Positions 1 to 32,938 of a stretch of 32,938 nucleotides of DNA are shown in pieces. Position 1 is the stretch's first letter, and the number at the start of each line of letters is the position of its first letter. Below the pieces are notes generated by a model. That model worked only from the letters and a program-made list of their open reading frames with translations, searched no databases and was not told the origin of the DNA. This DNA is from an uncultured SAR86 cluster bacterium (GTDB taxonomy: Bacteria > Pseudomonadota > Gammaproteobacteria > Magnimaribacterales > D2472): contig CABYPB010000003.1 of assembly GCA_902520725.1 (NCBI GenBank), positions 73,911 to 106,848 on the forward strand, given 5' to 3'. A program made the translations under genes and the position numbers.

Positions 1-392
1 AAAGGTCAATGGAATTCTCCGATGTTATTTTACTACCTCATCTTGGAGCAAGTACAAAAGAAGCAGAAATAAATTGCGCAGTTATGGCTGCAGAACAAGC
101 ATATAAATTTTTAAAAAATGGTGAAATAGTAAATTCTGTTAATTTCCCAAAAATAAAACTTGGGAGAACAACCAAATATAGACTCGTGATAATTCACAAA
201 GATGAACCGGGCGTGATAGGAAATATTACAGGAGAAATTGCTTCACATAGATTAAATATTCCTGACATGATCAACAAAAGTAGAAATGAAATCGCAATAA
301 CTGTAATAGATCTAGATGATGAGCCTGCTAAGGTAATTATTGATAATTTAAAAGAAATAGTAAATGTTTTAAGTGTTAGGCTATGTAAATAA
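1..392 (+). CDS. serA: D-3-phosphoglycerate dehydrogenase, C-terminal part (5' end outside window)
   Basis: SerA oxidises 3-phosphoglycerate with NAD+, the first step of serine synthesis in the cytoplasm. The frame is open to the left edge, so this is only the last 130 or so residues; the ATG at 9 is internal. The segment LLPHLGASTKEAE holds the catalytic His region of the hydroxyacid dehydrogenase fold. A linker with VNFPKI follows, then a C-terminal ACT domain from about residue 58 of the visible part. In the serine-binding loop (IHKDEPGV, RLNIPDM) the His and second Asn of E. coli SerA are kept, but the first Asn is Asp, so serine feedback may be altered. The arrangement is the short E. 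coli type with one ACT domain. Identification is very safe; the truncation is purely a window effect. Confidence 0.95.
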   Translation, partial: RSMEFSDVILLPHLGASTKEAEINCAVMAAEQAYKFLKNGEIVNSVNFPKIKLGRTTKYRLVIIHKDEPGVIGNITGEIASHRLNIPDMINKSRNEIAITVIDLDDEPAKVIIDNLKEIVNVLSVRLCK

Positions 393-428
393 ACCTAATT
401 ATTTATAAACAATTGTCTAATAGCGAAC

Positions 429-448
429 TTTATTTAAATTTATTTAAA
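429..448. repeat. 10-bp AT-rich tandem repeat (two copies)
   Basis: TTTATTTAAA occurs twice head to tail without spacing or mismatch. It lies in the AT-rich segment left of the DnaA boxes and could belong to a DNA-unwinding element. Chance repeats are common in such AT-rich DNA, so the role is inferred. Confidence 0.6.
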
Positions 449-494
449 AAAACACTTGTCAACAGAAAAAAATAGTGTTATTGAGGGGCCTTAT

Positions 495-577
495 ATTTGT
501 ATATAATTTGTATATATTTTACTTGCTATTTAATCTAAATTACTGATTTAAGGTTATATTTTGGATATTTGTATAAT
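495..577. repeat. 11-bp AT-rich repeat: tandem pair plus a third near copy
   Basis: ATTTGTATATA is repeated exactly at 495-505 and 506-516, and a third version, ATTTGTATAAT, lies at 567-577. The third copy forms the left arm of a perfect 7-bp inverted repeat (569-587). Iterated AT-rich 10-13-mers next to DnaA boxes are typical of origin unwinding elements. Confidence 0.6.
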
Positions 578-635
578 TTTTATACAACTTCTTTAAAAGC
601 CTTATTTAATGCATATTTATGTGGTATAAATAAAG

Positions 636-670
636 TTATCCATAACTTTATCCACAGATTCTGTGGATAA
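636..670. promoter_or_regulatory. Cluster of three DnaA boxes, two forming a perfect palindrome
   Basis: TTATCCATA lies at 636-644, the consensus box TTATCCACA at 648-656, and its exact inverse TGTGGATAA at 662-670. The last two are halves of a 23-bp palindrome: 11-bp arms (TTATCCACAGA and its complement) around one base. It ends 14 bases before the ung start codon, so bound DnaA would also cover the ung promoter or leader. The sites are seen directly; the function as an origin or as a DnaA operator is inferred. Confidence 0.7.
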
Positions 671-684
671 GATTTATGTAAAAA

Positions 685-1362
685 ATGAATAATTTAAATA
701 ATAATATTTCAATGCCTAATGATTGGCTTTTAGCGTTAAAGATATATTCTAATCTTGATAATGTTAATGCACCTATCTCATACATAAAAAAAGAAATAGA
801 AGATGGAAAGGAGATATCTCCCAAAATTGATAATATATTTAACGCATTTAAATACTGCTCTTTTTCTTCTGCAAAAGTTGTAATATTTGGTCAAGATCCA
901 TACTTTCAAAGAGGTCTTGCTAACGGATTAGCATTTTCAGTTAATAAAAATCAAAGAGTTCCTGCATCACTTAGAAATATTTATAAAGAGATTGAAAATG
1001 ATATTGGTTACGTATCAAATAAAGATGGTTGTCTTGAAAATTGGGCAAAGCAGGGAGTGCTTTTATTGAATAGCTCTCTCTCAGTTGAAGTGCTCAAGCC
1101 TGAATCACATGCAAACATTGGATGGGACAAATTCATAATAGATATTATTAAAACTCTTAACAAAAAAAATAAAATTGTTTTTATTTTATGGGGTAATCAC
1201 GCAAAACAATATTTAAAATATATAGACAATGATAACAATTTGATTTTATCTGCAGCTCATCCTTCACCATTTTCTGCATATCGGGGTTTTTTTGGATCTA
1301 AGCATTTTTCTAGATGTAATAGTTATTTAAAGAAAAACAATTTAAAAGAAATTAAATGGTAG
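685..1362 (+). CDS. ung: Uracil-DNA glycosylase, family 1
   Basis: Ung removes uracil from DNA, starting base-excision repair of deaminated cytosine and misincorporated dUMP. The 225-residue length fits family 1 enzymes. The water-activating motif GQDPYF (usually GQDPYH) lies near residue 70, followed by GLANGLAFSV. The second motif HPSPFSAYRGFFGSKHFS near residue 190 supplies the catalytic His and the DNA-intercalation loop. Phe for the last His of the first motif is the one visible oddity; the catalytic Asp is kept. The ATG follows a DnaA-box palindrome by 14 bases and no strong Shine-Dalgarno is visible. The gene ends 2 bases from the convergent ygfZ. Confidence 0.95.
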   Translation: MNNLNNNISMPNDWLLALKIYSNLDNVNAPISYIKKEIEDGKEISPKIDNIFNAFKYCSFSSAKVVIFGQDPYFQRGLANGLAFSVNKNQRVPASLRNIYKEIENDIGYVSNKDGCLENWAKQGVLLLNSSLSVEVLKPESHANIGWDKFIIDIIKTLNKKNKIVFILWGNHAKQYLKYIDNDNNLILSAAHPSPFSAYRGFFGSKHFSRCNSYLKKNNLKEIKW

Positions 1363-1364
1363 AT

Positions 1365-2156
1365 TTATATTATGGTTATTATTTTAGGATCGTTCCTAAT
1401 GTGATCTAATTCAGCTGTTTTAATGATGGCATTAAATACTTTTATATTATCTAAGTTCACTATTTCCCCTGTAATTTTTATATCATTACTAACCGTATAT
1501 TCTTGTTGAGCCACAATAGAACAAAACTTCCTTCTATCTACTCCTAAATATTTCATTCTTGCAACAATTTCCTGTCCTCTATAGCACCCTTTATCAAAAG
1601 AGACTCGTAAATTGTCATAATTAATTTCTACTGGCCTATATTTGAATGTATCTTCAACATGTAGAAATAAGATACCAAGGATTTTGTTAGCCGCTTGCCA
1701 GTTTTCATAAGTAATAGAATCACTATGCTCATAATCGGATTCTTTTATTGAAATCGACACTTCAAAGTCATCATTACTGCAATAAGCATTATCTATGGAC
1801 TTTGAAGAGCTGACATGTCCAACGACATTACTATTAATTTTTTTAAAACCCACTCTATGAAGCATAGCAAATGGTGTTAATTCTTTTATTAAAACATCTT
1901 GGAGATCATTATTAATAACAAAACAGTATCCATCTTTTGATTTATTAATAAAAAAATCTGAAACAACCTGACCTTTGTGATTACAAATTGAAGATAGCTG
2001 AAAGCCTCCATCTTCAATTTTTGTATGATCTGAAGTAACCTGGCCTTGAAGGAATTCATCTACTTTATTGATATCACCTATTAACATAACAACCTTAAGC
2101 TCTTCAATTAACAAAGATCCATGTTCGATAAAATTATTATGTGTATCTTTTTTCAA
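1365..2156 (-). CDS. ygfZ: Folate-binding protein YgfZ, iron-sulfur cluster maintenance
   Basis: YgfZ is a tetrahydrofolate-binding, GcvT-like protein that helps repair or assemble some Fe-S enzymes such as MiaB. The signature KGCYRGQE, with its conserved Cys, sits near residue 189 of 263 and is diagnostic. The N-terminal part has the expected pattern ending in a DFFINK-like strand (VVSDFFINK). At 263 residues it is shorter than the E. coli protein (326). It is divergent from sdhE with 34 bases between start codons, the same pairing as in E. coli, so a shared AT-rich promoter region is likely. Confidence 0.92.
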   Translation of the reverse strand: MKKDTHNNFIEHGSLLIEELKVVMLIGDINKVDEFLQGQVTSDHTKIEDGGFQLSSICNHKGQVVSDFFINKSKDGYCFVINNDLQDVLIKELTPFAMLHRVGFKKINSNVVGHVSSSKSIDNAYCSNDDFEVSISIKESDYEHSDSITYENWQAANKILGILFLHVEDTFKYRPVEINYDNLRVSFDKGCYRGQEIVARMKYLGVDRRKFCSIVAQQEYTVSNDIKITGEIVNLDNIKVFNAIIKTAELDHIRNDPKIITII

Positions 2157-2190
2157 GTAAAATCGGTTTAATAAAATTATATTTTAACCA

Positions 2191-2448
2191 ATGAACAAAG
2201 AAATAAACAGAATTCAGTGGATGTGCAGAAGAGGCATGAGAGAGATTGATTTACTTCTGAGAGAGTTTTCCCAAACCAAGCTCGACCATTTAGATCAAGA
2301 AGAACTAGTTATATTTGAACAAATATTAAGTTATGACGATCAAAAGCTCTACGATTTTATTTTTAAGAAAACAGACCTTAACAATAATGTACACGAAAAT
2401 TTTATTAATAAGTATTTAAAAACATTCACTAAACAAGGAAACTTTTAG
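2191..2448 (+). CDS. sdhE: Succinate dehydrogenase flavinylation factor SdhE
   Basis: SdhE (YgfY, DUF339) promotes covalent attachment of FAD to the flavoprotein subunits of succinate dehydrogenase and fumarate reductase. The 85-residue protein contains the family signature near residues 13-20, CRRGMREID, whose RGxRE core contacts the flavoprotein. The remainder is the helical fold with FEQILSYDDQKLYDFI. The start ATG follows an AT-rich stretch without a clear Shine-Dalgarno. The divergent ygfZ neighbour supports the call. The sdh genes are not in this window. Confidence 0.93.
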   Translation: MNKEINRIQWMCRRGMREIDLLLREFSQTKLDHLDQEELVIFEQILSYDDQKLYDFIFKKTDLNNNVHENFINKYLKTFTKQGNF

Positions 2449-2486
2449 CTATTTTTTTTGTCAGAAAGCATAGGAAGCATAATTAT

Positions 2487-3062
2487 ATGAAAACAAATTC
2501 AAATGATAATGATTCCGTTTTAATTGAACGAGTTAAAAATGGTGATAAAGGAGCATTTAATTTTTTAGTGAATAAATATTATCCAAGGGTTTACGCTTCT
2601 TTATTTTCTTATACTAAGTCAAAAGAAGATTCAGAAGATTTAGCACAACAAACTTTTTTGAAGGTTTGGCAGCAAATAGAATCTTTTCGAGGTGACAGCG
2701 CCTTTTTTACTTGGATCTATAGAATTGCAATTAATTTAGCTAAAAATCATTTTGTTAGTTCTGCATCCAAAAAGCAAAAAGTTAATACATCAATCGAGCA
2801 CGCAGAGATTGAAATTAGTTCCTACGAAAATATTGAACAGATATTAATGCATGATCAATCAATGATACAAATTAAAGAATTCATTAATAATATGCCTGAA
2901 TCTTTAAAAACTGCTTTTACGTTAAGAGAGTCAGAAGGTAAAAGTTATGAAGAGATAAGCTTGATAACTGATACACCAATAGGAACAGTAAGATCAAGAA
3001 TTTTTAGGGCAAGAGAATCTATTATTGATTATATGCAAAAGGAAATAATTGAAAATGAATGA
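2487..3062 (+). CDS. rpoE: RNA polymerase sigma-E factor (AlgU/RpoE type ECF sigma)
   Basis: This extracytoplasmic-function sigma factor directs the envelope-stress response. The 191-residue protein has sigma region 2 at about residues 20-95, with DSEDLAQQTFLKVWQQI and FFTWIYRIAINLAKNH, and region 4 at about 130-180, with the helix-turn-helix LRESEGKSYEEISLI and GTVRSRIFRARE. An AGGAAG ribosome-binding site at 2472 supports the start. The stop overlaps the downstream anti-sigma gene by 8 bases, which implies coupled translation and matches the rpoE-rseA / algU-mucA layout. No sigma-E-type promoter was recognised in the 38 bases upstream. Confidence 0.94.
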   Translation: MKTNSNDNDSVLIERVKNGDKGAFNFLVNKYYPRVYASLFSYTKSKEDSEDLAQQTFLKVWQQIESFRGDSAFFTWIYRIAINLAKNHFVSSASKKQKVNTSIEHAEIEISSYENIEQILMHDQSMIQIKEFINNMPESLKTAFTLRESEGKSYEEISLITDTPIGTVRSRIFRARESIIDYMQKEIIENE

Positions 3063-3738
3063 TATAGATAAAAAGATTTCAGAACTTTATGATGGTGAAC
3101 TTGATCAGAACGAAATTGATACCTTGCTGGAAATAATTTATGTAGATCAAAAATTACAGAAAAAGCTTTCAATGTATAGCTTGGCAGGTATTGCCTCCAG
3201 TTATAAAAATAATCAAGTGGTATCAATTAAGTCAAATGATAAATCAAATAAAAGTTTATTTTCAAACATCTGGTTGTCTAATGGTCTAACTGCTGCTGCT
3301 TCTGTCTTGCTAACATTAACAATTGTAAATAATGCTGATTTTTCTAGAATGGATATTAGTAGCTCTTCAACTAATCAAATATCTTCGGCAATTAATAGTA
3401 AAGAAGCAAAAGAAGTCATTAATAAATCAGAAGAAAGTCTTGCTGATTACATCATGAAAGTAATCAATGATCCCAATTTTATGAATTCTAAAGAGTCTAT
3501 TGATCTTAGGAACGTAGGTTTTTTATCAGAATCTATAACAGGCAGCACCTATTCAAGGGGAAAAGAAAATTTTAAACTGCGTATTGAAAAAAATAATTTT
3601 GGTCTTAATAAAATAAGATACTGGAAACATGGAAATAAAATGATTTATCTTGTTCCTCTTTCTGATGGAAGAGCTGTCACAATTTATGGGAACGTCACAC
3701 TGTCGACAGCTATATCTATAGCTAAATCAATAACTTAA
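3055..3738 (+). CDS. rseA: Anti-sigma-E factor RseA/MucA-like, with possible RseB-like C-terminal segment
   Basis: RseA holds sigma-E at the inner membrane until regulated proteolysis frees it. The ATG at 3055, 12 bases after AAGGA, is preferred over an upstream in-frame TTG, giving 227 residues and an 8-base overlap with rpoE. The N-terminal MNDIDKKISELYDGELDQNE is typical of the sigma-binding domain. A hydrophobic segment (LTAAASVLLTLTIV) near residues 77-92 is the membrane span. The periplasmic part ends in VTIYGNVTLSTAISIAKSIT, preceded by YLVPLSDGRA. That pattern resembles the C-terminus of RseB/MucB rather than RseA, and no separate rseB follows. The anti-sigma role is well supported by position and topology; the RseB resemblance is from remembered family patterns. 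Confidence 0.82.
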   Translation: MNDIDKKISELYDGELDQNEIDTLLEIIYVDQKLQKKLSMYSLAGIASSYKNNQVVSIKSNDKSNKSLFSNIWLSNGLTAAASVLLTLTIVNNADFSRMDISSSSTNQISSAINSKEAKEVINKSEESLADYIMKVINDPNFMNSKESIDLRNVGFLSESITGSTYSRGKENFKLRIEKNNFGLNKIRYWKHGNKMIYLVPLSDGRAVTIYGNVTLSTAISIAKSIT

Positions 3739-3747
3739 AATATAAAT

Positions 3748-5151
3748 ATGTTTAAACCTAAATTAAAGATTTTTTTTATTGTTATATTTTTAATTGCCTC
3801 ATCTGCAAGTTTATATGCAGCCTTGCCAGAAAATATATCTGATCTTGTCGATGATTCAGCTCCTGCAGTAGTTAACATAACTGCTAAAAAAGAAGTTTCT
3901 CAAAGATCTTCTTATGGTTATGGCGGAATCCCTGATGAAATGCTTGAAAGATTTGGCATACCAAGAGAATTTAGAGAGATGCCTCAGCAAAAGAGAGAGG
4001 CTGTTTCATATGGATCTGGCTTTATTTTGAAAGATAACTATATTATGACTAACTTTCATGTTGTTGAAGATGCCAGCGAGGTTATTGTATCTTTATCAGA
4101 CAGAAGAGAGTTTATAGCAGAAGTTATTGGTGTTGATCCTTTATCAGATCTTGCAGTTCTTGAAGTTAAAGGAAAAAATCTTCCTTCAGTTGATGTTGGC
4201 AATAGTGATGAATTAAAAGTTGGTGATTGGGTTATTGCAATAGGTTCACCATTTAGCTTTGATTTTTCAGTTACGGCTGGAATCGTTAGTGCAAAAGGTA
4301 GAAGTATACAAAATAACAATATCGGCAACTATGTCCCATTCCTTCAAACCGATGTTGCAATAAATCCTGGAAATTCAGGCGGACCATTGTTTAATCTGGA
4401 TGGTGAGGTTGTTGGTATTAATTCACAGATCTACTCAAGAAGTGGAGGGTATCAAGGACTTGCTTTTGCAATACCTATTAATGTTGCAGTTGATGTTGCA
4501 GATCAAATCATATCAAGTGGTGAGGTTTCACGTGGATATCTCGGAGTAAGAATGAGTGAAGTTGATAGTGATCTTGCCGATGCACTCGGAATGAAAAAAC
4601 CATACGGTGCCTTAATCAATGATGTTGAAGAGGGCGAATCTGCAGATTTAGCAGGTTTAATTCCTGGCGATGTAATTATAGAGTTTGATAAAAAACAAAT
4701 TAAGTTCAGTACAGACCTACCTCATGTTGTTGGTCAAATTAAACCTAATACTGAAGCAATTGCAAAAGTCATTAGAGATGGTGAAGAAATTAGTCTAGAG
4801 TTTATTTTGGGAGAACTTCCTGTAAATAGTGAAACGTTTATTCCAGCAAAAACACAAATCTCTTCAGACCCAATAGGTATAAAAGTAGCTGACTTAGATA
4901 GAGATAATCCTTCAATGGCAAACATGCCAGATGGTGTTATTGTTTCAAGAGTGAATCCAAACTCGCCTGCTTCTGGAAAAGTAAATAGAGGTGATTTAAT
5001 AACAATGATTCAATTTAAAGGCAAGAAATATCAAGTTTTCGATGTTGAATCCTTTAATGACTCGCTATTAAATTTTTCTTCAGGAGATAAAGTTGCTGTT
5101 CATCTCACTAGAGGCGGTAATAGGTTTATTCGATCAATTACACTCAACTAG
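3748..5151 (+). CDS. mucD: Periplasmic Do-family serine protease (MucD/DegQ)
   Basis: This HtrA-family protease and chaperone handles misfolded envelope proteins. An N-terminal signal peptide (FFIVIFLIASSASLYA) is followed by the trypsin-like domain. The triad is visible as H104 (TNFHVVEDA), D134 (DPLSDLAVLEV) and S210 (NPGNSGGPLF). Two PDZ regions follow, at about 250-345 (GYLGVRMSEV, GLIPGDVIIEF) and about 365-460. The 467-residue length and position after the anti-sigma gene match Pseudomonas mucD in the algU cluster. It starts 9 bases after rseA, so it is probably in the sigma-E operon. The intervening mucB and mucC found in Pseudomonas are missing. Confidence 0.93.
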   Translation: MFKPKLKIFFIVIFLIASSASLYAALPENISDLVDDSAPAVVNITAKKEVSQRSSYGYGGIPDEMLERFGIPREFREMPQQKREAVSYGSGFILKDNYIMTNFHVVEDASEVIVSLSDRREFIAEVIGVDPLSDLAVLEVKGKNLPSVDVGNSDELKVGDWVIAIGSPFSFDFSVTAGIVSAKGRSIQNNNIGNYVPFLQTDVAINPGNSGGPLFNLDGEVVGINSQIYSRSGGYQGLAFAIPINVAVDVADQIISSGEVSRGYLGVRMSEVDSDLADALGMKKPYGALINDVEEGESADLAGLIPGDVIIEFDKKQIKFSTDLPHVVGQIKPNTEAIAKVIRDGEEISLEFILGELPVNSETFIPAKTQISSDPIGIKVADLDRDNPSMANMPDGVIVSRVNPNSPASGKVNRGDLITMIQFKGKKYQVFDVESFNDSLLNFSSGDKVAVHLTRGGNRFIRSITLN

Positions 5152-5205
5152 AAGCTAACATAAGTTACTTATTTACATGGTTTGCTTGTAAAATAGCAGC
5201 AAATT

Positions 5206-6993
5206 ATGAAGAACATAAGAAATTTCTCAGTAATAGCACATATCGACCACGGTAAATCTACTTTATCAGATAGATTAATTGAATATTGTGGAGGACTTTC
5301 TTCTAGAGAAATGGCAGATCAAATTCTTGATTCAATGGATATTGAAAGAGAAAGAGGAATTACTATAAAGGCACAAGCTGTTTCCCTTAATTATCAAAAA
5401 GATGGAGAGACCTATCTATTAAACTTCATTGATACTCCAGGACACGTTGACTTTTCATATGAAGTATCCAGATCATTGTCAGCTTGTGAAGGAGCTTTAT
5501 TAGTTGTTGATGGGTCTCAGGGTGTTGAAGCGCAAACACTTGCAAATTGTTACACAGCAGTCGAAGAGGGCTTAGAAGTATTACCTGTAATAAATAAAAT
5601 TGATTTGCCTCAAGCTGAACCAGATAGAGTTAAGTTAGAAATTGAGGAGATGGTTGGTATAAATGCAAATGATGCGCCTCTTGTAAGTGCAAAGACTGGA
5701 GAGGGTGTGGAAAATCTTTTAGATCAATTAGTTACTAGTATTCCAAGTCCTTTGGGAGATCCCAATGCAAACCTTCAAGCTTTAATTATTGATTCTTGGT
5801 TTGATTCATATTTAGGCATCGTATCATTGATTAGAATAAAAAATGGCACACTTGAAGTTGGACAAAAATTTGAAATATACTCTACCGGCCAGACGCATGT
5901 AGTAGATGATATTGGTATTTTTTCTCCAAAAAAGGTCTCTAAAAGACAGTTAGCAGCAGGAGAGGTGGGATACATAGTTGCAGGCATTAAAGATATTAAA
6001 GGAGCTCCAGTAGGGGATACATTAATAGAATCAAATGATGAGGCAACAGAAGCATTGGCTGGCTTCAAAATGGTAAATCCAAAAGTTTTTGCATCAATAT
6101 TTACTTTAAATTCTGATGATTATGAAAAATTTAGAGATGCTTTATCGAAACTTGTTTTGAACGATTCCTCCTTGATATATGAACCAGAAGTTTCAGATGC
6201 GTTGGGTTTTGGTTTCAGATGTGGATTTTTAGGAACTCTTCATATGGAAGTAGTAAGAGAAAGACTTGAAAGAGAGTATGATCTAGATTTAATTTCTACA
6301 GCACCTTCTGTAGAGTATGAGGTTCTTAAAACTGATGGGACGTTATTAAAGTGCGATAATCCATCCCAACTTCCTCTTCCTAATGAAATCGATGAAATTA
6401 GAGAGCCTATTGTAAATACAACGATTATTTCTCCAAATGAATACATAGGAAATATTATTACATTATGCTCATCTAAGAGAGGAATCCAAAAAGATATGAA
6501 ATATTTTGGTAATCAAGTTTCAATTGTTTTTGAGATGCCATTGTCATCAGTGATTATAGACTTCTTTGATCAAATTAAATCTTCCACAAAAGGTTTTGCA
6601 TCTATAGAGTATTCACTAATTGGATTTCAAAAATCTGATTTAACAAAAATCGATGTGCTGATTAATAATAATAAAATTGATGCTTTATCTATGATTGTTC
6701 ACAAATCTTTTTCAACATCCAAGGCTAGAGAAATTGCAAAAAATTTACAGAAATTAATCCCAAGACAAATGTTTGATGTACCAATTCAAGTAGCGCTTGG
6801 TGCTAAAATTATCTCTAGAGAGACAGTAAAAGCTTATAGAAAAAATGTTACAGCTAAATTGTATGGTGGTGATGTTACAAGAAAAATGAAATTATTAGAA
6901 AAACAAAAAAAAGGTAAGAAAAAAATGAAACAACTTGGAAAAGTTTCTATACCTCAGGATGCCTTTTTAAATTACTTTAACTCAGAGGAATAG
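5206..6993 (+). CDS. lepA: Elongation factor 4 (LepA), ribosome back-translocase GTPase
   Basis: EF4 is a translational GTPase that acts on stalled or mistranslocated ribosomes. The 595-residue protein shows the G1 motif AHIDHGKS at about 11-18, the RGIT switch region near 50, DTPGHVDF (G3), and NKIDLP (G4). The rest is the usual EF-G-like domains II, III and V and the EF4-specific C-terminal domain ending in the basic [20 protein letters not shown]. Length and start agree with the family (E. coli 599). A 54-base gap from mucD leaves room for a separate promoter, though none is convincing. It leads the lepA-lepB-rnc-era-recO-acpS run. Confidence 0.97.
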
Positions 6994-6994
6994 A

Positions 6995-7942
6995 ATGATT
7001 ACGGATCCATTATTTATTATTGGAATTATAGGCATGGCAGTATGCCTCATAACATGGATAAGGTTTAATATTAATGATCAAGAGGCCGAACCCTTTGTAA
7101 TTAAGTATTTATCAACAATTAGCTTTATATCTGGCATAGCATTGCTGCTAAGTATTTTTTATAATTCAGGAGACCTTGGCATTGTTTTATTAGCATTCTC
7201 AATCATTGCATTCATAGTAATGATTTGTGGCTATTATTTTAAAAACACTGAAATAATATCAACATCGAGAGGTTATTTAATTCCAATATTTGTGATATTT
7301 GTATTAAGAACTTTCTTATATGAGCCTTATCAAATTCCATCAGGCTCCATGGAGCCTCAATTAAAAAAAGGTGATTTTTTATTAGTTAACAAATATGCAT
7401 ATGGTATTAAGGTAAATAGAATAGGCGTGCCAAAGATATTAATAAATGACCCTGAGTATGGTGATCCTGTTGTAATAATTCCTCCTCATAATCCTGTACC
7501 TTATATCAAACGCTTAATAGGTAAGCCTGGAGATGTTGTAAGAATCATCAATAAACAAGTATATGTAAATGGTAATGCTTTAGAGAGGTCTTTTATAAAT
7601 AGTGAAGAGATAATTCTTAAGAGACGTTTTAAATATAGCTCAGGAGAGATTATTACTAGAGAAATAGATGCTGTTGGTGATTTATATCTTGAGAAGCATG
7701 GTGAGGCAGAGTATAGGATAAGAAATACTAGAAATGAAAATGAACAATATCCTCAAGAATGGACTATTCCTGAGGGGCAATATTTTGTTATGGGAGATAA
7801 TCGAGATAATTCCAACGATAGCACCAAAGATGTTGGCTTTGTTCCAAGAGAGAACTTTTTTGGAAGAGCAGATTACTTGTGGATGACATGGGAATGCTGG
7901 ACATGCCTTCCTTCATTTAAGAAAGCAGGAAGAATTAATTAA
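6995..7942 (+). CDS. lepB: Signal peptidase I
   Basis: LepB cleaves signal peptides from exported preproteins at the outer face of the inner membrane. The catalytic dyad is visible as S118 in PSGSMEPQ and K172 in IKRLIGKPGD. The late conserved box GDNRDNSNDST appears near residue 268. Three hydrophobic segments occupy roughly residues 5-22, 38-55 and 62-82, and a fourth at about 95-110 leads into the catalytic domain, one more than E. coli LepB appears to have. The start ATG lies 1 base after the lepA stop, and the stop overlaps rnc (TAATG), as expected for a translationally coupled operon. Confidence 0.95.
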   Translation: MITDPLFIIGIIGMAVCLITWIRFNINDQEAEPFVIKYLSTISFISGIALLLSIFYNSGDLGIVLLAFSIIAFIVMICGYYFKNTEIISTSRGYLIPIFVIFVLRTFLYEPYQIPSGSMEPQLKKGDFLLVNKYAYGIKVNRIGVPKILINDPEYGDPVVIIPPHNPVPYIKRLIGKPGDVVRIINKQVYVNGNALERSFINSEEIILKRRFKYSSGEIITREIDAVGDLYLEKHGEAEYRIRNTRNENEQYPQEWTIPEGQYFVMGDNRDNSNDSTKDVGFVPRENFFGRADYLWMTWECWTCLPSFKKAGRIN

Positions 7943-8601
7943 TGGAACTTAAAACCATTCAAACTAGACTTGGATATGTTTTTAAGAACACAGAATTATT
8001 AGAACTAGCCTTAGTTCATAAAAGTTCAAATAATACCTCAAACAATGAAAGGTTAGAATTTCTTGGAGACACAATTTTAAATTCAATTATTTCTCAGTAT
8101 CTTTTTTTAAAATTCCCTAATGAAAAAGAGGGACTCCTTACAAGAATGAGATCACATATAGTCAAAGGTGAAACATTGACAAAGAAAGCAAATGAATTAG
8201 GCATTATTGATTTCATTAAACTGTCTAAAGGTACTGCAAATCTTTCAAAAAATAGAAAATTTTCTATATTAGAGGGATCAATAGAATCTATTATTGGAGC
8301 TGTATTTCTTGATAGCAATTGGGATACTGTCCAAGCATTCATATTAAATCTTTTTAAACAGGATTTATCGAATATAGATGTAGATCAAGAATTTAGAGAT
8401 TCAAAAACTGAGTTACAGGAATTGCTTCAATCAAAAGGATTCAAACCTCCAAAATATATAACCACTGTATCAAAACTTGGTTTTACTTGTGAGATAAATC
8501 TTGATAATAAAGAATTTATAGCTTCAGGGAGCTCAAAAAGACAATCAGAAATTTTAGTAGCAAAAGAAGCTCTTAATCATCTTAAATCTAAAAATGCTTA
8601 A
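7942..8601 (+). CDS. rnc: Ribonuclease III
   Basis: RNase III cuts double-stranded RNA in rRNA precursors and some mRNAs. The 219-residue protein has the signature NERLEFLGD at about residues 37-45, which carries metal-binding acidic residues, and ILEGSIESIIGAVFLDS near 110-126, with the second catalytic acidic group. A double-stranded-RNA-binding domain fills about 150-219 (DSKTELQELLQSKGFKPPKY...). The start overlaps the lepB stop by one base and the end overlaps era by 8 bases. Confidence 0.96.
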   Translation: MELKTIQTRLGYVFKNTELLELALVHKSSNNTSNNERLEFLGDTILNSIISQYLFLKFPNEKEGLLTRMRSHIVKGETLTKKANELGIIDFIKLSKGTANLSKNRKFSILEGSIESIIGAVFLDSNWDTVQAFILNLFKQDLSNIDVDQEFRDSKTELQELLQSKGFKPPKYITTVSKLGFTCEINLDNKEFIASGSSKRQSEILVAKEALNHLKSKNA

Positions 8602-9502
8602 ACAATATTGTGGGTATGTTTCAATAATTGGGAAGCCTAACGTAGGCAAATCCACAATTATAAATACGATTTTAAAGAAAAAAATATCTATAACCTCAAG
8701 AAAGTCTCAAACAACAAGAAATAATATCCTTGGAGTTAAGACTTCAAAAAATAAACAAATTATTTTTGTAGATACTCCTGGAATGCATATTAAATCGCAA
8801 AAAACTATGAATAAAATTCTAAATAAATCTGCACAAGGAATAATTGATGATTCAGATATTATTCTTTTTGTTATTCAAAGATTAGCTTTAGACTCAGAAG
8901 ATAAATTAATTTTAGAAAAATTAAATGGAATAAATCCAAAAACTATTTGTGTTATAAATAAAGTAGACCAGATCGAAGATAAAAATAAATTATTGCCTTT
9001 TATTGAGATGATATCTGATAAATATAAGTTTGAAGAGATACACATGATCTCAGCCAAAAATAATGATGGTATTGATAATCTACTTTTGACCATCGAAGCA
9101 CAATTACCTGAAAATAATCATTTGTATGATAAAAATTTTAACTTACAAGATAAAAATAATTCTTTTATGTTTTCAGAACTAATTAGAGAAAAGATTATTA
9201 GAAAACTTGGCGATGAATTACCTCACGATACTTTTGTTGAAATTGATTTAATTAAAAATAAAAAAGATATAACAGAAATTCATGCAACAATTTACGTAAC
9301 AAGGAAATCACAAAAACAAATTGTTATTGGTTCACAAGGTGAAGTTCTCAAAGAAATTGGTAAGCAGGCCCGACTTGAAATTGAAAAATATCTCGGTAAA
9401 AAAGTTTTCTTAAAGACATGGGTAAAAGTAAAGAAAAATTGGAATACAGACTCTGGATTTATTCAAAGCCTTGGTGTTGGAGGTAATTATGAGTCAAAGT
9501 AA
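8594..9502 (+). CDS. era: GTPase Era, 30S subunit maturation
   Basis: Era binds the 3' end of 16S rRNA and couples 30S assembly to GTP. The 302-residue protein has G1 GKPNVGKS at 13-20, DTPGMH (G3) near 59, NKVDQI (G4) near 121 and a SAKN (G5) motif. A C-terminal KH domain spans about 200-285, with IVIGSQGEVLKEIGKQARLEIE as the RNA-binding core. The start overlaps the end of rnc by 8 bases and the end overlaps recO by 14 bases. Confidence 0.96.
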   Translation: MLKQYCGYVSIIGKPNVGKSTIINTILKKKISITSRKSQTTRNNILGVKTSKNKQIIFVDTPGMHIKSQKTMNKILNKSAQGIIDDSDIILFVIQRLALDSEDKLILEKLNGINPKTICVINKVDQIEDKNKLLPFIEMISDKYKFEEIHMISAKNNDGIDNLLLTIEAQLPENNHLYDKNFNLQDKNNSFMFSELIREKIIRKLGDELPHDTFVEIDLIKNKKDITEIHATIYVTRKSQKQIVIGSQGEVLKEIGKQARLEIEKYLGKKVFLKTWVKVKKNWNTDSGFIQSLGVGGNYESK

Positions 9503-10184
9503 TATTGATGATTGCTTCCTTCTCCATCAAAGATCTTATGGAGAAACAAGTTTAATAGCAGACGTATTTACGAAACATAATGGCAAAATGTCTTTAATTG
9601 CAAAGGGAGCAAAAAAACCAAAGTCAAAATTCTTTGGTTATTTAGTACCATTTCATAAATTACATATAACCTATTCAGGCAGATCTGAATTAAAAACTTT
9701 GACTAGTATTGATAGAAATCTTGCATCATCTGGAAGCACTATGACAAAAACTAGCTATAGCTTGCTTTACATTAACGAACTTTTAACAAGGTTGCTTCCA
9801 AAAGATGCAAAGCAAGAAGATTTATTTTTGCTATATGAAGGTTTTCTTGAAAAAGTTTCATCTGATTCCGATCTTGAAATTACATTAAGGGGCTTTGAGT
9901 TAGATCTTTTGGATATGCTTGGGTATGGATTTGATTACAATACAGATATTGATAATAATCAAGAAATAGATGCTCATTCGTCATATGTATTTGTTGCTGA
10001 AAAAGGTTTTAGAAAGATGGAGGATTCAAATTTTTATGGAAGAGACATTATCAATATAAAGAATAGAAATCTTGAAGAGGTGCCAAAAAAATACCTTAAA
10101 GAAATAACTATAAAAGCAATCAGCTCTTGCTTGGATGGAAGAGATCTTGCAAGCAGGAAAATATTTAAAAAAATTAATAAATGA
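9489..10184 (+). CDS. recO: DNA repair protein RecO
   Basis: RecO works with RecR to load RecA at gaps in the RecFOR pathway. The ATG at 9489 is chosen because a strong GGAGG (9479-9483) precedes it by 5 bases; an in-frame TTG at 9471 is less likely. The N-terminal OB-fold region is visible in FLLHQRSYGETSLIADVFTKHNGKMSLIAKGAKKPKS. The middle is a helical domain with LDLLDMLGYGFDYN. The zinc-type cysteines found in some RecO proteins are not seen. It ends in ATGA, shared with acpS. In E. coli pdxJ lies between recO and acpS; here it is absent. Confidence 0.9.
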   Translation: MSQSNIDDCFLLHQRSYGETSLIADVFTKHNGKMSLIAKGAKKPKSKFFGYLVPFHKLHITYSGRSELKTLTSIDRNLASSGSTMTKTSYSLLYINELLTRLLPKDAKQEDLFLLYEGFLEKVSSDSDLEITLRGFELDLLDMLGYGFDYNTDIDNNQEIDAHSSYVFVAEKGFRKMEDSNFYGRDIINIKNRNLEEVPKKYLKEITIKAISSCLDGRDLASRKIFKKINK

Positions 10185-10561
10185 TATTTGGAATTGGTAC
10201 AGACATATTAAAGATTGAGCGCATTCATGCAATTGATTCTTTAGATAAATTTGCAAGCAAGATTCTTTCTAAGAATGAATCAAAACTTCTCGAAAAATTA
10301 AATGATGTTAACAAAATTAACTATCTTGCTAAACAGTTTGCCGGCAAAGAAGCTATTGCTAAAGCCATTGGAAGAGGCATTACAAAAGACACAAAGTTAA
10401 AAGAGATTGAAATATTAAGAGATAAAAACGGAAAGCCGACTTTTAACCCAGTAGGAAGCTTGAAAGCCTATATGGATAACTTGGGTATTGCAAAAACACA
10501 TGTTAGTCTTTCTGATGAAAAGGAATACGCAATAGCTTTTGCTGTATTAGAAAAAAAATGA
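10181..10561 (+). CDS. acpS: Holo-[acyl-carrier-protein] synthase
   Basis: AcpS transfers phosphopantetheine from CoA to acyl carrier protein, activating fatty acid synthesis. The 126-residue protein has the family start MIFGIGTDILKIERI, with the Mg-binding Asp in GTD, and the second motif QFAGKEAIAKAIG near residues 54-66. It ends with VSLSDEKEYAIAFAV, matching the conserved HVSLSH/D strand. Start and stop both overlap neighbours by 4 bases. Confidence 0.95.
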   Translation: MIFGIGTDILKIERIHAIDSLDKFASKILSKNESKLLEKLNDVNKINYLAKQFAGKEAIAKAIGRGITKDTKLKEIEILRDKNGKPTFNPVGSLKAYMDNLGIAKTHVSLSDEKEYAIAFAVLEKK

Positions 10562-11202
10562 AGAATATAATTTTATTAGGACCACCAGGGGCTGGAAAAG
10601 GCACACAAGCTGATCTTATATGCGATCTCTGTAAAATACCTAAAATTAGTACAGGGGATATGCTTAGAGAAGCAGTTGCATCTGAGAGTGAGCTTGGAAT
10701 GAGGGTTTCAAATATTCTAGATTCCGGAGGCTTGGTATCAGATGATATTATTGGTTCTCTTATTAAAGAAAGGCTTACAAAACCAGATTGCAAAAATGGT
10801 TCATTATTTGATGGTGTTCCAAGAACAATTGGTCAAGCTGAACAATTATCTGAAATGGGTATAGACTTCACCCATGTCATTGAGATTCATGTAGAAGATC
10901 AAACAATAGTTGATAGAATGTCTGGCCGAAGGGTTCATCCAAGCTCCGGTAGAAATTATCATGTAGACTTTAATCCACCTGTAAAAGAAGGATTTGATAA
11001 CGAGACTGGAGAACCTCTTATTCAAAGAGAAGACGATAAGCCTGAAACTGTTTTAAAAAGATTGAATGTTTATCATGAACAAACAAAACCATTAACAGAC
11101 TTCTATAAAATTCTTTCGGATAAAGGAGTGCTAAAATTCTTCAAAATAAATGGCTCAAATTCTGTTAATGAGGTCTTTCAAGATATATCAGATCAAATCT
11201 AG
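10558..11202 (+). CDS. adk: Adenylate kinase
   Basis: Adk interconverts ATP + AMP and 2 ADP. The 214-residue length is that of the long, LID-containing bacterial form. The P-loop GPPGAGKGTQ is at 8-17 and the AMP-binding STGDMLR at about 30-36. The usual DGFPRT motif reads DGVPRT, a conservative change. The LID domain has SGRRVHPSSGRNYHV and lacks the four zinc cysteines of some bacteria, as in E. coli. It follows acpS with an ATGA overlap, an unusual neighbour for adk and part of the compact gene packing here. Confidence 0.96.
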   Translation: MKNIILLGPPGAGKGTQADLICDLCKIPKISTGDMLREAVASESELGMRVSNILDSGGLVSDDIIGSLIKERLTKPDCKNGSLFDGVPRTIGQAEQLSEMGIDFTHVIEIHVEDQTIVDRMSGRRVHPSSGRNYHVDFNPPVKEGFDNETGEPLIQREDDKPETVLKRLNVYHEQTKPLTDFYKILSDKGVLKFFKINGSNSVNEVFQDISDQI

Positions 11203-11204
11203 TC

Positions 11205-11636
11205 ATGAAGATTTTAGCTATTAAAACTTCTGGAGACCATACATCAGTAAGTGTCATTTTGAATGATGAAATAAATTCTTTTTCAATGACTCATGATAGA
11301 AAAGAGAGACCTGATTGGAACTTTTTTTTGGCAAATATAGGCCATAAAAGAACATTTTCTCTAAAAGACATTGATTTATTTGCTTATGCTAATTCACAAG
11401 ATTCTTATACAGCAACAAGAACAGTAGCTTCTTATTTAAAAGGCATTGCTGTGGCATTAAGTAAGCCATTAATGGCTGTGGCTGAGGAAGATAATAAAAA
11501 CTTCGAAGCTGATATGGTTGCAAAAATAGCAAAAGAAAACTTCTTAGCGGTAGATAAAAATTGTGAGCAATTTGATCCCAACAATGCTAATCCTTTATAC
11601 AAACAAGAAAGCACCTTCAAAAAGTTAGATGAATGA
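11205..11636 (+). CDS. tsaB: Shortened TsaB-like protein (tRNA t6A modification partner)
   Basis: TsaB (YeaZ) partners TsaD and TsaE to make the t6A37 modification on tRNAs reading ANN codons. Residues 1-95 follow the family's N-terminal ASKHA-like lobe: MKILAIKTSGDHTSVSVIL, then a strand with SQDSYTATRTVASYLKGIAVAL and PLMAVA. The last residues, NPLYKQESTFKKLDE, resemble the usual TsaB end (PVYLRNEVAWKKLPG type). The usual length is about 230 residues, but this protein has 143, so the central and second-lobe part appears deleted while both ends remain. The frame is intact and the stop overlaps uppP by 8 bases, so it is probably a functional reduced form, not a pseudogene. Assignment rests on pattern memory. 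Confidence 0.75.
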   Translation: MKILAIKTSGDHTSVSVILNDEINSFSMTHDRKERPDWNFFLANIGHKRTFSLKDIDLFAYANSQDSYTATRTVASYLKGIAVALSKPLMAVAEEDNKNFEADMVAKIAKENFLAVDKNCEQFDPNNANPLYKQESTFKKLDE

Positions 11637-12420
11637 CATACTTTTAAGCTTTTTTCTTGGAATAGTTCAAGGACTTACTGAATTTTTACCAATTTCAAGC
11701 TCTGCACACCTTCTTTTGCCGTCTTTGATTTTTGGATCAAATGATCTGGGCTTGTCATTTGATATAGCAGTTCATGCTGGAACTCTTGTAGCAGTTATAT
11801 ATTTCTTTAGAAAAGAAATAGTATTGATGACTAGATCAATTTTAATTAATGACGATAGCTTAATTGTACATAGGAAATTAGCTATTTACTTAATCGTCGC
11901 AACCATTCCAGTAATTTTTGCTGGATTAATTTTTTCTAATTTAATTGAGCAAAGAATTTTTAGTATTTCAAGTATTGCTATATCTAACTTATTTTTTGCT
12001 GTAATTCTTTTATTTGCTTTTTTGACTAGAAAATCAAATAAACATTTAGTCCAACTTACTTTATATGGAGCATTATTTATTGGCATAGTTCAATGTTTTG
12101 CTCTAATACCTGGAGCATCTCGGTCTGGCACTGCAATAACTGCAGCATTATTGATAGGAATGAATCTAAAAGACTCATCAAAATTTTCTTTCTTACTTGG
12201 AATACCCACGATATTGGGAGCACTTGTTCTATTAATTATTGAAATACAGACTTTAGATATAATTTATAATCCAATAAATTTATTTATTGGATTTTTTGTT
12301 TCAATGATTTTTGCATTCTTTACCATAAAACTATTTTTAAATTTTGTAGAAAAAATTGGAATGATTCCATTTGTAACTTATAGAATATGCTTAGGAGTTT
12401 TTTTGTTTTTATTAATATAA
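11629..12420 (+). CDS. uppP: Undecaprenyl-diphosphatase
   Basis: UppP (BacA) dephosphorylates undecaprenyl diphosphate at the inner membrane, recycling the lipid carrier for peptidoglycan and other glycans. The 263-residue protein has the first signature GIVQGLTEFLPISSSAHL at residues 10-27, with the catalytic Glu, and the second PGASRSGTAIT near 160-170. Hydrophobic segments run along the whole length, as expected for a polytopic protein. It overlaps tsaB by 8 bases and is followed directly by rsmJ. Confidence 0.96.
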   Translation: MNDILLSFFLGIVQGLTEFLPISSSAHLLLPSLIFGSNDLGLSFDIAVHAGTLVAVIYFFRKEIVLMTRSILINDDSLIVHRKLAIYLIVATIPVIFAGLIFSNLIEQRIFSISSIAISNLFFAVILLFAFLTRKSNKHLVQLTLYGALFIGIVQCFALIPGASRSGTAITAALLIGMNLKDSSKFSFLLGIPTILGALVLLIIEIQTLDIIYNPINLFIGFFVSMIFAFFTIKLFLNFVEKIGMIPFVTYRICLGVFLFLLI

Positions 12421-13152
12421 ATGCAGATCTTTGTTGAGCAATCATATTTTGATAAAAATATAAAAGATGTTTCTGAAAAATCAGAAATAGAAATTATATC
12501 TAATGCTCCTAAATGTGATTCTTATTTCACTTATGACTCTAAAGGACTTTCATTTATAGGAAATGCTGATAATCCAAAAAATCTTTTAAATGTGAATTTC
12601 TTAACTGGCAAGCTTGGTTGGAGGATTAAGAGAGCAGATCATGAAGGTAATTTAAAAAAAGCACTAGGTAGGACTAAAGAATCTTTACATATATTTGATG
12701 CAACAGCAGGTCTTTTGGCTGATTCACTAATTTTTCTTTCTCTTGGTCATCGGGTTGTGGCTGTTGAACAAAGTAAAATAATTTGTCTTTTGGTAAATGA
12801 TGCAATTTATAGAGCTAAGAATACAATTCCTTTTTTAAAAAACATAAAACTAATTCATGGTAATTCAATAGATATCTTTAAAAAACTTAATGTTAGCTTT
12901 GATGTGGTTTATTTAGATCCAATGTATCCAGTTATAAAAAAGAATGTAAAAAAATCAGGCGATTTAGATTCAGTAAGATCAATATTAGAAATAGAAAAAA
13001 TTTCTACTAATGAAAATATATTAATTGAGAGTTTTATTAAAACAGACTACAAAAAATTAATACTTAAAAGACCTTTAAAGTCTAAAAAAATTTATAGTAA
13101 TATTAATTATCAAGTAAAAGGAAAAACTACAAGATTTGATATTTATTTATGA
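12421..13152 (+). CDS. rsmJ: 16S rRNA guanine-1516 N2-methyltransferase
   Basis: RsmJ (YhiQ) methylates G1516 of 16S rRNA with SAM. The 243-residue protein has the family pattern LGWRIKRADHEGNLKKALG at about 68-86, the SAM-binding FDATAGLLADSLIF near 98-111, VVAVEQSKIICLLVNDAIYRA, and the catalytic-type VYLDPMYP near 163. The start codon follows the uppP stop with no gap. RsmJ is largely confined to Gammaproteobacteria and so supports the taxonomic placement. Confidence 0.93.
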   Translation: MQIFVEQSYFDKNIKDVSEKSEIEIISNAPKCDSYFTYDSKGLSFIGNADNPKNLLNVNFLTGKLGWRIKRADHEGNLKKALGRTKESLHIFDATAGLLADSLIFLSLGHRVVAVEQSKIICLLVNDAIYRAKNTIPFLKNIKLIHGNSIDIFKKLNVSFDVVYLDPMYPVIKKNVKKSGDLDSVRSILEIEKISTNENILIESFIKTDYKKLILKRPLKSKKIYSNINYQVKGKTTRFDIYL

Positions 13153-13177
13153 CTAATATTAAAAGTGAGATAGCTAA

Positions 13178-13429
13178 ATGAATTTATCAGAAAGCGATGT
13201 ATCAAGAATAATTGAAATGGCATGGGAGGATAGAACTCCCTTTGATGCAATCGAAGTTCAATTTCATTTATCTCATGACGAAGTAGTTAATTTGATGAGA
13301 AAAAATCTTAAAAAGAAGAGTTTTAATCTATGGAGAGAAAGAGTAAGAGGCAGAAAGACTAAACATTCTGAATTAAGAAATTTCAAGGTTGGCAGACATC
13401 ACTCATATGATCAAAATAAGCTTAAATAA
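13178..13429 (+). CDS. Small conserved protein, TIGR03643/DUF2805-like
   Basis: This 83-residue basic protein matches the remembered pattern of the TIGR03643 (DUF2805) family: SESDVSRIIEMAWEDRTPFDAIEVQFHLSHDEVVNLMRKNLKKKSFNLWRERVRGR. The first half reads like a helix-turn-helix; the second is strongly basic with WRERVRGRKTKH, which suggests nucleic-acid binding. No function has been established for the family as far as I know. The gene lies 25 bases after rsmJ and its end overlaps the next gene by 23 bases, so it belongs to the rsmJ transcript. Confidence 0.85.
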   Translation: MNLSESDVSRIIEMAWEDRTPFDAIEVQFHLSHDEVVNLMRKNLKKKSFNLWRERVRGRKTKHSELRNFKVGRHHSYDQNKLK

Positions 13430-13715
13430 AGACAAGATAAGATTTATCAACCTTCATAAATCTTTCTTTGCTGAACTTAGCAATACCTCCTGTGATATCG
13501 ATGATAAAAAGGTTTCAATTTATGAAAATTCAAATCAAAATCTTGATCCTGCTTCTATTGAGTTAAAAATAATAGACGATTCATATCAAATATATTTTTG
13601 GGACGGTTATTCATTAGCAGACAAGCATTCAACTGATAATTATGATGAGGCCTTATCTCAGTTTAAAAAATTTGCAAAAAGATTGTCTAAAAATTTAAGA
13701 AGATTTAGTGATTAA
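13407..13715 (+). CDS. Hypothetical protein, 102 residues
   Basis: I do not recognise this protein. The ATG at 13407 (MIKISLNKDK) is taken as the start; an in-frame TTG at 13389 is possible. It is soluble, lysine- and aspartate-rich, without a signal peptide or membrane span. It has two amphipathic strands (SIELKIIDDSYQIYFWDG) and a basic C-terminal helix (EALSQFKKFAKRLSKNLRRF). It overlaps the preceding gene by 23 bases and the following gene by 8 bases, which makes it part of a coupled run and supports a real gene. Confidence 0.7.
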   Translation: MIKISLNKDKIRFINLHKSFFAELSNTSCDIDDKKVSIYENSNQNLDPASIELKIIDDSYQIYFWDGYSLADKHSTDNYDEALSQFKKFAKRLSKNLRRFSD

Positions 13716-15570
13716 GGCAATCTCTACCCTGATTATAAAAAGATTTAAGTTTGCAAAGTATTTTGCTGCACTTCTCATTATGTCTTCTTGTGGAGGAGGA
13801 GGTGGCGCAAATTACATTCCACAAATAGATGATATTTCTATATCAATTAATATTTCGGGTTTATTATCACCAAGTAACAGCTATCAAAAACAAGAAATCG
13901 AAATAAATTCAGATAATTTGGAATGCACTTTTACAATATCACTTAACAATAATGAATTAAATGATGTTAACCATGTTTCAACACTAGATAATAAAAAATT
14001 TTCTTTTAGAAACCCAATTATTTATGAGGAGACTGATGATTTAAAATTAAAAGTATCAACTATTACCTCCTCATCTTGTCCTGAGACCAATAAATTATTT
14101 GATTTAAAAATAAATAAATACCCACTTCAATATAGTCTTTTGCCGGACAACTCGCAAAAGCTTAGAACAGAATTTTTTCAAGTTAATGACATTGGATTTG
14201 GTGGAATTATTATCACAGACACCTTTTCAGCAACTATTTGTTACCCAACACCAAATGATTGTGAATTTTTTGAGAATGCTCTATTTGGACAAGATGCGCA
14301 TAATATTGTTCAGGGTGATTTTAATGGCGATGGATATGAAGATATAGCTGTTATCTGGGCCTTATTTCCTCACACAATCGAACCCTCTCAAAAAGTAAAT
14401 GCCCCTATAAATATATATCTTAATAATGGCAGTGGAAGATTTGAAGAGAGTTTAGATATATATCAATCTGGTTCGCCACCTCGTCATCCATTTGCTTATA
14501 GAACTGTTGCTGCTGACTTTAATAATGACGGTATTGATGACATTTTTTCTAGTTCCATGGGTATTCAATATAGATCACAAGACTACTCAGAAAATTATAT
14601 TAATCCTTATCCACACCTTCTTCTTTTATCAAATACAGAAGGAAAATTTGAAGATAAATCTAATCAAATTGAAGATTTGAATAACGGGATGGGTCAGTTA
14701 TGTAATTTTGCGCATGATGCCAGCGCTGGAGACCCTGACTCTGATGGTGATATTGATATTTTTGCATGCAATATTCTCAATATTAATGATGGAGAGGGTA
14801 ACTTTACTATGCATGAATATATTAATTTAGACTGGCAAAGACAAAATCAATATGGAAATCCAATGTCATCTTTGTTAGCTGATTTAAATAATGACTCTTA
14901 CGACGATATTATATTTTGGAATTTTGATAATAGAAGCTCTTGGTCCAATGCAGATGAGGGATACATCCTTTTAAGTAATAATTCTAAAGATATTGAAAGC
15001 TGGGAGAGGTTATCACTTCCAATAGGACCTTTTGGTTTTGATAAAAATAAATATAACCATGCAGCTTATGGAGATCTAAATAATGATGGCTATATTGATG
15101 TAGTTGTATCAATAACCAGAGATTTACCTTATTACGAGGGAGCGTATATACAAATTTTAATTAACAATGGTTCTGGCAAGCTAATTGATGAAACAGAGTC
15201 AAGGTTTGAACTTCAACCAAGATCAGAAAGACATCATGGAGAAGGCAACCTATATTTAAGAGATATGAACCTTGATGGCAATATAGATATTATTCATTCA
15301 ACTCGAGATTATGATAGTGGATTTCATGGAGCGCATATCGCCATTAATGACGGATTTGGAAATTTTGTTTCTTTAGAAAATTCTGATTTGCCAGATAAGC
15401 CAGATTCAGGATTCAATAACTATGATTTATTAATGAAATCACTACCTATAAATATTGATAACGAGGGGTGTCTAGATTTTATTTCAGTCACCGACGCGGG
15501 ATGGGAAAACTCTGATAAGGAGACTAGTAACTACCTCTTCACAGTAGTAAATATAAATTGTTCTTTTTAA
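13708..15570 (+). CDS. FG-GAP/VCBS-repeat lipoprotein
   Basis: This is a predicted lipoprotein: a basic N-terminus, a hydrophobic run and MSSC followed by five Gly. The rest carries at least six calcium-binding FG-GAP/VCBS-type blades with DxNxDGxxD cores: GDFNGDGYEDIAV, ADFNNDGIDDIF, GDPDSDGDIDIF, ADLNNDSYDDIIF, GDLNNDGYIDVVV and DMNLDGNIDIIH. These should form a beta-propeller on the cell surface or in the periplasm. Start is GTG at 13708, overlapping the upstream gene by 8 bases; a later start close to the signal peptide cannot be excluded. No catalytic domain is visible, so a binding or adhesion role is likely but unproven. A hairpin terminator follows. Confidence 0.88.
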   Translation: MIKAISTLIIKRFKFAKYFAALLIMSSCGGGGGANYIPQIDDISISINISGLLSPSNSYQKQEIEINSDNLECTFTISLNNNELNDVNHVSTLDNKKFSFRNPIIYEETDDLKLKVSTITSSSCPETNKLFDLKINKYPLQYSLLPDNSQKLRTEFFQVNDIGFGGIIITDTFSATICYPTPNDCEFFENALFGQDAHNIVQGDFNGDGYEDIAVIWALFPHTIEPSQKVNAPINIYLNNGSGRFEESLDIYQSGSPPRHPFAYRTVAADFNNDGIDDIFSSSMGIQYRSQDYSENYINPYPHLLLLSNTEGKFEDKSNQIEDLNNGMGQLCNFAHDASAGDPDSDGDIDIFACNILNINDGEGNFTMHEYINLDWQRQNQYGNPMSSLLADLNNDSYDDIIFWNFDNRSSWSNADEGYILLSNNSKDIESWERLSLPIGPFGFDKNKYNHAAYGDLNNDGYIDVVVSITRDLPYYEGAYIQILINNGSGKLIDETESRFELQPRSERHHGEGNLYLRDMNLDGNIDIIHSTRDYDSGFHGAHIAINDGFGNFVSLENSDLPDKPDSGFNNYDLLMKSLPINIDNEGCLDFISVTDAGWENSDKETSNYLFTVVNINCSF

Positions 15571-15574
15571 ATGA

Positions 15575-15598
15575 AAACGTGGTCTATTGACCACGTTT
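15575..15598. terminator. Bidirectional hairpin terminator between convergent genes
   Basis: Ten-base arms AAACGTGGTC and GACCACGTTT enclose the loop TATT. The hairpin sits between the stop of the FG-GAP gene (plus) and the stop of the cupredoxin lipoprotein (minus). The T-run is clearer on the minus strand (TTTTCATTT) than on the plus strand. It probably ends transcription from both sides. Confidence 0.8.
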
Positions 15599-15625
15599 CA
15601 ATTAATCAAATAAGTATGCAGTTAT

Positions 15626-17503
15626 TTAATATGAATCACCAGTATCACTATTTTCAGCGTAGTGAGATTTTGGTTTAAATTTAGTATCATCAGTCGCAGT
15701 TTCAGCTCCATGATAACCTTGAGAGCCTGGCATGTAGAATGTTAAACCAGGATATTCATGAAAAGTATGAGTATGCTCTGAGCCTCCCTGAGAGGTTAGA
15801 TAGACTTTATAGGTGAATCCAGAAGCGCCTTTAAAAGGCCCTGAAGCAACTGTTCCTTTTACCTGAAGAGCGCTTGAGTTATTTGTAATATCAATATTAG
15901 ATTGATCATAAGATGTAACCTTAACAATTTTACTATTGGTGTACATACCGGTATGAAACTCGCAATGTGGATACAATGTCGCAGGAGTATTTGCACCAAC
16001 TGTAAGTGTAAGTGTATCTTTATTCCAGCCTTCTGATGTGCCGATATCATTACTTTTATCCATATCATTGTTTTCAGTTGACATTAAAAAGGGATGACTT
16101 GAAGTAACAGAACTAGTAGCATCAAATTTAATAACATCTCCTTCTTTTACATAAATTATAAATTCAGTATCTTTGGTATTGATGTTATCAACTATGTAAT
16201 TACTACTGCCATTATTTGAAAGTGCATATGTTGTTTCTGACAAACTCGCTTCATTATCTGTAATAGATCCTCCGTCCCATGAAGTATTTTCGTTAATCCA
16301 GTTAATAGTATTAAAAACCAATTTATCAATTTCATCAGAGTTAGAGGTTCCATCCATCACTGCCTTCATTAAAGCACTAAGTTCTGACACACCAGCTTTT
16401 GCAAAGTGAGAATGCGAGTTAGAGGAGTTTGCATTAATTTTTTGCATATAAGCTGATATGCCAGCAGAAAGACTAACTAATTGATCAGAAGTAGGGGAGA
16501 AGCCAGAATCATAATTTGTTAATAAATCTTTAATGAAGGTAGTATCTCCAAGAGATATCTCTGTTGAGCTACTAATGATTTTATTAGAAACGTTAAAAGC
16601 AGCACTATCATTATCTGTATAAATTGTTTCTAGTACCTTACCTAAAACTGCTAACTGTGTATTAATTACAGCTACTTTGTTATATGCAGCATTATCAAGA
16701 TTAGAAAATGGATTATCAAATCTAATCATAAACGATGAATTAATTCCTAAATTTGTTTTAAATGCAGAATAATTAGTAGTAGTCCCTTCATTCATGACTC
16801 CACTAATAACAGAAATGACTACATTTTGATCAGTAACAGGTTGACCCAGTGCAAGACTATCGTTCTCACCAAACTGAAGATTTGTAACAGGGTCAAATCC
16901 ACCTTCGCCTCTAAGGACTCCAGTAGTGCCTGAGTCAACTGTTAATGAAAAAGTACCGTCTTGTGCAGAGGTAGTTGTAAATTGAGCTCCTGTGCAGGTT
17001 CCAGCATTTACTTCAATACATATAGTAGCTCCTTGTACAGGCCCTGCTGCAACATATGTACCATCATAACCTTCAGTAGTAATATCGTCAGACGAATCGT
17101 TTGTTACTGTAACCATAAAATCTTTCGATGCGCTTAGTGATCCGTCTGAAACAGATGCGCTAAGGTCATATACATTATTTGTATCAGAATCTGAAGGATT
17201 CTCGTAATCTGGCGCAGTATTAAAAGTAACAACTCCAGAACTAGATATGGTAAATAAAGAACTGTCAGTTCCACTTATTGAATATGTTAAGGAATCACCA
17301 TCTGGATCAGATGCAGTTACGGTAAATGCTGAAGTCTGATTTTCTGGAACAGAATAATTCCCAGTTGTATTTGTAATTGTTGGCGCACTATTAGAAGGAG
17401 CTACGGGTGCAGAATACGAATCTCCGCCACCACCACCTCCGCCTCCGCAGGCAGAAATTGAAATTAATCCAACTAATATTAATACCCTGTTAAAAGTAGT
17501 CAT
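15626..17503 (-). CDS. Lipoprotein with cadherin-like and cupredoxin-like domains
   Basis: A signal peptide ends in a lipobox, SISAC, followed by eight Gly. A cadherin-type repeat spans about residues 38-135 (NSAPTITNT, PENQTSAFTVTASDPDGDSLTYSISG, NVYDLSASVSDG). About 145-460 is an unassigned region that opens with a carboxypeptidase-regulatory-like fold (VQGATICIEVNAGTCTG, DGTFSLTVDSG). The region about 450-525 looks like a cupredoxin: a His in SHPFLM near 468 and the CEFHTGM box near 514 give a His-Cys-His-Met set as in type-1 copper sites. The last 100 residues hold a second His cluster, HTHTFHEYPG. A copper-binding or electron-transfer role at the envelope is inferred. An AATCGGAG ribosome-binding site and a promoter lie upstream. 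Confidence 0.85.
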   Translation of the reverse strand: MTTFNRVLILVGLISISACGGGGGGGGDSYSAPVAPSNSAPTITNTTGNYSVPENQTSAFTVTASDPDGDSLTYSISGTDSSLFTISSSGVVTFNTAPDYENPSDSDTNNVYDLSASVSDGSLSASKDFMVTVTNDSSDDITTEGYDGTYVAAGPVQGATICIEVNAGTCTGAQFTTTSAQDGTFSLTVDSGTTGVLRGEGGFDPVTNLQFGENDSLALGQPVTDQNVVISVISGVMNEGTTTNYSAFKTNLGINSSFMIRFDNPFSNLDNAAYNKVAVINTQLAVLGKVLETIYTDNDSAAFNVSNKIISSSTEISLGDTTFIKDLLTNYDSGFSPTSDQLVSLSAGISAYMQKINANSSNSHSHFAKAGVSELSALMKAVMDGTSNSDEIDKLVFNTINWINENTSWDGGSITDNEASLSETTYALSNNGSSNYIVDNINTKDTEFIIYVKEGDVIKFDATSSVTSSHPFLMSTENNDMDKSNDIGTSEGWNKDTLTLTVGANTPATLYPHCEFHTGMYTNSKIVKVTSYDQSNIDITNNSSALQVKGTVASGPFKGASGFTYKVYLTSQGGSEHTHTFHEYPGLTFYMPGSQGYHGAETATDDTKFKPKSHYAENSDTGDSY

Positions 17504-17741
17504 ATATTTCTCCGATTATTTATGTCGGGCGTCCATAATATTTAAGAGAAGTTTGTGCTCAAACTATCAAAACTATGGCAAAGCGACTTGATGTAGTAAA
17601 TTAAATAAAAAAGTTACGTTAATGTCAATAGATTATAACTTTCCTTTAAATAAGGCATTTTTTAGTATATTAATTGGTAGTTTTACTACACGAATAGTAT
17701 ATATATATAATATTTATATATATTTAATGAATATTAATAAA
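17504..17741 (-). other. Upstream region of the cupredoxin lipoprotein gene
   Basis: Apart from the promoter listed separately, this AT-rich stretch shows no gene. The promoter implies a 5' leader of about 90 bases before the lipoprotein start at 17503, ending in the Shine-Dalgarno CGGAG. The left flank of the tRNA gene (about 17698-17741) is an alternating A/T tract. Confidence 0.6.
17600..17628 (-). promoter_or_regulatory. Sigma-70-type promoter of the cupredoxin lipoprotein
   Basis: Reading the minus strand, a perfect -35 TTGACA (17623-17628) is followed after 17 bases by the -10 box TTTAAT (17600-17605). Transcription would start near 17593 and run left into the lipoprotein gene. It is one of the best-scoring promoters by eye in the window. 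Confidence 0.72.
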
Positions 17742-17826
17742 TGGTGCCCCATATCTGAGTCGAACAGATACTCCCTAAGGAACGCGATTTTGAATCGCGC
17801 GCGTCTACCAATTCCGCCAATGGGGC
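17742..17826 (-). tRNA. tRNA-Leu, anticodon CAA
   Basis: The minus strand folds as a long-variable-arm (class II) tRNA of 85 bases with encoded CCA. The acceptor stem pairs GCCCCAT with ATGGGGC, with discriminator A. The D-arm is GGCGGAATTGGTAGACGC, typical of tRNA-Leu. The anticodon stem CGCGA/TCGCG encloses loop TTCAAAA, giving anticodon CAA for UUG. The T-loop is TTCGACT. It is on the opposite strand to queA. Confidence 0.95.
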
Positions 17827-17835
17827 TCGATGCGC

Positions 17836-17864
17836 ATTGTAGCTAAGTATTATCTAATTTAAAA
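17836..17864 (-). promoter_or_regulatory. Probable promoter of tRNA-Leu
   Basis: On the minus strand, TTTTAA (17859-17864) and TACAAT (17836-17841) are spaced by 17 bases, and the -10 box ends 9 bases before the tRNA 5' end. It overlaps a divergent candidate promoter for queA almost completely. Confidence 0.45.
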
Positions 17865-17865
17865 T
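17837..17865 (+). promoter_or_regulatory. Probable promoter of queA, overlapping the tRNA-Leu promoter
   Basis: TTGTAG (17837-17842) and TAAAAT (17860-17865) are spaced by 17 bases. Transcription would start at about 17872, only a few bases before the queA ATG at 17875, so the message may be leaderless or nearly so; no Shine-Dalgarno is visible. Confidence 0.4.
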
Positions 17866-17874
17866 CAGCTCCAT

Positions 17875-18894
17875 ATGAAAACTTCTGATTTTGACTATGA
17901 GTTACCAAAAGATCTCATTGCTAATTATCCGTTAGAGAAAAGAAGTTCTAGCAGGCTTCTGGTATATACAGATTCCATAGAACATAAATTCTTTCATGAT
18001 GTATTAAGTTATTTTGAAGACGGCGATCTTTTAGTTATTAATAAAACTTCAGTTATCCCTGCACGAATTTTTGGTCAAAAAGAATCAGGAGGATCAGTTG
18101 AAATAATGCTTGAGAGAATCATGGAAGATAATCAAGCACTGGTTCAAATTAGAGCAGGCAGGGCTCCTAAGAAGAGAGATAAAATTATTTTAAAAATATG
18201 TGAGGTTGAGTGTGTAGACAGACAAAATAATTTCTTTGTCTTGCAATTTGATAGACCGCCATTGAAAGTATTTACAGCAATTGGCCATGTGCCACTTCCT
18301 CCATACATAAAAAGGCCTGATGAAGATCTTGATAAAGAAAGATACTCTACTGTATATGAAGATAAGAAACTACAAAATTCTGTTGCTGCTCCAACAGCAG
18401 GCCTTCACTTTGACCTTGAATTATTAAAAACTATAAAAGAAATTGGTGTTAATATAACTTCAGTTAATTTGAGTGTTGGAGCTGGAACTTTTCAACCAGT
18501 CAAAGTTGAAAACATTGAAGAGCATGATATTCACAAAGAATATATTCAAGTTTCTGATGATGTTGTAAATATGGTTAAAGCAACCAGAAAGGCAGGTAAA
18601 AAAGTTTTTGCTGTTGGAACAACTGCTACAAGAGCGCTTGAAACAGCATTTACAAATAATACATCCAAAGGATTTAGTGGCTACACTAAACTTTTTATTT
18701 ATCCTGGATACAAATTTAAAGCTGTTGATATGCTTATTACCAATTTTCACTTACCTCAATCATCTTTATTAATGCTAGTATCTGCATTCATTGGCTATGA
18801 GAATATGAAAAATATATATAAAACAGCAGTTAACAAGAAATATAGATTTTTATCATATGGTGATGCCATGCTTTTAAAAAACAATGAAATTTAA
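17875..18894 (+). CDS. queA: S-adenosylmethionine:tRNA ribosyltransferase-isomerase
   Basis: QueA adds the cyclopentenediol precursor from SAM to preQ1 in tRNA, giving epoxyqueuosine at position 34. The 339-residue protein begins with the family pattern FDYELPKDLIANYPLEKRSSSRLLVY. It continues with PPYIKRPDEDLDKERYSTVYE and the highly conserved AAPTAGLHFD near residues 171-180, then SVGAGTFQPVKVENIEEHDIHKEYI. It ends with LITNFHLPQSSLLMLVSAFIG. It opens the queA-tgt-yajC-secD-secF operon and overlaps tgt by 11 bases. Confidence 0.97.
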   Translation: MKTSDFDYELPKDLIANYPLEKRSSSRLLVYTDSIEHKFFHDVLSYFEDGDLLVINKTSVIPARIFGQKESGGSVEIMLERIMEDNQALVQIRAGRAPKKRDKIILKICEVECVDRQNNFFVLQFDRPPLKVFTAIGHVPLPPYIKRPDEDLDKERYSTVYEDKKLQNSVAAPTAGLHFDLELLKTIKEIGVNITSVNLSVGAGTFQPVKVENIEEHDIHKEYIQVSDDVVNMVKATRKAGKKVFAVGTTATRALETAFTNNTSKGFSGYTKLFIYPGYKFKAVDMLITNFHLPQSSLLMLVSAFIGYENMKNIYKTAVNKKYRFLSYGDAMLLKNNEI

Positions 18895-19999
18895 AACAAA
18901 TAATTGTTCAGAAATTGCTAGAGAATCTGAAATCCACACATCAAGAGGCGTAGTTAAGACTCCGGCATTTATGCCTGTCGGCACCAATGGAACTGTTAAA
19001 GGCCTTACAGTAAATGATCTAAATGAAACTAATTCACAAATCATTTTAGGTAATACTTTTCACTTAATGCTAAGACCAGGTGATTCATTGATAAAAGATT
19101 TAGGCGGACTTCATAAATTTATAAATTGGGACAAACCTATTCTTACTGATTCAGGAGGCTTTCAAGTATGGAGTTTAGGTGATTTAGCTAAAATTTCTGA
19201 GGAGGGCGTGAAATTCAGCTCGCCTTATGATGGAAAAAAAATATTTATGACACCAGAGAACTCAATATTGATTCAAGAAAATCTTGGATCCGACATTATT
19301 ATGGCATTTGATGAGTGCACAAATTATCCATCAACTCATGAAGAAGCAAAAAAATCAATGGAGCTTTCTATGAGATGGGCAAAGAGATGTAAAACCGCTC
19401 ACAAATCAAATTCTGCTCTATTTGGTATTGTTCAAGGAGGCATGTACAAAGATTTAAGGGAAGAGTCACTTAATAAACTAATAGATATTGATTTTGATGG
19501 AATTGCTCTTGGCGGTTTGAGTGTTGGCGAATCAAAAAAAGAAAAGACTGAAATATTAGAATTCATGTCTAATAAGTTGCCTAATGATAGACCTAGATAT
19601 CTTATGGGAGTTGGAACTCCAGAGGATATTGTTGAGGCTGTAAGGTATGGAATAGATATGTTTGATTGTGTTCTCCCGACCAGAAATGCTAGAAATGGAC
19701 AGTTATTTACATCTGAAGGAGTTATAAATATAAGAAACGCAGAGTATAAAAATAGCGATGAGCCTATTGATAAAAACTGCGATTCAAAAGTTTCTCAAAA
19801 TTATAGTAGAGCCTACTTAAATCACTTACAAAGAACAAATGAAATGCTAGGATCTATGTTGGCTACATACCATAATATTTCATACTATCAGTCTTTAATG
19901 AGCGATATCAGAAACGCAATAAAAGATAATTTATTCGCGAAGTTCCTAAAAGACTTTTATAATAAACGAAATTTAGATATGCCCGATGGGCCAATATAG
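18884..19999 (+). CDS. tgt: tRNA-guanine transglycosylase with incomplete zinc site
   Basis: Tgt exchanges G34 for preQ1 in tRNAs with GUN anticodons. The active-site motifs are intact: DSGGFQVWSL near 89-98, IVQGGMYKDLREES, ALGGLSVGE, and FDCVLPTRNARNGQ with the nucleophilic Asp near 260. The C-terminal structural zinc site is not intact. The usual C-x-C-x2-C plus His set reads C299, S301, S304 and H330, so two cysteines are serine, encoded by different Ser codons (TCA and TCT). The spacing from the first Cys to the His equals that in Zymomonas Tgt (31 residues). It is probably still active because the catalytic core is unchanged, but zinc binding is doubtful. Confidence 0.95.
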   Translation: MKFKTNNCSEIARESEIHTSRGVVKTPAFMPVGTNGTVKGLTVNDLNETNSQIILGNTFHLMLRPGDSLIKDLGGLHKFINWDKPILTDSGGFQVWSLGDLAKISEEGVKFSSPYDGKKIFMTPENSILIQENLGSDIIMAFDECTNYPSTHEEAKKSMELSMRWAKRCKTAHKSNSALFGIVQGGMYKDLREESLNKLIDIDFDGIALGGLSVGESKKEKTEILEFMSNKLPNDRPRYLMGVGTPEDIVEAVRYGIDMFDCVLPTRNARNGQLFTSEGVINIRNAEYKNSDEPIDKNCDSKVSQNYSRAYLNHLQRTNEMLGSMLATYHNISYYQSLMSDIRNAIKDNLFAKFLKDFYNKRNLDMPDGPI

Positions 20000-20007
20000 G
20001 AATTATT

Positions 20008-20304
20008 ATGGAAGGAGCTCAAACATCATTTTTTTCACCTTTACTGTTCTTAGGTTTTTTACTTTTGTTCATGTACATAGTAATCATCAGACCTCAAAAC
20101 AAAAGAAACAAAGAAATTAACGAAATGCTTTCAAACTTAGAAATTGGTACAGAGGTGATTGCGGCAAGTGGCATAATTGGCAAAGTTAAAGCCATTAAAG
20201 GAGACTATATATCTATTGAAGTTAGTGAGAATGTAGTATTTAAACTTCAGAAATCTGCTATTGCGAATATTCTTCCTAAGGGAACTATAGATTCAATTAA
20301 TTAA
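20008..20304 (+). CDS. yajC: Sec translocon accessory protein YajC
   Basis: YajC is a small inner-membrane partner of SecDF. The 98-residue protein has one hydrophobic span (LLFLGFLLLFMYIVIIRPQNKR) at residues 10-31, ending in the family's RPQ-KR motif. A soluble barrel follows with VIAASGIIGKVKAIKGDYISIEVSENV. It starts 8 bases after tgt and 8 bases separate it from secD. Confidence 0.95.
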   Translation: MEGAQTSFFSPLLFLGFLLLFMYIVIIRPQNKRNKEINEMLSNLEIGTEVIAASGIIGKVKAIKGDYISIEVSENVVFKLQKSAIANILPKGTIDSIN

Positions 20305-20312
20305 TTTAAAAA

Positions 20313-22169
20313 GTGAATAAATTTTCAATTTACCAATACTTACTAATACTAGTGGTATTGGTTGTTGGGTCAATATATGCACTACCAAATCTATATCCAA
20401 CTCAACCATCAATCCAAGTTGCCTATACCGACTCAGCAAAGTCAGCAGATCAAGCCTTACTGAATGAGCTTGAAGATATACTTGAAAATGAGAAAGCTAG
20501 CTATGAGGAGATTTTCTTACGAGAAAATAAAATCGTAATTAAATTTAACGATGTTGATACACAACTAAGTTCAAAAACAGTATTACAAAATACATTATTA
20601 GACAAAGTGATAATTGCTCTATTTTTAGAACCATCTACACCGCAGTGGCTGAAAGACATGGGTGCAAACCCAGTAAAGCTTGGTTTAGATCTATCTGGTG
20701 GTGTACATTTTCTTCTTGAGGTAGATATTGATACAGCTCAGCAGGGTCGTTTAGAGCTATTGTTAGATACATACAGAAAATCATTTAAAGAAGAAAAAAT
20801 TAAATTTGATAATTCTTCAATTAAAGATCTTGCTTTGTATTTTGAATTTTCAAATAAAGATAGCTATAACAAAGCTCTAAAAAAATATAGAGATGACAGC
20901 CCCTTGGTTAATGGACTTCAATACATTATTACTGAAAGACCAAGTTCAAATATTTTGTTACTTGAATATTCTGATATTGCTCTTAAGGAGATCAGAGATT
21001 ATGCAGTTGGACAAAACCTTACTACGTTAAGAAATAGAGTTAACGAACTTGGGGTATCAGAACCCATTGTTCAAAGACAAGGATCAAATAGAATTGTTGT
21101 TGAGCTTCCAGGTGTTCAAGATCCAACTGCAGCTAAAAAAATAATTGGTAAGACTGCAAATTTAGAATTTAGATTAGAAGCAAATTCAAGAACTTCTCCT
21201 TTAAGAAAAGAACAGTTTGACTTTAAAGAAAATGAATTCCAAACAGCTTATTTGGAAAAAGCAGTTATTGTGTCTGGTGACAGAGTAACAAATGCTAGTA
21301 CAGGTTTTGATGAAAGTGGATTTGCACAGGTCAACATTACCCTAGATATGCAAGGAGGTAGGGCTATGCAAAAAGCTACCTCAGGGAATATTGGAAGAAG
21401 ATTGGGTGTTCTATTTGTAGAACAAAAAACAAAATCAGAGCTCGTAACAAATGAACTAGGTGAGTCTGTTATAGAACAAACAACATTTATTGAAAAAAAT
21501 ATTATTAGCTTAGCAACAGTGCAAGCAGTTCTTGGAACTAGTTTTAGGATTACTGGGGTAGGCTCACCAACTGAAGCTAGTGAACTTGCCTTACTTTTAA
21601 GAGCTGGAGCTTTAGCCGCACCTATGAAATTTGTTGAAGAAAGAACAGTAGGCCCAAGCCTAGGAAAAGAAAATATTGAACTTGGTATGAAATCTATACT
21701 CATAGGGTTTTGTCTTGTTGTTTTATTTATGGCTCTTTACTACAGAATATTTGGAATCGCTGCAAACATATCTTTAATTATAAATCTGGTATTGATAACA
21801 GGAATAATGTCGCTTTTAGGCGCATCTTTAACATTACCAGGTATGGCAGGTATTGTTTTAACAGTTGGTATGGCTGTCGATGCAAATGTACTTATATTTT
21901 CTAGGATAAGAGAGGAGTTAAAAAATAAAGATCCTCAATCGGCTATCAAGGACGGTTTTTCAAGGGCATTTGTAACTATTTTCGATGCCAATGTAACAAC
22001 GCTTATAGCTGCCTTAATTTTATATATTATTGGAACGGGTCCAGTAAAAGGTTTTGCAATAACACTATCAATTGGAATTGTTACATCAATGTTCACTGCA
22101 ATAATGTGTACCAGAGCAATGGTAAATCTGATATATGGAAATAAAAATTTAAAGGTATTAAAAATATAA
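20313..22169 (+). CDS. secD: Protein translocase subunit SecD
   Basis: SecD uses the proton-motive force with SecF to complete protein export. The 618-residue protein starts at GTG, with the first membrane span (YQYLLILVVLVVGSIYALPNL) at residues 7-27. The conserved LGLDLSGGVHFLLEVD is near 124, and the large periplasmic P1 domain runs to about 440 (TTLRNRVNELGVSEPIVQRQGSNRIVVELPG). Five C-terminal membrane spans include TVGMAVDANVLIFSRIREEL. Length matches E. coli SecD (615). It overlaps secF by one base (TAATG). Confidence 0.96.
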   Translation: MNKFSIYQYLLILVVLVVGSIYALPNLYPTQPSIQVAYTDSAKSADQALLNELEDILENEKASYEEIFLRENKIVIKFNDVDTQLSSKTVLQNTLLDKVIIALFLEPSTPQWLKDMGANPVKLGLDLSGGVHFLLEVDIDTAQQGRLELLLDTYRKSFKEEKIKFDNSSIKDLALYFEFSNKDSYNKALKKYRDDSPLVNGLQYIITERPSSNILLLEYSDIALKEIRDYAVGQNLTTLRNRVNELGVSEPIVQRQGSNRIVVELPGVQDPTAAKKIIGKTANLEFRLEANSRTSPLRKEQFDFKENEFQTAYLEKAVIVSGDRVTNASTGFDESGFAQVNITLDMQGGRAMQKATSGNIGRRLGVLFVEQKTKSELVTNELGESVIEQTTFIEKNIISLATVQAVLGTSFRITGVGSPTEASELALLLRAGALAAPMKFVEERTVGPSLGKENIELGMKSILIGFCLVVLFMALYYRIFGIAANISLIINLVLITGIMSLLGASLTLPGMAGIVLTVGMAVDANVLIFSRIREELKNKDPQSAIKDGFSRAFVTIFDANVTTLIAALILYIIGTGPVKGFAITLSIGIVTSMFTAIMCTRAMVNLIYGNKNLKVLKI

Positions 22170-23083
22170 TGGATATTAGATTCAGATTTATGAAGTTCAG
22201 GAAAATTGCGGGAATTATTTCCATATCACTTTTTATAATTTCAATAATGTCTTTGAGTTTTAGAGGTCTAAGTTTGGGATTAGATTTTAGTGGAGGAACT
22301 CTTATTGAAGTTTCTTACGAATCTCCAGTTGCCTTAGAAAGTATAAGAAACTCTCTTGAGGTAAACGGTTATCCTGATTCACAAGTCGTAAACTTTGGAA
22401 CTAATTTAGATGTTCTTATTAAAGTTGCTGATCAAAGTGGAAATAGTTCAATTGGCGAAAATATATTCAATATTCTCAATGAGCAAAATATTCCTATTGA
22501 ATTAAAGAGAGTAGAGTTTGTAGGGCCGCAAGTAGGAGATGAATTAAGAGATCAGGGTGGCCTTGGCATGATCATTGCCTTATTTATGATATTAATTTAT
22601 GTAGCATTTAGATTTCAGTATAAGTTTGCTCTTGGTGCGGTAACTGCTCTTGGTCATGATGTAGTTATTATTTTGGGTCTATTTTCTCTTTTTGGCTGGG
22701 ACTTTGATCTCACTGTTCTTGCTGCTCTTCTTGCAGTTATAGGTTATTCCTTGAATGATACTATTGTGGTGTCAGATAGAATTAGAGAAAACTTTAGAAC
22801 TGAAAGAATTCTTGAGCCAATAGATATGATTGATTTATCTTTGAATCAAACTCTTGGAAGAACCATCGTCACATCTTTTACAACGTTACTGGTTCTATTT
22901 GCTTTATTTATTTTTGGTGGAGAATTAATAAGAGGATTTAGCTTAGCTTTAATATTAGGAGTTCTAATAGGGACTTACTCTTCTATATATGTAGTAGCTA
23001 ATATGCTTATGTCACTTACACTCACTCAAGAAGATTTAGCAATTCCTGAACCAGAAGGTGCAGATTTTGACGGTATGCCCTAA
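22169..23083 (+). CDS. secF: Protein translocase subunit SecF
   Basis: SecF pairs with SecD. The 304-residue protein has an N-terminal span, the signature GLSLGLDFSGGTLIEVSYE near 33-51, and the RVEFVGPQVGDELRDQG stretch. Spans after it include LAVIGYSLNDTIVVSDRIRENFR, the equivalent of the SecD AxDAN box. It ends by overlapping the convergent suhB-like gene by 4 bases. Confidence 0.96.
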   Translation: MDIRFRFMKFRKIAGIISISLFIISIMSLSFRGLSLGLDFSGGTLIEVSYESPVALESIRNSLEVNGYPDSQVVNFGTNLDVLIKVADQSGNSSIGENIFNILNEQNIPIELKRVEFVGPQVGDELRDQGGLGMIIALFMILIYVAFRFQYKFALGAVTALGHDVVIILGLFSLFGWDFDLTVLAALLAVIGYSLNDTIVVSDRIRENFRTERILEPIDMIDLSLNQTLGRTIVTSFTTLLVLFALFIFGGELIRGFSLALILGVLIGTYSSIYVVANMLMSLTLTQEDLAIPEPEGADFDGMP

Positions 23084-23865
23084 CCTTTAAAGTAAGGTTT
23101 TATCGATTTTAAAATTGATTTATATATTTTTGGTGCCGCCGAAACAATATTATTACCATTAATAAACTTAGGATCTCCATTAAAGTTACTTACTAAAGCT
23201 CCACCTTCTTGAGCAATTAACGATCCTGCAGCAATATCAATAAGACTTTGATCAAATGCCCAAACACCATCAAGTCTCCCAGTTCCAACATATGCAAGAT
23301 CTAATGACAAACAACCACTTTCTCTCATGTGAAGATTTTGACCAGCTAGCTCTTTATATGATTTTTCAAACTCATACTCATTACTAAAAGATTTGGTATA
23401 CGACAACATTGATTCTTCTAAATTATTTTGCATGCTGCATCTAATTTTGTTGTTGTTTAGATCTGCACCTCCACCACCATAAGAAGAAAATTCCTCTCTT
23501 CTTATTGGATCTATGATGACAGCAGTTGTTACAACGTTGTCAATCATAGAACAAAGAGATACTGAAAAATGGGGATAACCATTTATAAAATTTTCAGTCC
23601 CATCAATAGGTTTTAGCACCCAAGTTACATTTGAATTTTTTACGACATGTCCTTGTTGCGTACTTAGGTAATTGTCTTCTTGAAAAAATTTTTCTATCTC
23701 TTCAAAAACTATATCTTCAACTCTTCTTTCAATTGCCTTTAAATACCCATCAGGGCCTCCCTTAGAAGCGTCAAGACTATGTACTTTTTTAACAGCAAAC
23801 TCTAACTCAGCAGCTGCTTTTCTGGCTGCAAGTTGATTTACATTTAATAATGCTTGTTTTGACAT
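23080..23865 (-). CDS. suhB: SuhB-like inositol-monophosphatase-family protein, metal site degraded
   Basis: Fold and gene order match SuhB, which in E. coli lies divergent from trmJ and acts as an antitermination factor in rRNA transcription as well as a phosphatase. The family motif DPxDGTxNF reads KPIDGTENF, so the metal-binding Asp is Lys85. The Glu pair of the EES metal motif reads QQ (STQQGH, Q70-Q71). The third site keeps its Asp in SLIDIAAG although the usual Trp is Ile. With two of four ligand positions lost, phosphatase activity is unlikely, while a ribosome-biogenesis or transcription role would not need it. The 261-residue length is normal. The catalytic loss is inferred from motif comparison. 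Confidence 0.85.
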   Translation of the reverse strand: MSKQALLNVNQLAARKAAAELEFAVKKVHSLDASKGGPDGYLKAIERRVEDIVFEEIEKFFQEDNYLSTQQGHVVKNSNVTWVLKPIDGTENFINGYPHFSVSLCSMIDNVVTTAVIIDPIRREEFSSYGGGGADLNNNKIRCSMQNNLEESMLSYTKSFSNEYEFEKSYKELAGQNLHMRESGCLSLDLAYVGTGRLDGVWAFDQSLIDIAAGSLIAQEGGALVSNFNGDPKFINGNNIVSAAPKIYKSILKSIKPYFKG

Positions 23866-23900
23866 GTCGCTATTGTAATAGAAATAAGGATAATAGTTAT

Positions 23901-24626
23901 ATGAGATTACAAAGTAATTTAATTAACATTGTTTTGGTTGATACCATTCATCCTGGAAACATTGGATCTGTTGCCAGAGCAATGAAGACAATGGGTCTGA
24001 CCAGATTGTCACTTGTAAATCCTCGTGTTTTTCCCTCAGGAGATGCAAATGCATTATCAGGGAACGCAACCGATGTATTAGAAAACGCTCAAATTTTTTC
24101 ATCTATCAAAGATGCAATTCAAGAGAGCACTTTTGTATATGCAACTTCTTCTCGAGATAGATCAATTCAGTGGCCAATTACAGATGCAGCAGCTGCTGCA
24201 AAAGATATTCATAATGAAACTAATAATGATAAAGAGGTATCAATAATATTTGGTAAAGAGGACAGGGGGCTAACTAATGATGAATTAGAATATGCTAATA
24301 GATTAATTGAAATACCAGCTAACCCTGAATATCCAGTATTAAATTTAGCTATGTCAGTTCAAATTATTACTTATGAATTATTTAAAGTATCATCAGAAAG
24401 CAATCAAAAAGAGTGGAGAGATTATCCAGAAGTTAATTCAAAACAATTACAAATGTTAATAGATCACTTTATTGAAACCGCAGTTGAAATTGATGTAATA
24501 GATCCTGATAATCCAAAGAAGATTATTTCAAGAATAAAAAGAATGTTTACAAGACTTCAACCCGATGAAATAGAAGCAAGTTTCTTGAGAGGGTTTTTGT
24601 CAGGAATTAAGAAAAAATTAAAATAA
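23901..24626 (+). CDS. trmJ: tRNA (cytidine/uridine-32-2'-O)-methyltransferase TrmJ
   Basis: TrmJ is a SPOUT (trefoil-knot) enzyme that 2'-O-methylates position 32 of several tRNAs. The ATG at 23901, 10 bases after AAGGA, is chosen; an open frame to 23850 is probably not coding. The 241-residue protein has LVDTIHPGNIGSVARAMKTMGL at the N-terminus, with the conserved Asn and Arg, then IIFGKEDRGLTNDELE and NPEYPVLNLAMSVQIITYEL, which form the SAM knot. A helical C-terminal part with RIKRMFTRLQPDEIEASFLRGFL is the dimer region. The suhB neighbour fits the E. coli layout. A tRNA-Glu gene follows. Confidence 0.95.
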   Translation: MRLQSNLINIVLVDTIHPGNIGSVARAMKTMGLTRLSLVNPRVFPSGDANALSGNATDVLENAQIFSSIKDAIQESTFVYATSSRDRSIQWPITDAAAAAKDIHNETNNDKEVSIIFGKEDRGLTNDELEYANRLIEIPANPEYPVLNLAMSVQIITYELFKVSSESNQKEWRDYPEVNSKQLQMLIDHFIETAVEIDVIDPDNPKKIISRIKRMFTRLQPDEIEASFLRGFLSGIKKKLK

Positions 24627-24634
24627 ATTTTGGT

Positions 24635-24662
24635 TTGATAATCTTTTACGATTCCATATAAT
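24635..24662 (+). promoter_or_regulatory. Promoter of tRNA-Glu
   Basis: TTGATA (24635-24640) and a perfect TATAAT (24657-24662) are spaced by 16 bases. The expected start point, near 24669, lies about 6 bases before the tRNA 5' end. Confidence 0.75.
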
Positions 24663-24674
24663 ACAACTCATCCA

Positions 24675-24750
<76 letters not shown>

Positions 24751-24760
24751 ATTTACTATA

Positions 24761-24785
24761 AAGCCCACACTAGTGGGCTTTTTTA
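24761..24785 (+). terminator. Rho-independent terminator after tRNA-Glu
   Basis: Eight-base arms AAGCCCAC and GTGGGCTT enclose loop ACTA and are followed by a run of T. It lies 10 bases after the tRNA CCA end. Confidence 0.88.
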
Positions 24786-24821
24786 TGTCTTACGAAAATA
24801 ATGTACCTACTTAAGCTATAT

Positions 24822-24851
24822 GGGGGCAGGAGTACAGCCGGGTGGGGTGGG
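24822..24851 (+). other. G-rich patch with four G-tracts
   Basis: Within very AT-rich DNA, four G-runs (24822-24826, 24840-24842, 24844-24847, 24849-24851) lie in 30 bases, separated by 13, 1 and 1 bases. This fits a loose G-quadruplex motif. No open reading frame of note covers it. The rest of the 24786-24951 gap shows nothing except the promoter-like repeat near its end. Confidence 0.5.
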
Positions 24852-24913
24852 TATATATCTAGTGGTTGAATATTTTGAGAGCTTTTGGAGTGTTAACTAA
24901 ATATAAACAATAT

Positions 24914-24945
24914 GTTTTATTTTAACAAATTGTTCTGGCATTATT
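24914..24945 (+). repeat. 32-bp promoter-like repeat, copy 1
   Basis: This 32-bp stretch matches 25435-25466 at 27 of 32 positions. It contains TTTTATTTT, TTAACA (24922-24927, a -35-like box) and TTCTGGCAT. The cupin-like gene starts 7 bases after it. See copy 2. Confidence 0.6.
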
Positions 24946-24951
24946 ATTTAT

Positions 24952-25374
24952 ATGTTTTTTCTTAAGATACTAGAGAAATTAGGAAGAAAAAGAGTTGTGT
25001 TGGACAGAGGTCTTTCACATCCAGAATATCACTTAGCTAAACCATGGACTGAAAGGTATTATTTGTTATTTAGAAAAAGACCAAAATGGTTTCCTTTCAA
25101 TATATTTATTAATCATATTATAGATAATGATCATGGTATTGGTCTGCATAATCATCCCTTTCCTTATATTACAGTTATTTTAAGTGGTGGTTACTGGGAG
25201 ACAAACATTAAAAAAGAAAGAAAATGGCGTGGACAATTTTATATAGGTTTCAGAAGTGCTGACAATTTACACCGAGTTGACTTAGAACCAGGTATTAAGC
25301 CAATTACAATTTATTTTGCTGGTCCCTACGGACTGAGAAAAAAAGGAAGAAGTGAATACGGGACTTGGAAATAA
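24952..25374 (+). CDS. Cupin-like small protein
   Basis: I cannot name a family with certainty. The 140-residue protein is basic at both ends and has a cupin-like core: H66-N67-H68 in GLHNHPFPYITVILSGGYWET, later FRSADNLHRVDLEPGIKPITIYFAGP with H107. Three His and an acidic residue could make a metal site like that of cupins. There is no signal peptide. The annotated ATG has no Shine-Dalgarno and lies within 7 bases of a -10-like sequence, so translation may be leaderless or may begin later, for example at the GTG 36 bases beyond the ATG that follows AGGAAG. No operon partner; a 121-base gap follows. Confidence 0.65.
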   Translation: MFFLKILEKLGRKRVVLDRGLSHPEYHLAKPWTERYYLLFRKRPKWFPFNIFINHIIDNDHGIGLHNHPFPYITVILSGGYWETNIKKERKWRGQFYIGFRSADNLHRVDLEPGIKPITIYFAGPYGLRKKGRSEYGTWK

Positions 25375-25434
25375 TTTTTTCTTTTTCCCTAAAATTAAAT
25401 TTCAGTTTTTTTTATAAGCGTTTTGCTTAAATGT

Positions 25435-25466
25435 GTTTTATTTTGACAGATTCTTATGGCATCATT
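25435..25466 (+). repeat. 32-bp promoter-like repeat, copy 2
   Basis: Copy 2 has a perfect -35 TTGACA (25443-25448) where copy 1 has TTAACA, and the same TTTTATTTT upstream and TGGCAT downstream. A -10-like TTTATG or TTATGT follows 16-17 bases later. It should drive the 28-residue gene at 25496 and what follows. Conservation across the spacer between -35 and -10, not only the boxes, suggests an operator. Confidence 0.62.
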
Positions 25467-25495
25467 TATGTAAACAATTATTAGATGGTCAGATT

Positions 25496-25582
25496 ATGGA
25501 AATTGATACTAAAACGACAATTATATTTTTGTTACTAGGAGTAATATTTGGAATGATTGGCAGATTGCAGGGTTGGTTCTAA
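25496..25582 (+). CDS. 28-residue membrane peptide, coupled to the next gene
   Basis: A short frame reads MEIDTKTTIIFLLLGVIFGM then IGRLQGWF. It has one hydrophobic span (residues 8-21) flanked by charged residues, the layout of a single-pass small membrane protein. Its stop overlaps the next start codon as TAATG, a common coupling arrangement. It lies 30 bases after the promoter-like repeat, so it is the first gene of that transcript. No Shine-Dalgarno of note is seen. Function unknown; it could also be a leader peptide. Confidence 0.5.
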   Translation: MEIDTKTTIIFLLLGVIFGMIGRLQGWF

Positions 25583-26100
25583 TGAAAGACCATATGCAAA
25601 CAATCATTAATGTCTGTTTTGCAATATTCGTAACGGTGTATATTATTCAAAATGATAAATTAAACTATCAAGTAGAATTATTGAGTGATGAAGTCGAGGC
25701 AGCAAATGTAGGTTTGATTAAGACTTTATATTCCGATTACAACACTTCATTTATAAAAAATGATTTTTCTAGAATTGCTAGTCATTTTGAAGTACCTGTA
25801 AATTTTGCAAGTAATGGAATAATTGCTGAAACAGAAAAAGATGTTGAAGAAAGGTATAAAGTTATGAAGGCAACTTTCCAGGAAGGTTATGCCTATAGTG
25901 TTACTGGCGATGTAACTATAAAAAGACAAAGTGATAACTCTTATTTACTTTGCGCTGATTTCACAAGATTTAATAAACAAAAAGAAGTTTTATTTGAAGG
26001 ACGAGCTGAATATCAATGGATCAATGTTGCAGACAGGGGATGGAAGATGAATTACCTCAAAGGGATAGATAGGGGTTCTAATCCTTCATGTTTATTATAA
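25582..26100 (+). CDS. Membrane-anchored NTF2/SnoaL-like protein
   Basis: Start is ATG at 25582, overlapping the stop of the small peptide; an upstream in-frame TTG lies inside that peptide and is unlikely. The 172-residue product has an N-terminal span (IINVCFAIFVTVYIIQ) and then a periplasmic domain of cystatin-like alpha-beta type: YSDYNTSFIKNDFSRIASHFEVPVNF, RYKVMKATFQEGY, LLCADFTRFNKQKEVLFEGRAEYQW and GWKMNYLKGID. This resembles NTF2/SnoaL/DUF4440 proteins, which bind small ligands or act as immunity or scaffold domains. The gene end overlaps the PhoD-like gene by 13 bases. Confidence 0.68.
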   Translation: MKDHMQTIINVCFAIFVTVYIIQNDKLNYQVELLSDEVEAANVGLIKTLYSDYNTSFIKNDFSRIASHFEVPVNFASNGIIAETEKDVEERYKVMKATFQEGYAYSVTGDVTIKRQSDNSYLLCADFTRFNKQKEVLFEGRAEYQWINVADRGWKMNYLKGIDRGSNPSCLL

Positions 26101-27122
26101 AAAATTTTATTCTTGTAGTTCTTATTTTTATTTCAAGTTTTGCTTTTACCAAAGAGTATATAATTGGGTTTGGTTCCTGTATTGATGAAAAGTTTCCTCA
26201 ACCTATTTGGAGCTCTATTCAAAGCAAAGATGTAGATGCATTTATGTTTCTTGGAGACAATGTATACGGTGATGATCCAAGTGGTGATCTAAAAAAGCTT
26301 AAACAAAGCTACATAATACAAGCATCTAAATTTCCAGAATGGTTAAAGGAAAAAAAAGTTATCAGCATTTGGGATGACCATGATTATGGAATAAACGATG
26401 GTGGAGCAGACTTCAAAAATAAAAGGGAAGCACAAAGATTATTTTTAGATTTTTGGGGCATTCCCAAAGATGATATTAGACATTCAAGGGACGGCCTTTA
26501 TTTTAATGAAATATTAGATATTGAGGGATTTAAGATTAATCTCATAGTCCTTGATACGAGATTCTTTAGATCTAAATTAACTTCTGATAGATTTCCATAT
26601 ACATCAACAGATAATAGAGATACAACGGTCTTAGGAGACGTTCAATGGAAATGGTTTGAAGATGTTATAGAGATGGAATCTGATCTAATATTGGTATTAT
26701 CATCAATTCAAGTGTTAGCCACTGAACATGTTTTTGAACGATGGAATCTTTTTCCTCATGAAAGATCAAAGATTATTAAAATTTTAGATTCTGTTGAAAC
26801 TAAAAGTTTAATAATTTCAGGAGATAGACATAAGGGAGGCTTATATAAAAAAGAATCATTAGTTGAACTAACATCATCCTCACTAAACAAGCCAGTGAAA
26901 GCTGCAAGAATTAGTAACATCCTCAGATATGTTCCAGAATTTATTGTTAACTTTATTCCAAAGTCAACAAGAGAGTTGCTTGTAGAAAATGACAAGCTAT
27001 TAACAACAGAAATATATAATTTTGAAAATTTTGGCTTGATTAAAATAAATACCGAATCAGAAGAGATTGAGATATCACTAAACGATATTAATGGTGATAA
27101 TATATTTTCAGATAAGATTTGA
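26088..27122 (+). CDS. PhoD-like metallophosphatase/phosphodiesterase, exported
   Basis: The protein has an N-terminal signal peptide (FILVVLIFISSFAFT) and a calcineurin-like PhoD domain. Metal-binding motifs are FGSC near 28, FLGDNVYGDD near 54-63, WDDHDYGIND near 97-106 and SGDRHKGG near 244. PhoD-family enzymes cleave phosphodiesters or monoesters in the periplasm or outside. The 344-residue length fits the short, single-domain group without an N-terminal PhoD_N domain. It overlaps the NTF2-like gene by 13 bases, so the two and the 28-residue peptide are probably one operon. No pho box is visible. Confidence 0.85.
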   Translation: MFIIKNFILVVLIFISSFAFTKEYIIGFGSCIDEKFPQPIWSSIQSKDVDAFMFLGDNVYGDDPSGDLKKLKQSYIIQASKFPEWLKEKKVISIWDDHDYGINDGGADFKNKREAQRLFLDFWGIPKDDIRHSRDGLYFNEILDIEGFKINLIVLDTRFFRSKLTSDRFPYTSTDNRDTTVLGDVQWKWFEDVIEMESDLILVLSSIQVLATEHVFERWNLFPHERSKIIKILDSVETKSLIISGDRHKGGLYKKESLVELTSSSLNKPVKAARISNILRYVPEFIVNFIPKSTRELLVENDKLLTTEIYNFENFGLIKINTESEEIEISLNDINGDNIFSDKI

Positions 27123-27127
27123 AGTAA

Positions 27128-27607
27128 TTACTTTTGCTTAACCTCAGCATACACTTCACTGGTTCCATCTTTATATAGAATTAAAACCTCGTAAGGCATA
27201 AAAAGGTCATCAACTTCCATACCAGGAGAGCCCAAAGGCATTCCAGGGACAGACAACCCAATAGCATTAGAGTGATCTTCGGAAAGAAATTGAGTTACAT
27301 ATTTACTTGGTATATGACCTTCAAATATGTAGCCTTTTGATGAAACAGCTGTATGACATGATCTATATTGTGGCTTGATACCATACATACTTTTTATATC
27401 ATCCAAGTTTTGCAAATCTTCAGTGTCCATATTTAATCCATCTTCTTTAAGATGCTCTATCCATTTTTTACAGCATCCACAAGTTGGCGTTTTGTAAACC
27501 AGTAAAGCATCTTCGTTTTTAACAATCTGATTGAAAGTTTCAGATGAAAACACAGACATTGATAATGAAAGAAATAAAATTGTTAAGTACCTTTTTTTCA
27601 TATGCAT
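27128..27607 (-). CDS. DUF411 protein, exported putative metal-binding
   Basis: A signal peptide (LTILFLSLSMSVFSS) precedes a DUF411 domain. The core is visible as YKTPTCGCCKKWIEHLKEDG (residues near 38-57), then KPQYRSCHTAVSSKGYIFEGHIP near 77-99 and VPGMPLGSPGME near 117-128. The CxCC and CH pairs and Met-rich loop suggest copper or other soft-metal binding; the family is often near metal-resistance genes. Start at 27607 or 27601 cannot be separated. It lies 3 bases after the next minus-strand gene, so the two are probably cotranscribed. Confidence 0.88.
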   Translation of the reverse strand: MHMKKRYLTILFLSLSMSVFSSETFNQIVKNEDALLVYKTPTCGCCKKWIEHLKEDGLNMDTEDLQNLDDIKSMYGIKPQYRSCHTAVSSKGYIFEGHIPSKYVTQFLSEDHSNAIGLSVPGMPLGSPGMEVDDLFMPYEVLILYKDGTSEVYAEVKQK

Positions 27608-27610
27608 ATT

Positions 27611-27898
27611 TTATGTTATAAGTTTAGGTATTACACCTAGCTGAGCAAGAATTCCTAAGATAATCATTAGTATGAAAGCAGATATAATTTTTATATTCTT
27701 CCTTTCAATCCATTCAAATAAGCTTTCTATAATATTTCTTATCCATTTATCAGCTACATCCATAAATTTAATACCTTTTCTTGTCCATTTATCAGTTATT
27801 TCAATTAATGGAATTAAAAATGCTGCAATGATAAGCCAAATTATCCCATTTAAGATCATATCTATAATCCAACCAACCATGTTCCAATTAATATCCAT
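27611..27898 (-). CDS. Small hypothetical membrane protein
   Basis: This 95-residue protein is unrecognised. It has hydrophobic segments at about residues 8-32 (GWIIDMILNGIIWLIIAAFLI) and 71-90 (IISAFILMIILGILAQLGVI), with a charged amphipathic middle (TDKWTRKGIKFMDVADKW). The same stretch is also open on the plus strand from 27672, but tight spacing with the downstream DUF411 gene favours the minus strand. It could be an ion-channel-like or scaffold protein. Confidence 0.6.
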   Translation of the reverse strand: MDINWNMVGWIIDMILNGIIWLIIAAFLIPLIEITDKWTRKGIKFMDVADKWIRNIIESLFEWIERKNIKIISAFILMIILGILAQLGVIPKLIT

Positions 27899-27917
27899 TT
27901 GTTAAGATTATAGACTT

Positions 27918-28304
27918 ATGAAAAACAAGGAATCAATTTTTTTAATATTTGTAGGTATTGGGGTATTTTTTGTTTCTCTTACTTATGGCGTATTTCCAAA
28001 TACAACATTATCTTTTTTATATGATATAGAAGTTAATAGTATTAATTTATCTAATATTTTTAGGGCAATCATGGGCCTATATATTGCTCTAGTGATTTTT
28101 TGGATAGCAGGTGCAAAATATGAAAATCTCCGAATTCCAGCTCTTTGGAGTTTAACAATTTTCATGTCTGGTTTAGCAATTGGTAGAGCTCTTAGTATTA
28201 TTGTCGATGGAATTCCATATGTTCTATTTATAAATTGGATGGTCATAGAGTTTATTTTTGCCTATCTTGGTTTTAAATTGATTAGAGGCTTGCAAAAAGA
28301 TTAA
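27918..28304 (+). CDS. DUF4345 small integral membrane protein
   Basis: The 128-residue protein has four hydrophobic segments and the DUF4345 pattern: a GVFP motif after the first span, NIFRAIMGLYIALVIFWI in the second, and RIPALWSLTIFMSGLAIGRALSIIVDGIP before the last span. Function of the family is unknown. Only 19 bases separate its ATG from that of the divergent membrane protein, so any promoters overlap the coding ends. Confidence 0.75.
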   Translation: MKNKESIFLIFVGIGVFFVSLTYGVFPNTTLSFLYDIEVNSINLSNIFRAIMGLYIALVIFWIAGAKYENLRIPALWSLTIFMSGLAIGRALSIIVDGIPYVLFINWMVIEFIFAYLGFKLIRGLQKD

Positions 28305-28322
28305 TTAATTAAATAAATTTAA

Positions 28323-28352
28323 TTGATAGTTTTTAACCTTTATTACTATATT
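28323..28352 (+). promoter_or_regulatory. Promoter of the RRM gene
   Basis: TTGATA (28323-28328) and TATATT (28347-28352) are spaced by 18 bases, giving a leader of about 28 bases. A clear AAGGA (28376-28380) precedes the RRM ATG. Confidence 0.55.
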
Positions 28353-28386
28353 TATTGTAAGATGCATTTTTTAATAAGGATATTTA

Positions 28387-28632
28387 ATGAATATATACGT
28401 AGGTAACATATCTTGGGGCTTAAGCGATCAAGATCTAGAAAACGTTTTTGCAGAATACGGCACCGTAACATCAGCAAAAATAATCACAGACAGAATGACT
28501 AACCGTTCTAGAGGTTTTGGTTTTGTTGAAATGAGCGATGGAGCAGAGGCTGCAATCGAAGCATTAAACGGAACTGAAGTTGATGGAAGAGAATTAGTTG
28601 TAAACGAGTCAAGACCTAAAGATAAAAGCTAA
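28387..28632 (+). CDS. Single-RRM RNA-binding protein
   Basis: This 81-residue protein is one RRM: RNP2 as IYVGNI (3-8) and RNP1 as RGFGFVEM near residues 42-49, with aromatic residues for RNA stacking. The C-terminal tail RPKDKS is short. Such small RRM proteins are cold-shock-induced in cyanobacteria and appear in many marine bacteria; an RNA chaperone role is inferred. It has its own promoter and a strong ribosome-binding site and ends convergently, overlapping the next gene by 4 bases. Confidence 0.92.
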   Translation: MNIYVGNISWGLSDQDLENVFAEYGTVTSAKIITDRMTNRSRGFGFVEMSDGAEAAIEALNGTEVDGRELVVNESRPKDKS

Positions 28633-29024
28633 TTCAAATTTTCTAAAGCTTCAACCATCTTTTCCTGTACTTTTTGAACAGCTTTGTATGGCCTGATCAT
28701 AACCTTAAAATTTGATATTTTTCCATCTTTGTTCCACTCAATCATATCGACGCCATTGACTGCAATGTCGTCGATATATGTTTCAAACTCTAATACAGAA
28801 TTCATGCCGTCATGAATCTCTTTTGTGTATTTAAATTTTTCCATATTAAATGAGTGTCCGGCTGCATGAAGATACATCATAGTTATTTCTTTTCCCTCCA
28901 TAGGGGTAAAAACAACTGGTGAAGAAAACACAGCATCGTCTGCAATAATGTTTTCTAATAAATTTAGATCATCACCTGAAATAACCTCATGCCATTTATG
29001 AATTAAGTCTTTTGCTATAGCCAT
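28629..29024 (-). CDS. NTF2/SnoaL-like protein
   Basis: The 131-residue soluble protein starts after the Shine-Dalgarno AGGAA. It has the SnoaL-like layout: an opening helix (DLIHKWHEVISGDDLNLLENIIADDAVFSSP) with the usual acidic-aromatic pattern, the mid strand VLEFETYIDD, and the closing VDMIEWNKDGKISNFKVMIRP. The conserved pocket residues suggest binding of a small hydrophobic ligand or isomerase-like activity. It lies opposite the RRM gene and starts divergent from the next gene, 75 bases away. Confidence 0.8.
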   Translation of the reverse strand: MAIAKDLIHKWHEVISGDDLNLLENIIADDAVFSSPVVFTPMEGKEITMMYLHAAGHSFNMEKFKYTKEIHDGMNSVLEFETYIDDIAVNGVDMIEWNKDGKISNFKVMIRPYKAVQKVQEKMVEALENLN

Positions 29025-29099
29025 ATGTTTCCTAAAAGTTACAAAAATATGTCGATATGTTTTAAATATAATAGTATCTTATCTACCTAGGAGTAAATT

Positions 29100-29528
29100 A
29101 TGAAGAATTTTTTATTTATAATATTATTAACACCCTCACTTATTTTTGGTATGCATCACAAAGCTAATCCAATCATTTTTTATCTGGATTTAGATGTGGC
29201 TGAGGGAAAATCTGCAGAAGTGAATGACTTTGTAGATTATTTAGTGACTACTGTGAAAAAAACAGAACCTAAAACAATGTATTACAAGTACTGGATTTCT
29301 GATGATATGAAAAAAGTTTCATTGATGGAGGTTTATCACTCTAATGAAGATGCTATATTTCATATGAACGCATTTCTTGAAGCGCCTCATCGAGAGAAAT
29401 TCTTGGAAACTTTTTTAGTAACAAATTTTCAGGTTCTAGGAAATACTAACGATGAACTCAAAGAAATAATGGCTCCATTTACAACAGACCACAGAACATT
29501 AATTAATGGTTTTCAGAGAAAAAAATGA
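29100..29528 (+). CDS. Exported dimeric alpha/beta-barrel protein (ABM-like)
   Basis: A signal peptide (NFLFIILLTPSLIFG) and a strong AGGAG precede a 120-residue domain like antibiotic-biosynthesis-monooxygenase or YgiN-type quinol-binding proteins. It starts with IIFYLDLDVAEGKSAEVNDFVDYL, then YYKYWISDDMKKVSLMEVYHSNEDAIFHMNAFLEAPHREKFLETF. An E/H pair in the mid part is typical of the fold. A TATAAT box at 29067 could be its -10 element. The stop overlaps the next gene (ATGA). Confidence 0.75.
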   Translation: MKNFLFIILLTPSLIFGMHHKANPIIFYLDLDVAEGKSAEVNDFVDYLVTTVKKTEPKTMYYKYWISDDMKKVSLMEVYHSNEDAIFHMNAFLEAPHREKFLETFLVTNFQVLGNTNDELKEIMAPFTTDHRTLINGFQRKK

Positions 29529-29890
29529 GTAACAAAGAACAAATAGAAACATGTATAAATATTTATTATGAGGGTTGTTGCGAATCTGACCCTGCAAAAA
29601 TTAAAGAAGCATTTGATCAAAATGCAATGATAAGCGGCTATCTACCAGATGGCTTACATGAAATGAATTTAGATGAATTTGCTGGATTTGTTGCTGATCA
29701 ACAACCATCACCCAAGGAAAAGGGCGATGAAGAATTTCTAGAAATAATTTCATGTGAAATAGTTGGAGATACTGCAATTGTTCAAATAAGAGAGGCATAC
29801 TTGGGGATGATTTTTATTGATTCATTCTCTTTTTTAAAAAAAGATAATTCATGGAGAATATATACAAAGTTATTCCACGTTGAGTCATAA
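29525..29890 (+). CDS. NTF2-like (putative lumazine-binding type) protein
   Basis: The 121-residue soluble protein fits the PF12893 style NTF2-like pattern: EQIETCINIYYEGCCESDPAKIKEAFDQNAMISGYLPDG at the start, then VADQQPSP, CEIVGDTAIVQIREAYLGMIFIDSFSFLKKDNSWRIYTKLFHVE. It is translationally coupled to the ABM-like gene and probably works with it. A catalytic residue set cannot be named. Confidence 0.8.
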   Translation: MSNKEQIETCINIYYEGCCESDPAKIKEAFDQNAMISGYLPDGLHEMNLDEFAGFVADQQPSPKEKGDEEFLEIISCEIVGDTAIVQIREAYLGMIFIDSFSFLKKDNSWRIYTKLFHVES

Positions 29891-29913
29891 AAAATATATA
29901 GAGGAGAAAAAAT

Positions 29914-30810
29914 ATGTTATTTAAAAATAAATTAATGATAGCTTTTGTAATGAGTGTTTTATTTGTTACAAGTTGTTCTAATGAGATGTCTAATGAATCT
30001 TCTGGAGAAAATAAAGATGCAGAAATTTATGCAGAATTTGTTGATTCATTGGAAAGCACAGATGGAAAAACCTATGTCGAATTTATGGCATGCACACGCG
30101 GGCCTGATTTCAATGCTGAAAACTCTTCAAAAATGATCGCAGATTGGCAAAAGTTAATAACCGCTGAATCTTTGTTCGGTGTTTGGGGATACGTTCCAGC
30201 TGCAGATACAAATACATTTGGAGATTCCCTATGGTGGGAATTAAATTGGAATTCAAAACAAGAAGCTGATGACGAGTGGAATGCTTGGAACCAGAATGAA
30301 GCAGCACAAGCTTGGGCTGAAGAATACTCTAATGTAATGGTTTGTGATGGAGAGGGAAGAAATTCTTTTGATGGCGTGTATCCAATTTTACCTAATACAT
30401 ATGGAGCTGTTAATGAAAGTGGATACTTTTACAGCGAATTTTATCAATGCAGTTATACCGATGGTTCAGATAGGACAAATGCTGAAGCTTTTTTACCAGG
30501 ATTTACTGATGCAGTAAGTAACTCTAATTACAATGGAACTGGTTATTCATATGCAAATTATTTTGCATACAAAAATGAAGACGGATCGCATACAAATGCC
30601 GATGTTGACTTTTTATGGGCAAACTTTTCAAACACTAAAGATTCTATGGACAAAGCAGCTCAATCCTTTGAAAAGGATGTGAGAGATGAAATGTTTCCTT
30701 TGTTTAGTGAGTTTGCAACTTGTGCAGAAGTTCCTGATGTTTACCATGGTTGGACATTTTACATAGGTGATAAAAAAGAATTCATGCCTGATTTTACATC
30801 AAGAAGCTAA
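29914..30810 (+). CDS. Lipoprotein with two tandem dimeric-barrel-like repeats
   Basis: A lipobox (FVTSC) follows a hydrophobic run; a GAGGAG site precedes the start. The mature part contains two similar halves: one with YVEFMACTRGPDF, WWELNWNSKQEADDEWNAW and MVCDGEGRNSFDGVYP, another with YSEFYQCSYTDGSD, YFAYKNEDGSH and FATCAEVPDVYHGW. The halves share the Tyr-x-Glu-Phe plus Cys opening, an aromatic mid strand and a late Cys, so each half may hold a disulfide. The overall size fits two ABM-like domains. The 298-residue protein is the last of the coupled group 29100-30810 and is followed by a terminator. Confidence 0.72.
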   Translation: MLFKNKLMIAFVMSVLFVTSCSNEMSNESSGENKDAEIYAEFVDSLESTDGKTYVEFMACTRGPDFNAENSSKMIADWQKLITAESLFGVWGYVPAADTNTFGDSLWWELNWNSKQEADDEWNAWNQNEAAQAWAEEYSNVMVCDGEGRNSFDGVYPILPNTYGAVNESGYFYSEFYQCSYTDGSDRTNAEAFLPGFTDAVSNSNYNGTGYSYANYFAYKNEDGSHTNADVDFLWANFSNTKDSMDKAAQSFEKDVRDEMFPLFSEFATCAEVPDVYHGWTFYIGDKKEFMPDFTSRS

Positions 30811-30826
30811 ACCTTAAATAAAAAAG

Positions 30827-30855
30827 GAAGCTGCTTTGTGCAGCTTCTTTTTTTT
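30827..30855 (+). terminator. Rho-independent terminator after the lipoprotein gene
   Basis: Eight-base arms GAAGCTGC and GCAGCTTC enclose loop TTTGT and are followed by eight T. The hairpin ends only 20 bases or so before the ald start codon. Confidence 0.9.
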
Positions 30856-30874
30856 GTGGTACATTCTACATATT

Positions 30875-31966
30875 ATGATTATTGGAGTCCCAACTGAAGT
30901 TAAAAATAATGAGAGTCGCGTTGGCTTGACGCCAAGTTCTGTGCAAAAAATTATAAGTTCTGGACATGATGTTTTGATTCAAAAAAATGCTGGAGCAAAC
31001 ATTGGTTTTTTTGATGATCAATATATAAGTGCAGGAGCAAAAATTTTAGACTCTGCAGAAGATGTATATAAATCGTCAGAAATGATTGTAAAAGTTAAGG
31101 AACCAATTCCAAATGAATATAGTTTTTTAAGAGATGATCTGACTTTATTTACATACCTTCACTTAGCAGGAGATCCAGAAAATGCTAAGAAATTGATAGA
31201 CACTGGAGTAACAGGTATTGCTTATGAAACTGTTACTGCTGCTGATGGCTCAATGCCGCTATTAGCACCTATGAGCACGATAGCAGGCCAACTAGCTTTT
31301 ATTGTTGGTTCATATCATCTTTTAAAACACAATAAAGGAAAGGGTGTAATGATTGGGAAGATGGAAGATATTGAACCTAGAGTGGTTACAGTTGTAGGCG
31401 CTGGAGTAGCTGGAACACAATCTATATCAAAAGCATTGGATAACAATGCCCTTGTGAAGGTTCTTGATACATCAGAATCAAAATTACAGGCACTTGAGAA
31501 TGAATTTGGTTCAAAAAACATTGAATACATTATGTCTACAAATGATTCAATTCAAGCTTCAATTAATGATTCTGATTTGGTTATTGGAAGTGTTTACGTT
31601 GTTGGGAAAGAGGCTCCAAAGGTGGTGTCAAATGATATGCTTATTTCAATGAAGCCTGGAACTGTTATGGTTGATGTTTCCATTGATCAGGGTGGGTGCT
31701 TTGAAAGTAGTAAACCAACAACTCATGATAATCCTACGTTTGTTAAAAATGATATTGTTCATTATTGTGTTACTAATATGCCTGGTGCTGTTCCCCTAAC
31801 GGCAACTCAGGCGTTAAATAAAGTTACACTTTCTTATATAGAGAATTTAGCTAATAAAGGAATTGAAAAAGCTCTTGCAGAAGATGAACATCTAAGAAAT
31901 GGTCTTAATATTCAACAAGGTACTATTACTCATCAAGGTGTAAAAGATTCATTAGAAAAATTTTAA
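30875..31966 (+). CDS. ald: Alanine dehydrogenase
   Basis: Ald interconverts L-alanine and pyruvate plus ammonia with NAD. Start is the ATG at 30875, as in family members that begin MIIGVPTE; an upstream in-frame stretch lies in the terminator. The 363-residue protein shows MIIGVPTEVKNNESRVGLTP, the catalytic Lys and His in VKVKEP and YLHLAGD, the NAD-binding VVTVVGAGVAGTQSI near 170-184, and DQGGCFESSKPTTHDNPTF and YCVTNMPGAVPLTAT toward the end. No Shine-Dalgarno and little room for a promoter after the terminator suggest a short or missing leader. A coupled reductase gene follows after 10 bases. Confidence 0.95.
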   Translation: MIIGVPTEVKNNESRVGLTPSSVQKIISSGHDVLIQKNAGANIGFFDDQYISAGAKILDSAEDVYKSSEMIVKVKEPIPNEYSFLRDDLTLFTYLHLAGDPENAKKLIDTGVTGIAYETVTAADGSMPLLAPMSTIAGQLAFIVGSYHLLKHNKGKGVMIGKMEDIEPRVVTVVGAGVAGTQSISKALDNNALVKVLDTSESKLQALENEFGSKNIEYIMSTNDSIQASINDSDLVIGSVYVVGKEAPKVVSNDMLISMKPGTVMVDVSIDQGGCFESSKPTTHDNPTFVKNDIVHYCVTNMPGAVPLTATQALNKVTLSYIENLANKGIEKALAEDEHLRNGLNIQQGTITHQGVKDSLEKF

Positions 31967-31976
31967 GGATAAAATT

Positions 31977-32938
31977 ATGGAAAAAGTTTTAGTAACAGGC
32001 GCAACTGGATATATAGGTCTTCATTGCATTCAGCAACTTTTGAATCAGGGATATGCAGTTAATGGATCTTTAAGATCTCCTGAAAGAAAAGATGAAATTT
32101 TTGAAGCATTACAAAAACATAACACTCCAACAAATAATCTTAATCTTTTTACTTTCAATTTAACTGAGGATGATGGCTGGGATGAAGGCATGGAAGGTTG
32201 TGATTATCTTATGCATGTTGCATCACCCCTAACATTTGAAAAAGAAAGTGAAGAATATTTTGTTGGGCCTGCAGTGGCAGGAGTCCAAAGAGCTTTCGGG
32301 TTTGCTAAAAAACATAATGTTAAAAGAGTTGTACTAACCTCATCTGTTGCAGCTATATTTGAAACACCCGATTCTAAAGAATATTACGATGAGAGTGATT
32401 GGTCAGATCCTAATCACGAATCAATAAGTCATTACTCAAAGAGCAAGACACTTGCAGAAATGGCTGCTTGGGACTTTGTTAAAGAAGAAAATTATCCATT
32501 TGAACTAGCAGTTATAAATCCAGCTCTTGTAATAGGTCCATCTTTATCGGGAGATATTGGAGAATCAAATAAAGCAATCGCATTAGTAGTTACAGGTAAG
32601 ATGCCTGTTGGTATTCCTCTGCAATTTGGATATGTTGATGTTAGAGATGTTGCCGAAGCTCACATACTTGCTATGCAAAATCCAAAAAGTAACGGAAAAA
32701 GGTTTGCTTTGGTAGAAAAAGATCTTTGGTACAAAGAGGTTGCAAAGATTCTTAGAGATAACGGCTTCAACAAGGCACCAAAATTTAGTTTACCAGCATG
32801 GTTGGTACCTCTTCTTGCAATTTTTGTAAAAGAATTAAACCTTGCGCGATCCGCTATTGGACGAGTAAGAAGTGTAAAACATGCAACTAATGCCAAGGAG
32901 ATACTTGGTTGGAATCCTAGGCCTGCTGAAGAATCTAT
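31977..32938 (+). CDS. NAD(P)-dependent reductase, dihydroflavonol-4-reductase-like (3' end outside window)
   Basis: The frame starts at ATG 31977 after AAGGAT and is still open at the window edge after 320 codons. An extended short-chain dehydrogenase is shown by the Rossmann motif VLVTGATGYIG near residues 4-14, the catalytic YSKSK (Y-x3-K) near residue 157, TSSVAA for the catalytic Ser, and INPALVIGPSL. The group reduces ketone or aldehyde substrates with NAD(P)H (dihydroflavonol reductase or cinnamoyl-CoA reductase type). The exact substrate is unknown. It follows ald closely and is probably cotranscribed with it. Confidence 0.88.
   Translation, partial: MEKVLVTGATGYIGLHCIQQLLNQGYAVNGSLRSPERKDEIFEALQKHNTPTNNLNLFTFNLTEDDGWDEGMEGCDYLMHVASPLTFEKESEEYFVGPAVAGVQRAFGFAKKHNVKRVVLTSSVAAIFETPDSKEYYDESDWSDPNHESISHYSKSKTLAEMAAWDFVKEENYPFELAVINPALVIGPSLSGDIGESNKAIALVVTGKMPVGIPLQFGYVDVRDVAEAHILAMQNPKSNGKRFALVEKDLWYKEVAKILRDNGFNKAPKFSLPAWLVPLLAIFVKELNLARSAIGRVRSVKHATNAKEILGWNPRPAEES

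Follow-up and report, generated by a model that had tools for sequence, protein, structure and literature searches.

A probable DnaA-reactivating sequence similar to Escherichia coli DARS2 directly upstream of ung in the SAR86 order

In the published accounts of E. coli, ADP-DnaA that is bound to a pair of head-to-head DnaA boxes (I and II) of the DnaA-reactivating sequences sheds its ADP, box III assists in this, and DARS2 is activated by IHF and Fis. DARS1 and DARS2 have the same spacing of boxes I-III, with box I oriented opposite to boxes II and III (PMC5742627), and the head-to-head pair I/II is described as the hallmark of DARSs and as essential (PMC10380432). DARS-like sequences have already been reported in related proteobacteria (Kasho et al. 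PMC4245941; PMC10380432; PMC5742627). Among the open-licence PubMed Central papers, we found no report of a DnaA-reactivating sequence in SAR86 and none of the DnaA or the replication initiation of this lineage.

We compared these systems with the segment that precedes ung in the window, i.e., the whole analysed stretch of 32,938 nucleotides from an uncultured SAR86 cluster bacterium, whose genome is a 1.0-Mb draft of 30 contigs with an estimated completeness of 78.5%. The features of the segment are collected in Table 1. A sequence-only reading had described three DnaA boxes, two of which were perfect consensus matches arranged as a palindrome 14 bases before the ung ATG, and all of them were recovered; the palindrome spans 648-670 and the ATG lies at 685. 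Read on the minus strand from 670 to 636, the window has TTATCCACA, 5 bp, TGTGGATAA, 3 bp and TATGGATAA. The core of E. coli DARS1 reads TTATCCACT, 5 bp, TGTGGATAA, 3 bp, TGTGTATTA and that of DARS2 reads TTATTCACC, 5 bp, TGTGGATAG, 3 bp, TGTGAAGAA, both having been identified by their layout and by the map positions of 0.81 and 2.97 Mb (PMC5742627). Judged by its letters, the SAR86 locus qualifies as a DARS core, with three boxes, box I in the opposite orientation and the same spacing. Over the 35 bp of the core, it is identical to DARS1 at 24/35 positions and to DARS2 at 26/35, compared with 24/35 between DARS1 and DARS2 themselves. The palindrome was found in none of 300 dinucleotide shuffles of the whole window. 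Single DnaA boxes with at most one mismatch were at the chance level (12 in the window against 11.67 expected), so that the signal lies in the arrangement of the boxes. With DARS2, which is located in the rppH-mutH interval, the SAR86 element shares identical orientations and spacings of the three boxes, an intergenic location and a place away from oriC; it differs in its stronger boxes I and II, in the adjoining ung and in a position on the chromosome arm that differs among the families. With DARS1, located in the bioD-uvrB interval, it shares the core geometry and the placement upstream of a DNA repair gene.

Table 1. Features of the segment upstream of ung, in window coordinates
Feature	Sequence	Position	Strand	Remarks
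10-bp AT tandem repeat, pair	TTTATTTAAA	429..448	.	Not conserved; left out of the element
Possible weak fourth DnaA box	TTGTCAACA	456..464	+	2 mismatches; part of the block ACTTGTCAACAGAA (454-467), which is nearly invariant
11-bp AT tandem repeat, pair	ATTTGTATATA	495..516	.	Not conserved; left out of the element
Predicted IHF site	AATCAGTAATTTA	536..548	-	Fits WATCARNNNNTTR; offset -112 from box II
Predicted Fis site	GTATAATTTTTATAC	571..585	.	Fits GnnYAnnnnnTRnnC; offset -77 from box II
Possible extended -10 element for ung	TGGTATAAA	622..630	+	Inferred by eye from the genus alignment
DARS-type core		636..670	-	Order I-II-III on the minus strand
DnaA box III	TTATCCATA	636..644	+	1 mismatch; 3 bp from box II and oriented like it
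DnaA box II	TTATCCACA	648..656	+	Consensus match, geometry, conservation
DnaA box I	TTATCCACA	662..670	-	Head to head with box II; 5-bp gap same as in E. coli DARS1/DARS2
ung (uracil-DNA glycosylase)		685..1362	+	ORF and homologs; directly downstream of the core; gene name from the sequence-only reading

The arrangement of the boxes proved to be conserved throughout the SAR86 order. We read 33 upstream regions of ung from its four families (19 from f1, five from f2, five from f3 and four from f4; G012 and G035 are not among them), and the III-3-II-5-I layout was present in all 33. The letters of boxes I and II were invariant in these regions save for one letter in G039 (AGTGGATAA), and box III was more variable, having two mismatches to TTATCCACA in all of the f4 regions that were read (TTTTCCCCA) and in some of those from f2. 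With the window's own genome counted, ung was found in 35 of the 40 order genomes, as was the palindrome with at most one mismatch, which occupied a single locus in all but two genomes (G033 and G039, each with a second copy). These two sets of 35 are not the same, as G030 has a one-mismatch palindrome only and no ung match, and G012 is counted for ung alone; G035 is among the genomes with a palindrome match. The sequence-only reading had named relatives that retain ung but have lost the boxes as a finding that would speak against it; none was seen, the boxes being present in every readable ung upstream region. In the genus alignment (n = 19), 86% of the columns of the core were invariant, as were 60% in the Fis site, 62% in the IHF site and 93% in the block at 453-467 (15 columns), compared with 3% at the 3' end of serA. 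The possible fourth box within this block was found at an offset of -192 in 18 of the 19 genus sequences and of -193 in the remaining one; other DnaA boxes with two mismatches were present at -190 to -211 in 5/5 f2 and 5/5 f3 regions, and none was present near these offsets in the f4 regions that were read. A strict core pattern, which excludes the f4-type cores, matched 71 stretches of public genomes, many of them from the same genomes as the 33 regions; 62 had SAR86 titles, eight had titles that were gammaproteobacterial only and one was titled Flavobacteriales.

Matches to the Fis and IHF consensus sequences were both located on the box III side of the core. The predicted IHF sites fit the consensus WATCARNNNNTTR. 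It is looser than the TAAnnnnTTGATW of PMC4245941, to which the site in the window has one mismatch, while the Fis consensus that was used is the one given in that report. In 29 of the 33 regions, the Fis consensus was present at an offset of -76 to -78 relative to box II (f1 19/19, f3 5/5, f4 4/4, f2 1/5), and 28 of them had the IHF consensus on the minus strand, at offsets of -109 to -112 (f1 19/19, f3 5/5, f4 1/4, f2 3/5, with one more f2 region having it at -121). As a control that preserves relatedness and composition, the letters of the motifs were permuted 400 times; none of the 400 permuted motifs reached 28 or 29 of the 33 regions, the maxima being 19 and 20. Within f1 alone, 4/400 permuted Fis motifs also scored 19/19, so that the weight is borne by the result across the families. 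In f2-f4, the IHF consensus was present in 9/14 regions against a permuted maximum of 4, and the Fis consensus in 10/14 against a permuted maximum of 9, which is a thin margin for Fis. Among the 71 strict-core loci, one of which is short of upstream DNA, the Fis consensus was found in 70 and the IHF consensus in 67. In DARS2, the sites for IHF and Fis are both located on the side of box III, a feature which, as far as consensus matches can tell, the SAR86 element appears to share. However, the order of the predicted sites is core - Fis (-77) - IHF (-112) in SAR86 and core - IHF - Fis in E. coli, where the same approach by consensus finds, besides a Fis-like site with one mismatch at -55, two IHF-like sites that each have one mismatch (-83 and -99) and, farther out, a perfect Fis site (-137); the E. 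coli order and spacing thus do not appear to be kept. The conserved Fis and IHF consensus sites also set the SAR86 element apart from DARS1, which according to PMC5742627 can act in vitro with no further factors.

Based on what was observed, i.e., the sequence and geometry of the locus, its conservation, its partner genes in the order and its place off the skew minimum in relatives, we consider it probable (roughly 80%) that the segment at about 536-670, perhaps beginning as early as 454, is a SAR86 DARS that most resembles E. coli DARS2, the release of ADP being predicted from this resemblance. The best reading is that of a DARS2-like element in which the order of the Fis and IHF sites is swapped and which is fused to the 5' region of ung. 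The sequence-only reading had proposed a replication origin or a DnaA-controlled hub; the hub agrees with the geometry of a DARS core, while the origin does not agree with the skew of the relatives or with the unconserved repeats that are discussed below. In the proposed mechanism, ADP-DnaA would occupy all three boxes of the core, and an AAA+ contact imposed by the head-to-head pair I/II would drive out the ADP; the apo-DnaA would then depart and reload ATP, and the potential for initiation at the true oriC, close to dnaA, would rise. Fis (571-585) and IHF (536-548) would bend the DNA on the box III side and gate the reaction. The same DnaA complex would probably also influence the expression of ung, because the core ends 14 bp before its start codon. 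The binding of the proteins, the release of ADP, its timing, the effect on ung and the action of Fis and IHF from their swapped positions are all proposed by analogy with E. coli. Several observations speak against a DARS. The Fis site lies nearer the core, opposite to DARS2, and the location of the Fis and IHF sites is reported to matter at DARS2 in the E. coli experiments (PMC4245941). Moreover, box III is degenerate in f4 and in parts of f2, and the perfect Fis site at -76 to -78 is missing in four of the five f2 regions. The missing IHF site in 3/4 f4 regions, the looser IHF consensus, the single HU/IHF gene and the undetected DnaA in the window's draft, and the Hda matches below the curated cut-off in all but one genome count against it as well. 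In the order the core always hugs ung, which would also be expected of an ung operator, and its position is not mid-arm everywhere, ung being close to the skew maximum in G029.

The main argument for a function of the core of its own is that the same geometry occurs beside other genes across the class Gammaproteobacteria. A loosened DARS-core pattern (at most one mismatch) was found in 221 of the 369 sampled class genomes, with one match in each of the four order genomes in this sample, and a control pattern that was read backwards had no match among the genome rows listed. The neighbours were scanned at 21 of 30 loci as the closest ORFs with a length of 70 aa or more, a limit below which rpmH falls; of the 40 neighbour proteins that were scanned, 29 had a Pfam family and 11 had none. 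Neither DnaA, MnmG nor Ung was found beside the core at these 21 loci, and the idea that the class cores are oriC in disguise was rejected on the absence of DnaA and MnmG neighbours there. A ksgA-type gene neighbours the core at three of the 21 loci. The replication restart gene priA does so at five (L158, L172, L174, L176 and L180), and together with mutH, uvrB and ung it hints that DARS-type cores may favour DNA repair and restart genes. The core was located beside ung in 4/4 order genomes of the class sample and, outside the order, in 0/24 of the class genomes with a core among the matches listed and a strong match to ung, as judged by eye in genomes that include drafts, which may hide adjacency; the ung neighbourhood of the core looks specific to SAR86. 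With this pattern, candidate sites of DnaA reactivation could be mapped throughout the class.

A second option of the sequence-only reading was that DnaA controls ung alone, and this stays as a rival that may also coexist with a DARS. According to it, the segment would be a DnaA/Fis/IHF-regulated ung promoter only, at which DnaA blocks or times the transcription of ung with no nucleotide exchange. It draws on the close association of the two: the distance from box I to the most upstream in-frame ung ATG was 12-30 bp in 70/71 strict-core loci where it could be placed, ung lies downstream of the core in 71/71 of these loci and a serA match lies upstream in 40/71, so that the element goes with ung rather than with serA, and the pairing is that of the SAR86 order, being absent from the 24 genomes outside of it that were mentioned above. 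Set against this is the class-wide distribution of the core geometry, which at the examined loci is found beside quite different genes and which argues against ung as its general purpose. The -10-like element, for its part, was recognised by eye within the genus only, in 18 of the 19 sequences (it is not in G005), and the consensus scan did not report it at 622..630. We regard regulation of ung as the sole function of the segment as unlikely.

It is very improbable that the palindrome acts as an RNA hairpin or terminator, i.e., as a stem-loop in the transcript before ung. The predicted stem-loop has a z of -3.25, with 2/200 shuffles folding equally well, and one terminator-like match was found at 647-671 against 0.1 expected, but the arms are fixed as the letters of DnaA boxes with no covariation, the departure in G039 (AGTGGATAA) is uncompensated, and the conservation extends to box III and to the Fis and IHF sites farther away. 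No match to a known RNA family was found in Rfam for window positions 1-3000. We give just as little credence to a datA-like site, at which DnaA would be inactivated or titrated with IHF. DnaA boxes and an IHF site are shared by E. coli datA and the SAR86 element, and the minimal datA is described as boxes 2, 3 and 7 plus one IBS (PMC10380432); however, PMC5742627 describes a mainly head-to-tail architecture for datA, with mainly head-to-tail contacts in its complexes, and an opposite effect on DnaA, whereas the SAR86 element has a head-to-head pair of boxes I and II and a conserved match to the Fis consensus.

The location of the replication origin was approached through the GC skew, which was sampled as 20 kb per about 54-80 kb and which places the minima to tens of kilobases; at this resolution, they can be told apart from ung in three single contigs. 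The contigs of these relatives (G025, G027 and G029) begin at dnaA. The sampled skew minimum was at dnaA in G025 and G029, and in G027 it was broad, coinciding with dnaA or preceding it by up to about 200 kb. In G015, which belongs to the genus of the window, the minimum at 330-400 kb was beside dnaA at 407 kb, with ung unplaced on a second contig. In the three single-contig relatives, ung was located at 310 of 1194 kb, 381 of 1070 kb and 964 of 1592 kb, that is, about halfway along the arm in G025 and closer to the maximum of the skew in the other two, G027 and G029. The expectation of the sequence-only reading that the skew minimum would fall at the ung segment was not borne out: the minimum was elsewhere, at or near dnaA, in the three single-contig relatives, with G015 in support, and in these three the ung-side core is a chromosomal site distinct from oriC. 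Moreover, 24/24 full-length dnaA loci (26 loci were examined and two truncated ones were set aside) had a perfect DnaA box upstream of the match to the DnaA domain, at a distance of no more than about 440 bp. The two AT tandem repeats that had been taken for origin iterons are present, as is the near third copy of the 11-bp repeat (567-577, a 9/11 match), which overlaps the predicted Fis site. Any perfect 10- or 11-bp tandem pair occurred in 5/2000 shuffles of 393-684; the repeats are non-random in the window yet private to a few genomes, a perfect 10-bp pair being found in 2/19 and an 11-bp pair in 1/19 genus sequences, with 0/42 columns of the two repeats invariant in the genus alignment. 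The segment before ung is almost certainly not oriC: its AT-rich DNA, strong DnaA boxes and IHF-like site recall E. coli oriC, but it has neither conserved repeats nor, judging by the relatives, a skew minimum, and the position of the minimum in four relatives, at dnaA or close to it, the unconserved iterons, the box upstream of every full-length dnaA and the DARS-like box geometry led us to reject this identity.

Strong DnaA matches were found in most of the 40 order genomes, but the 30-contig draft of the window yielded no true DnaA gene. A strong Fis ortholog was detected in 37 of the 40, including the genome of the window, and in the three drafts G003, G004 and G021 the match was weak and lay in longer frames. 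Hda-like proteins occurred in all four families, with the curated cut-off passed in 1/40 genomes. SeqA was detected in 0/40 genomes, with a positive E. coli control, although Fis, Hda-like proteins and DARS-like sites are retained. Genes of the HU/IHF family, with HU and IHF counted together, were found in 38/40 genomes: three in each of the five f3 genomes, two to four in f2, one to three in the f1 drafts (one in that of the window) and one or none in f4 (G026, G029, G032, G035 and G038). In the latter family, the IHF site is gone from its usual offset in 3/4 regions; the loss of the site and the small number of HU/IHF genes are a correlation within one clade. In E. coli, HU is reported as unable to substitute for IHF at DARS2 (PMC5742627). 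The DARS work that is cited here was done in E. coli; if the DARS reading is true, the ATP/ADP switch of DnaA with gating by IHF and Fis would also run in SAR86, a streamlined ocean lineage without detected SeqA. It is conceivable, although we put this forward only tentatively, that throughout SAR86 a single DnaA-Fis-IHF complex is responsible both for recharging DnaA and for timing uracil repair by the cell cycle, with Fis acting alone in f4. The natural swap of the Fis and IHF sites and the apparent loss of IHF in f4 would provide ready-made tests of how DARS2 works.

Further copies of the core or its parts were also seen. A second DARS-like core (L087, G039:C1:44088) is located away from ung in an f2 genome and reads TTATCCACT-N5-TGTGGATAA-N3-TGTGAAGTT, and one-mismatch palindromes at other places were also found in G033 and G030. 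The stretch titled Flavobacteriales (L260, CAJXCU010000001.1) carries a SAR86-type core, a Fis site and ung, and is perhaps a mis-binned SAR86 contig.
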